This document shows, one piece after another, positions 1-64,000 of a DNA stretch of 64,000 nt. Positions within the stretch are counted from its first letter, which is position 1. The number at the start of each line of letters is the position of its first letter. The position numbers and the translations under genes were made by a program. Origin of the DNA: Pseudoxanthomonas sp. SL93 (GTDB taxonomy: Bacteria > Pseudomonadota > Gammaproteobacteria > Xanthomonadales > Xanthomonadaceae). The stretch spans positions 744,001-808,000 of the forward strand of contig NZ_CP113065.1 in the NCBI RefSeq assembly GCF_026625825.1. The letters run 5' to 3'. The notes under the pieces are model-generated. The model ran no database searches. It saw nothing but the letters and a program-made list of their open reading frames with translations, and had not been told where the DNA came from.

Positions 1-976
1 GTGGCAAGCTAAATGCCCGTCGCACACTGGCACAGGCACGTATCGATGCCCTGTCCGTGCAGCGCGAGGCACAGCGCCTCGACCTGCTGGCCGAAGTGGC
101 GCGCCGCTATCTGGTCGTCACCTCCGCGCAAGCGCACCACGGGATCGCCGCGCAGGACATCGCGCAACGCCGCCGTACCGTCGCGGCCGCGCGGCAGCGT
201 CTGCAGGCGGGTGCATCGCCGGAATCCGTGGTGCTCACCGCACAGGCGGCACTGGCACGCGCGGAAATGACGCTCGCGCGCGCCGCGCAGCAGCAGGATG
301 CCGCGCGTCAGCATCTGGCGGCCCTGTGGGGCGAGCGCGAGCCGCGGTTCGCGGTGTCATCGGGCGATCCGTTGACGCTGCCCGCCATCGACGACATGCA
401 GGCCCTGGCCGCCTTGCTGGAAGGCACGCCGGAACTTGCCCAGTTCGCCGATGAACATCGCCTGCGCGAAGCCCGCCTGCGCCTGGCGCGCAGCACCGCG
501 ACCCCCGACCTCGACTGGCAGGTCGGCGTGCGCCGGCTGCAGGACAGCAGCGACATGGCCCTGACTGGCAGCTTGTCGCTTCCACTGGGAAGTGCGCGCC
601 GTGCCGGCCCGGAGATCCGCGCCGCCGAGGCCGACCTGGCCGCGCTGGCGATCGAGCGTGAATCACGCGACATCGCCCTGTACGCCACGCTCGCCGACGC
701 GCACGGTCGCTACCGCGTTTCGCAACTGGAAGTGCAGCGCGTGCGCGACGAAGTGCTACCGCGCCTGATGCGCGCCGAACAGGCGGCGGAGCGCGCGTAC
801 CGCGCCGGCGCCATCGGTTACCTGGAATGGGCGCAGCTGCAATCCGAGACCACCTCCACACGACGCCAGCAACTCGAGTCGGCGCTTGAAGCACACCGCG
901 CGCTGATCGAACTGCAGCGCCTGACCGGGCAGGCCCTCGTGGCCCAGCCCGCCATCCATGCACAAGGAAGCACGCC

Positions 977-980
<4 letters not shown>
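1..980 (+). CDS. czcC: CzcC-type outer-membrane efflux protein (5' end missing)
   Basis: This is the C-terminal part of a TolC-family outer-membrane factor. The reading frame is open from base 3, before any convincing start, so the gene begins upstream of the window; the internal GTG at 57 is not the start. The visible ~325 residues are alpha-helical and rich in Ala, Arg and Gln, as in the periplasmic coiled coils of outer-membrane efflux proteins. The stop overlaps the ATG of the adaptor gene (ATGA), so the two are translationally coupled. With the adaptor and pump downstream it should form a tripartite heavy-metal exporter. Family assignment rests mainly on this context. Confidence 0.88.
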
Positions 981-6412
<5,432 letters not shown>

Positions 6413-6531
6413 GGTGAGGGCGGGATGGACAAAGGAGGTGTCGGTGGATTCGTCGTTCAAACGTGCGATGGCCCGCAAGCCAGCCTGCCAATCGGGAGCT
6501 GTGCGCAGTGTAGGGACTCGCGCGGCACTCC

Positions 6532-6549
6532 GCGTGACGTGGGTCACGC
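6532..6549. promoter_or_regulatory. Perfect inverted repeat upstream of the diguanylate cyclase
   Basis: GCGTGAC-GTGG-GTCACGC has 7-bp perfect arms around a 4-bp spacer. It lies 120 bp before the cyclase start and 20 bp after the stop of the phospholipase D gene on the same strand. No T-run follows, so an operator is somewhat more likely than a terminator. The binding protein is unknown. Confidence 0.35.
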
Positions 6550-6568
6550 TTGCCGGATCGGCATTCCG

Positions 6569-7855
6569 TCAGAGCTGCGAGGAGAACAGCGACGCCAGCC
6601 GTTCCAGCGCCTTCTCCCGCCACGGCCGTTGCAGCCATTGCGCATGGGTGATCTCGCGCGCCTTCTGCAGGTCCTGCTCGAACACGCCGGTGACGCGCTG
6701 CGCGAAGGCGTCATCGTAGAGGTTGAGGTTGGCTTCCTCGTTGAGGCGGAAGGACCGGTTGTCGAAGTTGGTGGAGCCCACCGACACCAGGTGGCCATCC
6801 ACGATGAGCATCTTGCAGTGGAACATCGTCGGCTGGTACTCGAAGATGCGTGCGCCCGCGGACAGCAGGTCTCCCCACTCCGCGCGCGAGGCCTTGCGCA
6901 CGACTTCGGTGTCGATGTGTTCGCCGGGAACGACGATGCGGATCTTCACCCCGCGCCTGAGCGCATCGGCGATCACCTGCCGCATCAGGTCGTCCGGCAC
7001 GAAATAGGCGGCGGAAAGGTCCACCGTATGTTCGGCCGCCGCGATCGCCATCAGGTACATCAGCATCATGCTGTCGCCGCCACCGCTGGGAGAGGCGATG
7101 AACACCTGCGCGGGCGTGTCGCCTTCGCGTGGCAAGGACGGGAAATACGCCTCCCCCGACAGCACGCGGCCCGTGGTCTTGATCCAGTTGTCCATGAAGG
7201 CGGCCTGCATCTGCGCCACGGCCGGCCCGCGCAGCTGGTAGTGCGAGTCGCGCCAGTGCCCGGGATCTTCGGCGTGGCCGTTCCACTGGTCGGCGATGCC
7301 CACGCCACCGGTGAACCCGACCCGGCCATCCACCACCAGCAGTTTGCGATGGGTGCGGTTGTTGATGCGCCCCAGCGTGTACCAGTGCAGCGGGTGGAAG
7401 TATTCCACTTCGACGCCGGCGGACTTCATGTGGTCGATCAGGGTGTCATCCACTTTCTGGCTGCCGACCCAGTCCAGCAGCACGTGCACCTTGACGCCGG
7501 CCTTGGCACGCGTCGCGAGCGCCTTCGCGAAGCGTTCGCCGATGTCGCCCGACCAGTAGATGTAGGTTTCGAAGGTGATGGTGTGCTGCGCGGCTTCCAC
7601 GGCGGCGAGCATGGCGGGGAATATCTCCGCCCCGTTCTCCAGGTTCTCGACATGGTTGCCCGGCAGGATGGCGGGGCCCAGCAAGGTGCCCATTTCGCGC
7701 TGGAACTGTGCGTCGCGCACGCCGTACTGGTGGCTTACTGCATGGTCGACGCGCTTCTCACCACCGGTGAAGTTCAACCACAGGATGGTGATGACGAACG
7801 CGCACACCGCACCCACGACAATCCAGAGCATCTTCTTCCTCGTCAGCCAGGCCAT
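6569..7855 (-). CDS. Cardiolipin synthase-like phospholipase D family protein
   Basis: Phosphatidyltransferase of the phospholipase D superfamily, 428 aa. An N-terminal membrane anchor spans about residues 9-29. Two HKD motifs are intact: His169-x-Lys171-x4-Asp176 (THRKLLVVDG) and His346-x-Lys348-x4-Asp353 (FHCKMLIVDG), each followed by a Gly-rich Ser/Thr/Asn stretch (GSTNFDNRS). Bacterial relatives join two phosphatidylglycerols into cardiolipin. The start at MAWLTRKK is preferred: it is preceded by a GGGACTGCGGG ribosome site, and the upstream in-frame codons do not look like protein. One rather than two membrane segments separates it from classical ClsA, so it is closer to ClsB/ClsC-like members. 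Substrate is inferred. Confidence 0.88.
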   Translation of the reverse strand: MAWLTRKKMLWIVVGAVCAFVITILWLNFTGGEKRVDHAVSHQYGVRDAQFQREMGTLLGPAILPGNHVENLENGAEIFPAMLAAVEAAQHTITFETYIYWSGDIGERFAKALATRAKAGVKVHVLLDWVGSQKVDDTLIDHMKSAGVEVEYFHPLHWYTLGRINNRTHRKLLVVDGRVGFTGGVGIADQWNGHAEDPGHWRDSHYQLRGPAVAQMQAAFMDNWIKTTGRVLSGEAYFPSLPREGDTPAQVFIASPSGGGDSMMLMYLMAIAAAEHTVDLSAAYFVPDDLMRQVIADALRRGVKIRIVVPGEHIDTEVVRKASRAEWGDLLSAGARIFEYQPTMFHCKMLIVDGHLVSVGSTNFDNRSFRLNEEANLNLYDDAFAQRVTGVFEQDLQKAREITHAQWLQRPWREKALERLASLFSSQL

Positions 7856-8022
7856 CCCGCAGTCCCCGTTTCCAGTGCGGCCCGAGGGACCGCCACGCCA
7901 GCGTGAGGGCCGGTGCGTAAATGTGATGTGGACGCCAAGGTCCTTTGTCATTGCCTGTTCAGTTGCGGACGCCGATCCTGCGCATCGGACGCCGGATCGC
8001 CGGCAGGAGAGGGGGTTGCATC

Positions 8023-8661
8023 ATGAAGGCTTTCAAGACACTGCTTGCCACGGCCGCGCTGGGACTGTCCCTGCAGGCTGCGTTGCCGGCCGTGGCGCAG
8101 ACCGTGGGTTACAACGTCCGTACGGGTGACGTGTGGGTCGATACACGCCTGGGCGAGATCAACGATTACGGTCGGCGCTATCGTGATCCGTTCGTGTCGG
8201 AAATGACGGGTTACTACGGCGCGCCGCGCTCGCTGGTGACGGATCTGCTGGACCGCCGCGGCTGGGCGCCTGCGGATGTCTACTACGCCTGCGCCATCGC
8301 GCGCGCGCTGGGCATTCCCTGCCTGGACGTGGTCGACCGCTACGAGCGCAATCCCGGCCAGGGCTGGGGCAACCTGGCCAAGCAGATGGGCATCAAGCCC
8401 GGTTCGCCTGCGTTCCATGCGTTGAAGAACGGCACCGTCGGCACCTATGACCGCTGGGGCTATCCGGTGCGTGTCGACCAGCGTGTCAGTGTCGACTGGT
8501 CCAAGCATGGCCCGGGCCATGGCAAGGGTGGGTCGGCATCGGCCAAGCCCAAGCCGGCCGCCGCTTCGCAGGCGAAGAGCCAGGGCAATCCGGGCAAGGG
8601 CAATGGCAACGGAAATGCCGGCAAGGGCAACGCCGGCAAGGGAAACGGGCGGGACAAGTAA
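8023..8661 (+). CDS. Secreted protein with Gly/Asn/Lys-rich tail, unknown function
   Basis: 212 aa. A clear signal peptide (MKAFKTLLATAALGLSLQ...) ends near AVAQ. The middle part (about residues 30-165) is folded-looking, with Tyr/Trp-rich stretches such as VGYNVRTGDVWVDTRL. The tail is low complexity, made of Lys, Pro, Ala and repeated GNGNAGKGNAGKGNG units. The start is set by the ribosome site AGGAGAGGGG 8-18 bp upstream of ATG; the longer in-frame extension is non-coding in character. It is divergent from the phospholipase D gene and ends before a strong terminator. I do not recognise a family with confidence; it looks like a periplasmic or secreted protein common in Xanthomonadaceae. Confidence 0.8.
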   Translation: MKAFKTLLATAALGLSLQAALPAVAQTVGYNVRTGDVWVDTRLGEINDYGRRYRDPFVSEMTGYYGAPRSLVTDLLDRRGWAPADVYYACAIARALGIPCLDVVDRYERNPGQGWGNLAKQMGIKPGSPAFHALKNGTVGTYDRWGYPVRVDQRVSVDWSKHGPGHGKGGSASAKPKPAAASQAKSQGNPGKGNGNGNAGKGNAGKGNGRDK

Positions 8662-8685
8662 GCAGTCCCGCGTATCGGACATCGG

Positions 8686-8715
8686 CGGCCTCCTTCGGGA
8701 GGCCGTTTCCGTTTT
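8686..8715 (+). terminator. Rho-independent terminator
   Basis: CGGCCTCC-TTCG-GGAGGCCG is an 8-bp perfect stem with a UUCG tetraloop, followed by TTTCCGTTTT. It starts 24 bp after the stop of the secreted-protein gene. Confidence 0.85.
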
Positions 8716-8739
8716 ACGGGGCCATGCACGGGTAAGGCA

Positions 8740-9012
8740 CTAATCCTCGCGCGAACGCACGGCCCATCCGATGCCCAGTGCCAGGTTGAGCAGCATGCCG
8801 GTGATCACGATGCCACGCGCCACGCCCGTGGGCAGATCGTCGATCAGGTTGACCAGCAGGCTCCACGGCAACGACAACGCCCACGCGAAGGCATAGGCCA
8901 GGGGATCCGGCTGCAGGTCCCACAACCGGTGGTCGGACGCATGGATCAGGCCCAGCGCCGCGGCACAACACAGGACATAGAACACCAGCAGGCCATAGAT
9001 GGCGATGCGCAA
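8740..9012 (-). CDS. Small inner-membrane protein, TTG start
   Basis: About 90 aa with two or three hydrophobic segments (IAIYGLLVFYVLCCAAALGL; AWALSLPWSLLVNLI; ITGMLLNLALGIGW), ending AVRSRED. There is no ATG or GTG in a sensible place. The TTG at 9012 is preceded by a strong GGAGGG with an 8-base gap, so I take TTG as the start. It lies after the adhesin gene on the same strand, separated by a hairpin that may end or attenuate adhesin transcription. The function is not recognised; it resembles small integral-membrane proteins of the family. Confidence 0.6.
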   Translation of the reverse strand: MRIAIYGLLVFYVLCCAAALGLIHASDHRLWDLQPDPLAYAFAWALSLPWSLLVNLIDDLPTGVARGIVITGMLLNLALGIGWAVRSRED

Positions 9013-9026
9013 CGTACGATCCCTCC

Positions 9027-9064
9027 GCAAAAGAGAGAGGGCGACCGGCCTGCCGCCCTGTCTC
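9027..9064 (-). terminator. Candidate terminator after the adhesin gene
   Basis: Arms at 9033-9043 and 9054-9064 form an 11-bp stem with one mismatch. On the minus strand it is followed by a short TTTT. It sits between the adhesin stop and the ribosome site of the small membrane protein gene. Confidence 0.5.
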
Positions 9065-9099
9065 TGGCTACGTGCTGCAGGCGTCAAGCAGGCCAGCGA

Positions 9100-11553
9100 T
9101 TACCAGCCAAAGCCGACGCCCACGCCGGCCGAACTCTCCGAACCACTGAATGCACCGCCGAACGTCACCGTGGCGCGATCCGAAATCGCCCGCTGGTAGC
9201 CGATCGACAGCGCCTGCTCACCGCCCTGGAAGCCGATGCCCACGCCCACGCGGTTCTGTGTGCGCACACCGGCCGTGCTGGTGGCCATGTTCAACATGGC
9301 GGCATTCATCGCACCTTGGCGTTCGATACGTTGATCCTGCCGGTCGAACCGCCATTCCATGTCGCTGCGCAGTTCGTCGATGGCCGCCATCGGCGCGGCG
9401 ACCGCCTGCTGGAAGCGGGCATCGGTATAGGCGTTGGCGGATGACAGGGTGGTGGCGTCGCCTGCGTCGATGTCGTCCTGCACGTCCTGCCGCACCGCCG
9501 CTTCGCGTGCGTCGGTGTAACCGTTGGCCGTGCCAACCGCCGCGGCATCCCCTGCATCCATCTGGCCCTTGTTCACCGCATCGGTGGCGGTGACGCCGGC
9601 CGCCACGTTGGCCACGCGCGAACCGCCATCGCCTGCCAGGGTGATCGCGCCCTGTTCCGCATCGTCATAGGCCACCGCCAGAGGGTTGGCACCCGGTCCC
9701 TGTGGTCCCTGCGGCCCGCTTGGTCCCTGCGGTCCCGTCGGGCCGTCAGGCCCCTGTGGACCGGTCGGCCCGGAAGGTCCTTCAGGACCTTGGGGGCCAG
9801 TGGGCCCGGAAGGCCCCTGTGGCCCGGCGGGAATGTTGTCGATGCGCGTGTTCAACGCCGTCAACCGCGCATCCACGGCAGCGAAGGCGGAGCCCACGTT
9901 GTTGTAACTGCTGCCCTGGATGACGTACGTGGGCGGCGTGAAGATGCCCCCACTGAAGTCCGCGCCTCCGCCGAGCGCCTGCGCCAGCGTGTCGAGCTGC
10001 GACACGTTGACCGCATCGGTGTCTTCCGTGCCCGCCGCCAGCCGGACGATCTGGCGCAGCGTGGTGGTGTTGCCCACCGACACCGTGTTGGCACGGTCGC
10101 TGGTCGAGTCCGCGCCCAGCGCGACCGAGTTGGTGGCGTTGGCGAACGCCCCCGTCCCCAGCGCCATGCTGGAAGTCTGCGCGGCATTGGCGGAACGCCC
10201 CAGCGAAATCGCATCCACCGCCGTCGCCTGCGCGTTGTTGCCCACGGCCAGCGCATCGGTGGCGGTCGCATCCGCCGACTGGCCAAGCGCCACGCTGCGC
10301 GTGCCTGATGCCACCGAATTCTGCCCCAGCGCCGTGCTGACATTGCCGGTGGCACGCGCCGAGCTGCCCAGCGCCACGGAATTGCTGCCCTGAGCCACGG
10401 AGTTGTCGCCGATGGAGCTCGCGTTGGGCCCGGTGGCCTGCGCATTGGTACCCACCGCGACGCTGTTCTGTCCATTCGCATCGGCGCCGGTGCCGACGGC
10501 GGTCGCATCGCTGTTGTCGGCGCGGCTGCCGTTGCCTATCGCAATGCCGTTGACGCCCAGCGCGGTGACATCCGCATTGCTGCCCATCACGATGCTGTCC
10601 GTGCCGTTGGCGGTGGCCGAGTAACCGATCGCGACCGTGTTGGTGTTCAGCGCTTCGGCGAACACGCCCAGTGCGGTGCTGGTCGCGCCGCTGGCCCGTG
10701 ACGCCGCGCCGATCGCCGTGCTGGCGTCGGTCGTGGCGCGGGCGTCGTACCCCATCGCCACGCTACCGATGCCGGTGGCCTGGGCGAAATTGCCCACCGC
10801 CGTGCTGGCATTGTTGGAGGACGTGCTTTGCGCGCCCACCGCCACCGCGGAGGCGCCGCTGGCGTTGGCGTTCAGGCCGAACGCCGTGGCGCCTTCGCCA
10901 GCGCCGATGGATCCGCCGCCGAAGGCGATCGCGCCCAGGCCGTTGGCGTTGGCGTTGTTGCCGAACGCGGTGGCGCTGTCGCCCTGCACCTGGCTGTTGT
11001 TGCCCAGCGCGATGCCGTTGACCGCGGTGGCGCCGGCCAGCGCATTGTTGCCGAACGCGATGGCGTTGGTGGCCTGCGAGCGCGACAGGTTGCCCAACGC
11101 CAGGCTGTCCGCCGCAGTCGCCTGTGCACCACCGCCGACGACCAGGCTGCGTTCGCCGCTGGCCTGTGCGCCGATGCCGAACGCCTGCGCGCCAAGGGCA
11201 TTGGCCGACGCGCCGGTGCCGATGGCCAGGGTCTGGTCGGCCGTGGCGCTGCTCAATGCACCCAGGGCGAGCGATGCCTCACCGAAGGCGTTCGCGCCGG
11301 AACCGATGGCGGTGGTGCCGTTGCCATTCGCGGTCGCGCCGTCACCGCAGGCGAAGGCGCTGGTGCCTGTCGCCGTGGGCACGGGCGTCGGGCCGTCGCA
11401 CACCTGCTGTGCGAACGCTAGGGCGGGCGCCGTCAGCCACACGATGGCGGCGGCAAGCCGATGGGTACGCGCGAACGGAAACGGACGGTGATCCGGCGCC
11501 CGGCGCGACGGGTTCGACGAGAGCGGGTTGCGTGCAGATGCGTGGCGTTTCAT
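9100..11553 (-). CDS. Trimeric autotransporter adhesin with collagen-like stalk
   Basis: YadA/Hia-type surface protein of 817 aa, secreted through its own C-terminal anchor. An extended signal sequence (about 50 residues with a basic N-terminus, ending near LAFA) is followed by a head of many short repeats (alternating A-x-G, S-x-A-x-G and N-A-x-A motifs), typical of the left-handed parallel roll of YadA heads. A neck with an [12 protein letters not shown] motif follows. Next come 15 uninterrupted Gly-Pro-x triplets (about residues 575-620) and further [18 protein letters not shown] connectors. A short coiled coil precedes the beta-barrel anchor ending GVGFGW, with a terminal aromatic. GGAGGCAAC before the ATG supports the start. 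Expected role: attachment to surfaces, matrix or other cells. Confidence 0.92.
9691..9830 (-). repeat. Collagen-like Gly-Pro-x coding repeat
   Basis: Within the adhesin gene, 15 perfect Gly-Pro-x triplets occur with Gln, Ser, Thr, Glu or Asp as third residue and no interruption. Codons are GGx-CCx-rich, giving a 9-bp periodicity at DNA level that could allow copy-number change by slippage. Confidence 0.9.
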
Positions 11554-11972
11554 GTTGCCTCCGTGTCAGGACGTCAGGGGAACGAACAGACGCACCACTG
11601 CAGCGCGGCATGCGGGGCTTGCGCAGGCGAACCCGTGGATACGGAGGCAATGTTCGACGACCGGACACGGGCCACGCGGGCGGTGCGGATCAGGGACGGC
11701 GTGGATTTCAGGGGACGGAGCAGCGGCTCGGTGTTTCGACGCAGCGCATCAGCGCCATCGTCGGCGCGACCTTTCCGCGACAGGCACGGACGCCGCATGG
11801 CACGGCGCGCACGACATTTCCGGAAGGCCGGCGGGCGACAGACGAAATGCCAGGAACGCAACGCTGCACATGGGGCAGGCTCGTCGGAAGCCCGGATGGA
11901 AGGGCGACGGGCGCGAGGTTACCCCGATGCCCGTGAAGACCATGGCCGGGCGGCGCATGCCGCCCGCGCGAA
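11554..11972. other. Non-coding gap between the TetR gene and the adhesin gene
   Basis: A 419-bp gap on the promoter side of the adhesin gene. I see no convincing protein. A perfect hairpin (CGGGCGGC-GCAT-GCCGCCCG, 11947-11966) directly follows the tetR stop and may end its transcript, though no T-run follows. The length suggests a long leader or several regulator sites for the adhesin; none could be named. Confidence 0.5.
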
Positions 11973-12563
11973 TCAGACGCTCAGTGCTTCCAGCGTCTTG
12001 AAGACCTGCGGCACGGCCAGGGCGGGCATGCCGCCGTTCACCGCCACCGCGCGCAAGGCGTGCTGGTAGCTCTGCCAGATCAGCTCGTCGGCATGCTGGA
12101 TGTCCACGCCGCGGAACTCACCGGCCGCGATGCCGCGCGTCAGTTCCTGGCGCACCGGTTCGCGCATGCGGCGAAGCACGGCGTTCATCTCCGCTTCCAC
12201 GCCGATCGACCACCGCGCGGACACACTCCACAACGCGGGGAAGGCGATGAAGGTGGCGGCATCCTCGCGCGCCATCCAGAAATAGAAATCCAGGATGCGC
12301 TGCGCATGCGTCGAACCCTGCGGACGTTCCACGATGGGCGCGCGGCGCGCGCTGTAGTCGCGGATCAGCAGGGTGGCGATGATGTCCGCCTTGGTTTCGA
12401 AATGCAGGATCACGCCACGGGCACTGAGGCCGGTCTCGCCGCCCAGGTCCATCAGCGTGGTCTGGTCGAACCCCTTGGTGAAGAACAGCCGGCGCGCGGC
12501 CTCGAGCACGGCTTCACGGGTTTCCTGGCTGGTACGTCGCTTGAAGTTCGAATCGCGTGTCAC
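11973..12563 (-). CDS. TetR/AcrR-family transcriptional regulator
   Basis: 196 aa. The N-terminal helix-turn-helix spans about residues 12-58 (ETREAVLEAARRLFFTKGF, then LMDLGGETGLSARGVILHFETKADI). The C-terminal all-helical ligand domain is divergent, as is normal. The gene lies upstream of the adhesin on the same strand. Two inverted repeats in front of its start (12613-12635, 12653-12675) are candidate operators for self-control. Whether it also regulates the adhesin is inference from position. The ligand is unknown. Confidence 0.88.
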   Translation of the reverse strand: MTRDSNFKRRTSQETREAVLEAARRLFFTKGFDQTTLMDLGGETGLSARGVILHFETKADIIATLLIRDYSARRAPIVERPQGSTHAQRILDFYFWMAREDAATFIAFPALWSVSARWSIGVEAEMNAVLRRMREPVRQELTRGIAAGEFRGVDIQHADELIWQSYQHALRAVAVNGGMPALAVPQVFKTLEALSV

Positions 12564-12612
12564 ACCGCATCCTCTTGTGTAGCCCGACGGGAATCGTCAC
12601 GGGGCACAGGGT

Positions 12613-12635
12613 CCGCATGCGTTCCTTCCATGCGG
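12613..12635. promoter_or_regulatory. Candidate TetR operator
   Basis: CCGCATG-N9-CATGCGG has 7-bp perfect arms and lies 50 bp before the tetR start. A second repeat, CCTGTG-N11-CACAGG, follows at 12653-12675. Spacing is in the range of TetR-family operators. Confidence 0.35.
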
Positions 12636-12779
12636 TAGCGTATGTTGTATCCCCTGTGGCTCCATTCTGCACAGGTAATGCGTGAAGTGGAACCGCCTGC
12701 GCAAAAAATCCGGAGGCGTGGCACAGGGAGGGCGCCACCGGGCTCCCAGAACGTGTGCAGCCGGGTGTTCCGCGGGTGG

Positions 12780-13571
12780 TCAGGGCGTCAGTTGCCGCGC
12801 CGCATCAAAGGACAGGTCGAAGATCCGCTGGACAGGCGGCCCCAGCTCGCCGGCCAGCAGCGCCAGCAGGAACAGGCCTAGCAGCAGCGCGGTAGGCAGG
12901 CCCAGCTGGATTGGGTTCAGCGCCGGCGCGGCGCGGCCCAGCACGCCGAAGGCCAGGTTCACCGCCAGCATCGCCACCATGACCGGCAGCGCCAGGCCCA
13001 CCGCGGCCCGGAGCATGTGGCTGAAGAGGGCGGGTGCCACCTGCAGCATGTCCGCCACGTCGGGCAGGGCAGTGCCGATGGGCAGCGAGCGGTAGCTGTC
13101 CACCAGCAGCGACACCAGCGCCAGATGGCCGTTCAAGGTGAAGAACAGCAGGCCGAAGGCCAGGTAGAACCACTGGCCGACCACGCCGGAGTTCACGCCG
13201 CGCAGCGGATCGGACATCTGCGCGAACGCCAAGCCGGTGCCCTGCGACACCAGTTCGCCGGCCATCGCGCCGGCCTCGAACGCGAGCCGCAGCATGAAGC
13301 CCATGCTGGCGCCCAATGCGAGTTCGCGTGCCACGTTCAACACCGTGCTGGCATCGAAGGCGATGCGGTCCGGCGTGCCGGGAAGGAGGGGGGCAAGCGC
13401 CATCGCCAGCGCGCCGGCGATGATCACCCGCACGCGCACGGACACCGCGCGCGTGCCGATCAGCGGCGCGGCCATCAGCAGGGCGCCGGTGCGCAGCATC
13501 GTCCACAGGATCGCGTTGACCATGCCGAAGGCCTGCTGGCCGTCGATGACCATCTGGGTCGCGGGGTCCAT
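12780..13571 (-). CDS. fliR: Flagellar export-gate protein FliR
   Basis: Integral-membrane subunit of the flagellar type III export gate, 263 aa, normal length. Several hydrophobic segments run from about residue 15 to 250, with conserved-looking stretches such as TGALLMAAPLIGTR and AGELVSQGTGLAFAQM. It packs with FliP and FliQ to form the export channel. It is the last gene of the fliE-to-fliR run, 18 bp after fliQ. Confidence 0.95.
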   Translation of the reverse strand: MDPATQMVIDGQQAFGMVNAILWTMLRTGALLMAAPLIGTRAVSVRVRVIIAGALAMALAPLLPGTPDRIAFDASTVLNVARELALGASMGFMLRLAFEAGAMAGELVSQGTGLAFAQMSDPLRGVNSGVVGQWFYLAFGLLFFTLNGHLALVSLLVDSYRSLPIGTALPDVADMLQVAPALFSHMLRAAVGLALPVMVAMLAVNLAFGVLGRAAPALNPIQLGLPTALLLGLFLLALLAGELGPPVQRIFDLSFDAARQLTP

Positions 13572-13589
13572 CGTGTCGCGTCCGCGCCG

Positions 13590-13859
13590 TCAGCCGATGA
13601 GGTGCGGCAGTCGCTGGAACAGGTTGGTCGTGTATTCGACCAGTACGCCGAGCAGGTAGCTGCCGGTGGCGAACAGGGCCGCGGTCAGCGCGATGGCCTT
13701 GGCGACGAAGGCGATGGTGGGCTCGTTCAACTGGGTGGCGGCCTGGATGACGCCGATCACCACGCCGACCACCAGCACCACCAGCAGCAGGGGACCACCG
13801 ACCCACAGCGCGATCTCGAGGCCGCCGCGCAGTTCGGTGAGGGCAAGTTCTGGACTCAT
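13590..13859 (-). CDS. fliQ: Flagellar export-gate protein FliQ
   Basis: 89 aa with two transmembrane helices (about residues 16-40 and 50-75), the standard size and form of FliQ, a small subunit of the FliPQR export gate. Matching motifs include GLEIALWVGGPLLLVVLVVG and NEPTIAFVAKAIAL. It sits between fliP (10 bp upstream) and fliR (18 bp downstream). Confidence 0.95.
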   Translation of the reverse strand: MSPELALTELRGGLEIALWVGGPLLLVVLVVGVVIGVIQAATQLNEPTIAFVAKAIALTAALFATGSYLLGVLVEYTTNLFQRLPHLIG

Positions 13860-13869
13860 GGGATGCGCC

Positions 13870-14706
13870 TCAAACCACGTTGAAGCTGGCGGCCAGCGAG
13901 CCGACGATCAGCACCCAGCCGTCCACCAGCACGAACAGCAGGATCTTGAACGGTGCGGACACCAGCATCGGCGACAGCATCATCATGCCCATCGACATCA
14001 GCACGCTGGCGACCACCAGGTCGATGATCACGAACGGGATGAAGATCAGGAAGCCGATCTCGAACGCCGTCTTCAGTTCGCTGGTGATGAACGAGGCCAC
14101 TACGATGGGGAAGGGCACATCGGCCGGGCTGGTGTAACTGCCATGGCCCGCGAGGCCGGCGAAGGTCATCAGGTCGGTTTCGCGCACCTGCGCCAGCATG
14201 AAGTCGCGCAACGGACCGGTGGTCAGCGTCCACGCGCTGGAGAAATCGATCTGGCCGTTGAGGTAGGGCGCCATGCCCTGTGCCCACGCTTTTTCGCCCA
14301 CCGGCATCATCACCAGCATGGTCAGGAACAGCGCCAGTCCCACCAGCACCTGATTGGACGGCGTCTGCCCGGTTCCCAGTGCCTGCCGCAGCAGGCCCAG
14401 CACGATGACGATGCGGGTGAACGCCGTCATCGCCAGCAGCGCCGAGGGAATCAGCGTGATGGCCGTCATCAGCAGCAGCGTCTGCAGCGGCAGGCTGACC
14501 GTGTTATCGCCGATCTGGCCGACGTTGACCTTGGGCAGCACGGGCAGGGTCGGCGCCGACGGCGCGGCGGGTGCGGCGGGCGTGGCGGCCTGTGCGTTGC
14601 CGGCGGGCGCGGTGGCTGCCGGCGGCGTGGTGGCGGCCTGCGCCAGCGCAGCGACGGGGGCGCACAGCCACAGCAGGCAGATCAGGGAAAGGACAAGGCG
14701 ACGCAT
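13870..14706 (-). CDS. fliP: Flagellar export-gate protein FliP
   Basis: 278 aa. A cleavable signal peptide (MRRLVLSLICLLWLCAPVA...), as known for FliP, precedes an Ala/Pro-rich linker and four membrane helices. The family signatures are clear: FTRIVIVLGLLRQALGTGQ, PSNQVLVGLALFLT and SELKTAFEIGFLIFIPFVII. It forms the pentameric core of the export channel. The fliO stop is only 3 bp before its start region, so they are co-transcribed. Confidence 0.96.
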   Translation of the reverse strand: MRRLVLSLICLLWLCAPVAALAQAATTPPAATAPAGNAQAATPAAPAAPSAPTLPVLPKVNVGQIGDNTVSLPLQTLLLMTAITLIPSALLAMTAFTRIVIVLGLLRQALGTGQTPSNQVLVGLALFLTMLVMMPVGEKAWAQGMAPYLNGQIDFSSAWTLTTGPLRDFMLAQVRETDLMTFAGLAGHGSYTSPADVPFPIVVASFITSELKTAFEIGFLIFIPFVIIDLVVASVLMSMGMMMLSPMLVSAPFKILLFVLVDGWVLIVGSLAASFNVV

Positions 14707-14709
14707 CTT

Positions 14710-15102
14710 TCAGGTCTCTTTGCGCAGGCGCTTGGCCAGCAGTTCGGCGAAATTCGGCATCGTCGGCGCGGGCGCCGGCGGCAGCGGTTCGGGCAGGGCG
14801 TGCAATGCGGTGATGCCACCGGCGGTCACGCCGATCAGCAACTGTTCCTTGCCGACTTCGATCACCATCACGCGTTCCTTGGTGCCCACCGACAGCATCG
14901 ACACCACGCGCAGCTGCTCGTTCGGACGGATGCCCAGGCCGGCGCCGGGCAGCCGTTTGAGCAGCCACGCCAAACCCAGGATCAGGCCCAGTACCAGGAT
15001 CAGGCCGACCAGCGCGCCACCGATGCCGGGCGTACTCGGGGCGTGCTGGCCGATCTTCTGCGCGGGTGCGGCAGCGGCGAACAGGACGGGAAGGAGCGTC
15101 AT
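14710..15102 (-). CDS. fliO: Flagellar biosynthesis protein FliO
   Basis: About 130 aa from the ATG of MTLLPVLF; a longer in-frame extension overlapping fliN is less likely. One transmembrane helix spans about residues 28-50 (GGALVGLILVLGLILGLAWLL). A small cytoplasmic domain follows, with QLRVVSMLSVGTKERVMVIEVG and QLLIGVT, typical of FliO. In other bacteria FliO helps assemble FliP rings. It lies in the standard order fliN-fliO-fliP. Confidence 0.9.
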   Translation of the reverse strand: MTLLPVLFAAAAPAQKIGQHAPSTPGIGGALVGLILVLGLILGLAWLLKRLPGAGLGIRPNEQLRVVSMLSVGTKERVMVIEVGKEQLLIGVTAGGITALHALPEPLPPAPAPTMPNFAELLAKRLRKET

Positions 15103-15112
15103 CGTGGTTGGC

Positions 15113-15457
15113 TCAGCGCAGTCGGCGGATGCGTTCGCTGGGGCTGACCACATCGGTCAGGCGCACGCCGAAACGGTCGTTGACCACCACGACTTCGCCG
15201 TGTGCGATCAGCGTGCCGTTGACGAACACGTCCAGCGGTTCGCCAGCGCCACGTTCGAGTTCCACCACCGAACCCTGGTTGAGCTGCAGCAGGTTGCGGA
15301 TGGGCATGCGGGTGCGGCCCACTTCCAGCGACAGCGTGACCGGCACGTCCAGGATCACGTCCAGGCTCATGTCGGTGTCGTTGTCCATCTCCTGCCCGGC
15401 GGAGTCCGGGCTGGTGTCGCCGAAGGCGGCGAGGGTGTCTTCGTTCTCGGGGATCAT
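15113..15457 (-). CDS. fliN: Flagellar motor switch protein FliN
   Basis: 114 aa. The C-terminal SpoA/FliMN domain (about residues 32-112) carries the signature ILDVPVTLSLEVGRTRMPIR, then LLQLNQGSVVELERGAGEPLDVFVNG and VVNDRFGVRL. It forms the lower C-ring with FliM, binds FliH and sets rotor switching. The ATG at 15457 overlaps the fliM stop by 4 bp, indicating coupled translation. Confidence 0.95.
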   Translation of the reverse strand: MIPENEDTLAAFGDTSPDSAGQEMDNDTDMSLDVILDVPVTLSLEVGRTRMPIRNLLQLNQGSVVELERGAGEPLDVFVNGTLIAHGEVVVVNDRFGVRLTDVVSPSERIRRLR

Positions 15458-16494
15458 GGTGTGGCGTCCTGGAAGGCGACGGGTGTCAGGGCATGGCGGG
15501 GCGGCGCCGCGTGCTTGTGGTGGCTGCCGGGGGGATGCTTGGCGGTGATCTTCACCGCGTTGTTGCCGTTGGAGATGCCGAACTCGCCGGTGAACACCGG
15601 CACCTGTTCGACGCACACCGGCACCGACTTGGGCAGGTCGATGGGCAGGATGTCGCCCACCTTCAGCTGGGTCAGCTGGCGCAGGTTGATGCGCTTCTCC
15701 GCCAGCACGCTGGAAACGGTGACTTCGGCACCGCGCAGCTGCTCGTGCAGGGTGACGCGGAAGCTGTCGTCGTCGTGCACGCGGTCGGACTGGATGCCGG
15801 CGTCGAGCAGTTCGCGGATGGGTTCCAGCATCGAATACGGCAGGGTCACGTGCAGGTCGCCGCCGCCACCATCCAGTTCCACATGGAAGCGGCTGACCAC
15901 GACGTACTCGCGCGGACTGACGATGTTGGCGAAGTGCGGATTGACCTCGCTGGTGATGTATTCGAAATCCACCGGCATCACCGGCGCCCAGGCGTCGATC
16001 AGGTCGGCGAAGGTCTGCTTCAGCAGCAGGTGGATCACCCGCATCTCGGTCTGGGTGAATTCGCGGCCTTCGATCTTGGCCGGATAGCGTCCGTCGCCGC
16101 CGAAGAAGTTGTCCACCATGGTGAACACCAGCTTCGGTTCGAACACGATCAGGCCCACGCCGCGCAGCGGCTTGAACTTGATCAGGTTGAGGTTGGTCGG
16201 CACGTACAGCGAATGCAGGTAGTCGCCGAACTTGATCGTCTCGATGCCGCGCACCGACAGTTCCGCCGAGCGGCGCAGCAGGTTGAACAGGCCGATCCGC
16301 CACGTGCGCACGAAGCGCTCGTTGATCATCTCCAGCGTCGGCAGCCGGCCGCGCACGATGCGGTCCTGGCTGGCGAAATCGTAGGTGCGCGCGATGGTGG
16401 GATCGACCGGCGGCTCCTCGGTCTCGATCGCGCCGGAATCCACGCCGTTGAGCAGGGCATCGATTTCGTCTTGCGAGAGCAGGTCACTCATCAT
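15454..16494 (-). CDS. fliM: Flagellar motor switch protein FliM
   Basis: 346 aa. The N-terminal CheY-P binding peptide LLSQDEIDALLNG is present (about residues 5-17). The middle CheC-like domain contains RVWLFNLLRR-type and SLYVPTNLNLIKFKPLRG segments. The C-terminal SpoA domain ends near FGISNGNNAVKI. It transmits the chemotaxis signal to the rotor. It begins ATGATG; the second ATG is equally possible. Its 3' end overlaps fliN. Confidence 0.96.
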   Translation of the reverse strand: MMSDLLSQDEIDALLNGVDSGAIETEEPPVDPTIARTYDFASQDRIVRGRLPTLEMINERFVRTWRIGLFNLLRRSAELSVRGIETIKFGDYLHSLYVPTNLNLIKFKPLRGVGLIVFEPKLVFTMVDNFFGGDGRYPAKIEGREFTQTEMRVIHLLLKQTFADLIDAWAPVMPVDFEYITSEVNPHFANIVSPREYVVVSRFHVELDGGGGDLHVTLPYSMLEPIRELLDAGIQSDRVHDDDSFRVTLHEQLRGAEVTVSSVLAEKRINLRQLTQLKVGDILPIDLPKSVPVCVEQVPVFTGEFGISNGNNAVKITAKHPPGSHHKHAAPPRHALTPVAFQDATP

Positions 16495-16509
16495 GGCGGC
16501 GGGCTTCCG

Positions 16510-17037
16510 TTACTGCATCACGAAGCTGGTGAACAGCAGGGATTCGGCCGATGGCTTGCCGGTCTCGGCGACCAGCAGCGTCTTCACTTCGGCCAGCGCC
16601 GCGCTCTGCAGTCGTTCCTTGCCGGCACGGCTCATCAGGCTGGTGGCGTCCTGCTGGGCGAACAGCATCAGCAGGCGCGCACGGATGGCGGGGGCATGCA
16701 GCTCGATGGCCTTCATCGCTTCGGGATCGCGCGTCATCACCTGTACTTCCACCTGCAGGTAGCGCGCACCGCCGGTCTCGCCGACCAGGTTCACCACGAA
16801 GGGCGGTTCCAGCGCGAAGTACTGCGCGGGTGCCGGCACGGTGCCGGGGCTGGCGGTCTTCGGCGCTTCAGGCTTGTCCGACTTGCCCGCATGGCCGGCG
16901 AAGTACCACGCCGCGCCACCGGCGGCGCCGGCCGCGACCACGGCGACCAGGCCAATGGTCAGCAGCGATTTGCCGCCCTTGGGCTTGTCGGCCTTGTCGG
17001 CCTTGGATTTGCTTGCGGTCTTGTCGGCGGCTGCCAC
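16510..17037 (-). CDS. fliL: Flagellar basal-body-associated protein FliL
   Basis: About 175 aa. A Lys/Ala-rich cytoplasmic N-terminus (KTASKSKADKADKPKGGK) is followed by one membrane helix (about residues 24-48) and a periplasmic FliL domain with YFALEPPFVVNLV and ARYLQVEVQVMTRD. FliL surrounds the stator and affects torque and swarming. The GTG at 17037 is chosen because AGGAG lies 10 bases upstream; the ATG 39 bp further up has no such site. It is followed by fliM after 15 bp. Confidence 0.92.
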   Translation of the reverse strand: MAAADKTASKSKADKADKPKGGKSLLTIGLVAVVAAGAAGGAAWYFAGHAGKSDKPEAPKTASPGTVPAPAQYFALEPPFVVNLVGETGGARYLQVEVQVMTRDPEAMKAIELHAPAIRARLLMLFAQQDATSLMSRAGKERLQSAALAEVKTLLVAETGKPSAESLLFTSFVMQ

Positions 17038-17133
17038 GGCGATGGATCTCCTGAGGGGTCTGCCCAGGTGATGCAAGCGGTGTGCCGTGGCTGTCCGGCG
17101 GGCCCGACGGGGTTTTGACGGCTCTGGTTCCCT

Positions 17134-17157
17134 GTAGGAGCGACGTCAGTCGCGACC
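17134..17157 (+). repeat. REP-like palindrome, copy 1 (forward)
   Basis: It begins GTAGGAGCGACG and ends GTCGCGACC. GCGAC-GTCA-GTCGC forms the stem-loop. The GTAG head followed by a palindrome is the known form of REPs in this family. Confidence 0.8.
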
Positions 17158-17236
17158 ACAGGAATCAATTACCCGGAAACATTCATCACCGGACAGCCTT
17201 CGCACGGAAGGAGAATCCAAGGCGAGCGAAATCAGC

Positions 17237-17260
17237 GGTCGCGACTCACGTCGCTCCTAC
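17237..17260 (-). repeat. REP-like palindrome, copy 2 (reverse)
   Basis: Reverse complement of the same element, ending GTCGCTCCTAC. It pairs with the copy 80 bp upstream to make a REPIN-type doublet. Confidence 0.8.
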
Positions 17261-17270
17261 ATGAGATTTT

Positions 17271-18533
17271 TCAGGCGTAGGCGTCCAACAGGCCCAATGC
17301 GGTCATGCGGACGGGGCGGGGAAGCTCGGCTTCACCGGTCAGCGCAGGGCCACCGGCCTCGCCGTCGCCATGGCGGCCGTCCGCGCGTTGCGGCGGGGAC
17401 TGGTGCTGCTGGCCCACGTCGGCATGCGCCAGCTGGAAGCCGTGCTGGCCCAGCATGTCGCGCAGCTTGGGCAGGCTGTTTTCCAGTGCCTGCCTGACGT
17501 CCGCCTGTGCGCTGGTGAAGTCGGCGTGCACGCGGTCGCCGTCCAGGCGCAGGCGCACTTCCACGGTGCCCATCTCGTTGGGCGTGATCTTGATGTGGGC
17601 ATGGCCGATCTTCTGGTCGGCCATCCAGCGCACGCTGTCGCCGATCTCTTCATCGAAACGGCCGCCATGCAGGTCCGCGCTTGGGGCCTCCATCGGATTG
17701 ACGGTGGCCGTGCGCGGCAGGCCCAGCGGCGACGTGGCGCTGCCGAGGCCCGCGAGGGTGTTGCCGGTGGGGGAGGTGCTGTCGGCATCCTCGCTGCGCA
17801 GGGCGTCCACCACGTCCTTGCCCAGCGAAAGCGCTTCCGGCACCGCCGCGGCGATGTTGCCGCTGGCCAGATGCGCGGCGAAGGAAAGGAGGTTCTGCAA
17901 TGCCGGCTTGGCGCCTTCCGTCGTGGCGGCGGGCAGCGGCGTGGCAGCGGTTGTCTCGGTAGGGACCGCGGCATCGGTCGGCAGCGTGGCGTCCGCTGTC
18001 GGCGTGGCCAACGGCGGTGGCATGTCCAGTGCCTGGAGCGCTGGCGCGACGGTGCCAGCTTCGGTTCCCGTCAGCGGCGTGGCAGGCGTGCGGCCGGGAA
18101 TCGCTTCGGCGGCGAACGCAACGCCGGCCGGATCGGCCGGCGGCAGCAGGGTGGACGCGGCATCGCCCAGCAACGGGTTTTCCGGTGCGATGGCGATGGC
18201 GGCCAGCGGGGTGGCCACCATGGCGGTCTCCACGGGCAAAGGTGAGGCAGGCAGTGGCGCAGCCGTGTCATCGTCGGGCTTGGCGGCGCGGCGCGCAGTG
18301 GTCCGCGGCGCCTGTTCCACCGGCGTCGCGTCGGCGGCACGACGGTCTTCGCGCGGCACGCCGGGCTTCTCGCCGCGCGTCGATGCTTCCGCCTTGTCGC
18401 GCCGGACCAGCGTTTCGAAATCGGGTTTTTCCTTCGCGCCCGCGCTGCCATCGCGTGGCGCTGCATCCATCGCGGGAGCGCCGGGTTTTGCGGTATTGCC
18501 TGCGAAGGCGAGGGCGGACATCGGCGCGGGCAT
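17271..18533 (-). CDS. fliK: Flagellar hook-length control protein FliK
   Basis: 420 aa. The N-terminal ~285 residues are Ala/Pro/Thr-rich and low complexity, as in FliK rulers. The C-terminal Flg_hook domain (about residues 290-380) has WMADQKIGHAHIKITPNE, MGTVEVRLRLDGDRVHADF and LRDMLGQHGFQL. FliK measures the hook and switches export specificity from hook to filament proteins. The ATG at 18533 overlaps the fliJ stop (TGATG), so the two are coupled. Ala-rich composition makes the first domain poorly alignable. Confidence 0.93.
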   Translation of the reverse strand: MPAPMSALAFAGNTAKPGAPAMDAAPRDGSAGAKEKPDFETLVRRDKAEASTRGEKPGVPREDRRAADATPVEQAPRTTARRAAKPDDDTAAPLPASPLPVETAMVATPLAAIAIAPENPLLGDAASTLLPPADPAGVAFAAEAIPGRTPATPLTGTEAGTVAPALQALDMPPPLATPTADATLPTDAAVPTETTAATPLPAATTEGAKPALQNLLSFAAHLASGNIAAAVPEALSLGKDVVDALRSEDADSTSPTGNTLAGLGSATSPLGLPRTATVNPMEAPSADLHGGRFDEEIGDSVRWMADQKIGHAHIKITPNEMGTVEVRLRLDGDRVHADFTSAQADVRQALENSLPKLRDMLGQHGFQLAHADVGQQHQSPPQRADGRHGDGEAGGPALTGEAELPRPVRMTALGLLDAYA

Positions 18534-18988
18534 CAGGCTTCCTCGCTTTCCTGCGCGGCGGTGGCGGCCTGGCGCACGCGGCGTGCGCCCAGGTCGTCCA
18601 TCTCGCGCTGGTCGCGGCGTTCGACCACCTGCCGTTCCTGCGCGCGATAGCTGGCGGCCAGCTGTTCCAGCACCTGCTTGTCGCGGCTGGCCAGCAGCAG
18701 GCGGTCGCGTTCGATGTCTACGCCGGTGCGGCTGCGGTCCACGTTCTGCAACTGCTGCGTCAGTGCCTGGTCGATGCGGTCCAGGAAGGCGCGGCGATTG
18801 GCCAGCTGTGCCGGGCTGGTGGCCGCCATCTGGCTGTTGGCGTATTCCTCGGCGTAGCCGCGCAGTTCTTCCAGCCGCGATTCCTGCAACGCGAGCGAGC
18901 GTTGGCGCTCGGCCAGGTCGCGGGCGACGGAATCCTCGTGTTCCTGTGCGCGGCGCAGCAGCGGGTCGATTCGGCGGGATTGCATCAT
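18533..18988 (-). CDS. fliJ: Flagellar export chaperone FliJ
   Basis: 151 aa, almost all predicted coiled coil with high Gln, Arg and Glu (LAERQRSLALQESRLEELRGYAEEYAN), matching FliJ in size and form. FliJ sits in the FliI ATPase ring as a central stalk and helps recycle chaperones. It starts at MMQSRRIDPLL. Position between fliI and fliK supports the call more than strict motifs do. Confidence 0.9.
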   Translation of the reverse strand: MMQSRRIDPLLRRAQEHEDSVARDLAERQRSLALQESRLEELRGYAEEYANSQMAATSPAQLANRRAFLDRIDQALTQQLQNVDRSRTGVDIERDRLLLASRDKQVLEQLAASYRAQERQVVERRDQREMDDLGARRVRQAATAAQESEEA

Positions 18989-19006
18989 GGCGGGACTTCC
19001 TTGGCG

Positions 19007-20404
19007 TTACTGCGGACTGCGCGGCGCGGGGGCGCCGGTGGGGGCATTGCGTTGGACCAGGGTTTCGAGCGACGCGCGGCTGCTGGGCAGGTCGGCGGCG
19101 CGCGCCACGTCCTGGCCCAGGAACTCGACGATCTCCGGCCAGCGCTCCAGGGCTTCGTCCACGGTGGGATCGTTGCCACGCTGGTAGGCGCCGATGGCGA
19201 TCAGGTCGCGGTTGCTGTTGTAGGCGGACAGCAGGCGCTTGAGCTTGCGGATGCGGTCGCGCCAGGTTTCGTCGGCGATCTCGGTCACCACGCGGCTGAC
19301 CGAGGATTCCACGTCGATGGCCGGGTACAGGCCACTGTCGGCCACGCGGCGCGACAACAGGATGTGGCCGTCGAGAATGGCGCGCGCGGCGTCGGCGATC
19401 GGATCCTGCGGATCGTCGCCTTCGGTCAGCACGGTGTAGAACGCGGTGATGGAACCGCGCCCGGCCGAGCCGTTGCCCGCACGTTCGACCAGCGCGGGCA
19501 GGCGGGCGAAGACGGACGGCGGGTAGCCGCGCGTGGTCGGCGGTTCGCCCACCGACAGGCCGATCTCGCGCTGCGCCTGCGCAAAGCGGGTCAGCGAATC
19601 CATCAGCAGCAGCACGTTGAGGCCCTGGTCGCGGAACCATTCGGCGATCGCGGTGGCGCGGTAGGCGCCCTGCAGGCGCGCCAATGGCGGACGGTCGGCC
19701 GGGCTGGCGACGACCACGGCGCGCGCCAGGCCTACCGGGCCAAGCGTGCTTTCGACGAAGTCGCGCACTTCGCGGCCGCGTTCGCCGATCAGGCCGACGA
19801 CGATCACGTCGGCGGCGGTGTAACGGGTCATCATGCCCAGCAGCGTGGATTTGCCGACGCCGGAACCGGCGAACAGGCCCACGCGCTGGCCGCGGCCGAT
19901 CGGCAGCAATGCGTTGATGGCACGTACGCCGACATCGAGCGGTTGCGTGATGGGCTCGCGCGAAAGGGGATTGATGGCGGCGCCGGACAGGCTGACGGTG
20001 CCTTCGGCGCGGATCGGGCCGCGGCCGTCCAGCGGCACGCCGTCGCTGTCGATCACGCGCCCCAGCAGGCCTTCGCCGACTTCCACGCCACCGCGCCGGC
20101 GCGACGGCACCACGCGCGCGTTGGGCAGCAGGCCATGCAGTTCGGCGCTGGGCATCAGGTAGGTACGTTCACCGGCGAAGCCGACCACTTCGGCATCCAC
20201 CCAGCCGCCGTCGGCGACTTCCACCTTGCAGGTGGCACCCATCGGCGCTTCGCAGCCGATGGCTTCCAGGGTCAGACCGACCGCACGGCGCAGGATGCCT
20301 TCGCGGATCAGGCCGCGCCCGCCCAGGTCGGGACTGATCTGCGACAGGCGCGCGGACAGGCGCAGGTCGCGCGCGGTTAGCCATTCGAGAGGCTGCGCGC
20401 TCAT
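19007..20404 (-). CDS. fliI: Flagellum-specific ATPase FliI
   Basis: 465 aa. An F1-beta-like ATPase powering the flagellar type III export apparatus. Walker A AGSGVGKST (residues 179-187), Walker B LNVLLLMDS (Asp269) and the conserved GERGREVRDFVE segment (about 207-218) are intact. Complete, with no sign of damage. Its start overlaps the fliH stop by 4 bp, and fliJ follows after 18 bp. Confidence 0.97.
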   Translation of the reverse strand: MSAQPLEWLTARDLRLSARLSQISPDLGGRGLIREGILRRAVGLTLEAIGCEAPMGATCKVEVADGGWVDAEVVGFAGERTYLMPSAELHGLLPNARVVPSRRRGGVEVGEGLLGRVIDSDGVPLDGRGPIRAEGTVSLSGAAINPLSREPITQPLDVGVRAINALLPIGRGQRVGLFAGSGVGKSTLLGMMTRYTAADVIVVGLIGERGREVRDFVESTLGPVGLARAVVVASPADRPPLARLQGAYRATAIAEWFRDQGLNVLLLMDSLTRFAQAQREIGLSVGEPPTTRGYPPSVFARLPALVERAGNGSAGRGSITAFYTVLTEGDDPQDPIADAARAILDGHILLSRRVADSGLYPAIDVESSVSRVVTEIADETWRDRIRKLKRLLSAYNSNRDLIAIGAYQRGNDPTVDEALERWPEIVEFLGQDVARAADLPSSRASLETLVQRNAPTGAPAPRSPQ

Positions 20405-21021
20405 GCACGGGTACCGCGGTTGAGGACGGTTTCCAGCGCACCGCGCAGGCGTGCTTCCAGCGTGCCGTCGATGCGGACGCTTTCGGCATGCACGCGCAGG
20501 TCGCCGCGGGTTAGGCTGGTGTCGGCGGTCAGCCGCGTGGCCGGCATCAGCGACAGCACCGGCGTCAGCGCGGCGATGTCGTCCGGATGCAGGCGCAGTT
20601 CGACTTCACGGTTGGCGCCGCCGACGGCGTCGAGTGCTTCGCTGGCCAGTTCCTGCAGCAGCATCGGGTCGGCCTGGTAGGCACGGCCGACCAGCGCGCC
20701 GGCGATGCGCACGGCCAGCTCGGACAGGGCGCCGACCACTTCGTTTTCCAACCGGTCCAGCGGGCGCGAGAAGTTGTCCAGGATCCCTTCCATCTGCGCG
20801 GCGAGGCGGCGCACTTCGGTCTGCCCCTGCGCGAAGCCTTCCGCATGGCCTTCGGCCAGGCCGCGTTCCAGGCCCTCGCGGTAGGCGGCGTCCTGGATGG
20901 CCTGGATCTCCTCCAGGCTGGGCGGGCGGGGCGGCGGCGGTGCTTCCTGTTCGGGCGCGTCCTGGCGAAGCACCACGTCGAGGGGCGGCGCCATCCAGCG
21001 GATCGTGGAGGGGGCGGTCAT
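20401..21021 (-). CDS. fliH: Flagellar assembly protein FliH
   Basis: 206 aa. A helical N-terminus with Gly/Glu/Ala repeats (EGLERGLAEGHAEGFAQGQ, residues about 48-67) resembles the GxxxG repeats known in FliH. The C-terminal FliH/HrpE/NolV domain includes ELASEALDAVGGANREVELRLHPDD. It regulates FliI and docks it on FliN. It overlaps fliG by 4 bp and fliI by 4 bp. Confidence 0.94.
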   Translation of the reverse strand: MTAPSTIRWMAPPLDVVLRQDAPEQEAPPPPRPPSLEEIQAIQDAAYREGLERGLAEGHAEGFAQGQTEVRRLAAQMEGILDNFSRPLDRLENEVVGALSELAVRIAGALVGRAYQADPMLLQELASEALDAVGGANREVELRLHPDDIAALTPVLSLMPATRLTADTSLTRGDLRVHAESVRIDGTLEARLRGALETVLNRGTRA

Positions 21022-22025
21022 ACCATCTCCTCGCTGCTGGCCACCAGCGAGATGACGCCCTGGTCAGCCAGGCGGCGCACGATGGCGAGGATTTCCTTCT
21101 GCGCGCCTTCCACGTCGGACAGGCGCACGGGGCCGCGCGCTTCCATGTCTTCCAGCAGGATCTGCGCGGCGCGCTGCGACATGTTGCGGGTGATCTTTTC
21201 CTTCACCTTGGCATCGGCGCCGCGCAGCGCCAGGCCCAGGCGATCGTTGGGGACTTCGCGCAGCAGCGCCTGCAGTTCGCGGTCGCCCAGGTCGGCCAGG
21301 TTGTCGAACACGAACATCAAGTCCTGGATGCGCGAGCCGAGGTCGGCGTCGACCTGGGTGATGCTGCTCAGGATGGCCTGGTCCTGGCCGGAATCCATGA
21401 AGTTGAGGATGTTCGCGGCCACCTTGACGCCGCCGATGCTGGACGACTTGAGGTTCTGGTTGCCGGCGAACTGGCGTTCCATGATCTCGTTGAGTTCGTT
21501 CAGCGCGTTCGGCGGAATGCCGTCCAGCGTGGCGATGCGCAGCAGCACGTCAGTGCGTGCGCGTTCGGGCAGCATCTTCAGCACGTCGGCGGCCTGGTCG
21601 CTGTCCAGGTGCGAAAGCACGATGGCGATGATCTGCGGGTGTTCGTTGCGCACCAGGTCGGCGATGGCGCGCGGGTCCATCCACTTCAGCGTGTCCAGGC
21701 CGGTGGTGTTGCGGCCCAGCAGGATGCGGTCGATCAGGCTGCCGGCCTTGTCTTCGCCCAGGGCCTGCACCAGCACCTTGCGCACGTAGTCGTCGGCGCC
21801 CATGCCCAGCGAGGTCTGCTTGTCCAGCGCTTCGCCGAAGGTGGAAATGACCTGCATCACCTGCTCGCGGCTGACGCCGGAGATGGTGGCCATGGCGATG
21901 CCGAGCTTCTGCACCTCCTTGGCGTTCATGTGCTTGAGCACTTCCGCCGCGTCTTCCTCGCCCAGCGAGAGCAGCAGCACGGCGGCCTTCTGCACGCCGT
22001 TGAGGGTGGCTTCACCGTTATTCAT
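21018..22025 (-). CDS. fliG: Flagellar motor switch protein FliG
   Basis: 335 aa, the normal length. FliG N, middle and C domains are recognisable: QKAAVLLLSLGEEDAAEVLKHM, the EHPQIIAIVLSHLDSDQAADVL middle segment, and the C-terminal torque-generating part with FVFDNLADLGDRELQALLREV and ALRGAD. FliG connects the MS-ring (FliF) to FliM and contacts MotA. The start overlaps the fliF end by 8 bp. Confidence 0.97.
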   Translation of the reverse strand: MNNGEATLNGVQKAAVLLLSLGEEDAAEVLKHMNAKEVQKLGIAMATISGVSREQVMQVISTFGEALDKQTSLGMGADDYVRKVLVQALGEDKAGSLIDRILLGRNTTGLDTLKWMDPRAIADLVRNEHPQIIAIVLSHLDSDQAADVLKMLPERARTDVLLRIATLDGIPPNALNELNEIMERQFAGNQNLKSSSIGGVKVAANILNFMDSGQDQAILSSITQVDADLGSRIQDLMFVFDNLADLGDRELQALLREVPNDRLGLALRGADAKVKEKITRNMSQRAAQILLEDMEARGPVRLSDVEGAQKEILAIVRRLADQGVISLVASSEEMV

Positions 22026-23685
22026 CGCTGGCCACCCAGTCCTTCACGACCTGCGCCACCTGCTTGGAATCGGCCTTCACCGCTTCCCGTGCCTGGCGCA
22101 GCCGGTCCTCGTAGGCGTCTGACGCGAGCGCACGCAGCGGCGGTGCTTCGTCCTGCTGCAGTGCGGCCACCAGGCGCGGACCGTCCTCGTCGTCATCCAC
22201 CAGCGAGACGTTGACCGCGTCGTCGGATGGCTTCTTCAGCGCCTTGGGCTGGATGATCTGGCGCATGGCCGGGCGCAGCACGCCGAACAGCAGCAGGATG
22301 ACCACCAGGGCGCCGACGCCGTAGCGGGCGATGTCGCGCAGCATGGGGTTGTGCAGCCACGGGCTTTCCCAGAACGGCACGTCCTCGGGCTTGTCGACTT
22401 CGCGCACGAAGGGCGCATTCATCACCGACACCGAGTCGCCGCGCGCAGCATCGAAGCCGACGGCTTCCTTCACCAGGGCTTCGATGCGGGTCAGCGTGGC
22501 GGCGTCCAATGCCGTCATGACGACCTTGCCGTTCTCGCCGGTGCGCGGCACGTGGTCGACCAGCACGGCGGCGGTGACGCGGCGCACGCGGCCGGCCGGC
22601 TGACGCGTGTGCTGCAGCGTGCGGTCCATCTCGAAGTTGCGGGTGGCGCTGCTGGCGGTCTCCACCGGGGCGGCGGGGTTGGGCGCAGCCGCGGCGTTCG
22701 GGCCGGGCGGCGTGTTGCTGGTGGCGCCGGGGACGCCTTCGGGGCCGGTGCCCGCAACGGTGTTCTGGCTGACCTGTTCGCTGCGGATCTTGGCCGGGTC
22801 GTTGGCGAAGGTTTCGCGGGCTTCCTCGGTGACCGAGAAGTCCATGTCCACCGCGACTTCCGCATTGATGCGGCCGGGGCCGGTGAGCGGCTCCAGCAGT
22901 TCGCGGATGCGGTCGTTGAAGGAGGTTTCCAGCTTGCGCACGCGCTCGAACTGGGCGGCGTTGAGCGCGGCTTCGCTGTTCGGGTCGCTGATGGTCAGCA
23001 TGCGGCCGCTCTGGTCGACCACGGTGACGCGTTCGGGCGCCAGGTCGGGGATGCTGGACGAGACCAGGTGCACGATGGCATCCACCTGGTTGCGCTCCAG
23101 CAGGGCGCCGGAACGCAGGTCCAGCACCACCGACGCGCTGGCGACTTCGCGCTGGCGGGTGAAGGCGGACGGCTTGGGAATGGCCAGGTGCACGCGGGCG
23201 TCGCGCACCGGGCGCAGGGTGGTGATGGTGCGGACCAGTTCGGTTTCCAGCGCGTGCTGGTAGCGTGCGTTCTCGACGAACTGGCTGACGCCGAAGCCCG
23301 GGTCGCGCTCCATCATCTCGAAGCCCAGGCGGCCGCTTTCGGCCAGCCCGGCGCCGGCCAGCTTCAGGCGGGCGTCGTGCAGGTTCTCTTCCGGCACGGA
23401 GATGGCGCCGGTACTCTGGTCCAGCTGGAACGGGATCTGCGCGGCGCGCAGCATGTCGGTGGCTTCGGCGGTGGCCTTGGCGTCCAGCCCGGTGTACAGC
23501 GGCGTGTACGCAGGCTTCTGCGACCAGAAGAACACCATCAGTCCCACCGCGACCGCGCCGGCGATCATCAGCAGCGTGCCCATCTGGCGGAACACCGGCA
23601 CGTCCTGGATCCGGGAAAGCGCCGCGCCTGCCTTCTCGGCATTCAGCGATTCCTTCAGCGATTCCTTGGAGAGGGTGAGGGCCAT
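22018..23685 (-). CDS. fliF: Flagellar MS-ring protein FliF
   Basis: 555 aa. Two membrane helices bracket a periplasmic part (about residues 35-53 and 443-463). YscJ-like ring-building motifs include SGAISVPEENLHDARLKLAGAGL and ALETELVRTITTLRPVRDARVHLAIPKPS. A Pro/Ala/Asn-rich linker lies near residues 315-345. The C-terminus, ending VKDWVASDE, is the FliG-binding region. FliF is the base on which rotor and export gate assemble. It follows fliE by 109 bp. Confidence 0.97.
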   Translation of the reverse strand: MALTLSKESLKESLNAEKAGAALSRIQDVPVFRQMGTLLMIAGAVAVGLMVFFWSQKPAYTPLYTGLDAKATAEATDMLRAAQIPFQLDQSTGAISVPEENLHDARLKLAGAGLAESGRLGFEMMERDPGFGVSQFVENARYQHALETELVRTITTLRPVRDARVHLAIPKPSAFTRQREVASASVVLDLRSGALLERNQVDAIVHLVSSSIPDLAPERVTVVDQSGRMLTISDPNSEAALNAAQFERVRKLETSFNDRIRELLEPLTGPGRINAEVAVDMDFSVTEEARETFANDPAKIRSEQVSQNTVAGTGPEGVPGATSNTPPGPNAAAAPNPAAPVETASSATRNFEMDRTLQHTRQPAGRVRRVTAAVLVDHVPRTGENGKVVMTALDAATLTRIEALVKEAVGFDAARGDSVSVMNAPFVREVDKPEDVPFWESPWLHNPMLRDIARYGVGALVVILLLFGVLRPAMRQIIQPKALKKPSDDAVNVSLVDDDEDGPRLVAALQQDEAPPLRALASDAYEDRLRQAREAVKADSKQVAQVVKDWVASDE

Positions 23686-23794
23686 GGCGTTGCGGTTCCT
23701 GCGCTGGCGTTGCTGGAGAAGGTGGCTGGGGAAGACAGTGGAAGGATTCGGTTACGGCGGTTTGCTTGAAAGGACGGGCGTCAGGAAGCGCGCA

Positions 23795-24157
23795 TCAGAG
23801 AGGCATGTTCATGACGTCCTGGTAGGCCTGCACCAGCCGGTTGCGCACTTCCACGGTGGCGCGGAAGGCGACCTGCGACTGCTGCGCGGCCACCATTACC
23901 CGGGCAAGGTCCGCCCGCGGGTCACCCAGTTCGAATGCCTGCGCCAGTGCGCCGGCTTCCTTCTGCGTGTTGTTCACGCCCTGGAGCGCGTTCTGCAGGC
24001 TTTCCCCGAAGCTCGGCGCCTTGAGCGCCGGCTGCCCGAAGCCCACCGCGCCGGGCGCGAAGGCGCCGGGATCCTGCACCGGTTCCAGCGAGCGCGTGCC
24101 CATCTGGGTCTGGTAGCTGCGGATCTGCGACAGGATGGAAGAGACGGCGTCGGACAT
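23795..24157 (-). CDS. fliE: Flagellar hook-basal body protein FliE
   Basis: 120 aa. The conserved C-terminal part carries PSFGESLQNALQGVNNTQKEAG and DLARVMVAAQQSQVAFRATVEVRNRLVQAYQDVMNMPL, diagnostic for FliE, the adaptor between MS-ring and rod. It is the first gene of the fliE-to-fliR run. A sigma-54-type promoter match lies 43 bp upstream of its ATG. Confidence 0.96.
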   Translation of the reverse strand: MSDAVSSILSQIRSYQTQMGTRSLEPVQDPGAFAPGAVGFGQPALKAPSFGESLQNALQGVNNTQKEAGALAQAFELGDPRADLARVMVAAQQSQVAFRATVEVRNRLVQAYQDVMNMPL

Positions 24158-24199
24158 GGGCGGCGGTGTGTGGCGTCGTGGTGTCTTGTCGTGTCAGCT

Positions 24200-24213
24200 G
24201 CAAGACGTGTGCC
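24200..24213 (-). promoter_or_regulatory. Sigma-54 promoter of the fliE operon
   Basis: On the minus strand, GGCACACGTCTTGC has GG and GC separated by exactly 10 bases, matching the -24/-12 form (TGGCACG-N4-TTGC) with one base off before GG. It sits between the fleQ stop and fliE, and the rpoN2 and fleQ genes lie just upstream. Confidence 0.7.
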
Positions 24214-24234
24214 GAAACCGTTTGCCGCCCCCAG

Positions 24235-25708
<1,474 letters not shown>

Positions 25709-25716
<8 letters not shown>

Positions 25717-26089
25717 GGCGGCTGTCTTTGAATTTTTCGAGGATGGGCAAGACTTCCTGGATGTAGGAAAGCTTGCTGACGAAGTCGTCGGCGCCGGCGC
25801 GCATGGCGTGCTCGCGGTGTTCGGCGTCGTCGAAGTGGCTGGCGATGACCACGAACGGCGGTGCGTCCTGGGTCTTGATCAGGCGGGTGGCCTGCAGGCC
25901 GCCCATTTCCGGCATGGCCAGGTCCATCAGGACGACCTGCGGGCGCAGCGTCTCCGAGCGCTCGATGGCTTCCAGGCCGTTGCTGGCGCGGCCCACGATG
26001 TCCAGCCACTCCACCTTGCGCAGGTGGCGCATGGCGGCGTTGATGAATCCCTCGTGGTCGTCGACCAGCAATACCGTGATCTTGCTCAT
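25709..26089 (-). CDS. vemR: VemR-type single-domain response regulator
   Basis: 126 aa consisting of one receiver domain only. The acidic pair (Asp10-Asp11), phospho-acceptor Asp56 ([10 protein letters not shown]) and the signalling Lys (VSKLSY) are in place. Starting at MSKITVLL puts the acceptor at 56, the number reported for Xanthomonas VemR, and GGAG lies 9 bases before it; an ATG two codons upstream is the alternative. In Xanthomonas VemR acts with FleQ on motility, exopolysaccharide and virulence. No cognate kinase gene is adjacent. Confidence 0.9.
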
Positions 26090-26107
26090 GTTCATCCGCT
26101 CCGTTGG

Positions 26108-27523
26108 TTATCCGGCCTTAGCCAAGACCGTAACGGTAGCGCGTCGGCGTTCCCGGGCGGGAGCGATATCGAGCTGTTCCCGGTACTTCGCCACAGTTCT
26201 GCGGGCGATATGGATGCCCTGGCGGGCCAGCAGGCCGGCAATGGCCTCGTCGGCCAACGGCTTGCCGGCCGGCTCGGCGTCGATCAGCCGGCGCACCATG
26301 GCGCGCACGGCGGGTCCGGACACGTTGGCGCCTTCCAGCCGCACGGCGAAGAAATGCTTCAGTTCGAAGGTGCCCCGCGGGGTCTGCATGTACTTGCCGG
26401 TGGTGATGCGCGAAATGGTGGACTCGTGCATGCCGATCTCGTCGGCGATCTCCTTCAGCGTCAGCGGCGCCATCGCTTCGTCGCCGTGGGCCAGGAAACC
26501 GGCCTGGCGCTCGACGATGGCGCGCGCGGTGCGCAGCAGGGTGTCGTAGCGGATCGACAGGCCGCGGGTCAGCCAGCGGGCTTCCTGCAGCAGTTCGCGC
26601 AGCTTGCCGGCGCCGGGCGAGGCATCGGCCTGGTCGAGCGCGCGCTCCTGCAGGGCATTGACGCGCACGCGCGGGGTGGTGGCCGGGTTCAGCGCGACCC
26701 GCCAGGCGCAGTCGGCATGCCAGGCGACCACGTCCGGCACGATGTAGCCGGACGGGGCGGGCGCCAGCGATTCGCCGGGGCGCGCCTGCAGGGAGAGGAT
26801 CAGGCGCACGCCTTCCCGTACCTGCTCGTGGTCCAGGTCGAGCAGGCGGGCCAGGCCGTCGTATTCGTGCGCCGCCAGCAGCGCCAGGCCGTCGTTGACG
26901 ATGCGCAGGGCGATGGCGCGGGCCGGCACGCGGCCTTCCAGGCCTTCGAGCTGCACGCGCAGGCATTCGCGCACGTCGCGGGCGGTCAGGCCCGGGAACT
27001 CGCCGTGCAGCAGGTGCAGGCGCAGGGCGAGCGCGTGTTCGGCGGTGATGCGGAACTGGGCCGAGGCGATCAGCGCCAGCGATTCCGGATCCTGTTCCAG
27101 GTAGCCGGCGTCGTCGGTGTGTTCCAGCCAGAAGGCGATGACCTGCAGGGCGGCCGCATCGAGTTCCAGCGCCAGGCGGGTCAGCACGCGGACGTGCGGA
27201 TCGCTGGACTCGCCGGCTTCGACGCGCTGCATGCGGTCGTCGTCGCCTTCGTGCCAGCTGGCGCCGGGGACGTCCCACAGGTTGGATTCCGGCAGTTCGT
27301 CGAACGCGGCGGTCTCGACCACCGCGCTGTCTTCGGCGACCGCGTCCTGCGCGGCGTCGGCATCGTGGGTCTCTTCGATTTCCAGCAACGGGTTCAGGTC
27401 GAGTGCGCGACGCACTTCCATTTCCAGTTGCAGGCCGTCCAGCTGCAGCAGCCGGATGGACTGCAGCAGTTGCGGTGTCAGGTGGAGCTGTTGCCCGAGT
27501 TGGGCGGATATCCCCGTTTTCAT
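26108..27523 (-). CDS. rpoN2: RNA polymerase sigma-54 factor RpoN2
   Basis: 471 aa. The N-terminal activator-interacting region starts MKTGISAQLGQQLHLTPQLL and has the Gln/Leu-rich QSIRLLQLDGLQLE. The core-binding region and the C-terminal DNA-binding part follow, with the RpoN box ARRTVAKYRE (residues 440-449), which reads the -24 element. The upstream in-frame ATG (14 codons earlier) is less likely because homology begins at MKTGIS. Its position next to fleQ suggests a flagellum-dedicated sigma-54, with another rpoN copy expected elsewhere, as in Xanthomonas. Confidence 0.95.
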   Translation of the reverse strand: MKTGISAQLGQQLHLTPQLLQSIRLLQLDGLQLEMEVRRALDLNPLLEIEETHDADAAQDAVAEDSAVVETAAFDELPESNLWDVPGASWHEGDDDRMQRVEAGESSDPHVRVLTRLALELDAAALQVIAFWLEHTDDAGYLEQDPESLALIASAQFRITAEHALALRLHLLHGEFPGLTARDVRECLRVQLEGLEGRVPARAIALRIVNDGLALLAAHEYDGLARLLDLDHEQVREGVRLILSLQARPGESLAPAPSGYIVPDVVAWHADCAWRVALNPATTPRVRVNALQERALDQADASPGAGKLRELLQEARWLTRGLSIRYDTLLRTARAIVERQAGFLAHGDEAMAPLTLKEIADEIGMHESTISRITTGKYMQTPRGTFELKHFFAVRLEGANVSGPAVRAMVRRLIDAEPAGKPLADEAIAGLLARQGIHIARRTVAKYREQLDIAPARERRRATVTVLAKAG

Positions 27524-27760
27524 TCCCGTGTCCCCGATTCGATGCCGTGCCGTGGTGGGCTTCACATCGTGGAAACACTTTGCGCGCGTCGCGCCAGAAA
27601 AATAATCGGGGCGTTTCTGGTTGTGATGAGGGCGCGCCCGACCTGCCGTGAGGGTTTCCCCTACAGCGCCGGGTTATCGTCGATGGGAAGTGCCCGTCAG
27701 GGCAGTGCGGTCACGGGAATCCGTCACCGGCGGGGCGTATCCACCCCGTACCTGCAAGGC
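27524..27760. other. Promoter region of the rpoN2-vemR-fleQ genes
   Basis: 237 bp between the NarL-type regulator and rpoN2. It includes an A/T-rich patch (minus strand CGATTATTTTTC near 27600) that could be a -10 region. No clear sigma-54 or sigma-28 match and no coding sequence were seen. Confidence 0.4.
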
Positions 27761-28393
27761 TCAGGCCAATTCGTTCTGGTGGCGGGCGGCCAGCAGCAGC
27801 AGATCATTGGCGCGCCGGCACCCGAGCGATTCCATCATGCGCGCGCGGTGGGTTTCCACGGTCTTGACGCTGATGCCCAGGTTGGCGGCGATTTCCTTGC
27901 TGCTCATGCCGCCGCCCAGCTTGCGCAGGATCTGGCGCTGGCGTGGCGACAATGCGGCGATGCCGGTGGGGCGCTGGTTGCCCAGCATCGGTGCCAGCAT
28001 CTTCGATGACACCTGCGGGCTGAGGAACACCTGGCCTGCCGCAGCGGCACGCAGCGCCAGCTCCAGCTCCATCGGCGCGGCTTCCTTGACCACGAAACCG
28101 GCGCAGCCCCGGTCGAGCGCCACGCGCACCTGGGTGGGGTCGTTGTGCATCGACATGATGACCACGCGCGTCTGCGGCAGCGAGTCACGCAGGATCGGCA
28201 GCACGTCCAGTCCGCTGCGGTCGGGCAATGACAGGTCCAGCAGGACCAGGTCCGGGCGATGGATGGTGGCCATGTCGATGGCCTGCTGGGCATTGCAGGC
28301 TTCGGCCACGACGTCCACGTCGGGCAGTGACTGGAGCAGTCGGCAGATGCCGGCCCGCACCAGGGTGTGGTCATCGACGATGAGTACGCGCAC
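27761..28393 (-). CDS. NarL/FixJ-family response regulator
   Basis: 210 aa. The receiver domain has an acidic pair (Asp7-Asp8), phospho-acceptor Asp53 (LVLLDLSLPD) and Lys (FVVKEAAP). A LuxR-type helix-turn-helix follows, about residues 145-205 (LSPRQRQILRKLGGGMSSKEIAANLGISVKTVETHRARMM). The start is GTG with no strong ribosome site. It lies inside the flagellar regulator block between rpoN2 and the PilZ gene. No histidine kinase is adjacent, so it is an orphan here. Target genes are unknown; motility is an inference from position. Confidence 0.92.
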   Translation of the reverse strand: MRVLIVDDHTLVRAGICRLLQSLPDVDVVAEACNAQQAIDMATIHRPDLVLLDLSLPDRSGLDVLPILRDSLPQTRVVIMSMHNDPTQVRVALDRGCAGFVVKEAAPMELELALRAAAAGQVFLSPQVSSKMLAPMLGNQRPTGIAALSPRQRQILRKLGGGMSSKEIAANLGISVKTVETHRARMMESLGCRRANDLLLLAARHQNELA

Positions 28394-28622
28394 GGGGGAG
28401 TAAAACCAGTTGGCTGTTGCTGTTTTGGTGTCGTCACAATAGCGACGGGATGGCGATGCGCCAATTCAGAAAAAAGCCATTACGCAGGAAAGCCGACGCA
28501 AGTCACACTAATCCGTCCGCAAGGGGGATCAAAAGGGCATGTGCGGCAAATTCGGGCTGTGATGGTGTTGCACCATCCAGGGGCGTAGGGTGCCGTTCTG
28601 CGTGAAAGAAGTGTTAGCCGAC
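28394..28622. other. Intergenic region with a palindrome
   Basis: 229 bp between the PilZ gene and the NarL-type regulator. It holds GATGGTG-TTG-CACCATC (28561-28577), a perfect 7-bp palindrome that could be an operator or the end of the fliD-pilZ transcript. No coding sequence is evident. Confidence 0.4.
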
Positions 28623-29201
28623 TCAGTCGGGCCGGCGGGCGAGGGCCGCCTGGCGGGCTTCGGCAATCTGCCGGCGATGCATGCGGAAGAGGTGGCGTTC
28701 CATCGCCTCGGCCAGCCCCGGGCTGAGGGCGTCGAAGCGCAACCACAGGTGACGGTCGGCCTGGGCCAGGACGGTGGCGGGCAATTCGATGTGATCGCTC
28801 AGCCAGCCGACCGGTTGCAGCATGGCCACGCCCACGGTGCCTTCAGTGAAGCCGGGCGAGGTCGGCAGGTCGATGCGCAGGCCGCGATGCGACCAGCGCA
28901 GCGGGCACACGGGCAGGGCGTCTTCGCTGCGACGGGCCAGCCGGCCCAGCAGCGAGAGCACCAGGTCGAGCTTGGCTTCGAGCCGTTGCAGCGACGGCGT
29001 CGCCTCGTTGCGTTCTTCGGCGTCGTCGCCGCGCACGTCCTCGGCGATGGCCAGGCCATGCAGCAGCGCTTCGGACTGGGCCTGCAGCAGCACGCGCTCG
29101 CCGGCGACGAAGCGCACCGGCAGCACCGCCTCGCAGGTCAACGCGTCGCCGAAAAGTGCGACGTCGGCGGCATGGTCAAGCGCGGGTGCCTGTGCGTGCA
29201 T
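28623..29201 (-). CDS. Atypical PilZ-domain protein of the flagellar cluster
   Basis: 192 aa. The layout matches the atypical (tetramer-forming) PilZ family of Xanthomonads: an N-terminal beta half (ALTCEAVLPVRFVAGERVLLQ), a long central helix with heptad character (about residues 68-95, RLEAKLDLVLSLLGRLAR), a second beta half (LRWSHRGLRIDLP; GTVGVAMLQP) and a C-terminal helix. Canonical RxxxR and D/NxSxxG c-di-GMP motifs are not obvious, as in this subfamily, so direct ligand binding is uncertain. It overlaps no neighbour and follows the fliT-like gene by 2 bp. Confidence 0.8.
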   Translation of the reverse strand: MHAQAPALDHAADVALFGDALTCEAVLPVRFVAGERVLLQAQSEALLHGLAIAEDVRGDDAEERNEATPSLQRLEAKLDLVLSLLGRLARRSEDALPVCPLRWSHRGLRIDLPTSPGFTEGTVGVAMLQPVGWLSDHIELPATVLAQADRHLWLRFDALSPGLAEAMERHLFRMHRRQIAEARQAALARRPD

Positions 29202-29203
29202 GA

Positions 29204-29509
29204 TCAGTCCTCGGCCAGGGCCAGGTAGGCGCGTGCAGCGCGGTCTGCGCGCTGCGTGGCCTGCATCTGGCGGCTTGTTTCGTCACGTGCGAGCTTCATC
29301 TGCTGCTGCAGGTCCAACTGCGCGCGCAGCAGCTTCGCCAGCGCGTCGTAGCCCGCTTCGCGGCCGCCATCGGCATGCAGGAAGGCACGCACGTCGGTGT
29401 CGTGCCGAACCAGCAGCTGTTCCACGTTGTGCAGCTGCCCGCCCTGCAGTTCGGTCTGCATCGCCTGCAGCTGCGCGAACAGATCATCCAGGGTGGGCAG
29501 GGGGTTCAT
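29204..29509 (-). CDS. FliT-like small helical protein
   Basis: 101 aa, wholly helical and rich in Gln, Leu and Ala (LFAQLQAMQTELQGGQLHNVEQLL; LLRAQLDLQQQMKLARDE). Its position directly after fliS with a 4-bp overlap, and its size, fit the FliD/FliJ chaperone FliT. Sequence similarity to enteric FliT is not evident by eye, so the function is inferred from context. Confidence 0.7.
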   Translation of the reverse strand: MNPLPTLDDLFAQLQAMQTELQGGQLHNVEQLLVRHDTDVRAFLHADGGREAGYDALAKLLRAQLDLQQQMKLARDETSRQMQATQRADRAARAYLALAED

Positions 29510-29925
29510 CGTGCGGCGGCGGCCATGGCAGGGGCGTGGCGCTGTTCGGCCGGAATGGCGTTCCAGGCCGATTCGATCTCCGACAGCAGGTCCAGCGATT
29601 CGCGCAGGCCCGAGGCGTCGTTGTTGAGGTTCGCTTCGATCAGCCGCGACTGCACGTAGTCGTAGAGGGAGGACAGGCTGCCCGCGATCTCGCCGCCGGC
29701 CTCATGGTCCAGCGACCCGTTGAGGTGGCCGATGATGGCGCAGACCTCGCCGATGGCCTTGCCCTTGCGTGCCAGGTCGCCGCGTTCCATGCAGGCTTCC
29801 GCCAGCCGCAGGCGTTCGCAGGCGCCGGCCAGCAGCAAGGCCACCAGGCGATGCGGATCGGCTTCCATGACCGCACTGCTGAGGCCGGTGTTGCGGTACT
29901 GGGCGGCGTACGAATGCGATGACAT
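29506..29925 (-). CDS. fliS: Flagellin export chaperone FliS
   Basis: 139 aa. Begins MSSHSYAAQYRNTGLSSAVMEADPHRLVALLLAGA, a clear FliS N-terminus; the helical bundle continues with KGKAIGEVCAIIGHLNGSLDHE and YDYVQSRLIEANLNND. FliS binds the flagellin C-terminus and prevents early polymerisation. The start is supported by AGGAG 5 bases upstream of ATG; an in-frame upstream extension lacks this. It lies 55 bp after fliD. Confidence 0.95.
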   Translation of the reverse strand: MSSHSYAAQYRNTGLSSAVMEADPHRLVALLLAGACERLRLAEACMERGDLARKGKAIGEVCAIIGHLNGSLDHEAGGEIAGSLSSLYDYVQSRLIEANLNNDASGLRESLDLLSEIESAWNAIPAEQRHAPAMAAAAR

Positions 29926-29980
29926 TCCATTTTCTCCTGTGATCCCCGGGACGGGTTTGCGCCCCGGTGCGGATCCGCGG

Positions 29981-31345
29981 TTATCCGGTCTGGTTTGCCA
30001 AGGAGGCAAGTTGTTGGGCCAGGTAGCTGCTGGTACTGCTCATCTGCGCGACCATCGAGTCCATCGCGACGAACTGCGCCTTGTAGCGGTTGCCGACGGC
30101 CTCCATGCGCGCGTCCAGGGCGGTGCGCTGGGTGGCCACGTCCTTGATCTGCGCATTCAGGCTGCTGGTGCGCTGGGTGAACGCGCCACCGCTGCCGATG
30201 TAGCTGCCGACGGCCTTCTGCAGCTTGCCGGCGAACGCGCTGTCGCCGGTGAAGGCGGCCCGGATCTTCTCCGGGTTGCTGGTCAATGCGGTGGTGAACT
30301 TGCTGCTGTCGAACACCAGCGTGCCGTCGGAGGAGGGGTACCCCTTCGTCTGCAGGCCGAGGGTCTTGGCGTCCAGGCCCTGCGCGGCCAGTTCGCCCAG
30401 AGCGCCGCTCAGCACGTTCCTCAGCTGGCCCGCGGCGCTGCGCATCTGCGCATCGCCGGTCAGGGCGGAAGGCTCGTCGCTTTCGGCGTTGTACTTGGTG
30501 CTGGTGTTGATCGCGTTGATGGCCGCGTTGTACGCGGTCACGAAGTCCTGCATCAGCTTGCTGGCCGCGGCCGTGTCGGTGGACACGGTGACGGTGCTGG
30601 TGCCCTTGGTCTTCAGGTCCAGGGTCAGGCCGGGCACGGCGTCGGTGATCTTGTTGCCGCTGGCGGTGACGGTCAGGCCGTCGATCTTCACTTCCGCATC
30701 GGCGGCGGGGACGCGTTCCTGCAGGCTGGCGGCCAGCGCCTGCAGGTCGCTGCCGCCCGAGGCGAAGGCCAGCGAGATGCCGTTGTCGGCCCCGGTCTTG
30801 TCGGAGGAGACGGACAGGTACAGGCCGTCGTTGGACGTCAATACGCTGGCCTGCACGCCCTTGCTGCGGGCGGCATCGTTGATGGCGCTGCGGACATCCT
30901 GCAGCGAGCTGTCCTGCTTGATGTCGAGAGTGAGGGTCTCGTCGCCCACCGTCAGCGTCAATTGGCCGGCGCCGAACTTCTGGTCCGCCGCCACCGGCTG
31001 GTTGGTGATCCACTTGTTGGCGGTGGCCAGGTTGACCACTTCCACCGAATAGGTGCCATTGGGGGCGCCCGAGCCGACCGAAGCGCCCACGACCGTGTCG
31101 GTGCCGGATTTGACCGTGCGGGTGTCGAAGGCGGTGGCGGCCTTCAGCGCGTTGAGGGCCTTGTCGAGGTTGCTGAAGGCGGAACTGACCGTGCCCAGCG
31201 CGGACAACTTGAACTTGGCCTGGGATTCGATGCGGGTCAGGCGGTTCTCGGCCGGCGCGCGATCGGCGGCCACCAACTGGGAGACCATCCCGTTGATGTC
31301 CATGCCGGTGCCTATGCCACCGTAACCCATCGAATAGTCAGCCAT
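29981..31345 (-). CDS. fliD: Flagellar filament cap protein FliD
   Basis: 454 aa. The N-terminal FliD_N region includes GTGMDINGMVSQLVAADRAPAENRL and DKALNALKAATAF. The C-terminal FliD_C domain includes GALGELAAQGLDAKTLGLQT, LVFDSSKFTTALTSNPEKI and a final coiled coil ending SSTSSYLAQQLASLANQTG. It caps the filament and guides flagellin insertion. It is the first gene of a fliD-fliS-fliT-like-pilZ set and has both a sigma-28 and a sigma-54 promoter match upstream. Confidence 0.96.
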   Translation of the reverse strand: MADYSMGYGGIGTGMDINGMVSQLVAADRAPAENRLTRIESQAKFKLSALGTVSSAFSNLDKALNALKAATAFDTRTVKSGTDTVVGASVGSGAPNGTYSVEVVNLATANKWITNQPVAADQKFGAGQLTLTVGDETLTLDIKQDSSLQDVRSAINDAARSKGVQASVLTSNDGLYLSVSSDKTGADNGISLAFASGGSDLQALAASLQERVPAADAEVKIDGLTVTASGNKITDAVPGLTLDLKTKGTSTVTVSTDTAAASKLMQDFVTAYNAAINAINTSTKYNAESDEPSALTGDAQMRSAAGQLRNVLSGALGELAAQGLDAKTLGLQTKGYPSSDGTLVFDSSKFTTALTSNPEKIRAAFTGDSAFAGKLQKAVGSYIGSGGAFTQRTSSLNAQIKDVATQRTALDARMEAVGNRYKAQFVAMDSMVAQMSSTSSYLAQQLASLANQTG

Positions 31346-31433
31346 TGCCGTCTCCTGTCAGTGCCCTTCCGCAAAAGGGTGGCCGGGCGGGCCTGGCATC
31401 CGGTACCGGATGGGGCCCGCCCATGCAGTTTCA

Positions 31434-31460
31434 GTAACGGCCTGCGGTGGCCGTTCTTTA
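31434..31460 (-). promoter_or_regulatory. Sigma-28 (FliA) promoter match before fliD
   Basis: Minus strand reads TAAA-N15-GCCGTTAC, close to the FliA consensus TAAA-N15-GCCGATAA. The flagellin promoter in this window has the same form and differs only in the last base. Confidence 0.65.
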
Positions 31461-31534
31461 GCCCGCATTTCTCCGTCTCCCACCGTGGCCATCGGTCCGG
31501 CCCCTGGTGAGAAATGCAGGCAGTCCGGGTCGAT

Positions 31535-31548
31535 GCAGGGTTTGTGCC
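31535..31548 (-). promoter_or_regulatory. Sigma-54 promoter match before fliD
   Basis: Minus strand CTGGCACAAACCCTGCA keeps TGGCAC and a GC 10 bases after the GG, the -24/-12 form. The expected start of transcription is about 178 bp before the fliD ATG. Confidence 0.65.
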
Positions 31549-31579
31549 AGAACGGTCGCCATCGGCGCCGGGAACCATG

Positions 31580-31609
31580 AAAAAAACCCCCGCCGTTGCC
31601 GGCGGGGGT
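31580..31609 (-). terminator. Rho-independent terminator of the flagellin genes
   Basis: On the minus strand CCCCCGCC pairs with GGCGGGGG (8 bp, short loop), followed by seven T. It lies 77 bp after the last flagellin stop. Confidence 0.9.
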
Positions 31610-31686
31610 CGGGGTACTGCCAAACGGAGGGAGACGAATCCGTCCGTGACGACAGAGAATCAAGCGAAAGGGAGAAACATCGCGCC

Positions 31687-32892
31687 TCAGCGCAGCAGCG
31701 ACAGCACGTTCTGCGGCACCTGGTTGGCCTGGGCCAGCATGGCCGTACCGGCCTGCTGCAGGATCTGGGTGCGGGTCAGTTCGGCGGTTTCCTTGGCGAA
31801 GTCGGTGTCGCGGATGCGGCTGCGCGAAGCGGCCAGGTTTTCCGAGCTGGTCTGCAGGTTGGCGACCACCGAGGTGAAGCGGTTCTGCACCGCACCCAGG
31901 TCGGCGCGCGCGCTGTTGACGGCCGTCAGTGCCTTGTCGACGATTTCCAGGGCCTGCTGCGCGCCCTTGAAGGTCGAGATGTCCAGGTTGCTGGCGTACT
32001 GCTTGGTCGTCGCGGTGGTGCTGGCGGCCACGTCGGCCGGGGCGGTACCACCAGTCCAGGTGCCGGTTTCCACGGCGATGCCCAGGAAGTCGCCATCCGA
32101 ATCCACGCTGTCCTTGACCGAGGTCAGGTTGACGGCGCCGTTGGCACCCAGCTCGGCCAGCACGCCGGTTTCGCCGATCTTGGCATTGATCGCACCGACC
32201 AGCGCGGTGGCGGCGGCGTCACGCGTACCGGTCGCAGAGCCTTGCGCGGCGACTTCGACGGTATCGATGGTGACGGCGGTGCCGTCGGCGTTGGTCAGCT
32301 GCAGACCTTCGATCTTCAGGTCGGTCGTGCCGTTGGCCGGCGTTGCCGTGGTGAACGTGGCGGTGGCGAACATCGCACCGCCCAACGCCTGGGCCTGCGC
32401 ATCGACGACCTTGTCGATGGCGATGGCCTGCGAGGCGTTGGCGCCGACCTGGAACAGCTGGCTGGTGAACGAGCCGTCCAGCAGCTTGGTGCCGTTGAAG
32501 TCGGCCTGCTTGGCGACGCGGTCGATTTCGGAGGTCAGCTGCTTGACTTCGGCGTTCAGCGCGGCGCGGTCGGACGAGGAGTTGGTGGCGTTGGCCGACT
32601 GCACCGACAGCTCACGGATGCGCTGCAGGTTGTTGCCGATTTCGGTCAGCGAACCTTCGGCGACCTGGGCCAGCGAGATGCCGTCGTTGGCGTTGCGCAC
32701 GGCAACGTCCAGGCCGCGGATCTGGGTGCTGAAGCGTTCGGAGATGGCCAAACCGGCGGCGTCGTCCTTGGCGCTGTTGATGCGCAGGCCGGACGAAAGG
32801 CGCTGGATGGTGGTGGCCAGTGAAGCACCGCTGCTGCTCAGATTGCGCTGGGCGTTCAGCGAGATGGTGTTGGTATTGATGACCTGTGCCAT
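31687..32892 (-). CDS. fliC: Flagellin, third copy in the tandem
   Basis: 401 aa. The N-terminal D0/D1 (residues 1-~165, MAQVINTNTISLNAQRNLSS...) and C-terminal D1/D0 (~last 95, ending ILQQAGTAMLAQANQVPQNVLSLLR) are almost identical to the two other copies. The surface-exposed middle (~170-300) is unique, Thr/Ala/Gly-rich, and carries its own sequence (TTATPANGTTDLKIEGLQ). Filament subunit, exported with FliS help. It has a ribosome site (AAAGGAAAC) but no sigma-28 match, so transcription probably reads in from upstream through a strong hairpin at 32935-32971. Confidence 0.96.
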   Translation of the reverse strand: MAQVINTNTISLNAQRNLSSSGASLATTIQRLSSGLRINSAKDDAAGLAISERFSTQIRGLDVAVRNANDGISLAQVAEGSLTEIGNNLQRIRELSVQSANATNSSSDRAALNAEVKQLTSEIDRVAKQADFNGTKLLDGSFTSQLFQVGANASQAIAIDKVVDAQAQALGGAMFATATFTTATPANGTTDLKIEGLQLTNADGTAVTIDTVEVAAQGSATGTRDAAATALVGAINAKIGETGVLAELGANGAVNLTSVKDSVDSDGDFLGIAVETGTWTGGTAPADVAASTTATTKQYASNLDISTFKGAQQALEIVDKALTAVNSARADLGAVQNRFTSVVANLQTSSENLAASRSRIRDTDFAKETAELTRTQILQQAGTAMLAQANQVPQNVLSLLR

Positions 32893-32934
32893 GGAAGTTT
32901 CCTTTAGGCGGGATTACGAAGGAGAGAAGCCCGG

Positions 32935-32971
32935 GCCGGAAAGGGTGGCGATGGAGACCACCCGTTCCGGC
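32935..32971 (-). other. Strong intercistronic hairpin between flagellin copies two and three
   Basis: Arms GCCGGAA and GGGTGG pair perfectly with CCACCC and TTCCGGC around a 9-base loop, with one opposed mismatch. It lies just after the stop of the middle flagellin gene and has no T-run. It may protect mRNA ends or partly stop transcription. Confidence 0.6.
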
Positions 32972-32982
32972 GCATCACCGCG

Positions 32983-34128
32983 TTAGCGGAGCAGGCTGAG
33001 CACGTTCTGCGGCACCTGGTTGGCCTGGGCCAGCATGGCCGTACCGGCCTGCTGCAGGATCTGGGTGCGGGTCAGTTCGGCGGTTTCCTTGGCGAAATCG
33101 GTGTCGCGGATGCGGCTGCGCGAAGCGGCCAGGTTTTCCGAGCTGGTCTGCAGGTTGGCGACCACCGAGGTGAAGCGGTTCTGCACCGCACCCAGGTCGG
33201 CGCGCGCGCTGTTGACCGAGGTCAGGGCAGCGTCGACGATTTCCAGGGCCTTCTGCGCGCCTTCGAACGTGGTGATGTCCAGGTCCTTGGCGAACTGCGC
33301 GGTGCCGGCCGTGGCCGCCGTCGTCGCCGCGGTCAGGCCCGAGCCGGTGACGGTGCCGCCCACGACCAGGTCGGTGTCGGCCTTGACCGAGGTCAGGGTG
33401 ACCTGGTCGGCGTCGACCGAGGCGTACACGCCGGTCTCGCCCAGCTTGGCGTTGATGGCAGAGGCCAGGCCCTTGGCGATGTCCTCACCGGTCGCGCCGT
33501 TCTTGTACTCGACATCGGCGATGGTCACACCGTTGATGGTCAGGTCAGCGATGCTGCCGTCGGCGGCGGCATCGGCGATGGCCGCACCCGTGACATCGGC
33601 GGCGAACTTCACGTTGCCCAGCGCAGCAGCCTGCGCATCGACGACCTTGTCGATGGCGATGGCCTGCGAGGCGTTGGCGCCGACCTGGAACAGCTGGCTG
33701 GTGAACGAGCCGTCCAGCAGCTTGGTGCCGTTGAAGTCGGCCTGCTTGGCAACGCGGTCGATTTCGGAGGTCAGCTGCTTGACTTCGGCGTTCAGCGCGG
33801 CGCGGTCGGACGAAGAGTTGGTGGCGTTGGCCGACTGCACCGACAGCTCACGGATGCGCTGCAGGTTGTTGCCGATCTCGGTCAGCGAACCTTCGGCGAC
33901 CTGGGCCAGCGAGATGCCGTCGTTGGCGTTGCGCACGGCAACGTCCAGGCCACGGATCTGGGTGCTGAAGCGTTCGGAGATGGCCAGACCGGCGGCGTCG
34001 TCCTTGGCGCTGTTGATGCGCAGGCCGGACGAAAGACGCTGGATGGTGGTGGCCAGTGAAGCACCGCTGCTGCTCAGATTGCGCTGGGCGTTCAGCGAGA
34101 TGGTGTTGGTATTGATGACCTGTGCCAT
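32983..34128 (-). CDS. fliC: Flagellin, second copy in the tandem
   Basis: 381 aa, the shortest of the three. The two end domains are nearly identical to the neighbours, while the middle (~170-285) differs (AADVTGAAIADAAADGSIADL; GATGEDIAKGLASAINAKLG). AAGGAG lies 9 bases before ATG. No sigma-28 promoter match was found in the 79-bp gap before it; two short palindromes occur there instead. Loss or gain of copies by recombination between the identical ends is expected to be easy. Confidence 0.96.
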   Translation of the reverse strand: MAQVINTNTISLNAQRNLSSSGASLATTIQRLSSGLRINSAKDDAAGLAISERFSTQIRGLDVAVRNANDGISLAQVAEGSLTEIGNNLQRIRELSVQSANATNSSSDRAALNAEVKQLTSEIDRVAKQADFNGTKLLDGSFTSQLFQVGANASQAIAIDKVVDAQAAALGNVKFAADVTGAAIADAAADGSIADLTINGVTIADVEYKNGATGEDIAKGLASAINAKLGETGVYASVDADQVTLTSVKADTDLVVGGTVTGSGLTAATTAATAGTAQFAKDLDITTFEGAQKALEIVDAALTSVNSARADLGAVQNRFTSVVANLQTSSENLAASRSRIRDTDFAKETAELTRTQILQQAGTAMLAQANQVPQNVLSLLR

Positions 34129-34160
34129 GAGTTCTACTCCTTAGGCGTTTTCTGCACGGG

Positions 34161-34200
34161 GGAAAAGTTTTCCAACGATCCCCGCCGTGCGGCCGGGGAT
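34161..34200 (-). other. Palindromes between flagellin copies one and two
   Basis: ATCCCCG pairs with CGGGGAT (34178-34200, extended by GCC/GGC with one bulge), next to GGAAAAGTTTTCC (34161-34173). On the minus strand it follows the first flagellin stop and could attenuate read-through. Confidence 0.5.
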
Positions 34201-34207
34201 ACCTGGT

Positions 34208-35404
34208 TCAGCGTTGCAACAAGCTCATTACGTTCTGCGGCACCTGGTTGGCCTGGGCCAGCATGGCCGTGCCGGCCTGCTGCAGGATCTGGGTGCGGGT
34301 CAGTTCGGCGGTTTCCTTGGCGAAGTCGGTGTCGCGGATGCGGCTGCGCGAGGCGGCCAGGTTTTCCGAACTGGTCTGCAGGTTGGCGACCACCGAGGTG
34401 AAGCGGTTCTGGATCGCACCGAGGTCGGCGCGCGAGCCGTTGACCGAGGTCAGGGCCTTGTCGACGATCTCCAGCGCCTGCTGGGCACCGGCGAAATCCG
34501 AGATGTCCAGGTCGGACACGAACTTCGGCACTTCGCTGGTGGCCACGGCCGTCGCCGTGTAGGTGCCGCCGGTGATGGCGACGCCGAAGGCCGCGAAGTC
34601 ACCGTTGGCATCCACGCTGGTCTTGACCGAGGTCAGTTCCAGGCCGGTGCCGGCGGCATCGACGTTGGCGTAGATGCCGGTTTCGCCGAGCTTGCCGTTG
34701 ATATGGGCGGCCAGCGCCTTGGCGGCGGCTTCGTTGGTGGCGGCAACCGAACCGGCGCTCTTGACGGTCAGGTCGTCGAAGGCGACGGCATTGCCGGCGC
34801 TGTCGGTCAGGGTCAGACCGGTGATGGTGATGTCCGCGGTGGCGGAGGCCGCCGCCGTGATGGCCAGCGTGCCGCTGTCGAACTGCGAACCGCCCAGGGT
34901 CAGGGCGCGGGCGTCGACCACCTTGTCGATGGCGATGGCCTGGCCGGCGTTGGCGCCCACCTGGAACAGCTGGCTGGTGAACGAGCCGTCCAGCAGCTTG
35001 GTGCCGTTGAAGTCGGCCTGCTTGGCGACGCGGTCGATTTCGGAGGTCAGCTGCTTGACTTCGGCGTTCAGCGCCGCGCGGTCAGAGCTGGAGTTGCTGG
35101 CGTTGGCCGACTGCACGGCCAGTTCGCGGATGCGCTGCAGGTTGTTGCCGATTTCGGTCAGCGAACCTTCGGCGACCTGGGCCAGCGAGATGCCGTCGTT
35201 GGCATTGCGCACGGCGACGTCCAGGCCACGGATCTGGGTGCTGAAGCGTTCGGAAATGGCCAGACCGGCGGCGTCGTCCTTCGCACTGTTGATGCGCAGG
35301 CCCGACGACAGGCGCTGGATGGTGGTGGCCAAAGAAGCGCCGCTGGTGCTCAGGTTGCGCTGAGCGTTGAGCGACATCGTGTTCGTGTTGATTACCTGTG
35401 CCAT
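34208..35404 (-). CDS. fliC: Flagellin, first copy in the tandem (promoter-proximal)
   Basis: 398 aa. It starts MAQVINTNTMSLNAQRNLST, with a few substitutions from the other copies (Met for Ile, Thr for Ser), and ends NVMSLLQR where the others end NVLSLLR. The middle domain (~170-300) is distinct (ITAAASATADITITGLTLTD). It is the only copy with a sigma-28 promoter match (35499-35525) and has the ribosome site GAGGAG, so it is probably the major filament protein. Confidence 0.97.
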   Translation of the reverse strand: MAQVINTNTMSLNAQRNLSTSGASLATTIQRLSSGLRINSAKDDAAGLAISERFSTQIRGLDVAVRNANDGISLAQVAEGSLTEIGNNLQRIRELAVQSANASNSSSDRAALNAEVKQLTSEIDRVAKQADFNGTKLLDGSFTSQLFQVGANAGQAIAIDKVVDARALTLGGSQFDSGTLAITAAASATADITITGLTLTDSAGNAVAFDDLTVKSAGSVAATNEAAAKALAAHINGKLGETGIYANVDAAGTGLELTSVKTSVDANGDFAAFGVAITGGTYTATAVATSEVPKFVSDLDISDFAGAQQALEIVDKALTSVNGSRADLGAIQNRFTSVVANLQTSSENLAASRSRIRDTDFAKETAELTRTQILQQAGTAMLAQANQVPQNVMSLLQR

Positions 35405-35741
35405 GTTCGTCTCCTCTTATTTGGATTCACGGCGTTGAAGGGAAAAGACGCTGCCTGTTTGTTTTGGTTGGGCTAGTCGCCTTTGCGTTGCGAAATGAAT
35501 AACGGCGCTACAAAAAAAACCTTTAGCCCCGGAACGAAAATTTGTGCTAAGCCCCGTGGATGGGCACCGTCCCCCGTTCCCGGCCAGGGAGAAGAAAGCC
35601 CTTTTCGAGCCCTCAAGAACGGCGCACGGCGGCCGTTAAGGCGCGCCCGCGCGCGCAGGTGCATCGGTCGAAGAGGAGAGGGGATGCCCGGCATCGCAGC
35701 GGGCGATCGGTCGCGCGTGGCGCGCGATCAGGCGTGCACGG
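35405..35741. other. Intergenic region upstream of the flagellin genes
   Basis: 337 bp without a recognisable gene. It holds the flagellin sigma-28 promoter and a ~95-nt leader. Near its other end is TCGCGCG-TGG-CGCGCGA (35711-35727), a perfect 7-bp hairpin just after the stop of the next gene on the same strand and possibly its terminator, without a T-run. Confidence 0.6.
35499..35525 (-). promoter_or_regulatory. Sigma-28 (FliA) promoter of the flagellin genes
   Basis: Minus strand reads TAAA-N15-GCCGTTAT with a run of eight T in the spacer. It is 6 of 8 bases right against GCCGATAA and the spacing is exact. It lies 95 bp before the first flagellin ATG. Confidence 0.75.
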
Positions 35742-36341
35742 CTACGGGATGCGCCTGCGCCACGCGTCCTGCGGATCTTCCAGCAGCGACAGGCCTTCGA
35801 TGCGGTACTCGCAGCCGATCAGCGTGCGTGCTTCGAGCCCCGGCAGTTCGCTGGCGTAGATCACCAAGGCGTGCTGGTCGTCCAGCGCGCCGGACAAGGG
35901 TGCATCGCGGGTGCGTTCGAGTTCCCGTTCCAGCTGGGCGGCGGCCTGGTCCAGCGGGCCGTCCACCAGCATGAGCACACGGTTGTCGGTGATGACGATG
36001 GCGTCGCTGTAGTGGCCCCACGCGCGCGCGGGTTCGGCCAGCCGGTAGAGATCCATCATCGGCGCCGCGTACTGGCGTTCGGTCTGGACGAATTCATCCG
36101 GGCGCTCGCGTCGCAACCGCGACAGCAGTCCCGCGATGTCGACCACGGACGTGCGACACGTCAGTGCATCCAGCAGGGCGTCGCCCGATGGCTGCAGCAG
36201 CGGCAGCGTCCCGGCATCGGGTGTGGCCGTCGTGGCCGTCGTGGCGGACGAGGCAGGGCGGGGCGCCGGCGCCTGCGCTGCGCACGTCCACGGCAGCAGG
36301 CAGGCGAGCGTCAATGCGAAGGCCTTATTCGAGCTGCGCAT
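35742..36341 (-). CDS. Secreted protein of unknown function
   Basis: 199 aa with a signal peptide (MRSSNKAFALTLACLLPWTCAAQA) and a Thr/Ala/Pro linker, then a soluble domain containing SGDALLDALTCRTSVVDI and ALDDQHALVIYASELPGLEARTLIGCEYRIEG. Two Cys remain in the mature part and may form a disulphide. It overlaps the end of the preceding TPR-like gene by 17 bp, so the two are probably one operon. Not recognised. Confidence 0.72.
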   Translation of the reverse strand: MRSSNKAFALTLACLLPWTCAAQAPAPRPASSATTATTATPDAGTLPLLQPSGDALLDALTCRTSVVDIAGLLSRLRRERPDEFVQTERQYAAPMMDLYRLAEPARAWGHYSDAIVITDNRVLMLVDGPLDQAAAQLERELERTRDAPLSGALDDQHALVIYASELPGLEARTLIGCEYRIEGLSLLEDPQDAWRRRIP

Positions 36342-37179
36342 TCGCGTGGGCGGCGTCCAGGGCTTCCATCGCGTCGCGCGGCTTCAGCTTGCCGGCCTTC
36401 TCGAAGGCGGTGGCAGCGGCATCTTCCTTCTTGTCGCCATAAAGCAGCAGCAGCACGTTGGCATGCTCGACATGCGCGATGGGCGAGTCCGGCGTCAGTT
36501 TCAGCGCCGTCTTGATGTGGGATTCGGCGTCGGCGGCCTTGGCGCCATAGGTCAGTCCGCCGATCATCGCGCCGATCTTGCCGATGATCTCGGCGTGATA
36601 CAGCGCCAGGGCGGTATGCGCTTCGGCGTGCTTGGGCGCGAGTTCGAGCGTCGTGTCCAGCGAGGTGCGTACCTTGCCGGCGATGCCCTGCTTGAGTGCC
36701 TTGGCGATGCTGAGCCCCTGGCTGTAGCGGCCCAGTGCGAACGCATGGCGGTAGTGGCTGTTGGCTTCGTCCGGCAGTGCCTTCACCGCGGCTTCGGCCA
36801 GCTTGGCAGCCTGCTCGAAGCGTTTGAGCTGTTCGGCCTCGTCATCGACCAGATAAGTGGCATGGATGCCGAGGGCCTTCACCGCCACCGAAGCGCCCAG
36901 CGGGCCCAGTGCTTCGCCCGCGTCGTACGCGGCCTGGAAATCACCCCGGTGGAACGCCCGCCAGGCGTCCTGCAGGCGCTGGGCGAGATCGGCCGCGGCG
37001 ATCCCCTTGGCCGCCTTGCCGGCCGACGCGATCAACGCCTGGGCACGCTTGTCGTCGGGATAGGGTTCCAGGTCGCCCGCATGCAGCGCGGGCCAGGCTT
37101 TCTTCAATGCGTCGCCGGCGTAGGCGAAGGCTTTGGCGTCATGCGGAAATGGTGCCCACTTCGATGCTTTTCCAGCCAT
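36325..37179 (-). CDS. TPR-like helical repeat protein
   Basis: 284 aa without signal peptide. Helix-turn-helix repeats resembling tetratricopeptide units are visible, for example LQDAWRAFHRGDFQAAYDAGEALGP, KALPDEANSHYRHAFALGRY and AESHIKTALKLTPDSPIAHVEHANVLLLLYG. These usually serve protein binding. The start at MAGKASKWAPF is supported by GGGAGGG 7 bases upstream. Partner unknown; the overlapping downstream gene is the first candidate. Confidence 0.8.
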   Translation of the reverse strand: MAGKASKWAPFPHDAKAFAYAGDALKKAWPALHAGDLEPYPDDKRAQALIASAGKAAKGIAAADLAQRLQDAWRAFHRGDFQAAYDAGEALGPLGASVAVKALGIHATYLVDDEAEQLKRFEQAAKLAEAAVKALPDEANSHYRHAFALGRYSQGLSIAKALKQGIAGKVRTSLDTTLELAPKHAEAHTALALYHAEIIGKIGAMIGGLTYGAKAADAESHIKTALKLTPDSPIAHVEHANVLLLLYGDKKEDAAATAFEKAGKLKPRDAMEALDAAHANAQLE

Positions 37180-37331
37180 TGTGCGTCCCTCCCAGGAAGC
37201 GATGAGCATGGCCGCAGGCCTGAGCACTGGCAAGCCCCGCGCATGAACGCCAGTAGTGTGATTGCTCGATGGGGCTTGGGCAGCATCCGCTGCGTAGACC
37301 GGCCATTGGGGCCGGTACCCGGGAAAACCCC

Positions 37332-37751
37332 ATGCCCCTGAAGAAGAAAGCGCGCGCCAAGACGCCGGAACCCACCTTGCGCCATGTCTGGCTGGCCGGT
37401 CTCGGCCTGGTCGCCGTCGCCCGTCGCGAGGCCGTCACCGCCGCCAACGATGCGGCCGCCCGCATCGTCTCGCTGCGCGAGCAGGCCGAAAAGCTGGCCA
37501 ACGAAACGCAGGCCAACGTGCGGGATGGCATCGCCAGTGTCCGCGAGCAGGGTGAGGCCAGGGTCGGCCAGTTCAGCGCCGATGTCGAAGCTCGCCTGGC
37601 GCCGGTGCTGCTCAAGCTGGGCCTGAAGCCCGCCGGCAAGGTGGCCAAGCCGCGCGCACGCAAGCCGGCGAAGAAGGCGCCGGCCGCCAAGCGGACCTCC
37701 ACCGCACGCAAGCCGGCCGCCCGGCGTACCACGCGCCGCAGCCGCGCCTGA
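37332..37751 (+). CDS. Phasin-like protein with basic Ala/Lys tail (short)
   Basis: 139 aa from the ATG of MPLKKKARAK. HVWLAGLGLVAVARREA resembles the QVWLAGVGAFGRA segment of phasin-family proteins, then comes a coiled coil with repeated REQAEKLANETQANVRDGIASVREQG. The last ~45 residues are a histone-H1/PhaF-like tail of KPA and RKP repeats that may bind nucleic acid. Phasins coat polyester or lipid granules. A second relative lies at 44547. The assignment is by segment similarity only. Confidence 0.75.
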   Translation: MPLKKKARAKTPEPTLRHVWLAGLGLVAVARREAVTAANDAAARIVSLREQAEKLANETQANVRDGIASVREQGEARVGQFSADVEARLAPVLLKLGLKPAGKVAKPRARKPAKKAPAAKRTSTARKPAARRTTRRSRA

Positions 37752-37780
37752 TCGGCTCGCCACGCCACTGCACCATCGAA

Positions 37781-37810
37781 CGCCCCGGTTTGCCGGGGCG
37801 TTCCTGTTTC
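37781..37810 (+). terminator. Rho-independent terminator
   Basis: CGCCCCGG-TTTG-CCGGGGCG, 8-bp perfect stem, followed by TTCCTGTTTC; 29 bp after the phasin-like stop. Confidence 0.85.
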
Positions 37811-38098
37811 AGGCGGCTGCGCGCGGGACGCATCAGTGAGATGGGCGATGCGCCGGCTTGGGAACTGGCCTTGGTGGCCTGGCGGGTTCACAACCGGTGG
37901 CGGGGCGGGTTTCCTGGCGCGCGCGCCCGGTGCGAGGTCTGCGCAGGGATGCAGCCGTTGCAACGGGTGCGGCCGTCCGCCAAGCAGTGGTCCGCTGGGT
38001 AACGGATGGGCGATGCCGGAGACCACAGGCGGTGGAGGGTTCGCCGCCTGACGCCATTGAGGACTGGATCAGTCCCCAATGGGCGGCATACTGGCTCC
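37811..38098. other. Gap upstream of the WYL regulator
   Basis: 288 bp. No convincing protein is seen on either strand. The only structure noted is the palindrome at 38061-38075 next to the regulator start. Confidence 0.5.
38061..38075. promoter_or_regulatory. Palindrome before the WYL regulator
   Basis: GGACTG-GAT-CAGTCC, 6-bp perfect arms, 24 bp before the ATG. Candidate auto-regulatory operator. Confidence 0.3.
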
Positions 38099-39052
38099 AT
38101 GCTGAGCACCTCGAACCGACTCCTGCGCCTCTTGTCGCTGATGCAGTCCCGCCGCCACTGGACGGGCGCCGAACTCAGCCAGCGGCTGGACGTGGACCGC
38201 CGCACGCTGCGCCGTGACGTGGAACGCCTGCGCGAGCTGGGTTATCCGGTGGATGCCTCGCCGGGACTGGGCGGCGGTTACCGGCTGGGGTCGGGCAGCG
38301 CGATGCCACCGGTGCTGCTGGAAGACGATGAGGCGGTGGCCGTCGCCGTTGCGCTACGGACCGCCGCCGCCAGTGTGGGGCGCATGGAGGACACGGCGCT
38401 GCGTCTACTGTCCAAGCTGGACCAGTGGCTGCCGGCCAGGCTGCGCAAGCGGGCGAGCGCGTTGTATTCCGTCACGCTGTCGTTGTCGGGCGGCGCACCC
38501 ACGTCCGACGTGGATTCACTGCTGTGCATCGCGGGCGCCTGCCGGGATGGTTTCCGCTTGCGCATGCATTATCTCGACCGCAGCAACCGGGCCAGCGAGC
38601 GGTTGATCGAACCGTTGCGGCTGGTGCATACCGGCAGCCGCTGGTACCTGGTGGCGTGGGACATGAAACGCGAGGACTGGCGGACGTTCCGCGTGGACCG
38701 CGTGCAGTCCCTGCATGAAACCGGCACGCAGTTCCCGCCCCGGCCGTTCCCCGGTGATGTCAGCGAATACGTCGCCCAGTCCATCACCCAGCCCTTCACC
38801 CGCTTCAAGGTGAAGCTGCGCCTGCCGGGCGCCATCGAGCACCAAGCCGGTCGCGTACCCCCGTGGTGCGGCATCCTGCAGGCCGGCGATGAACATCACT
38901 GCGTGCTCGACCTGGGAGCGGAGTCGGTCGAAGGGTTGCTCGCCCTGATGGCCCTGGTCGGGCCAGGGTTCGAAGTGCTGGACGACAACGGCCTGCTGCC
39001 GCAGCTGCGGGAAGCCTCGTCACGGCTGGGCCAGGCGCTGTCCCCCGCCTGA
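38099..39052 (+). CDS. YafY-type transcriptional regulator with WYL domain
   Basis: 317 aa. N-terminal winged helix (residues ~5-60: RLLRLLSLMQSRRHWTGAELSQRLDVDRRTLRRDVERLRELGY) is a DeoR-like HTH_11. A WYL domain follows (about 140-215), with SRWYLVAWDMKREDWRTFRVDRV holding the W-Y-L triplet. WYL domains sense nucleic-acid or nucleotide ligands in some systems. The start MLSTSNRLLR is where the HTH begins; the upstream in-frame extension looks non-coding. Target genes are unknown; neighbours are not divergent partners. Confidence 0.9.
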   Translation: MLSTSNRLLRLLSLMQSRRHWTGAELSQRLDVDRRTLRRDVERLRELGYPVDASPGLGGGYRLGSGSAMPPVLLEDDEAVAVAVALRTAAASVGRMEDTALRLLSKLDQWLPARLRKRASALYSVTLSLSGGAPTSDVDSLLCIAGACRDGFRLRMHYLDRSNRASERLIEPLRLVHTGSRWYLVAWDMKREDWRTFRVDRVQSLHETGTQFPPRPFPGDVSEYVAQSITQPFTRFKVKLRLPGAIEHQAGRVPPWCGILQAGDEHHCVLDLGAESVEGLLALMALVGPGFEVLDDNGLLPQLREASSRLGQALSPA

Positions 39053-39105
39053 GAGGTTCGCCATGCGTCGTCCGCACGCCACGCCGGACGCCGGCGTTGC
39101 GGCGA

Positions 39106-39732
39106 TCACGCCACGTAGGCCTGCGTCAGCGTGTTCAGATGCACGCGCTCGGCATCGCGCAGGAAGGGCGCCACCAGCATCATCACCTGCACGATGCCCT
39201 GGCGGATGGCGGCCTGTTCGTCCTTCTCGCCGCGCGAGGCGGCGTAATTCAGCCAGAAGGTGGAAATGACCAGCACGTTGGTGGCGGTGGCGGCCAGTTC
39301 GGCGGCCGATGCGCGCATCACGCCCGCGCGGGACATGCCGCGCATTACTGCATGCGCGCTGTCGTCGGCGCGCTTCAGGATGCGGGCGAAGCGCATGCGC
39401 AGTCGCCGGTTGCGGCTGAGGATTTCGACCAGGTCGCGGTACAGGAACCGGTAGTCCCAGATGCATTCGAAGACCAGGTGCAGCTGCAGCCAGATGTCTT
39501 CCAGTCCCGGCAGGCGATCCGCCGGTGGGGTCAGGGCGGCATCCATGCGCTCTTCGTAACGCGCGAAGAGCTGCTCGATTATGTCGTCCTTGTTGCGGAA
39601 GTGGTAATACAGGTTGCCCGGGCTGATTTCCAGCTCGTCGGCGATGTGGTTGGTGGTGACGTGCGGCTCGCCCTGCGTATTGAACATCGCAAGCGAGGCG
39701 TCGAGGATCCGCTGGCGGGTGTCGCGCGCCAC
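39106..39732 (-). CDS. TetR-family regulator next to acyl-CoA-binding protein
   Basis: 208 aa. HTH at residues ~5-50 (RQRILDASLAMFNTQG, then TTNHIADELEISPGNLYYHFRNKDDII) is a textbook TetR motif. The C-terminal domain resembles the TetR_C group found with fatty-acid genes. The GTG start overlaps the stop of the acyl-CoA-binding protein gene by one base, so they are coupled and this regulator probably senses acyl-CoA or fatty-acid supply (inference). Confidence 0.9.
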   Translation of the reverse strand: MARDTRQRILDASLAMFNTQGEPHVTTNHIADELEISPGNLYYHFRNKDDIIEQLFARYEERMDAALTPPADRLPGLEDIWLQLHLVFECIWDYRFLYRDLVEILSRNRRLRMRFARILKRADDSAHAVMRGMSRAGVMRASAAELAATATNVLVISTFWLNYAASRGEKDEQAAIRQGIVQVMMLVAPFLRDAERVHLNTLTQAYVA

Positions 39733-39989
39733 TAGGCCGTGAGCTTCTTCACCAGGTCGACGTATTTCTTCTGTGCTTCCTCCTGCGGCGTGCCCTTGAG
39801 CTTGGCCCAGGCCTCGTACTTGGCCGTGCCGACGAAATCGAAGAAGCCCGGCTTGTCTCCTTTCACATCACCTTCCGAACCTTGTTTGTACAGACCGTAT
39901 AGGCGCAGCAACGTGTCGTTGTCGGGGCGTTCGGACAGGCCCTGGATGTCCTTGGATGCTTGCTCGAACGCGGTTTTGAGATCGGCCAT
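39732..39989 (-). CDS. Acyl-CoA-binding protein
   Basis: 85 aa, the normal size of this four-helix carrier. The family signatures are all there: LKTAFEQASKDIQGL, the LLRLYGLYKQGSEGDV motif (ligand Tyr/Lys), and KYEAWAKLKGTPQEEAQKKYVDLVKKL with the Lys and Trp of the binding site. It binds long-chain acyl-CoA in the cytosol. GGGAGGG lies 8 bases before ATG. It is divergent from the fatty acyl-CoA reductase gene with a 151-bp shared promoter region, so it could supply that enzyme. Confidence 0.94.
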   Translation of the reverse strand: MADLKTAFEQASKDIQGLSERPDNDTLLRLYGLYKQGSEGDVKGDKPGFFDFVGTAKYEAWAKLKGTPQEEAQKKYVDLVKKLTA

Positions 39990-40140
39990 GGATGTTCCCT
40001 CCCAGTGAACGCGGCCATCTGACCACGGGGCGCAGTACCGGTCAATCCGTGACGGGATTGTCGAACCGGGGCGGCTCTGGCAACTTAGGCCGCAGGGCGG
40101 TCGGAGGGGCTCGCCCACACAACGGAAGGGATGGGACGTC
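39990..40140. promoter_or_regulatory. Divergent promoter region of the acyl-CoA genes
   Basis: 151 bp between the start of the acyl-CoA-binding protein gene and the reductase gene. It should hold both promoters and, if the TetR protein is local, its operator. I could not pick out a confident palindrome. Confidence 0.4.
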
Positions 40141-42129
40141 ATGAGCTATTTCGTCACCGGCGCCACGGGTTTCATCGGACGTTACCTGGTCGGCAACCTG
40201 CTGAAGCGCAGCGGCACGGTGCATGTGCTCGTCCGCAAGGATTCGCAGAAGAAGTTCGATGCCATCGCCAGGAAAGCGGGCTGGGACATGAAGAAGATCG
40301 CCGTGGTGCACGGCGACATGACCAAGCCTAAATGCGGCTTGACCGCGGCGCAGATCCGCACGCTGTCGGGCAAGGTGAAGCACTTCTTCCACCTGGCCGC
40401 CATCTACGACCTGACCGCCACGCGCGAGTCGCAGCAGGCCGCCAACATCGATGGCACGCAGAACGCGCTGGATCTCGCGGCCGCGGCAAAGGCGGGCTGT
40501 TTCCACCACACCAGCTCCATCGCGGCGGCAGGCCTGTATCCGGGCATCTTCCGCGAAGACATGTTCGACGAAGCCGAGGGCCTGGATGACCCTTACCTGC
40601 GTACCAAGCACGAATCCGAAGGACTGGTGCGCAGGGAGACGCGGGTGAAGTGGCGCATCTACCGGCCGGCGATGGTGGTGGGGCATTCCAGGACCGGCGA
40701 GATGGACAAGATCGACGGCCCGTACTACTTCTTCACCCTGATCAAGAAGCTGCGCGAACTGCTGCCGCCGTGGATGCCCGTGCTGGGCATCGAGGGTGGG
40801 CGCATCAACATCGTGCCGGTGGATTTCGTCGCCGACGCCATGGACCACATCGCGCACAAGCCCAAGCTGGATGGCCATACCTTCCACCTTACCGACCCCG
40901 AACCGATGCGCGTGGGCGAGGTGCTGAACACGTTCGCGCGCGCCGGCCACGCGCCGGAAATGACCATGCGCCTGGATGCGCGCATGTTCGCCTTCGTCCC
41001 CAGCGGCATCCGCGCCGCCGTCGGCAACCTGCCGCCGGTGCGTCGCTTCATCGGCATGCTGCTGCGCGATTTCAAGATTCCGAAGGAAGTACTGAAGTTC
41101 ATCACCTATCCCACGCGCTTCGACAGCCGCGAGACCGAGCGGGCGCTGAAAGGCACGGGCATCGTGGTGCCCCGCCTGGATGACTATGCCTGGCGCCTGT
41201 GGGACTACTGGGAACGCCACCTCGACCCGGACCTGTTCATCGATCGCACGCTGAAGGGCAAGGTGCGCAACAAGGTGGTGGTCATCACCGGCGGCTCGTC
41301 CGGCATTGGCCTGTCCACCGCGCAACGCGTGGCGGAAGCCGGTGCCACGACGATCATCGTGGCGCGTGGCGAGGAAGAGCTTTTCAAGGCGCGCGACGAC
41401 ATGAAGAAGGCCGGCGGCAAGGTATTCGCCTACACGGCGGACCTGGCCGACATGGCCGATTGCGACCGCCTGGTGAAGACCGTGCTGGACGAGCACGGCC
41501 ACGTCGACATCCTGATCAACAACGCCGGCCGCTCGATCCGCCGCTCGATCGAGGCGAGCTACGACCGCTTCCACGATTTCGAGCGCACGATGCAGCTGAA
41601 CTACTTCGGCAGCATCCGCCTGATCATGGGTTTCCTGCCGAAGATGACCGAGCGCCGCAAGGGCCACATCATCAACATCAGCTCGATCGGCGTGCTGGCC
41701 AATTCGCCGCGCTTTTCCGCCTACGTCGCATCGAAGGCCGCGCTGGACGCCTTCAGCCGCTGCGCGCAGGGCGAGCTGTCGGGCAAGGGCATCAGCTTCA
41801 CCACCATCAACATGCCGCTGGTGAAGACGCCGATGATCGCGCCGACCAAGATGTACGACAGCGTGCCGACGCTCTCCCCGGAGGAGGCCGCGGACCTGCT
41901 GGTCAAGGCCATCATCGAGAAGCCCAGCCGCATCGCCACGCGCCTGGGCATCTTCGCCGCCCTGGTCAACGCGCTGGCGCCGAAGGCCTACGAGGTGGTG
42001 ATGAACACCGCGTTCGAGCTGTTCCCGGATTCGGCCGCCGCCAAGGGCGACCGCAAAGCGCTGAAGGAAGCGGCGCCCAGCCAGGAGCAGATTGCGTTTG
42101 CTTCGTTGATGCGGGGCGTGCACTGGTAG
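40141..42129 (+). CDS. Two-domain fatty acyl-CoA reductase (Marinobacter type)
   Basis: 662 aa with two Rossmann domains. The N-terminal extended SDR has TGATGFIG (residues 6-13) and Tyr152-x3-Lys156 (YLRTK). The C-terminal classical SDR has TGGSSGIG (383-390), NNAGRS, and Tyr528-x3-Lys532 (YVASK). Length, domain order and motifs such as GEMDKIDGPYYFF, IRRSIEASYDRFHDFERTMQLNYFGS and the end MRGVHW closely resemble the ~661-aa Marinobacter reductase that turns acyl-CoA or aldehyde into fatty alcohol with NADPH. The substrate is inferred from that similarity and the adjacent acyl-CoA-binding protein gene. Both catalytic triads look intact. Confidence 0.9.
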   Translation: MSYFVTGATGFIGRYLVGNLLKRSGTVHVLVRKDSQKKFDAIARKAGWDMKKIAVVHGDMTKPKCGLTAAQIRTLSGKVKHFFHLAAIYDLTATRESQQAANIDGTQNALDLAAAAKAGCFHHTSSIAAAGLYPGIFREDMFDEAEGLDDPYLRTKHESEGLVRRETRVKWRIYRPAMVVGHSRTGEMDKIDGPYYFFTLIKKLRELLPPWMPVLGIEGGRINIVPVDFVADAMDHIAHKPKLDGHTFHLTDPEPMRVGEVLNTFARAGHAPEMTMRLDARMFAFVPSGIRAAVGNLPPVRRFIGMLLRDFKIPKEVLKFITYPTRFDSRETERALKGTGIVVPRLDDYAWRLWDYWERHLDPDLFIDRTLKGKVRNKVVVITGGSSGIGLSTAQRVAEAGATTIIVARGEEELFKARDDMKKAGGKVFAYTADLADMADCDRLVKTVLDEHGHVDILINNAGRSIRRSIEASYDRFHDFERTMQLNYFGSIRLIMGFLPKMTERRKGHIINISSIGVLANSPRFSAYVASKAALDAFSRCAQGELSGKGISFTTINMPLVKTPMIAPTKMYDSVPTLSPEEAADLLVKAIIEKPSRIATRLGIFAALVNALAPKAYEVVMNTAFELFPDSAAAKGDRKALKEAAPSQEQIAFASLMRGVHW

Positions 42130-42135
42130 GCGTCG

Positions 42136-42780
42136 ATGCGGATCTCCTGGGCTAGGACGCTCGGGCTGGGCTGCGTGCTCCTGGTGGGCATCGGGGTCGG
42201 CATGTGGTTGCTGTTATCCCGCGTCTTGGGCGAGCGCGATGCTTGGCTAGCCGCGTGGACCGCTGAGGGTGCGCGTGCCGCCGCGCGGTACGAAATCGAT
42301 GCGTACCTGGAAGGCAAGTTGATACCCCAGCGGGCCATGTCGTGCGGTGCGCAGGAGTGGGTTGTTGTCCTAGCCGGTGGTGCATGCTCCTCGGAGACCG
42401 TCATCCACGCGAGATCGTCGAAGGACGGTGGCGAGGCAAGGCTGAGGCCGTCGAAAGGCGCCGGGTATCGTTGGAAGGGCGAATTCCATCGTGATATCGA
42501 CATGGTGTTGAGTCCGCAGCAGTCCGCACGCTTTCGCGAACTGGCGACGCGTGCGTTGGCGCTGCCTGACGCTTACAGGGCAGGCTGCACAGGAGTTCCC
42601 TGCCTGCAATCCGGATTCGCCGCTTGCGTCGATGGTGACTGGCGATCGGCCTATGGCCCGCCGGAGCGATTCACCGCAGGAGATCGCAGGGAACCGGGGG
42701 ACGAACTTTGGTCGGATGCTTTGGCGATTCTCCGGGTCGAGACAGCGCTCGACCCGGACGATTACGTCATTTGCATGTAA
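42136..42780 (+). CDS. Single-pass membrane-anchored protein, unknown
   Basis: 214 aa. An N-terminal hydrophobic helix (about residues 7-29, LGLGCVLLVGIGVGMWLLLS) is followed by a soluble domain with several Cys (SCGAQEW, GGACSS, AGCTGVPCLQSGFAAC). It begins 6 bp after the reductase stop, so probably in the same operon. Codon use is less GC-biased (TTG, GTT, TCG, AGA) than the neighbours, hinting at later acquisition. Not recognised. Confidence 0.7.
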   Translation: MRISWARTLGLGCVLLVGIGVGMWLLLSRVLGERDAWLAAWTAEGARAAARYEIDAYLEGKLIPQRAMSCGAQEWVVVLAGGACSSETVIHARSSKDGGEARLRPSKGAGYRWKGEFHRDIDMVLSPQQSARFRELATRALALPDAYRAGCTGVPCLQSGFAACVDGDWRSAYGPPERFTAGDRREPGDELWSDALAILRVETALDPDDYVICM

Positions 42781-42807
42781 GCGATGACGTTGCCGGGACA
42801 GGAGACT

Positions 42808-43263
42808 TTAGCCTTCGTCCGCCCACCGCAACGGCACCGCCTGCATGTTCCGCATATGCAGTGCCAGCGGCTCGATCCGCGACCACAGGAAGTCGCGCAG
42901 TTCGGCGTCTTCGACCGTCTCGGTCAGCGCACCATGGAAGCAGGCCAGCCAGCCGCTGGCTTCGTCCATGCCGATGGCGAAGGGCAGGTGGCGGGCGCGG
43001 AGCATCGGGGCGCCGTGCTTCTGCGTGAACAGCGGCGGACCGCCCAGCCAGCCGCTGAGGAATTCGAAGAGTTTCTGTTCACTGCCGTCGAGCGAGGGCG
43101 GGTGCAGGCGCCGCACCGCGGCCGCCTCGGGCAGCGCGTCCATCAGCGCGTACATGCGACGGGTCATCCGCCGCAAGCCGGCTTCACCGCCAATGCGGTC
43201 GTAGGGAGTGGTGGGGGTGGCGGGTTCGCTCATGACAGGTCGGGCGGGCGGGGCTTCCATCAT
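42808..43263 (-). CDS. Group II truncated haemoglobin
   Basis: 151 aa. 2-on-2 globin with PYDRIGGEAGLRRMTRRMYALMD, FLSGWLGGPPLFTQKHGAPMLRARHLPF (proximal His) and the Trp of helix G (ASGWLACFHGAL) at the positions typical for group II. Such globins bind O2 or NO and often serve NO or redox defence. The first of two adjacent ATG codons is used because GAGG lies 8 bases before it; a later ATG (MSEPATP) is possible. Confidence 0.92.
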   Translation of the reverse strand: MMEAPPARPVMSEPATPTTPYDRIGGEAGLRRMTRRMYALMDALPEAAAVRRLHPPSLDGSEQKLFEFLSGWLGGPPLFTQKHGAPMLRARHLPFAIGMDEASGWLACFHGALTETVEDAELRDFLWSRIEPLALHMRNMQAVPLRWADEG

Positions 43264-43323
43264 GCCGTCGGCCTCAGGCCGGACGCAGCGGCCAGGTGTC
43301 GCAGGCGGGCCGATGCGTACGCG

Positions 43324-44283
43324 TCACATGTTCCGGCACTGGCGCCAGCGGACTGGCTCGTCGCTTCCCGGCGGCGGGTTGAGCTGCACGCGGGTGGTGC
43401 GCAGGGCGGGGTAACGTTCCAGTTCAAGGCAGATCCATGGCCACACTTCCTTCTCGGTGCCGGTGCGGTCAACGCTGAGCGTCAGCTTGGTCTGCCACAC
43501 GCCGCTGCTGATGCCCGGCGTCTTGGTCAACGCCTGCAGCACGGCGCGCATCTGCTGTTCCAGTTCTTCTTCGGTCGGCTCCCGGAACGGCGCGTCAGCC
43601 GGCTTGCCGACGACAGCGGCGGGTGCAGGCGCGTTGGCCGGCGCCGGTACCACGGTGGGCGTGGGACTTGCCTGGCGGCTGTCCAGCAAATTGCCCATAG
43701 CCACCATCGCGACGGCGCCCGCCGCCACCGCGCCAAACCAGGCGATGCCGATGTGGCGCTTTGCGCGTGCCGCCGCATACCCGGTTACCTGCAGATGCAG
43801 GGCCGGTTCGATCAGCGGTTTGACCTCGGGCCAGAGCCGGGGGCCATCCAGCAACTCGATGTTGGTGCCCTGCGCGGCGTCGCGGCCTTCCTTCTCAACC
43901 TTGCCCTCGGTGGCCAGGATGCCGCCCTGTGCAGCGCCCAGACGGATGCTGGAGGCCAGCTCCACCACAGGCGCCGCGGCGATGCGGTACGCCGAACCGT
44001 GCTTGCAGGAGAGCAGCCAGCGCTCTTCACCGCGCGCCAGCAGGAAGGTGGACTGCGGTTCGCGGGATTCGTGAGGTTCCGGGCTGGCTTCGACCAGGCC
44101 GCGGCGCTCCATCGCCACGAGCACCAGCTTGGAGAACTCGCGCCAGCGCAGGCCGGACAACGCGTGCAGGCCGTAGGCCCTCTCGTCGCGGGGACGGCGG
44201 ACCATCCAGAAATAGGCGGTTGCCACAACGCCGATCACCAGGGTGACGGCCAAGCCGAGAAGCCAAATGGGCATAAATCGCAA
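43324..44283 (-). CDS. Membrane protein with degenerate Mrr-like nuclease domain
   Basis: 319 aa. One membrane helix at residues ~5-27, then a domain resembling the Mrr_cat restriction-endonuclease fold (GLRWREFSKLVLVAMERRGL; RWLLSCKHGSAYRIAAAPVVELASSIRLGAAQGGILAT), a second helix (~175-198), a Pro/Ala linker and a C-terminal domain (KTPGISSGVWQTKLTLSVDRTG). The (D/E)xK-type active site is not intact: the Lys is in SCK and the preceding acid is missing, so nuclease activity is doubtful. Function unknown. Confidence 0.7.
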   Translation of the reverse strand: MRFMPIWLLGLAVTLVIGVVATAYFWMVRRPRDERAYGLHALSGLRWREFSKLVLVAMERRGLVEASPEPHESREPQSTFLLARGEERWLLSCKHGSAYRIAAAPVVELASSIRLGAAQGGILATEGKVEKEGRDAAQGTNIELLDGPRLWPEVKPLIEPALHLQVTGYAAARAKRHIGIAWFGAVAAGAVAMVAMGNLLDSRQASPTPTVVPAPANAPAPAAVVGKPADAPFREPTEEELEQQMRAVLQALTKTPGISSGVWQTKLTLSVDRTGTEKEVWPWICLELERYPALRTTRVQLNPPPGSDEPVRWRQCRNM

Positions 44284-44546
44284 ACGCGCTTTTTGTTATT
44301 CGAATGCGCAATTCTAACCAGCCGGCCCCGGCATGTCTGTCGGGTCAACCCCTGCCTATCGCAGGCCCTTCGCAGACGGTTCATGGGCGGAAGCGAGCAT
44401 GAAAAAGCCCGCCAGTCCGAAGCCGTAAGGGGAGGGGAGCATACGTACTTCGAGTGGACTGGCGGGCCGTATCGATTGTTACGCCAACCGATGCTGCCTT
44501 GCAACAAAAATCTGTTCAGAAAACGCACTGTTCCAGTGCGTTGCCG
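44284..44546. other. Gap between the Mrr-like gene and the phasin gene
   Basis: 263 bp with no gene. It holds a long inverted repeat (44402-44467) acting as the phasin terminator and presumably the promoter of the Mrr-like gene. Confidence 0.6.
44402..44467 (-). terminator. Long-armed terminator of the phasin gene
   Basis: GCCCGCCAGTCC (44407-44418) and GGACTGGCGGGC (44456-44467) are perfect 12-bp arms with a 37-base loop that can itself pair (CGAAG/CTTCG). On the minus strand the stem is followed by TTTTTC. Confidence 0.75.
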
Positions 44547-45116
44547 TCAGCCTGCGGAAGCCTTGCGCGGCGCGCGCTTCGCCGTCACTTTCTTGACGGG
44601 TTTGCTGGTGGCCTTGGTGGCCTTGGTCGCCTTGCGGGCCGGGCTCTTGCGGGCAGCCTTCGGCTTGCCGGCGGGTACGCCGCCCAGCTTGCGCAGTTCC
44701 GCGTTCAGCTCTTCGACCCGGTCGATCAGTGTGGAGAGGTCTTCACGGCTGGGGACTTCCAGGCGGCGCAGGGCGCGCTGCACGCGTTCCTCGAACACCT
44801 TCTCCAGCCTGTCCCAGGTATCCGACGCGCGCTCGCGCGCCTGGCCGACGGTGGTTTCCACCGCATCGCGCATCACCTGCGCCTTGCCACCGGCCAGCTT
44901 GCGCGTGGTCTGCTCCAGCGACAGCCCTTCCTTCACCAGCGTCTCGAACAGCTTGGTGCCTTCGGACTGCGCGCGCCCGAACGCGCCCACGCCGGCCAGC
45001 CACACCTGCTGGGCGGATTCACCCAGGCTCTTGGACAGGCGCTCGGCCTGCGCCTGCAGGTTCTCGTTCTTGGCGGAAGAAGCGGTCTTGCGGGCGGATT
45101 TCTTCAAGGTGGCCAT
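44547..45116 (-). CDS. Phasin-family protein with basic tail
   Basis: 189 aa. SLGESAQQVWLAGVGAFGRAQSEGTKLFETLVKEG is the typical phasin (PhaF/PhaI) core; a coiled coil (KVFEERVQRALRRLEVPSREDLSTLIDRVEELNAELRKLGG) follows. The last ~45 residues are a Lys/Ala/Pro H1-like tail (ARKSPARKATKATKATSK) that may bind DNA. Phasins cover PHA or lipid granules; the tailed ones can link granules to the nucleoid. It precedes its own terminator and lies near the patatin gene. Confidence 0.88.
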   Translation of the reverse strand: MATLKKSARKTASSAKNENLQAQAERLSKSLGESAQQVWLAGVGAFGRAQSEGTKLFETLVKEGLSLEQTTRKLAGGKAQVMRDAVETTVGQARERASDTWDRLEKVFEERVQRALRRLEVPSREDLSTLIDRVEELNAELRKLGGVPAGKPKAARKSPARKATKATKATSKPVKKVTAKRAPRKASAG

Positions 45117-45184
45117 GGGGTTCCGTTGGCAGTCGAGACGAGGGATGAGGCGCCAGCGTCGGCGCGATGTCTAGAGTTTTCACA

Positions 45185-45201
45185 CCAGCGCCCCGCGCTG
45201 G
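45185..45201 (-). terminator. Possible weak terminator after the patatin gene
   Basis: CCAGCGC-CCC-GCGCTGG, 7-bp perfect stem with a 3-base loop, 11 bp after the patatin stop on the minus strand. No T-run, so weak. Confidence 0.35.
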
Positions 45202-45211
45202 CGAAGGACGA

Positions 45212-46456
45212 TCAGTTGCGTGTCGATGCCCGCCGGCGCGAAACCACCTGGTCCACGTCGTCCAGCGCGCGGCGCAGGCGGGCGGTGGTCTCGGTCATGC
45301 GCGGCGCCACGTCCAGCCCGTCCAGGATGGAGCGGTGGCGTGCGTTGACGATGTCGTCACGGTAGCGGATGCCATGCACCGCCAGCATCGGCTTGAGCAC
45401 ATCCGCACGCTTGCGCAGGTCGGCCAGCGTGTTGCGGTACGCAAGCTGGCAGACGCGGTGGCGCGAGGAGAAGCTGAAGAGGTTGGTGAAGAAGAGTTCG
45501 CTGTCGGTCGCGTTCGGCTCGAACACCAGCTGGTCGATGTCGGGGAACTGGTGCGGGTACTTTTCCATGCCGATCTGCATGCGCGACTGCAGCAGCGTAC
45601 GCAAGGTCTGCGACAGCACGGCGGGCAGGCCACCGCTGGCCAGCCCCACCTGTTCCGCCTCGTCGGCGTGCGGCGCGGCGCGGTTGGCGTCGAACGGCAC
45701 CAGCGGGTTGATGCCGATCATCAGGTCGATGTCGCGTTCCAGCACCGTGCTGGCGTGCATGGTCCGGCGCAGGGCCCCGTCCAGGAAGTGGCGTCCGCAG
45801 ATCTCCACCGGCGGATACAGCCCGGGCAGTGCGGAACTGGCCTGCACCGCGCGCGAGATGGGGACGTCGTCCCAGCCTTCCTCGCCGAAGCGCACGGCCT
45901 CCCCGCTGTCCAGGTCCACCGCCACCACGAACAGGTCGGTATCCAGCTTGCGGAAATCGTTGCTGCGGCCGCGGCGGGTGAAGATGTCGTGCAGGAAGCG
46001 CTCGACGCCCTCATTGTCGAAGATGCCGGTGGGCACCAGGCCACCGAAGCGCAGGAACAGGTCCGACCACCGCACCGCCTTGCGCGGATTGCGCAGCAGC
46101 CTGCCCAGCCAGTCGCCATAAAGCGCGGGCAGGCTGGCGGCGCGGCGCAGGTATTCGCCCACGTTGGGGCGCAGGAAGGTCTCCGGCCGGAACTCGGCGT
46201 CGTCACTGGTACCGGTGATGAAGATGCGGCACATCTCTGCCGTGCTCATGCGGTTGGCCAGGCCGGCGGCGAGGAACGCGCCTGAGCTGACGCCCACGTA
46301 GCAATCCATCCGGGTCAGGTCCAGCCCGTCCAGGGCCTCGTCCATCGCGCGCAGCGCACCCAGTTCGTACATCCCGCCGATGGGGCCGCCGCCGGCGATG
46401 GCCAGCCCGATCTTGCCGCTCCGGCCCCGCTTGCGCGCACTGTGGATCGAAAGCAT
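45212..46456 (-). CDS. Patatin-like phospholipase
   Basis: 414 aa. Serine-aspartate dyad acyl hydrolase. The oxyanion hole GGGPIGG (22-28), nucleophile elbow GVSSG (55-59, Ser57) and catalytic Asp226 in DGA are all present. It has no signal peptide, so it is probably cytosolic or at the inner membrane face. It could release fatty acids from phospholipid or storage lipid. Its neighbours (phasin, PHA-granule-region protein) suggest a part in lipid or granule metabolism, which is inference. Confidence 0.92.
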   Translation of the reverse strand: MLSIHSARKRGRSGKIGLAIAGGGPIGGMYELGALRAMDEALDGLDLTRMDCYVGVSSGAFLAAGLANRMSTAEMCRIFITGTSDDAEFRPETFLRPNVGEYLRRAASLPALYGDWLGRLLRNPRKAVRWSDLFLRFGGLVPTGIFDNEGVERFLHDIFTRRGRSNDFRKLDTDLFVVAVDLDSGEAVRFGEEGWDDVPISRAVQASSALPGLYPPVEICGRHFLDGALRRTMHASTVLERDIDLMIGINPLVPFDANRAAPHADEAEQVGLASGGLPAVLSQTLRTLLQSRMQIGMEKYPHQFPDIDQLVFEPNATDSELFFTNLFSFSSRHRVCQLAYRNTLADLRKRADVLKPMLAVHGIRYRDDIVNARHRSILDGLDVAPRMTETTARLRRALDDVDQVVSRRRASTRN

Positions 46457-46543
46457 GTACTTCCCGTCTTGACGTTACCGGCCGAGTGTAGCCGACAGAT
46501 CGGGTGCTTGCGGTGGACTGGCGTGGCCGGGATCATGCGGGGC

Positions 46544-47257
46544 ATGGCGCGAAGCAACCCCCTGATCGAACGCCTGGGCCGTCGTCTCACATGGCACCAG
46601 GCCCTGCATGATCCGGCCCGCGAGCCGCGCAACCGGCTGCGCTGGCTGCCGGAGCTTCGGCGCTGGCAGGCCGAGCGGCTGGAACGCAGCTTCGAGCATT
46701 TCCTGAACGATCCGCGACGTCGGTCAGCGGCGATGTTCTTCCTGACCGATGTCTACGGCGACCATGACTTCAGCCGCCGCGACGCCAACGTGGCCAAGGT
46801 CATGCCGATGATGCAGCGCCTGCTGCCGGCCGCGGTGCTGGGTACGGTGGCCCATGGCATCGAACTGGGCGCGCTGACCCATGCACTGGATGTGCGCATG
46901 GCCGAAGCCCTGCACCGCATCGCCCCGACGCGCCGCAAGCTGGATGCGGAACTCTACGCCAGGGCCTATCGCGAGGTGGGGCATGCGCGGTTGCGCGAGC
47001 ACCAGATCGACCTGATCGCCGAAGTCGGCGTGGGCCTGGCGCGCGCGGTGAAGACGCCGGGCGTGGCCACGCTGCTCAAGCTCTCGCGCGGCCCGGCCAA
47101 GGCGACCGGCCTGGGCGAACTGCAGGGGTTCCTGGAGCGTGGCTTCTCCGCGTTCGCCGCGCTGGGCGACGGCAAGGCCTTCGTGCGGGACATCGAGGAC
47201 GCCGAGCGCGAGGCGTCGCGCCGGCTGTTCGACGGGCATCCCGATCCGTTCGGCTGA
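46544..47257 (+). CDS. Conserved-looking protein of unknown function
   Basis: 237 aa from the ATG of MARSNPLIERLG; it is divergent from the patatin gene. All-helical, Arg/Ala/Leu-rich, no signal or membrane segment. A striking motif is FFLTDVYGDHDFSRRDANVAKVM (split for reading: FFLTDVYGDHDF then SRRDANVAKVM). It has Asp/His-rich spots (YGDHD, GHARLREHQID). I do not recognise a named family. Its place between the patatin and PHA-region genes hints at a lipid-related role. Confidence 0.75.
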   Translation: MARSNPLIERLGRRLTWHQALHDPAREPRNRLRWLPELRRWQAERLERSFEHFLNDPRRRSAAMFFLTDVYGDHDFSRRDANVAKVMPMMQRLLPAAVLGTVAHGIELGALTHALDVRMAEALHRIAPTRRKLDAELYARAYREVGHARLREHQIDLIAEVGVGLARAVKTPGVATLLKLSRGPAKATGLGELQGFLERGFSAFAALGDGKAFVRDIEDAEREASRRLFDGHPDPFG

Positions 47258-47258
47258 A

Positions 47259-47534
47259 TCAGTCGAACTTTTCCGACAGCACGCGGCGTATCTCCACTTC
47301 GATCGGCCCCTTCATGGCCGACAGCAGGAAGCCGAGGGAAGCGGTGACGTGCAGCTGCTGGGGAAGCAGTGCGATATGGCCATCGACGCCGGAGCGGTTG
47401 AAGTTCAGCGTGTCACCGTCCCAGCCATAGTCCATGTCGAAGCGCTCGGCCAGTTTCTTCGCCACTTCCTCCACGGCCTTGCGTGCCTGTTTCGGCGTCT
47501 TGGTGTGGTTGTGCAGGATGTCGATGCTGGCCAT
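47259..47534 (-). CDS. PHA-granule-region family protein
   Basis: 91 aa. It matches the small family found in polyhydroxyalkanoate gene regions: MASIDILHNHTKTPKQARKAVEEVAKKLAERFDMDYGWDGD, NFNRSGVDGHIAL and the LGFLLSAMKGPIEVEI end. It resembles a small alpha/beta protein of unknown chemistry associated with PHA granules. GGAG lies 6 bases before ATG. Convergent with the unknown helical gene. No PHA synthase gene is in the window. Confidence 0.85.
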   Translation of the reverse strand: MASIDILHNHTKTPKQARKAVEEVAKKLAERFDMDYGWDGDTLNFNRSGVDGHIALLPQQLHVTASLGFLLSAMKGPIEVEIRRVLSEKFD

Positions 47535-47630
47535 GGGGAGCTCCACTGAGGTGTGCCTATTCTGCGCATGCACGGCGTGGAGGCAAGCCGGGGCTGTCGA
47601 ATCCATGCCAACCTGCTAGGCTCCTGCAGC

Positions 47631-48431
47631 GTGGAAAGCCTGCGACTTCATTTCATCAACCGCCCTTCACCCGACCGTCCGTTGTCCACGGGCGTGCACC
47701 GCATCGTGCGCGAGGCTGCGGGCACCATCGGCGTGGGGGACGTGCTGCAGGGCGCGCTGCTGGCGCAGATCTGCGTGGACCGTCGTGGCCTGTGGCTGCA
47801 GGTGGCCAATGGCATGCGGGGCGTGCACATCAACGGGCGGCCGGTGAAGCGCATGGCCGTGCTCCGCCCGGGCGACTCCATCTACGTCGAGGGCGTCGAG
47901 CTGCTGCTGCAGTCGGCACATCAGCCCGCCGGCGATGTGCGCGATATCGACACGACCCAGAGCGATGCCCGCGTGGTCCTGCGGGGCGTGGGTGGCAAGT
48001 ACCACGGTCGCAGCATTCCGTTGAGCCAGCCATGCCTGGTGGGTCGGGCCCGCGACGCCACGCTGCGGATCGACGACCCTGCATTCGCCGAGCGCCACGC
48101 GCGGCTGGAGCTGCGTGGGGAGCGCGTGCTGCTGCGTGACCTGGGCTCCGTCGAAGGCACGCGGGTCAATGGCGTGGTGGTGCGGGACGCGCTGCTGGTC
48201 GCGGGCGACCAGGTCGTCTTCGACGCACAGCACCGCTTCATCCTGGAAGTGCCGTGGCTGCCCACCGCCTCCCTGGCGGCGCCCGTTGACGACGAGATCA
48301 CGGTGTCGCCTCCGCCGGTGGCCGCCACGGTCAAGGCGCGGCGCTCGCTGGGCCGCTGGCCGTGGCTGTTGCTCGCCGCGTTGCTGTTGGCGGCCGCGCT
48401 CAGCGCACTGCTGCTTTTCGGGGCGGGCTGA
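47631..48431 (+). CDS. FHA-domain protein with C-terminal membrane anchor
   Basis: About 266 aa from a GTG start. Two FHA-like beta domains: residues ~15-90 (LLAQICVDRRGLWLQVANG; INGRPVKRMAVLRPGDSIYV) and ~110-200 (GKYHGRSIPLSQPCLVGRARDATLRIDDPAFAERHARLEL; GTRVNGVVVRD). The usual SxxH is AERH in the second one, so phosphothreonine binding is uncertain. A tail anchor spans ~243-263. Upstream TAGGCT 11 bases before the start suggests a leaderless or short-leader message. No kinase neighbour. Confidence 0.8.
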   Translation: MESLRLHFINRPSPDRPLSTGVHRIVREAAGTIGVGDVLQGALLAQICVDRRGLWLQVANGMRGVHINGRPVKRMAVLRPGDSIYVEGVELLLQSAHQPAGDVRDIDTTQSDARVVLRGVGGKYHGRSIPLSQPCLVGRARDATLRIDDPAFAERHARLELRGERVLLRDLGSVEGTRVNGVVVRDALLVAGDQVVFDAQHRFILEVPWLPTASLAAPVDDEITVSPPPVAATVKARRSLGRWPWLLLAALLLAAALSALLLFGAG

Positions 48432-49029
48432 AGCGCTTCCACGCCCGCCAACCCAGCAGAACCGCCAGGATGCCCGCATAGAGCAGCGGCTCGCGGATGT
48501 CGGATTTCACCACCCACCAGAAGTGCAGCACCGCGAGCACGCCGATCGCATAGACCGTCTTGTGCAGCTTGCCCCAGTTGCGCCCCAGCCGGCGGATCCA
48601 GCCCTGGGTCGACGTCACTGCCAACGGAACCAGCAGGAGCCAGGCGGTGAAACCGACGGTGATGTAGGGGCGCTTGGCGATCTCCTCGAAGATCTGCGTC
48701 CAGTAGCCGCGCAGGTCCAGCCCCAGGTAGACCGCCAGGTGCAGCGTGGCATAGAAGAACGCGTACAGCCCCAGCAGGCGGCGGAAGCGGATCAGCACGG
48801 GCTGGCCCGTCAGCTGGCGCAGGGGCGTGATGGCGAGGGCGATCATCAGCAGGCGAAGTGCCCACAGGCCCGTGCGGTGTTCGATTTCGGCCACCGGATC
48901 GGCGCCCAGTGCGTCGCTGCCGGTGGTCCAGACGTCGTGGAACTGCCAGGCCAGGATCGCCAGAGGCGTCAGGGCCAGGGCGTGGACAAGTGTCTTGGCG
49001 ACGATGAGGGAAGGGGAGCGCTTGGGCAT
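48400..49029 (-). CDS. msrQ: MsrQ haem-binding membrane subunit
   Basis: 209 aa with six hydrophobic helices. Ferric-reductase-like MsrQ signature: GLWALRLLMIALAITPLR, RRLLGLYAFFYATLHLAVYL and LHKTVYAIGVLAVLHFWW, with the haem-binding His residues. It passes electrons to MsrP for repair of oxidised methionine in periplasmic proteins. Its 3' end overlaps the FHA gene by 32 bp (convergent). The msrP gene lies upstream, 138 bp away, on the same strand. Confidence 0.94.
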   Translation of the reverse strand: MPKRSPSLIVAKTLVHALALTPLAILAWQFHDVWTTGSDALGADPVAEIEHRTGLWALRLLMIALAITPLRQLTGQPVLIRFRRLLGLYAFFYATLHLAVYLGLDLRGYWTQIFEEIAKRPYITVGFTAWLLLVPLAVTSTQGWIRRLGRNWGKLHKTVYAIGVLAVLHFWWVVKSDIREPLLYAGILAVLLGWRAWKRFSPPRKAAVR

Positions 49030-49167
49030 GGATGCTCAGTCTGATGCCGGAAAGGGACGGGCCGGGGCGTCCGCTGCGCAGGCCCATGCTTCTGCTGGCA
49101 AACGCAAGCAGGCCTGGCGACGAGAGCGCCGTCAACCGCGATACACGATGGTTGCCGAACGACAGCC

Positions 49168-50136
49168 TCAATACCACTTCTTCAGGTCCATCCCCGCATA
49201 CATCGAGGCCACCTGGTCCGCATAGCCGTTGAAGAGTTTCGTCGGGATCCGTTCGGCGAACAGCTTGCTGGCCGTGCCCGAGATGCGGCGTTCGGTCTTC
49301 TGGCTCCAGCGCGGATGGTCGACATTCGGATTGACGTTGGAGAAGAACCCGTATTCCGACGGCTGCAGGTCGTGCCACGCGGTTTCCGGCATGCGCTCGA
49401 CGAACTTGATCTCCACGATCGACTTGATGCTCTTGAAGCCGTACTTCCACGGCACGACCAGCCGCAGGGGCGCGCCGTTCTGCTGCGGCAACGGCTTGCC
49501 GTACAGGCCGGTCGCGAGCAGCGCCAGCGGATTCATGGCCTCGTCGATGCGCAAGCCTTCGCGGTAGGGCCAGTTGATGGAGCGGTACCGTACCCCTGGC
49601 ATCTGCACCGGGTCGGCCAGTGTGGTGAAGGCCACGTACTTGGCCTTGGAGGTGGGTTCGAACCGCTTCAGCACTTCGCCGAGCGGCACGCCCAGCCACG
49701 GGATCACCATCGACCACCCTTCCACGCAGCGCAGCCGGTAGATGCGTTCCTCCGGTTTCAGGCCTTTCACCAGGTCATCCAGCGACAGCTTGCCGGGCTT
49801 GGCGCAGTGACCGCCCACGGCCACCGTCCAGGGCGACGTGCGCAGGGTCTTGCGTGCGGTGGAGGGGTCGGCCTTGCCGGTGCCGAACTCGTAGAAGTTG
49901 TTGTAGCTGGTGACATCCTCGTAACGGGTCAGCGTCTCCGCGGTGCGAAAGCCGGAGCGGGCCTGCTCGGGCGTCACCGTGGCCTTGGGCGGCGGGGGAG
50001 GTTCGGCATCGGCGCAGCCGGACAAGGCCAGGGCGGGCGCCATCGCGAAGGCGCGCAGCAATGAGCGCCGCTCCCGGTAGATCGCTTCGTCGGTGATCTC
50101 GGAGGCGGGGATTCGCAGGGCATCGCGCAGGGACAT
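49168..50136 (-). CDS. msrP: MsrP periplasmic methionine sulfoxide reductase
   Basis: 322 aa. A twin-arginine signal ([22 protein letters not shown]) exports the folded molybdoenzyme. Cys137 in [10 protein letters not shown] ligates the molybdenum. The oxidoreductase domain continues with [21 protein letters not shown] and [20 protein letters not shown]. It repairs methionine sulfoxide in the periplasm with electrons from MsrQ. The ATG of [10 protein letters not shown] is used; upstream in-frame sequence is not coding-like. Confidence 0.95.
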
Positions 50137-50344
50137 GACGGGCTCCGGAAGGGGGGGGTGCGGGTTGGAGAGGCAAAGGGAGCAAATAATTCCCGGCCAT
50201 GCCGGAGACTGATGCCACAGAGTAATACGCGAGCCGCCCAGGGCAGGATGCAGCGCGTGCGTATTCCATGCCCGGGCGTCCGCTTGGTTGCCCCTGCAAC
50301 TGATGCACTGCGGCATACTAGGGGTTCATTCTTTCAGGTGCCCC
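50137..50344. other. Divergent promoter region msrP / serC
   Basis: 208 bp between two divergent genes. A run of seven G on the plus strand (50151-50157) is seen. No other site could be named. Confidence 0.4.
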
Positions 50345-51430
50345 ATGACGCGCGCGTTCAATTTCAGTGCCGGCCCCGCCACCCTTCCGGAACCGGTGCT
50401 GCGGCAGGCCCAGGCCGAGATGCTCGACTGGAATGGCATTGGCGCGTCCATCGTGGAAATCAGCCACCGCAGCGCGGATTTCATTGCCGTCGCGGCCGAG
50501 GCCGAAGCCGACCTGCGCCGGCTGGTCGGCATTCCGGACGACTATGCGGTGCTGTTCCTGTCCGGCGGCGCGACCACCCACCAGGCCCTGCTGGCGCTCA
50601 ACTTCGCGGCGCCTGGGCAGGTCGTGGACTACGTGGTTACCGGCCACTGGGGCAAGACCGCCATCAAGCAGGCCCGGCCGTACTGCACCGTCAACATCGC
50701 CGCCGATGGCGAGACGGGCGGCTTCCACGACATCCCGGCGCGGGACACCTGGCAGCTCACGCCCGGCGCCGCCTACGTGCACATCACCGCCAACGAGACC
50801 ATCCACGGGGTGGAGTTCCGTGATACGCCCGACGTGGGCGAGGTGCCGCTGTTCGCCGACTTCAGTTCCAGCATCGCATCCGAGCCCATCGATGTGTCCA
50901 GGTACGGCGTGATCTACGCCGGCGCGCAGAAGAACCTGGGGCCGGTCGGCGTGGCGGTAGTGATCATCCGCAAGGACCTATTCGGGCGCAGCGGCCAGCC
51001 GCGCGCCGACATCTTCGACTACCGCTCGCACGCCGAGCGCGATTCCATGCTCAACACCCCGCCTACCTGGAACTGGTACCTGGCCGGCCTGGTGTTCAAG
51101 TGGATGCTGGCCGAAGGTGGCGTGGCCGAGTTCGCGCGCCGCAACGCGGTGAAGTCGTCGCTCGTCTACGACGCCATCGATGCCTCGGGCGGCTTCTATC
51201 GCAACGACGTGGTGCCTGCGGTGCGGTCGCGCATGAACATCCCGTTCTTCCTGCCCGACGAGACCCTGACGGCGCGCTTCGTGGCCGAATCCAAGGCCGC
51301 CGGCCTGCTGGCGCTGAAGGGCCACAAGGCGGTCGGTGGCATCCGCGCCTCGCTCTACAACGCGCTGCCGGTGGAAGGCGCGCAGGCGCTGGTGCAGTTC
51401 ATGCACGACTTCCAGCAACGCAACGGATAA
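50345..51430 (+). CDS. serC: Phosphoserine aminotransferase SerC
   Basis: 361 aa, full length. PLP enzyme of serine and pyridoxine synthesis. It starts [19 protein letters not shown], the standard N-terminus. The PLP lysine is Lys196 in [11 protein letters not shown]. Substrate-phosphate contacts include [10 protein letters not shown] and SHRSADF. It converts 3-phosphohydroxypyruvate plus glutamate to phosphoserine. Followed by pheA and aroA, as in related genomes, giving an amino-acid set. Confidence 0.97.
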
Positions 51431-51441
51431 GTAGCGCTGTT

Positions 51442-51465
51442 GTAGGAGCGACGTAAGTCGCGACC
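51442..51465 (+). repeat. REP-like palindrome, copy 3 (forward)
   Basis: GTAGGAGCGACG...GTCGCGACC between serC and pheA, with GCGAC-GTAA-GTCGC as stem-loop. Confidence 0.8.
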
Positions 51466-51477
51466 GCCAACCCTTCC

Positions 51478-51501
51478 GGTCGCGACTCACGTCGCTCCTA
51501 C
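51478..51501 (-). repeat. REP-like palindrome, copy 4 (reverse)
   Basis: Reverse-oriented partner, 12 bp after copy 3; the two together can fold into one long hairpin just before pheA. Confidence 0.8.
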
Positions 51502-51528
51502 AGAAAGCATCTTCAGGGAATACGAAAT

Positions 51529-52686
51529 ATGGCCTCCAAACCTGCCCCGCCCAAGAAAACCGCCAAGCCCACGAAGGGCAAGAAGGCGGAGACGGCCCCC
51601 ACGCCCGCTCCAGTCCTCTCCGATGTCCGCGCCAAGATCGACGGCATCGACCGGCAGATCCAGGCGCTGATCGCCGAACGCGCGCAGTTCGCGCACCAGG
51701 TGGGCAAGGCCAAGGGCAAGCTCGCAGCCGCCGTCGACTATTACCGCCCCGAGCGCGAAGCGCAGGTGCTGCGCATGGTGGTGGACCGCAACGAAGGCCC
51801 GCTCAGCGACGAAGTGCTGGTGCATGTGTTCCGCGAGATCATGTCCGCCTGCCTTGCCCAGCAGGAGCCGCTCAAGATCGGCTTCCTGGGTCCGGAAGGC
51901 ACCTTCAGCCAGCAGGCGGTACTGAAGCATTTCGGCCGTTCGGCGCACGGCCTGCCGTTGGCCAGCATCGAGGAAGTGTTCCAGGAAGTGGAGAGCGGCA
52001 ACGCCGATTTCGGCGTGGTGCCGGTCGAGAATTCGGGGCAGGGCACCATCCAGATCACGCTGGACATGTTCCTGACCTCGAACCTCAAGATCTGCGGCGA
52101 AGTCGAACTCCGCGTGCACCAGTACCTGCTTTCGCGCAGTGGCCGCATCGAGGACATCGAACGCATCTACTCGCATCCGCAGTCGTTCGCGCAGACGTCT
52201 TCGTGGCTGCGTGCCAACCTGCCCAAGGTGGAGAAGATTCCCGTGTCCAGCAACGCGGAGGGCGCGCGTCGGGCGCGGGGTTCCGACGATGCGGCCAGCA
52301 TCGGCGGCGAAAGCGCGGGCCATGTGTACGGCCTCAAGAAGGTGGTGATGAGCCCCATCCAGGACGATGCGGACAACACCACGCGCTTCCTGGTCATCGG
52401 CCGCAGCATCTTCCCGCCGTCGGGCCACGACCGTACCTCGGTGCTGGTCTTCATCCATGACAAGCCCGGCGCGCTGTTCGACGTGCTCAGCCCGTTCGCC
52501 CGCCATGGCATCAGCATGAACCGCATCGAATCGAGGCCGTCGCACCACGCCAAGTGGGAATACGGCTTCTTCATCGACCTGGCCGGCCACGTCGAGGATG
52601 AGGCCATGAAGCAGGCGCTGGCCGAACTGAAAAAGCATTCGGCGCAGATCAAGGTGCTGGGTTCTTATCCGGTCGCGGTGCCTTGA
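51529..52686 (+). CDS. pheA: Chorismate mutase / prephenate dehydratase (P-protein)
   Basis: 385 aa, fused bifunctional enzyme of phenylalanine synthesis. A Lys/Pro-rich leader (~30 residues) precedes the AroQ chorismate mutase (31-~115, VRAKIDGIDRQIQALIAERAQFAHQVGKAK). The prephenate dehydratase domain has VPVENSGQGTI and the catalytic NTTRF (Thr-Arg-Phe). The ACT domain (~300-380) has PGALFDVL and ESRPS, so feedback control by phenylalanine is likely. It starts 27 bp after a REP pair. Confidence 0.96.
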   Translation: MASKPAPPKKTAKPTKGKKAETAPTPAPVLSDVRAKIDGIDRQIQALIAERAQFAHQVGKAKGKLAAAVDYYRPEREAQVLRMVVDRNEGPLSDEVLVHVFREIMSACLAQQEPLKIGFLGPEGTFSQQAVLKHFGRSAHGLPLASIEEVFQEVESGNADFGVVPVENSGQGTIQITLDMFLTSNLKICGEVELRVHQYLLSRSGRIEDIERIYSHPQSFAQTSSWLRANLPKVEKIPVSSNAEGARRARGSDDAASIGGESAGHVYGLKKVVMSPIQDDADNTTRFLVIGRSIFPPSGHDRTSVLVFIHDKPGALFDVLSPFARHGISMNRIESRPSHHAKWEYGFFIDLAGHVEDEAMKQALAELKKHSAQIKVLGSYPVAVP

Positions 52687-52691
52687 GGGCC

Positions 52692-52780
52692 GTGATTCGT
52701 GATGGCGGATTCGCGATCTGCCGTCGCAGTGATCATGCCCCGTCCGAACGCCGCCCATTGATCCGCTCCTCACGAATCAC
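52692..52780. repeat. Inverted repeat between pheA and aroA
   Basis: GTGATTCGTGA (52692-52702) and TCACGAATCAC (52770-52780) are 11-bp perfect arms with a 67-bp spacer. Extra CACGAATCAC/CTAATCACTCATCAC-like units nearby resemble a known dispersed attcgtgatt repeat in this family. Confidence 0.5.
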
Positions 52781-52801
52781 TAATCACTCATCACAGCTCC
52801 C

Positions 52802-54106
52802 ATGACGCAAGACTGGATCGCCTCCGCCGGCCAACCCCTGCAGGGCACCCTGGATATCCCCGGCGACAAGTCGGTGTCGCATCGCGCGGTGATGTTCGCC
52901 GCGCTGGCTGACGGCACCTCGACGATCGACGGTTTCCTGGAAGGCGAGGACACCCGCGCCACCGCCGCGATCTTCTCGCGCCTGGGCGTGCAGGTGGAAA
53001 CCCCGTCGCCGTCGCGGCGCATCGTGCATGGCGTGGGCGTGGACGGCCTGAAGGCCGCGGACGGTGCGCTGGATTGCGGTAACGCCGGCACCGGCATGCG
53101 CCTGCTGGCCGGCCTGCTGGCGGCGCAGCCGTTCGACAGCGTGCTGGTCGGCGATGAGTCCCTGTCGAAGCGTCCCATGCGCCGCGTCACCGGCCCACTC
53201 GCCACGATGGGCGCGCGCATCGACACCGAAGACGGCGGCCTGCCGCCGCTGCGCATCCAAGGCGGCCATTCGCTGCGAGGCATCGACTACACGCTGGAAG
53301 TCGCCAGCGCGCAGGTGAAGTCCGCCGTGCTGCTGGCCGGCCTGTATGCCGAAGGCGAGACCGTGGTGCGCGAGCCGCATCCCACCCGCGACTACACCGA
53401 GCGCATGCTGAAGGCGTTCGGCGTGGACATCAACTTCTCGCCCGGCTTCGCGCGCCTTCGCGGCGGGCAGCGCCTGAAGGCCACCGACATCGCCGTGCCG
53501 GCGGACTTCTCGTCGGCGGCGTTCTTCCTGGTCGCGGCCAGCATCATTCCCGGTTCTGCACTGCGCCTGCGCGCGGTCGGCCTGAATCCCCGGCGCACCG
53601 GCCTGCTGCAGGCGCTGCGCCTGATGGGCGCGGACATCACCGAGGAAAACGCCAGCGAGCACGGCGGCGAGCCGGTCGTGGATCTGGTGGTGCGCCATGC
53701 GCCGCTGCGCGGCATCGAGGTGCCCGAGGCGCTGGTGCCGGACATGATCGACGAGTTCCCGGCGCTGTTCATCGCGGCGGCCTGCGCCGAAGGCCCCACC
53801 GTCGTGCGCGGCGCGGCCGAACTGCGCGTGAAGGAGTCCGACCGCCTGGCGAGCATGGCAAACGGCTTGCGGGCGATGGGTCTGCGGGTGGACGAGACGC
53901 CGGATGGCGCGACGATCTTCCCGGGCGAACTGCTGGGTGGAGTCGTGGACAGCCATGGCGACCACCGCATCGCGATGGCGTTCTCCATCGCGGGGCAGGT
54001 GGCGAAGGGCGAAGTGCGTATCGGCGACATCGCCAACGTGGCCACGTCATTTCCGAATTACGACGGGCTGGCAACGGGCGCGGGGTTTGCGCTGCGGAAG
54101 GCCTGA
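52802..54106 (+). CDS. aroA: EPSP synthase AroA (class II-like)
   Basis: 434 aa, complete. Joins shikimate 3-phosphate and PEP in the shikimate pathway. GDKS (21-24), GNAGTG (93-98), SKRPMRR (122-128), SAQVK (169-173), RDYTE (196-200), MIDEFP, ELRVKESDR and DHRIAM are seen. These resemble the CP4-type (class II) enzymes rather than the E. coli type, but Gly replaces the Ala of GNAATG, and RDYTE has Tyr for the usual His. Glyphosate response is not predictable from this alone. Confidence 0.96.
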   Translation: MTQDWIASAGQPLQGTLDIPGDKSVSHRAVMFAALADGTSTIDGFLEGEDTRATAAIFSRLGVQVETPSPSRRIVHGVGVDGLKAADGALDCGNAGTGMRLLAGLLAAQPFDSVLVGDESLSKRPMRRVTGPLATMGARIDTEDGGLPPLRIQGGHSLRGIDYTLEVASAQVKSAVLLAGLYAEGETVVREPHPTRDYTERMLKAFGVDINFSPGFARLRGGQRLKATDIAVPADFSSAAFFLVAASIIPGSALRLRAVGLNPRRTGLLQALRLMGADITEENASEHGGEPVVDLVVRHAPLRGIEVPEALVPDMIDEFPALFIAAACAEGPTVVRGAAELRVKESDRLASMANGLRAMGLRVDETPDGATIFPGELLGGVVDSHGDHRIAMAFSIAGQVAKGEVRIGDIANVATSFPNYDGLATGAGFALRKA

Positions 54107-54120
54107 GGCTGTTGCTTTCT

Positions 54121-54144
54121 GCAGGAGCGACGTGAGTCGCGACC
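54121..54144 (+). repeat. REP-like palindrome, copy 5 (forward, GCAG head)
   Basis: GCAGGAGCGACG...GTCGCGACC, as other copies but with GCAG instead of GTAG. 15 bp after aroA. Confidence 0.75.
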
Positions 54145-54237
54145 GTACGCCCAAGATTGCCTGCGTGTTCGCTTGAGCTACCGTGCGACGGTCAACGATG
54201 CGCTCGTGCGTCAGGCTCCCGGTGCACAAAGACATTC

Positions 54238-54261
54238 GGTCGCGACTTACGTCGCTCCTAC
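54238..54261 (-). repeat. REP-like palindrome, copy 6 (reverse)
   Basis: Reverse partner of copy 5, separated by 93 bp, next to the terminator of the TonB-like gene. Confidence 0.8.
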
Positions 54262-54269
54262 AAGGGGGC

Positions 54270-54300
54270 AAAAAAAACGGGGAAGCCATGGCTTCCCCGT
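54270..54300 (-). terminator. Rho-independent terminator of the TonB-like gene
   Basis: A perfect 11-bp palindrome (ACGGGGAAGCC-AT-GGCTTCCCCGT) with eight T following on the minus strand. It lies 31 bp after the stop. Confidence 0.9.
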
Positions 54301-54330
54301 TCCGTTACAGGGTGAAGGCGTGCGTTCGCC

Positions 54331-54909
54331 TTACTGGGTAGCCACCAGGTCCGATGGCTTGAAGTCCACCGGCACGCGCACGCTGCTGGCAACAGCCTTG
54401 CCATTGCGCAGCGCCGGCTCGAAGCGCCACTGGCGAACGGCGTTCAGCGCGGCACGGTCGAGCTCACGCTCACCGCTGCGTTCGGCGATCTTGACGTCCA
54501 CCGGATTGCCGTTGGCATCCAGCTCGGCCATCACCACGACGGTGCCACCCACGCCGGCGCGCAGCATCGAAGCGGGATATTTCGGCTCGACGTTGCCGGC
54601 CATGGCACGCGGCTGGCGATTGGTCGCGGCCACGCGGTCGACCGCTTTCTTCGGCTTGCTGGCCACGGCGGCCTGCGCCGGCCGCTCACGCGACGTGTCG
54701 GCGGCCGGTATCGTAGGCGCGGGGGTGGGCGCACTCGTTGCCGCCTGCTGCGAAACCTGGCGGTGCTGTGCCATCCACACCAGGGCGGCGGTCGTCAGTG
54801 CGAACGCCAACAGCACCAGCAGGACCGGGGACACACCGCGCCGTGTTGGCGCCGCGTTGTCTTCCAGAGTTTCCGGAGCGCGATATTCGTTGTTTGCGGA
54901 CTGCGTCAT
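54331..54909 (-). CDS. TonB-family energy-transducer-like protein (first)
   Basis: 192 aa. A cytoplasmic start with one membrane helix (~27-45, PVLLVLLAFALTTAALVW), a Thr/Pro/Ala periplasmic linker and a C-terminal TonB domain (~105-185: EPKYPASMLRAGVGGTVVVMAELDANGNPVDV, AALNAVRQWRFEPAL). It could transfer inner-membrane energy to outer-membrane receptors, but no ExbB/ExbD genes are adjacent and the linker is short. Its role may be non-canonical. Confidence 0.85.
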   Translation of the reverse strand: MTQSANNEYRAPETLEDNAAPTRRGVSPVLLVLLAFALTTAALVWMAQHRQVSQQAATSAPTPAPTIPAADTSRERPAQAAVASKPKKAVDRVAATNRQPRAMAGNVEPKYPASMLRAGVGGTVVVMAELDANGNPVDVKIAERSGERELDRAALNAVRQWRFEPALRNGKAVASSVRVPVDFKPSDLVATQ

Positions 54910-54960
54910 GGGACCTCCTGATCACGTTGTGGAACGTGGTCGAGTCTTGCATGCCGCTTT

Positions 54961-54985
54961 GTTGCGACTACGTGAGTCGCGAGTG
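54961..54985. repeat. Degenerate REP-like remnant
   Basis: TTGCGACTACGTGAGTCGCGAG keeps part of the REP core (GCGACTACGTGAGTCGC) but lacks the GTAG head; between the two TonB-like genes. Confidence 0.5.
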
Positions 54986-55042
54986 AAACCGACGCGCTGG
55001 ATTCAGCAATCCGAATGAAGGTTCAGCAACGCGAGCAGCGCG

Positions 55043-55693
55043 TCAACGCATCTTGAAATCCACCGGCACCGTCACGCTGCCGACGATCGCCTGACCATCG
55101 CGCTGGCCGGGACTGAAACGCCAGCGACGCACGGCGTCCACCGCCGCGCGATCGAGATCGCGCGAACCACTGCGTTGCTGCACGTCCACCGACAGCGGCA
55201 CGCCATCGGTGCCCACTTCCACGCGCACCATCACCGTGCCTTCCGCGCCTTCGCGGATCGCGGCGGGCGGATACTCGGGCGCCGGCGTCTGGCCGGGGAG
55301 GGGCACCGGTACCTCGGTCGGCGCCAGGCCCACGCCTGCGGGCAGCGGCGCATCGGCTGCGGTCGGTGCCACGGGTGCGGTGGGGGCTTCGGGTACCGGG
55401 GCCGGCATCGGTTTTTCTTCCACCAGCTTGGGCTGCTCGTCGGCGCGCCGGGCGGGCGGCTCGTCCATGCCGCTGGCGCCATCGCCGGTGGACAGCGGCT
55501 CGGGCAGCGCCTCGATCGGCAGTGCCTTGCCCGCGGCGGCCGGTTCCGGCTTGTAGAACCCGTCGTCGCGGCCGGCCCACCAGACGATCACGAACAGCAG
55601 CAGGCCGATGCCGAAGGCGATGGCGGCGTTGCGCAGGGCGGTGCGGGGCAGGCGGAAGGTGAAGTGCGGGTCGTGCGGTTGCTGGGCCGACAT
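55043..55693 (-). CDS. TonB-family energy-transducer-like protein (second)
   Basis: 216 aa. One membrane helix (~21-40, NAAIAFGIGLLLFVIVWWAG), a Pro/Ala/Glu-rich linker (~45-135) and a C-terminal TonB domain with PEYPPAAIREGAEGTVMVRVEVG and AAVDAVRRWRFSPGQRDG. A paralogue of the gene at 54331, on the same strand, 133 bp upstream. Divergent from serS. The ATG of MSAQQPHDPHF is used; the minus-strand frame continues upstream through serS but is antisense there. Confidence 0.85.
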   Translation of the reverse strand: MSAQQPHDPHFTFRLPRTALRNAAIAFGIGLLLFVIVWWAGRDDGFYKPEPAAAGKALPIEALPEPLSTGDGASGMDEPPARRADEQPKLVEEKPMPAPVPEAPTAPVAPTAADAPLPAGVGLAPTEVPVPLPGQTPAPEYPPAAIREGAEGTVMVRVEVGTDGVPLSVDVQQRSGSRDLDRAAVDAVRRWRFSPGQRDGQAIVGSVTVPVDFKMR

Positions 55694-55708
55694 GGGAGTC
55701 ACCGGTGA

Positions 55709-57085
<1,377 letters not shown>

Positions 57086-57126
57086 CGCGATATCCCTTCT
57101 CCCGCGCGCAGAAGGTGCAGCACATC

Positions 57127-57176
57127 CCTTCTCTCCGCTAGCGGGGAGAAGGTGCCCGGAGGGCGGATGAGGGGCC
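57127..57176 (+). repeat. Second dispersed repeat family, copy A
   Basis: A 12-bp stem with one G-T pair (57127-57152) followed by GTGCCCGGAGGGCGGATGAGG-type tail. Its inverted copy is at 57264-57312. Confidence 0.7.
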
Positions 57177-57263
57177 GCTGTTCGCTCGGGACTTTTCGTT
57201 CCGCTGTCTGCCTATGATCGAATCTTGTAGGCGAGTGAGCGCTTTCGGCGCCCTGTCTCCGTT

Positions 57264-57312
57264 CGCCCCTCACCCGCCTTCGGCACCCTCTCCCCGCACG
57301 CGGGGCGAGGGG
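57264..57312 (-). repeat. Second dispersed repeat family, copy B (inverted)
   Basis: Reverse complement reads a GC-rich hairpin then GGGTGCCGAAGGCGGGTGAGG, close to copy A. The pair fills the 231-bp gap between serS and the AlkD-like gene. Confidence 0.7.
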
Positions 57313-57316
57313 AGCA

Positions 57317-58093
57317 TCAAGTCTTCTTCGCGCGTCCCTTGGGGGCCTTCGCCACCTTGGCGCGCACCGTCGTGCGGCTCAGATCGCGTAGCGCGTCCTT
57401 GCCGATCCAGCGTCGCGTCGGGTCGTCGGACGCCGCCAACCGGGTGGCCAAAGTCGTCGCCTCCGCATGCAGCGCTGCATTGCGATGGCCGATGGCACGC
57501 AGTGCCCAGCTAACGCCCTTGCTGACGAAATTGCGCGCATCGCCCGCGGCCGTATCCACGTGGGCCAGCCCGGCGAGGAAGGGCGCATCGGGCGTGTGGC
57601 GGTCATGCACTGCCAGCCCGGCCAGCAGCGCGAACGCCGCGCGTTTCTCGAATTCGCCACGCTTGCGTGCCCACGCCTCGATCCGCTCCCATGCGTGCGC
57701 GCTGCGATCGAACAGGTGCAGGCACAGGGTGTCGCAGACCGCCCAGTTGTCGAACTGGCGGCACCAGCGGTCCATCTGCGTGGCGGTGAGTTGTGCCGGA
57801 TCGGCGATGAAGGCGACTAGCAGCCGCGCTTCGTAGACGCCGCTGTCCCACAGTGGTTGTGCCAATGGGTGTTGGCGGCCGAAGCGTTTGCCCAGCGCCT
57901 GGATGTCGCGCATGGGCACGCCGAGTGCGTGGGTGTCGGGGATGCCGTAACGCGCCAGCCCGGCGCGATGGTCCGGGCTGGCGGCGGCTTTCAGCAGGGC
58001 GAGCGCTTGTGCGACGTCGATGGCGTCACCCGTGGCTGCATCGCGGCGCGTACGGGTGGTTCTCGGACGACGCAGAGCGGTGCGGTCGGGCAT
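57317..58093 (-). CDS. AlkD-like DNA alkylation repair protein
   Basis: 258 aa. HEAT-like helical repeats of the DNA-alkylation-repair family: YGIPDTHALGVPMRDIQALGKRFG, WDSGVYEARLLVAFIADPAQLT, WCRQFDNWAVCDTLC (conserved Trp/Asp region) and VSKGVSWALRAIGHRN. Members grip and excise N3/N7-alkylated bases. The protein has a basic C-terminal tail (RAKVAKAPKGRAKKT). Catalytic activity cannot be proved from sequence. Confidence 0.88.
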   Translation of the reverse strand: MPDRTALRRPRTTRTRRDAATGDAIDVAQALALLKAAASPDHRAGLARYGIPDTHALGVPMRDIQALGKRFGRQHPLAQPLWDSGVYEARLLVAFIADPAQLTATQMDRWCRQFDNWAVCDTLCLHLFDRSAHAWERIEAWARKRGEFEKRAAFALLAGLAVHDRHTPDAPFLAGLAHVDTAAGDARNFVSKGVSWALRAIGHRNAALHAEATTLATRLAASDDPTRRWIGKDALRDLSRTTVRAKVAKAPKGRAKKT

Positions 58094-58156
58094 CGGGGGG
58101 TCGCCGTGACGGGTGCCGGCAGCATACCGGCTCCCGTCAGCGCGACCGCGTGCCGA

Positions 58157-58735
58157 TCAGGCGGCCTCGCGCAGCGGCGCGGGGATGCTGGCCAGCGCGG
58201 CCTCGATGGCGTCGCTGCGGTGCTGCGCCGAGTAGGCGATGCGCTCGGCGCGTACGAATTCCACGTCGGTGATGCCCAGGAAACCGAACACCTGCTTCAG
58301 ATAAGGCGTCACGAAGTCGATCGCGGTGCCGGCGTATTCGCCGCCGCTGGCTTCGGCCACGATCACCTGCTTGCCGCCGGCCAGGCCGATCGGTCCGTTC
58401 TCGGTGTACTTGAAGGTGCGGCCGGCCACGGCCACGCGGTCGATCCAGGCCTTCAGCGTGGACGGGATGCCGAAGTTGTAGCGCGGCGCGCCCACCACGA
58501 TGACGTCGGCGTCGAGGAACTGCTGCATGGTCAGTTCACCGGCTTGCGCGGCGGCGCTGTCGCCCCCACCCAGTACGGCACCGGTCAGGTGGGCCAGCGG
58601 CTCGGCGTCCAGGTCGCGGTAGGTGACCTCCAGCCCGGGCACGCTGTCCTGCCAACGGGCTACGATGGCGGCGGTAAGCTGGCGCGTGACCGAGTTGTCG
58701 GCCAAGGCGCTGCTGTCGATATGCAATAGTTTCAT
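58157..58735 (-). CDS. azoR: FMN-dependent NADH-azoreductase
   Basis: 192 aa. AzoR/flavodoxin-like fold: MKLLHIDSSALADNSVTRQLT, PRYNFGIPSTLKAWIDRVAVAGRTFKYTENGPIGL and VIVAEASGGEY are typical. It reduces azo dyes and quinones with NADH. The start is supported by GGAGAG 5 bases upstream. Divergent from the LysR-type regulator with a 116-bp shared region, the usual arrangement where the LysR protein controls the azoreductase. Confidence 0.95.
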   Translation of the reverse strand: MKLLHIDSSALADNSVTRQLTAAIVARWQDSVPGLEVTYRDLDAEPLAHLTGAVLGGGDSAAAQAGELTMQQFLDADVIVVGAPRYNFGIPSTLKAWIDRVAVAGRTFKYTENGPIGLAGGKQVIVAEASGGEYAGTAIDFVTPYLKQVFGFLGITDVEFVRAERIAYSAQHRSDAIEAALASIPAPLREAA

Positions 58736-58851
58736 GATGTCTCTCCGGTCGGATGCGGCCTCAACCGCGTTGGAGGACACTGTAGGTCGTTGCATTTGTG
58801 GGATAAACGTGGTCTAACGTCACTGATTGTTCTAAGGGTGGAATTCTCGTC

Positions 58852-59859
58852 ATGCAGCACGACCTCAACGATCTCTATTACTTCGCCATGGTGGTGGACC
58901 ACGGGGGCTTCGCCGCCGCCGAACGCGCCCTGGGCATCCCCAAGTCCCGCCTGAGCCGCCGCATCAGCCAGCTGGAAACCGACCTGGGCGTGCGCCTGCT
59001 GCAGCGTTCCACGCGCCGGTTCGCGGTGACGGACGTGGGCATGAGCGTGCACCGGCATGCGCAGACGATGCTGGCCGAGGCGCAGGCCGCGCGCGAAGTG
59101 GTCGACCGGCTGAGTGCGGAGCCGCGCGGCGTGGTGCGCGTCAGCGTGCCGGTGGCGGTGGCGCAGATGCAGTTGCCCAAGATCCTGCCGATGTTCCTGG
59201 ACAAGTACCCCAAGGTCCGGCTGCAGCTGCACGTCAACAACCGCCGCGTGGACATCATCAACGAAGGCTACGACGTGGCGCTGCGCGTGCGCGCCAAGCT
59301 GGACGACGACGGCAGCCTGGTGATGCGCAGTTTCGGCCAGATCCAGGAGCTGCTGGTCGCCAGCCCCAAATACCTGCAACGCGCCGGCCGTCCGCGCGAC
59401 CCGGACGAACTGGCCCAGCACGTCACCCTGAGCATCAGCGAGGACGAGGCCCGCCAGCGCTGGGAGCTGCACGGCCCCAATGGCGAGGTCCGCCGGGTCG
59501 AGCTGCAGCCGCGCCTGGCCGGTTTCGATTTCCCGCTGCTGCAGTCGATGGCGAAGGACGGGTTCGGCATCACGCTTTTGCCGGAGACGGTCTGCGCGGA
59601 GGCGGTGCGCAAGGGCGAGCTGGAGGTGGTGCTGCCGGAATGGAGCCTGCCGCAGGGCATCTGCCATGCGGTGTTCGCGTCGCGCCGGGGCCTGTTGCCG
59701 GCGGTGCGGGTGTTCATCGACTTCCTGGCGGAGCATCTGCCTCAGCAGATCGAGTCGTCGCGGCTGGATTGCGGTGGCAAGTGTGCGGAGGAGAAGGAGA
59801 AGGCCATCGCGATGGCCATCGACAACACGCAGGCCGGCAAGGTAAAGAAGGCCTCGTAG
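58852..59859 (+). CDS. LysR-family transcriptional regulator
   Basis: 335 aa. N-terminal winged HTH (residues 1-60: LNDLYYFAMVVDHGGFAAAERALGIPKSRLSRRISQLETDLGVRLLQRSTRRF) is diagnostic. The LysR substrate domain follows (~90-300). It has an extra Lys/Ala-rich C-terminal tail (CGGKCAEEKEKAIAMAIDNTQAGKVKKAS) of ~30 residues that most relatives lack. Divergent from azoR, which it probably regulates in response to quinone or electrophile stress. Confidence 0.93.
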   Translation: MQHDLNDLYYFAMVVDHGGFAAAERALGIPKSRLSRRISQLETDLGVRLLQRSTRRFAVTDVGMSVHRHAQTMLAEAQAAREVVDRLSAEPRGVVRVSVPVAVAQMQLPKILPMFLDKYPKVRLQLHVNNRRVDIINEGYDVALRVRAKLDDDGSLVMRSFGQIQELLVASPKYLQRAGRPRDPDELAQHVTLSISEDEARQRWELHGPNGEVRRVELQPRLAGFDFPLLQSMAKDGFGITLLPETVCAEAVRKGELEVVLPEWSLPQGICHAVFASRRGLLPAVRVFIDFLAEHLPQQIESSRLDCGGKCAEEKEKAIAMAIDNTQAGKVKKAS

Positions 59860-59888
59860 GCGCTGACGGGTTCGTGCGAAAATGCCAT

Positions 59889-59907
59889 CCGGCCTGCAAG
59901 GGGCCGG
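59889..59907. other. Hairpin after the LysR gene
   Basis: CCGGCC-TGCAAGG-GGCCGG, 6-bp perfect stem 30 bp after the stop. It may be part of the LysR gene terminator; no T-run. Confidence 0.4.
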
Positions 59908-59910
59908 GCA

Positions 59911-59966
59911 GGGGACTTGGTAGCGGGGGCAGGCTCTGAACCTGAAATCCGCACCAAGACATCCCC
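59911..59966. other. Structured element, possible RNA
   Basis: A long imperfect stem folds stepwise: GGGGA/TCCCC, CTTGGT/ACCAAG, GCGG/CCGC and CAGG/CCTG, 19 bp in total with small bulges and a 7-base loop (CTCTGAA). No T-run follows. It is not a tRNA, and I do not recognise a known RNA family. Confidence 0.4.
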
Positions 59967-59978
59967 GAAAGCAATACC

Positions 59979-60016
59979 GGAGAGATGGCCGAGTGGTTTA
60001 AGGCAGCAATCTTGAC
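59979..60016 (+). pseudogene. Copy of the 5' half of tRNA-Ser
   Basis: Matches the first ~38 bases of the tRNA-Ser at 60108 with one mismatch (GCAATC for GCAGTC), then diverges after the anticodon loop. It lies 129 bp before the intact gene. It cannot form a tRNA and is probably a duplication remnant. Confidence 0.7.
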
Positions 60017-60107
60017 TGCGCAGGCCGAAGGCCGGAGCGAACATCGACCGTAGGTCGATGGTAAAACTGCCGTACGGCGCGCAGCGCCGCGGTAGGGTAG
60101 TGACAAC

Positions 60108-60197
60108 GGAGAGATGGCCGAGTGGTTTAAGGCAGCAGTCTTGAAAACTGCCGTAGGTGTAAGCCTACCGTGGGTTCGAATCCCACTCTCTCCGCCA
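60108..60197 (+). tRNA. tRNA-Ser (anticodon UGA)
   Basis: A 90-nt tRNA. Acceptor arms GGAGAGA and TCTCTCC pair fully; anticodon stem GCAGT/ACTGC has loop CTTGAAA, anticodon TGA; a long variable arm (GTAGGTGTAAGCCTAC) and T-loop GGTTCGAATCC follow; CCA is encoded (60195-60197). Confidence 0.97.
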
Positions 60198-60235
60198 CGT
60201 TCTAAACCGTCCTATGTCCGGTGGAAGAAAAGCTC

Positions 60236-61024
60236 ATGCGTCGACTCTTCGTGCTGGCGTTGCTTCTGTTGCACAGCGCCGCCTGGGCCTCCGACGCACC
60301 GGCGCGCGTCATCGTCATCGGCACCTACCACTTCAGCAATCCCGGACAGGACAAGGCCAACGTGGACTCGGTGGACGTCACCGTGCCCCAGCGACAGGCG
60401 GAACTGAAGTCGGTCACCGATGCTCTCGCGAAATTCCAACCGACGTTCGTTGGCGTCGAGTGGCCCGCCGATGCAGCGCGCGAGCAATATGCGCGCTATC
60501 TGGACGGCACGCTGCCGCCCTCCAGCAACGAAGTCGTGCAGTTGGGATTCCGACTGGCCAGGCAGATGGGGCTCGAACGCGTTCATGGGCTGGATGTCGC
60601 GGGTGACTTTCCTTTCGAACCGTTGAGTGCGTGGGCGCAGGCCAACGGCAGGTCGGGTGACCTGCAAGCGCTGATGGCGCAGGCCCAAGGCATCACGGCG
60701 CGCATTACCGCACTGCAAAGCACCCACAGCATCGGTGGCGTACTGCGCGAGATGAACACGCCGCAGGCCCTAGATGAGGCTGCGAGCTTCTACGCGGAGT
60801 TCCTGCGTTACGGAAGCGGTGCGCAGCAACCGGGTGTCGAGCTGAATGCCGCCTGGGCGAAGCGCAATTTCGCGATCTGCGCACGGCTGCTGCAAGCCCT
60901 CAAGCCCGGAGATCGCGCGGTGGTGTTCTACGGGCAGGGGCATGTTCCGCAGCTGGCGGCCTGCCTGCGCTCGACGCGCGGTGTCGAGGTCGTGGAAGCG
61001 GACGCGTTTCTTCCGTCCTCTTGA
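60236..61024 (+). CDS. DUF5694-type secreted protein
   Basis: About 262 aa. Signal peptide MRRLFVLALLLLHSAAWA. The start of the domain reads VIVIGTYHFSNPGQDKANVDSVDVTVPQRQAELKSVTDALAKFQPTFVGVE, matching the DUF5694 pattern (GT-x-HF-NPG), with a helical tail ending QGHVPQLAACL. A TraB-like fold with a conserved His and Glu is possible. It starts 39 bp after the tRNA. Function unknown. Confidence 0.82.
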   Translation: MRRLFVLALLLLHSAAWASDAPARVIVIGTYHFSNPGQDKANVDSVDVTVPQRQAELKSVTDALAKFQPTFVGVEWPADAAREQYARYLDGTLPPSSNEVVQLGFRLARQMGLERVHGLDVAGDFPFEPLSAWAQANGRSGDLQALMAQAQGITARITALQSTHSIGGVLREMNTPQALDEAASFYAEFLRYGSGAQQPGVELNAAWAKRNFAICARLLQALKPGDRAVVFYGQGHVPQLAACLRSTRGVEVVEADAFLPSS

Positions 61025-61304
61025 CCGCTGGAAATGCATCCCGTGCTTCCGCCTATCAAGAAATCAGTAGATCCGCTCGACGGCGACTTGCCGTTCTAGA
61101 CGTCAGGCGGTGGGCAGCGTAGTCGCGGGCAAGGCCGACGCCCGCACCCCGGGCCTTCGCACTGGATGGCGACCGACGCATCTCCCCGGGTGCGCTTCGC
61201 TTACCCGGGGCGACGGTCTACGACCATCGGCCAATCCGACTCTGCCCCGTGCATTGCAAGCGCCCGCTAGACTGCGGCAACGATTTGTCCGGACACCACC
61301 CCAC
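61025..61304. other. Intergenic gap with inverted repeat
   Basis: 280 bp. CCCCGGGT (61184-61191) and ACCCGGGG (61203-61210) form an 8-bp perfect stem with an 11-base loop, a form often dispersed in this family. No gene seen. Confidence 0.5.
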
Positions 61305-61586
61305 ATGAAACTCACTCCCACCCCCATCACCGCCGCACTGGCCGGCATCTTCGCCGGCGTGGCCATGCCGTTGCTCTGGCCGCGGCTGGGTGGCGAGACC
61401 TTGAACTGGGTGTTTGCGTTCCTGCTGGTGGTCGCGTTGCCGGTGCACGTGCTGGTGGTGGGCTTCAATCCGCCGCGCGAATCGGCGGGGAAGGGGGCGC
61501 TGGATACTGCGCTGTTCAAGCGTGTGGTGGTGTGGCTGCTGGCGGCGCTGGCGACCATCGCCTTGATGCGGCTGCTGTCCGTATAA
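61305..61586 (+). CDS. Small inner-membrane protein
   Basis: 93 aa with three hydrophobic stretches (AALAGIFAGVAMPLLW; WVFAFLLVVALPVHVLVVGF; VVVWLLAALATIALMRLL). Basic residues after the second helix suggest a cytoplasmic loop. The start at MKLTPTP is taken because upstream in-frame sequence is not coding-like. Function unknown. Confidence 0.7.
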   Translation: MKLTPTPITAALAGIFAGVAMPLLWPRLGGETLNWVFAFLLVVALPVHVLVVGFNPPRESAGKGALDTALFKRVVVWLLAALATIALMRLLSV

Positions 61587-61670
61587 CCGGTGAAGGAAGC
61601 CGTGCGACAGGTTCGCTAAGGGTGCGCCGATGCAGGTGTCGCAGCCGTTCGACAGCCCTGCAACATCGCG

Positions 61671-62102
61671 CTACTTGCCGCCGATCATGGGGACGCCCAG
61701 GCCCGCCCTCAGTTCGGCCAGGTCCACGTTGCCGTCGTCATTCCTGTCGAGCCATTGGAAACGGAAACTCAGGCTGCGACGCAGCTCGCTGTCCGACAAC
61801 GCGCCATCGCTGTCGATGTCCGAACCGATGATCCGTTCCGAAGCCGACACTCCGGCGTGATCCTGCGGGCCGAGTATCGCCTGCAGTTCCTCTGCCGAGA
61901 TACGGCCATTGCGGTCGTGGTCCATCATCGCGAACGCCGCATCGCTGTCGTATTCGTACCGGCTGATGACATCGTCCTTGTTGAGATCGAGTGCCAGGAA
62001 GCGCTCGGTGGCTACGGTCGCGTCCTGCGCCTGGCAGACGAACGCGGGGTATGCGACAAGCAGCGTCGTCGAAGCGAGCAAGGCCAACTTGGAAGCCTTC
62101 AT
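61671..62102 (-). CDS. Secreted calcium-binding protein with four EF-hands
   Basis: 143 aa. Signal peptide (MKASKLALLASTTLLVAYPA). Four canonical 12-residue EF-hand loops: DLNKDDVISRYE (39-50), DHDRNGRISAEE (61-72), DIDSDGALSDSE (95-106) and DRNDDGNVDLAE (119-130). All keep acid at positions 1 and 12, so Ca2+ binding is likely. It is a small periplasmic or secreted calmodulin-like protein. GGGAGAAATGTC gives the ribosome site. Confidence 0.92.
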   Translation of the reverse strand: MKASKLALLASTTLLVAYPAFVCQAQDATVATERFLALDLNKDDVISRYEYDSDAAFAMMDHDRNGRISAEELQAILGPQDHAGVSASERIIGSDIDSDGALSDSELRRSLSFRFQWLDRNDDGNVDLAELRAGLGVPMIGGK

Positions 62103-62438
62103 GACATTTCTCCCGGGTGAGCGCGATCCAGCGTGCGGTTGTCGACACCAACATGGACCCAGCTTGGGTGCCGCCGCGCGCGCGTTCAACCGCAGAACTA
62201 ACCAGCGTGGCTAGGTAAATGTACTGAGCATGTGCACCGGGCGCGGCGGGGGCACGACACCGGGCCAAGGCCGCAGGCCGGCCATGCGAACCGGATCGCC
62301 ACGTCGTTCGACCCAAGTCGGACACCAGCACGCCACCCGCCTCGGGTAAAGTTCCTTCCGAGCGAACGTTTGCATGCACCGCCCTTCGGGGGGCGGGCCG
62401 CTGTCGCAGGACGCGTGCGTTCTTTCATCGTGTCGGCG
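62103..62438. other. Divergent promoter region
   Basis: 336 bp between the EF-hand gene and the propeller-sensor gene. Lower-GC patches (AGGTAAATGTACTGAG near 62212-62227) may be promoters. No gene could be supported. Confidence 0.45.
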
Positions 62439-64000
62439 ATGGTTGAAGGGGATCGGTTGGACAGCGTGGGGTATGGACACATCGGGCGGGCCGGAAGGTC
62501 GCGCGGCAGGCGCGTGTATGCGGTGCGCGCGGTGCTGCTGTGCGCGCTGCTGGTGTTCGCCGGCATGGCGCAGGCGCTGGATGCCCACCGCCAGATCGCC
62601 CAGTTCCACCACACCGCCTGGACCGTCAAGGAAGGCGCGCCCGGCCAGATCACCGCGCTGGCGCAGACCGCCGACGGCTATCTGTGGCTGGGCACGCAGG
62701 TGGGCCTGTTCCGCTTCGACGGCGTGGATTTCGAACGCTACGACCCACCGGGTGGGCAGGCTTTCCCCGCCACCAGCATCTCCGCCCTGCACGCCGCACC
62801 GGATGGCAGCCTGTGGATCGGCTTCCGCTATGGCGCGGTCAGCGTGCTGCGCAACGACCGCCTGACCCATTACGGCGAAGCACAGGGGCTGCCCACCAGC
62901 ACCGTGTTCCGGTTCGCCCAGGACCACGACGGGCGCCTGTGGGCCGCCACGTTCACCGGCCTGGTGTACCTGCACCAGGGCCGCTGGCAGCGCACGGAGG
63001 GTGCATGGCAGGTGCCCGGCAGGCAGGCGCGCACCGTCTTCGTCGATCGCGAGGGCACGCTGTGGGTGGCGACCGAGCGTGGCGTCGCCTTCCTGCGCAA
63101 GGGCACGCGCGTCTTCCAGGCCGTGGACGCGCCGGTCGGCCGCATCAGCCAGATCGCACAGGCGCCGGACGGCAGCCTGTGGATCGCCGAAAACGAGGGC
63201 GGCGTGCGCCAGCTGCCACGCCACGGCACGCCACCTGCGACACGATCGCTGGCCGCGTCGTCGGCCGGCCTGCTGTTCGACCGCGACGGCACCTTGTGGG
63301 CCACCACCATGGGCGAGGGCGTGCAACGCCTGTCGCGGCCGATGGACACCACGGCGCCGGCAGCAGGTGCGCCCGCATTCGAGCATTTCCGCCAGGACGA
63401 CGGACTCAGCGCCGATTACCTGCTGCCGGTGCTGGAAGACCGCGAAGGCAATGTCTGGGTGGGCAGCAGCCGCGGGCTGGACCGCTTCCGCCATGCCAAC
63501 GTGGTGCTGGCGATGCTGCCCGATGGCGCGCAGGATTTCGCCATCGTCGCCGGCGACGACGGCTCACTGCTGGTCGGCAGCCGCAACCGCCCGCTGATGC
63601 AGCTGCAGGGCCGGCAGCTGCGCTTCCTGGACCTGCCCCCGCCGCTCACGGCCGCCTACCGCGACCGCACAGGCACGGTCTGGCTGGGCGGGCCCGATGG
63701 CCTGTGGACGTGGCGCGACGGGCAGCTGGCGCCGGTCACGCCGCTGCCGGTGTCAGGATATTCCGGGGTGCAGGCCATCGCGCGTGACCGCGACGGCGCG
63801 CTGTGGGTGTCGTTGAACACGCCCGGCATCCATCGCCTGACGGATGGCAGGTGGCACCACCTGCGCGACCAGGCGGGCATGCCCGACGGTTCGTCGCCGC
63901 TGGCGCTGCTGTCCGCGGCCGATGGCGCACTGTGGATGGGCTTCGCGCGCGACAAGATCACGGTGATGCGCGGCGGCGCGCGGCAGGTGATCGGCACCGA
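62439..64000 (+). CDS. Beta-propeller sensor protein (3' end missing)
   Basis: Open from ATG 62439 to the window end, about 520 residues visible. A signal or membrane region (RRVYAVRAVLLCALLVFAGMAQA) is followed by many two-component-regulator-propeller repeats of the form DGxLWxGxxxG, for example LAQTADGYLWLGTQVGLFRF, PDGSLWIGFRYG, REGTLWVATERG, REGNVWVGSSRGL and RTGTVWLGGPDGL. These usually lead to a transmembrane helix and a GGDEF or histidine-kinase output, which lies outside the window. A later GTG (62514) is an alternative start. Confidence 0.9.
   Translation, partial: MVEGDRLDSVGYGHIGRAGRSRGRRVYAVRAVLLCALLVFAGMAQALDAHRQIAQFHHTAWTVKEGAPGQITALAQTADGYLWLGTQVGLFRFDGVDFERYDPPGGQAFPATSISALHAAPDGSLWIGFRYGAVSVLRNDRLTHYGEAQGLPTSTVFRFAQDHDGRLWAATFTGLVYLHQGRWQRTEGAWQVPGRQARTVFVDREGTLWVATERGVAFLRKGTRVFQAVDAPVGRISQIAQAPDGSLWIAENEGGVRQLPRHGTPPATRSLAASSAGLLFDRDGTLWATTMGEGVQRLSRPMDTTAPAAGAPAFEHFRQDDGLSADYLLPVLEDREGNVWVGSSRGLDRFRHANVVLAMLPDGAQDFAIVAGDDGSLLVGSRNRPLMQLQGRQLRFLDLPPPLTAAYRDRTGTVWLGGPDGLWTWRDGQLAPVTPLPVSGYSGVQAIARDRDGALWVSLNTPGIHRLTDGRWHHLRDQAGMPDGSSPLALLSAADGALWMGFARDKITVMRGGARQVIGT

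Follow-up and report, generated by a model that had tools for sequence, protein, structure and literature searches.

An AcrB-type fatty acyl-CoA reductase neighbourhood in Pseudoxanthomonas with probable accessory genes for wax-ester storage

The window analysed here is a stretch of 64,000 nucleotides (C1:744001-808000) from the 3.85-Mb, one-contig genome of Pseudoxanthomonas sp. SL93. The initial annotation had singled out a two-domain fatty acyl-CoA reductase divergent from an acyl-CoA-binding protein (ACBP) and a TetR regulator, with a patatin hydrolase, a tailed phasin, a PHA-granule-region protein and a second phasin-like gene close by, and had read them as a possible neutral-lipid storage module. 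Gene calls and family scans recover every one of these genes in place. The module is larger than first described, with a TPR gene (36325-37179) and an FFLEE gene (46544-47257) added. Its features, in window coordinates, are as follows.

36325-37179, minus strand: TPR protein, 284 aa, resembling BstC, TatT and the TPR domain of PTPIP51/RMDN3 in its fold; a predicted carrier of lipid in the cytosol
37332-37751, plus strand: second phasin-like protein, whose tail is basic (Ala/Lys/Arg) and whose gene diverges from that of the TPR protein; PF05597 sub-threshold
39106-39732, minus strand: TetR-family regulator of the PF13972 type (148.1 bits)
39732-39992, minus strand: ACBP, 86 aa (PF00887, 100.4 bits)
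39993-40140, no strand: divergent ACBP/reductase promoter region with the inverted repeat GTCAATCC-N6-GGATTGTC
40141-42129, plus strand: AcrB-type (Maqu_2507-type) two-domain fatty acyl-CoA reductase, 662 aa (NF005539/PRK07201; PF07993 and PF00106)
44547-45116, minus strand: tailed phasin (PF05597, 150.2 bits; TIGR01837, 124.3 bits, cut-off 94.7)
45212-46456, minus strand: patatin-like hydrolase with GVSSG and DGA motifs in its translation (PF01734, 94.1 bits)
46544-47257, plus strand: FFLEE-family protein (NF047641, 225 bits, cut-off 55) with an all-helical model
47259-47534, minus strand: PHA_gran_rgn protein, 91 aa (TIGR02610, 108.8 bits, cut-off 40.25)

The starts given for the ACBP, second phasin-like, PHA_gran_rgn, FFLEE and TPR genes are corrected, probable ones, set by visual inspection and with relatives as a guide. 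A 136-aa ORF reaching 40142 was rejected as an over-extension of the ACBP gene, which occupies 39732-39992 and whose stop overlaps the TetR start by one base (TAGTG). The second phasin-like gene is at 37332, as initially placed; its family matches are sub-threshold (PF05597, 25.6 bits against 28.8; TIGR01837, 20 against 94.7 bits) and we call it phasin-like only. Also inside the module lies a gene for an Mrr_cat-like protein (43324-44283; PF04471, 37.3 bits), the N-terminus of which looks hydrophobic on visual inspection.

The reductase matches NF005539/PRK07201 over residues 1-662 with 1014.7 bits (cut-off 549), and both SDR domains are present. It is of the AcrB type by sequence, and formation of fatty alcohol from acyl-CoA is predicted. 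According to the available passages of PMC11948995, PRK07201 is the profile used for AcrB, an NADPH-dependent enzyme converting acyl-CoA to fatty alcohol. Those of PMC6308636 report that deletion of both the acrB and farA homologues in Marinobacter nearly abolished wax esters, and that single deletion of either in strain CP1 did not lower (in fact raised) them; in those of PMC10351704, MAQU_2507 is a fatty acyl-CoA reductase of wax-ester synthesis. As the initial annotation said, neither a wax synthase nor a PHA synthase gene lies in the window. It had pointed to the rest of the genome for both, and a search there finds one WS/DGAT gene ~307 kb from the reductase. This is the only PF03007 match of the genome (C1:1093880-1094674), in a 500-aa protein that scores 418.1 bits with TIGR02946 (cut-off 309.95), contains PF03007 and PF06974, carries the HHxxxDG motif as HHSYADG, and has two matches in a PDB search, 7nxg and 6chj, both solved wax synthases. 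It is a predicted wax synthase. A DNA photolyase gene flanks it on one side and an OmpA-family gene on the other, and tblastn finds no other module gene in the surrounding 17 kb.

The joint presence of the families was examined in 121 genomes of the order, a fixed sample made up of our own and 120 others (each at least 90% complete) and searched family by family. The reductase occurs in 80 of them, 76 above the curated cut-off and four as partial or split genes (G025, G037, G105, G114) that were counted as present; the strict cut-off gives 76. WS/DGAT likewise occurs in 80, and the two sets are identical, both enzymes being absent from the other 41. The TPR protein (profile A2, E at most 1e-8) is found in 76 of the 80 wax-pathway genomes, missing in G004, G015, G033 and G093, and in none of the 41 others; the FFLEE protein is found in 51 and none, respectively. 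ACBP is present in 77/80 against 15/41. The phasin, scored as present only over its cut-off (95 genomes; ten more with weak matches were scored absent), occurs in 80/80 against 15/41. PHA_gran_rgn is more widespread, with 78/80 against 32/41 at E 0.001 (110 genomes) and 75/80 against 30/41 above cut-off (105 genomes). Among the wax-pathway genomes, PHA_gran_rgn (at E 0.001) is thus missing from two and ACBP from three. In three mixed genera, g16 (two with, two without), g37 (3/2) and g18 (11/1), reductase, synthase and TPR protein flip together. We rely here on the raw counts and not on Fisher values, which ignore phylogeny. At least 24 of the sampled genomes have WS/DGAT close to the reductase. 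In G037 (C28:10968-12934), the two SDR domains of the reductase lie in two adjoining frames, which may reflect a real split or a sequencing error.

The main phasin has a Lys/Ala/Pro-rich C-terminal tail, and by a simple composition rule applied to the last 30 residues, 57 of the 63 reductase-near phasins of relatives are tailed (the others being L028, L059, L060, L066, L067 and L075). PhaF of Pseudomonas putida offers an analogue of such a tail for DNA binding and for sharing of bodies at division; by this analogy, the phasin tail may bind DNA and help to share bodies between daughter cells. A PhaC_N (PF07167) search of the host genome gives no match, and we dropped an early idea that the genome holds no PHA partner for the phasins when TIGR01836 revealed a class III PhaC outside the window (C1:488031-489077, 548.8 bits, the only match of the genome), directly downstream of a PhaE (221.9 bits, cut-off 154.95). 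A search with PhaC_N only was misleading because the class III model found a synthase that it missed; in whole-genome searches, PF07167 gives at most weak, partial matches on class III PHA synthases, and PHA claims in this order that rest on PF07167 alone would be wrong. Near-full-length PhaC_N matches, with shorter weak ones set aside, had been tallied in 12 genomes; once class III is added, a class I/II or class III PHA synthase is present in 61/121. The locus itself contains no PHA synthase and does not qualify as a PHA synthesis locus. The host PhaE (516 aa, L086:6470-8020) carries a long tail rich in Ala, Lys and Arg and matches the phasin model weakly (TIGR01837, 19.4 bits). In eight genomes of genus g3 (G012, G022, G039, G046, G062, G072, G077, G087), which are without reductase and wax synthase, a phasin gene adjoins a PHA_gran_rgn gene and a class III PhaC lies elsewhere in the genome.

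The initial annotation had named a lack of co-conservation among relatives as one outcome that would speak against it; co-conservation is found. Neighbours were identified by tblastn at the best 80 of 582 confirmed reductase loci, where counts are lowered by contig ends, and in a subset of 50 long loci with more than 8 kb on each side of the reductase (in parentheses): TetR 73 (46), ACBP 72 (45), phasin 63 (45), patatin 47 (34), TPR 42 (32), FFLEE 42 (29), PHA_gran_rgn 40 (30) and WS/DGAT 14 (9). Among the other neighbours, FHA is found at 37 (27), MsrQ at 25 (19), Mrr at 24 (17), MsrP at 23 (18), WYL at 3 (1), globin at 3 (1), and the 42136 ORF at 0 (0); the last of these and the globin gene look like bystanders. 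Each of the five relatives in the 90-95% range of reductase identity (L002-L005, L020) carries a Pseudoxanthomonas label. That the arrangement is inherited synteny and nothing else, with no functional tie, could draw on the persistence of FHA, MsrQ, MsrP and Mrr, nearly all of it in closer relatives; FHA is about as frequent overall as FFLEE and fades only in distant loci. At the 17 long loci with reductase identity below 70%, however, FHA is left at 2, MsrP and MsrQ at 1 each and Mrr, including the gene at 43324-44283, at 0, against TetR 15, ACBP 14, phasin 14, TPR 11 and WS/DGAT 9; patatin (7), FFLEE (5) and PHA_gran_rgn (5) are less well kept. At 70-80% identity, TPR lies near the reductase in only 4/16. 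Gene orders change as well. Three loci (L054, L058, L076) read WS/DGAT, TPR, phasin, TetR, ACBP, reductase, patatin, FFLEE, followed in L076 by PHA_gran_rgn; five (L065, L066, L073, L074, L075) keep several members together in other orders; and in L063 the ACBP and TetR genes are turned round. Of the 14 relatives in which the synthase lies close to the reductase, 13 have at least two further module genes there too. Since orders change and flanks fade while members remain, the data favour a functional link over synteny alone, strongest for TetR, ACBP, phasin, TPR and WS/DGAT and less so for patatin, FFLEE and PHA_gran_rgn. With the joint presence and absence across genomes added, synteny as the whole explanation is very improbable.

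Given a wax synthase in the genome and the occurrence of reductase and synthase in the same 80 of the 121 genomes, neutral-lipid storage via fatty alcohol in phasin-coated bodies is the best reading, and we put the probability that this region supplies the accessory genes of wax-ester storage at roughly 0.78. The wax-ester half of the initially proposed storage module is well supported; for its PHA-like half, the class III PhaE/PhaC pair lies elsewhere in the genome. The presence of that pair would also suit a mainly PHA-granule function, in which the phasins and PHA_gran_rgn work for the class III PHA synthase with the reductase as an incidental neighbour, as would the 32 genomes with a PHA synthase and no wax pathway, 29 of which have PHA_gran_rgn and 15 a phasin. 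The phasin and PHA_gran_rgn families are indeed common to this locus and to PHA granule genes. Unlike in PHA granule loci, however, they persist in the 51 wax-pathway genomes in which no class I/II or III synthase was found (phasin 51, PHA_gran_rgn 49, or 46 above cut-off). Both occur in all 29 genomes with both pathways (PHA_gran_rgn 29 above cut-off), and among the nine with neither the phasin is absent and PHA_gran_rgn is found in 3 (1 above cut-off; the count at cut-off for the PHA-only group is 29). The phasin thus tracks the reductase and wax synthase (80/80) more strictly than PhaC (44/61); kept without a PHA synthase and absent without both pathways, it is tied to the wax pathway. Moreover, phaC lies ~295 kb from the reductase, and a search of the 17-kb stretch around it reveals no module gene, the one match being to the SDR domain of the reductase only. 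A PHA granule locus is accordingly an unlikely description of this region. Because a class III PhaE and PhaC are present, the phasins of this host may serve both wax ester and PHA. The counts point to a general storage-body role for "PHA" phasins and PHA_gran_rgn, whose presence alone is no proof of PHA production. WS/DGAT enzymes are bifunctional, so the end product could instead be mainly triacylglycerol, or the fatty alcohol could have another use. We consider this somewhat less probable still, as the alcohol-forming reductase type is strictly paired with the synthase, and acrB co-occurs with WS/DGAT in 94% of cases in the available passages of PMC11948995. Wax-ester storage thus remains the preferred reading.

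To our knowledge, little is established about how bacterial neutral-lipid bodies are loaded, coated and divided, and genes that follow the wax pathway as strictly as these supply named candidates for each step. From the gene identities, co-occurrence and co-location described above we infer the following course for wax-ester storage. ACBP would hold acyl-CoA, which the AcrB-type reductase would convert to fatty alcohol; WS/DGAT, encoded ~307 kb away here and beside the reductase in other lineages, would join the alcohol to a second acyl-CoA. The wax ester would gather in phasin-coated lipid bodies, which the basic tails may tether to the nucleoid. The TPR protein probably carries lipid between the membrane and the growing body, the patatin hydrolase is a candidate for mobilising the store, and TetR is the probable repressor of two divergent promoters, that of ACBP-TetR and that of the reductase.

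The initial annotation knew of no described system with this gene set, which is too strong: the AcrB and WS/DGAT pair is known (PMC11948995, in its available passages), and partial clusters appear in those of PMC10351704. The Marinobacter wax-ester pathway (AcrB/Maqu_2507, FarA, WS/DGAT), as given in the available passages, shares the PRK07201/NF005539 reductase profile and the WS/DGAT with the present system. In this locus the reductase has linked genes for ACBP, TetR, phasin, TPR, patatin and FFLEE, the comparison with Marinobacter being one of enzymes and not of neighbourhoods. Closer to the present arrangement are the coastal sediment sequences of Galvan et al. 2023 (PMC10351704), whose available passages place WS/DGAT beside ACBP and a Maqu_2507-like SDR, with a PHA-system protein in such a cluster on two betaproteobacterial metagenome scaffolds and a phasin on another. 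The main text of that paper does not mention TetR or patatin, both of which are present in this module, and its available passages hold no phyletic test of the kind by which the tie across genomes is seen here. Within the literature searched, to which subscription papers mostly did not belong, no paper joins wax ester synthase with Xanthomonadaceae and none mentions FFLEELY. The passages searched likewise contain neither the full set, nor a strict phyletic tie in this order, nor phasins kept without a PHA synthase, and above all not the TPR and FFLEE proteins as partners of the wax pathway. It is the accessory genes, and the one for the TPR protein most of all, that look new.

The TetR protein has 3nnr and 3rh2 as its nearest solved structures. 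In the 148-bp gap between the ACBP and reductase genes we read two divergent sigma-70-like promoters, and the inverted repeat GTCAATCC-N6-GGATTGTC coincides with their two back-to-back -35-like boxes. In six relatives (L006, L008, L009, L011, L014, L015) these boxes are, by eye, much further apart. A regular expression for the ACBP promoter matches 44/67 regions. A scan for shared exact dyads covered 125 regions, namely the ACBP/reductase intergenic regions of 66 relatives and the window together with the upstream regions of TPR and WS genes, and no operator shared among these regions stood out. Two dyads with 6-base half-sites occur in 3/125 regions, one in ACBP/reductase regions only and one in TPR regions only; ten letter shuffles gave maxima of 1 or 2. 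Such counts do not suffice to name an operator. The TetR control that the initial annotation proposed is thus likely by position only, and an operator common to the module promoters did not emerge.

In a structural search, the predicted model of the TPR protein has lipid-type TPR proteins as its top matches (BstC, TatT and the PTPIP51/RMDN3 TPR domain) and shares the fold of the PTPIP51 domain. The window protein gives no match to PF21033 at E 0.01 and 10 of 27 relatives match (best 2.4e-5); precomputed annotation gives this family for 120/120 of the homologues listed, out of 5868. Unlike PTPIP51/RMDN3, BstC and TatT, with which it shares the fold and, among its relatives, the PF21033 annotation, the protein has no signal peptide or membrane anchor by eye and is tied to wax synthesis. 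At least 56 of 76 genomes have a phasin match no more than 2.5 kb from its gene, and at least 34 a WS/DGAT no more than 4 kb away; on the same neighbour counts (56, 34 and 33 of 76, lower bounds drawn from part of the matches), 15 of the 76 lie near none of phasin, WS and reductase. Judging from the model, the protein probably carries lipid, either substrate or product, between the membrane and the growing body. More tentatively, and as a possibility rather than an expectation, a cytosolic protein of the RMDN/PTPIP51 fold, dedicated to lipid transfer and a core partner of the wax pathway, may take part with a nucleoid-binding phasin in building the wax-ester bodies of this order. If so, the TPR protein would be comparable to the lipid-transfer proteins of eukaryotic contact sites, and it offers a direct test case of whether a PTPIP51-fold protein transfers lipid in bacteria. 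Beyond the TPR gene, the window contains two tandem flagellin-like genes (32983-35404), very similar by eye, of 381 and 398 aa.
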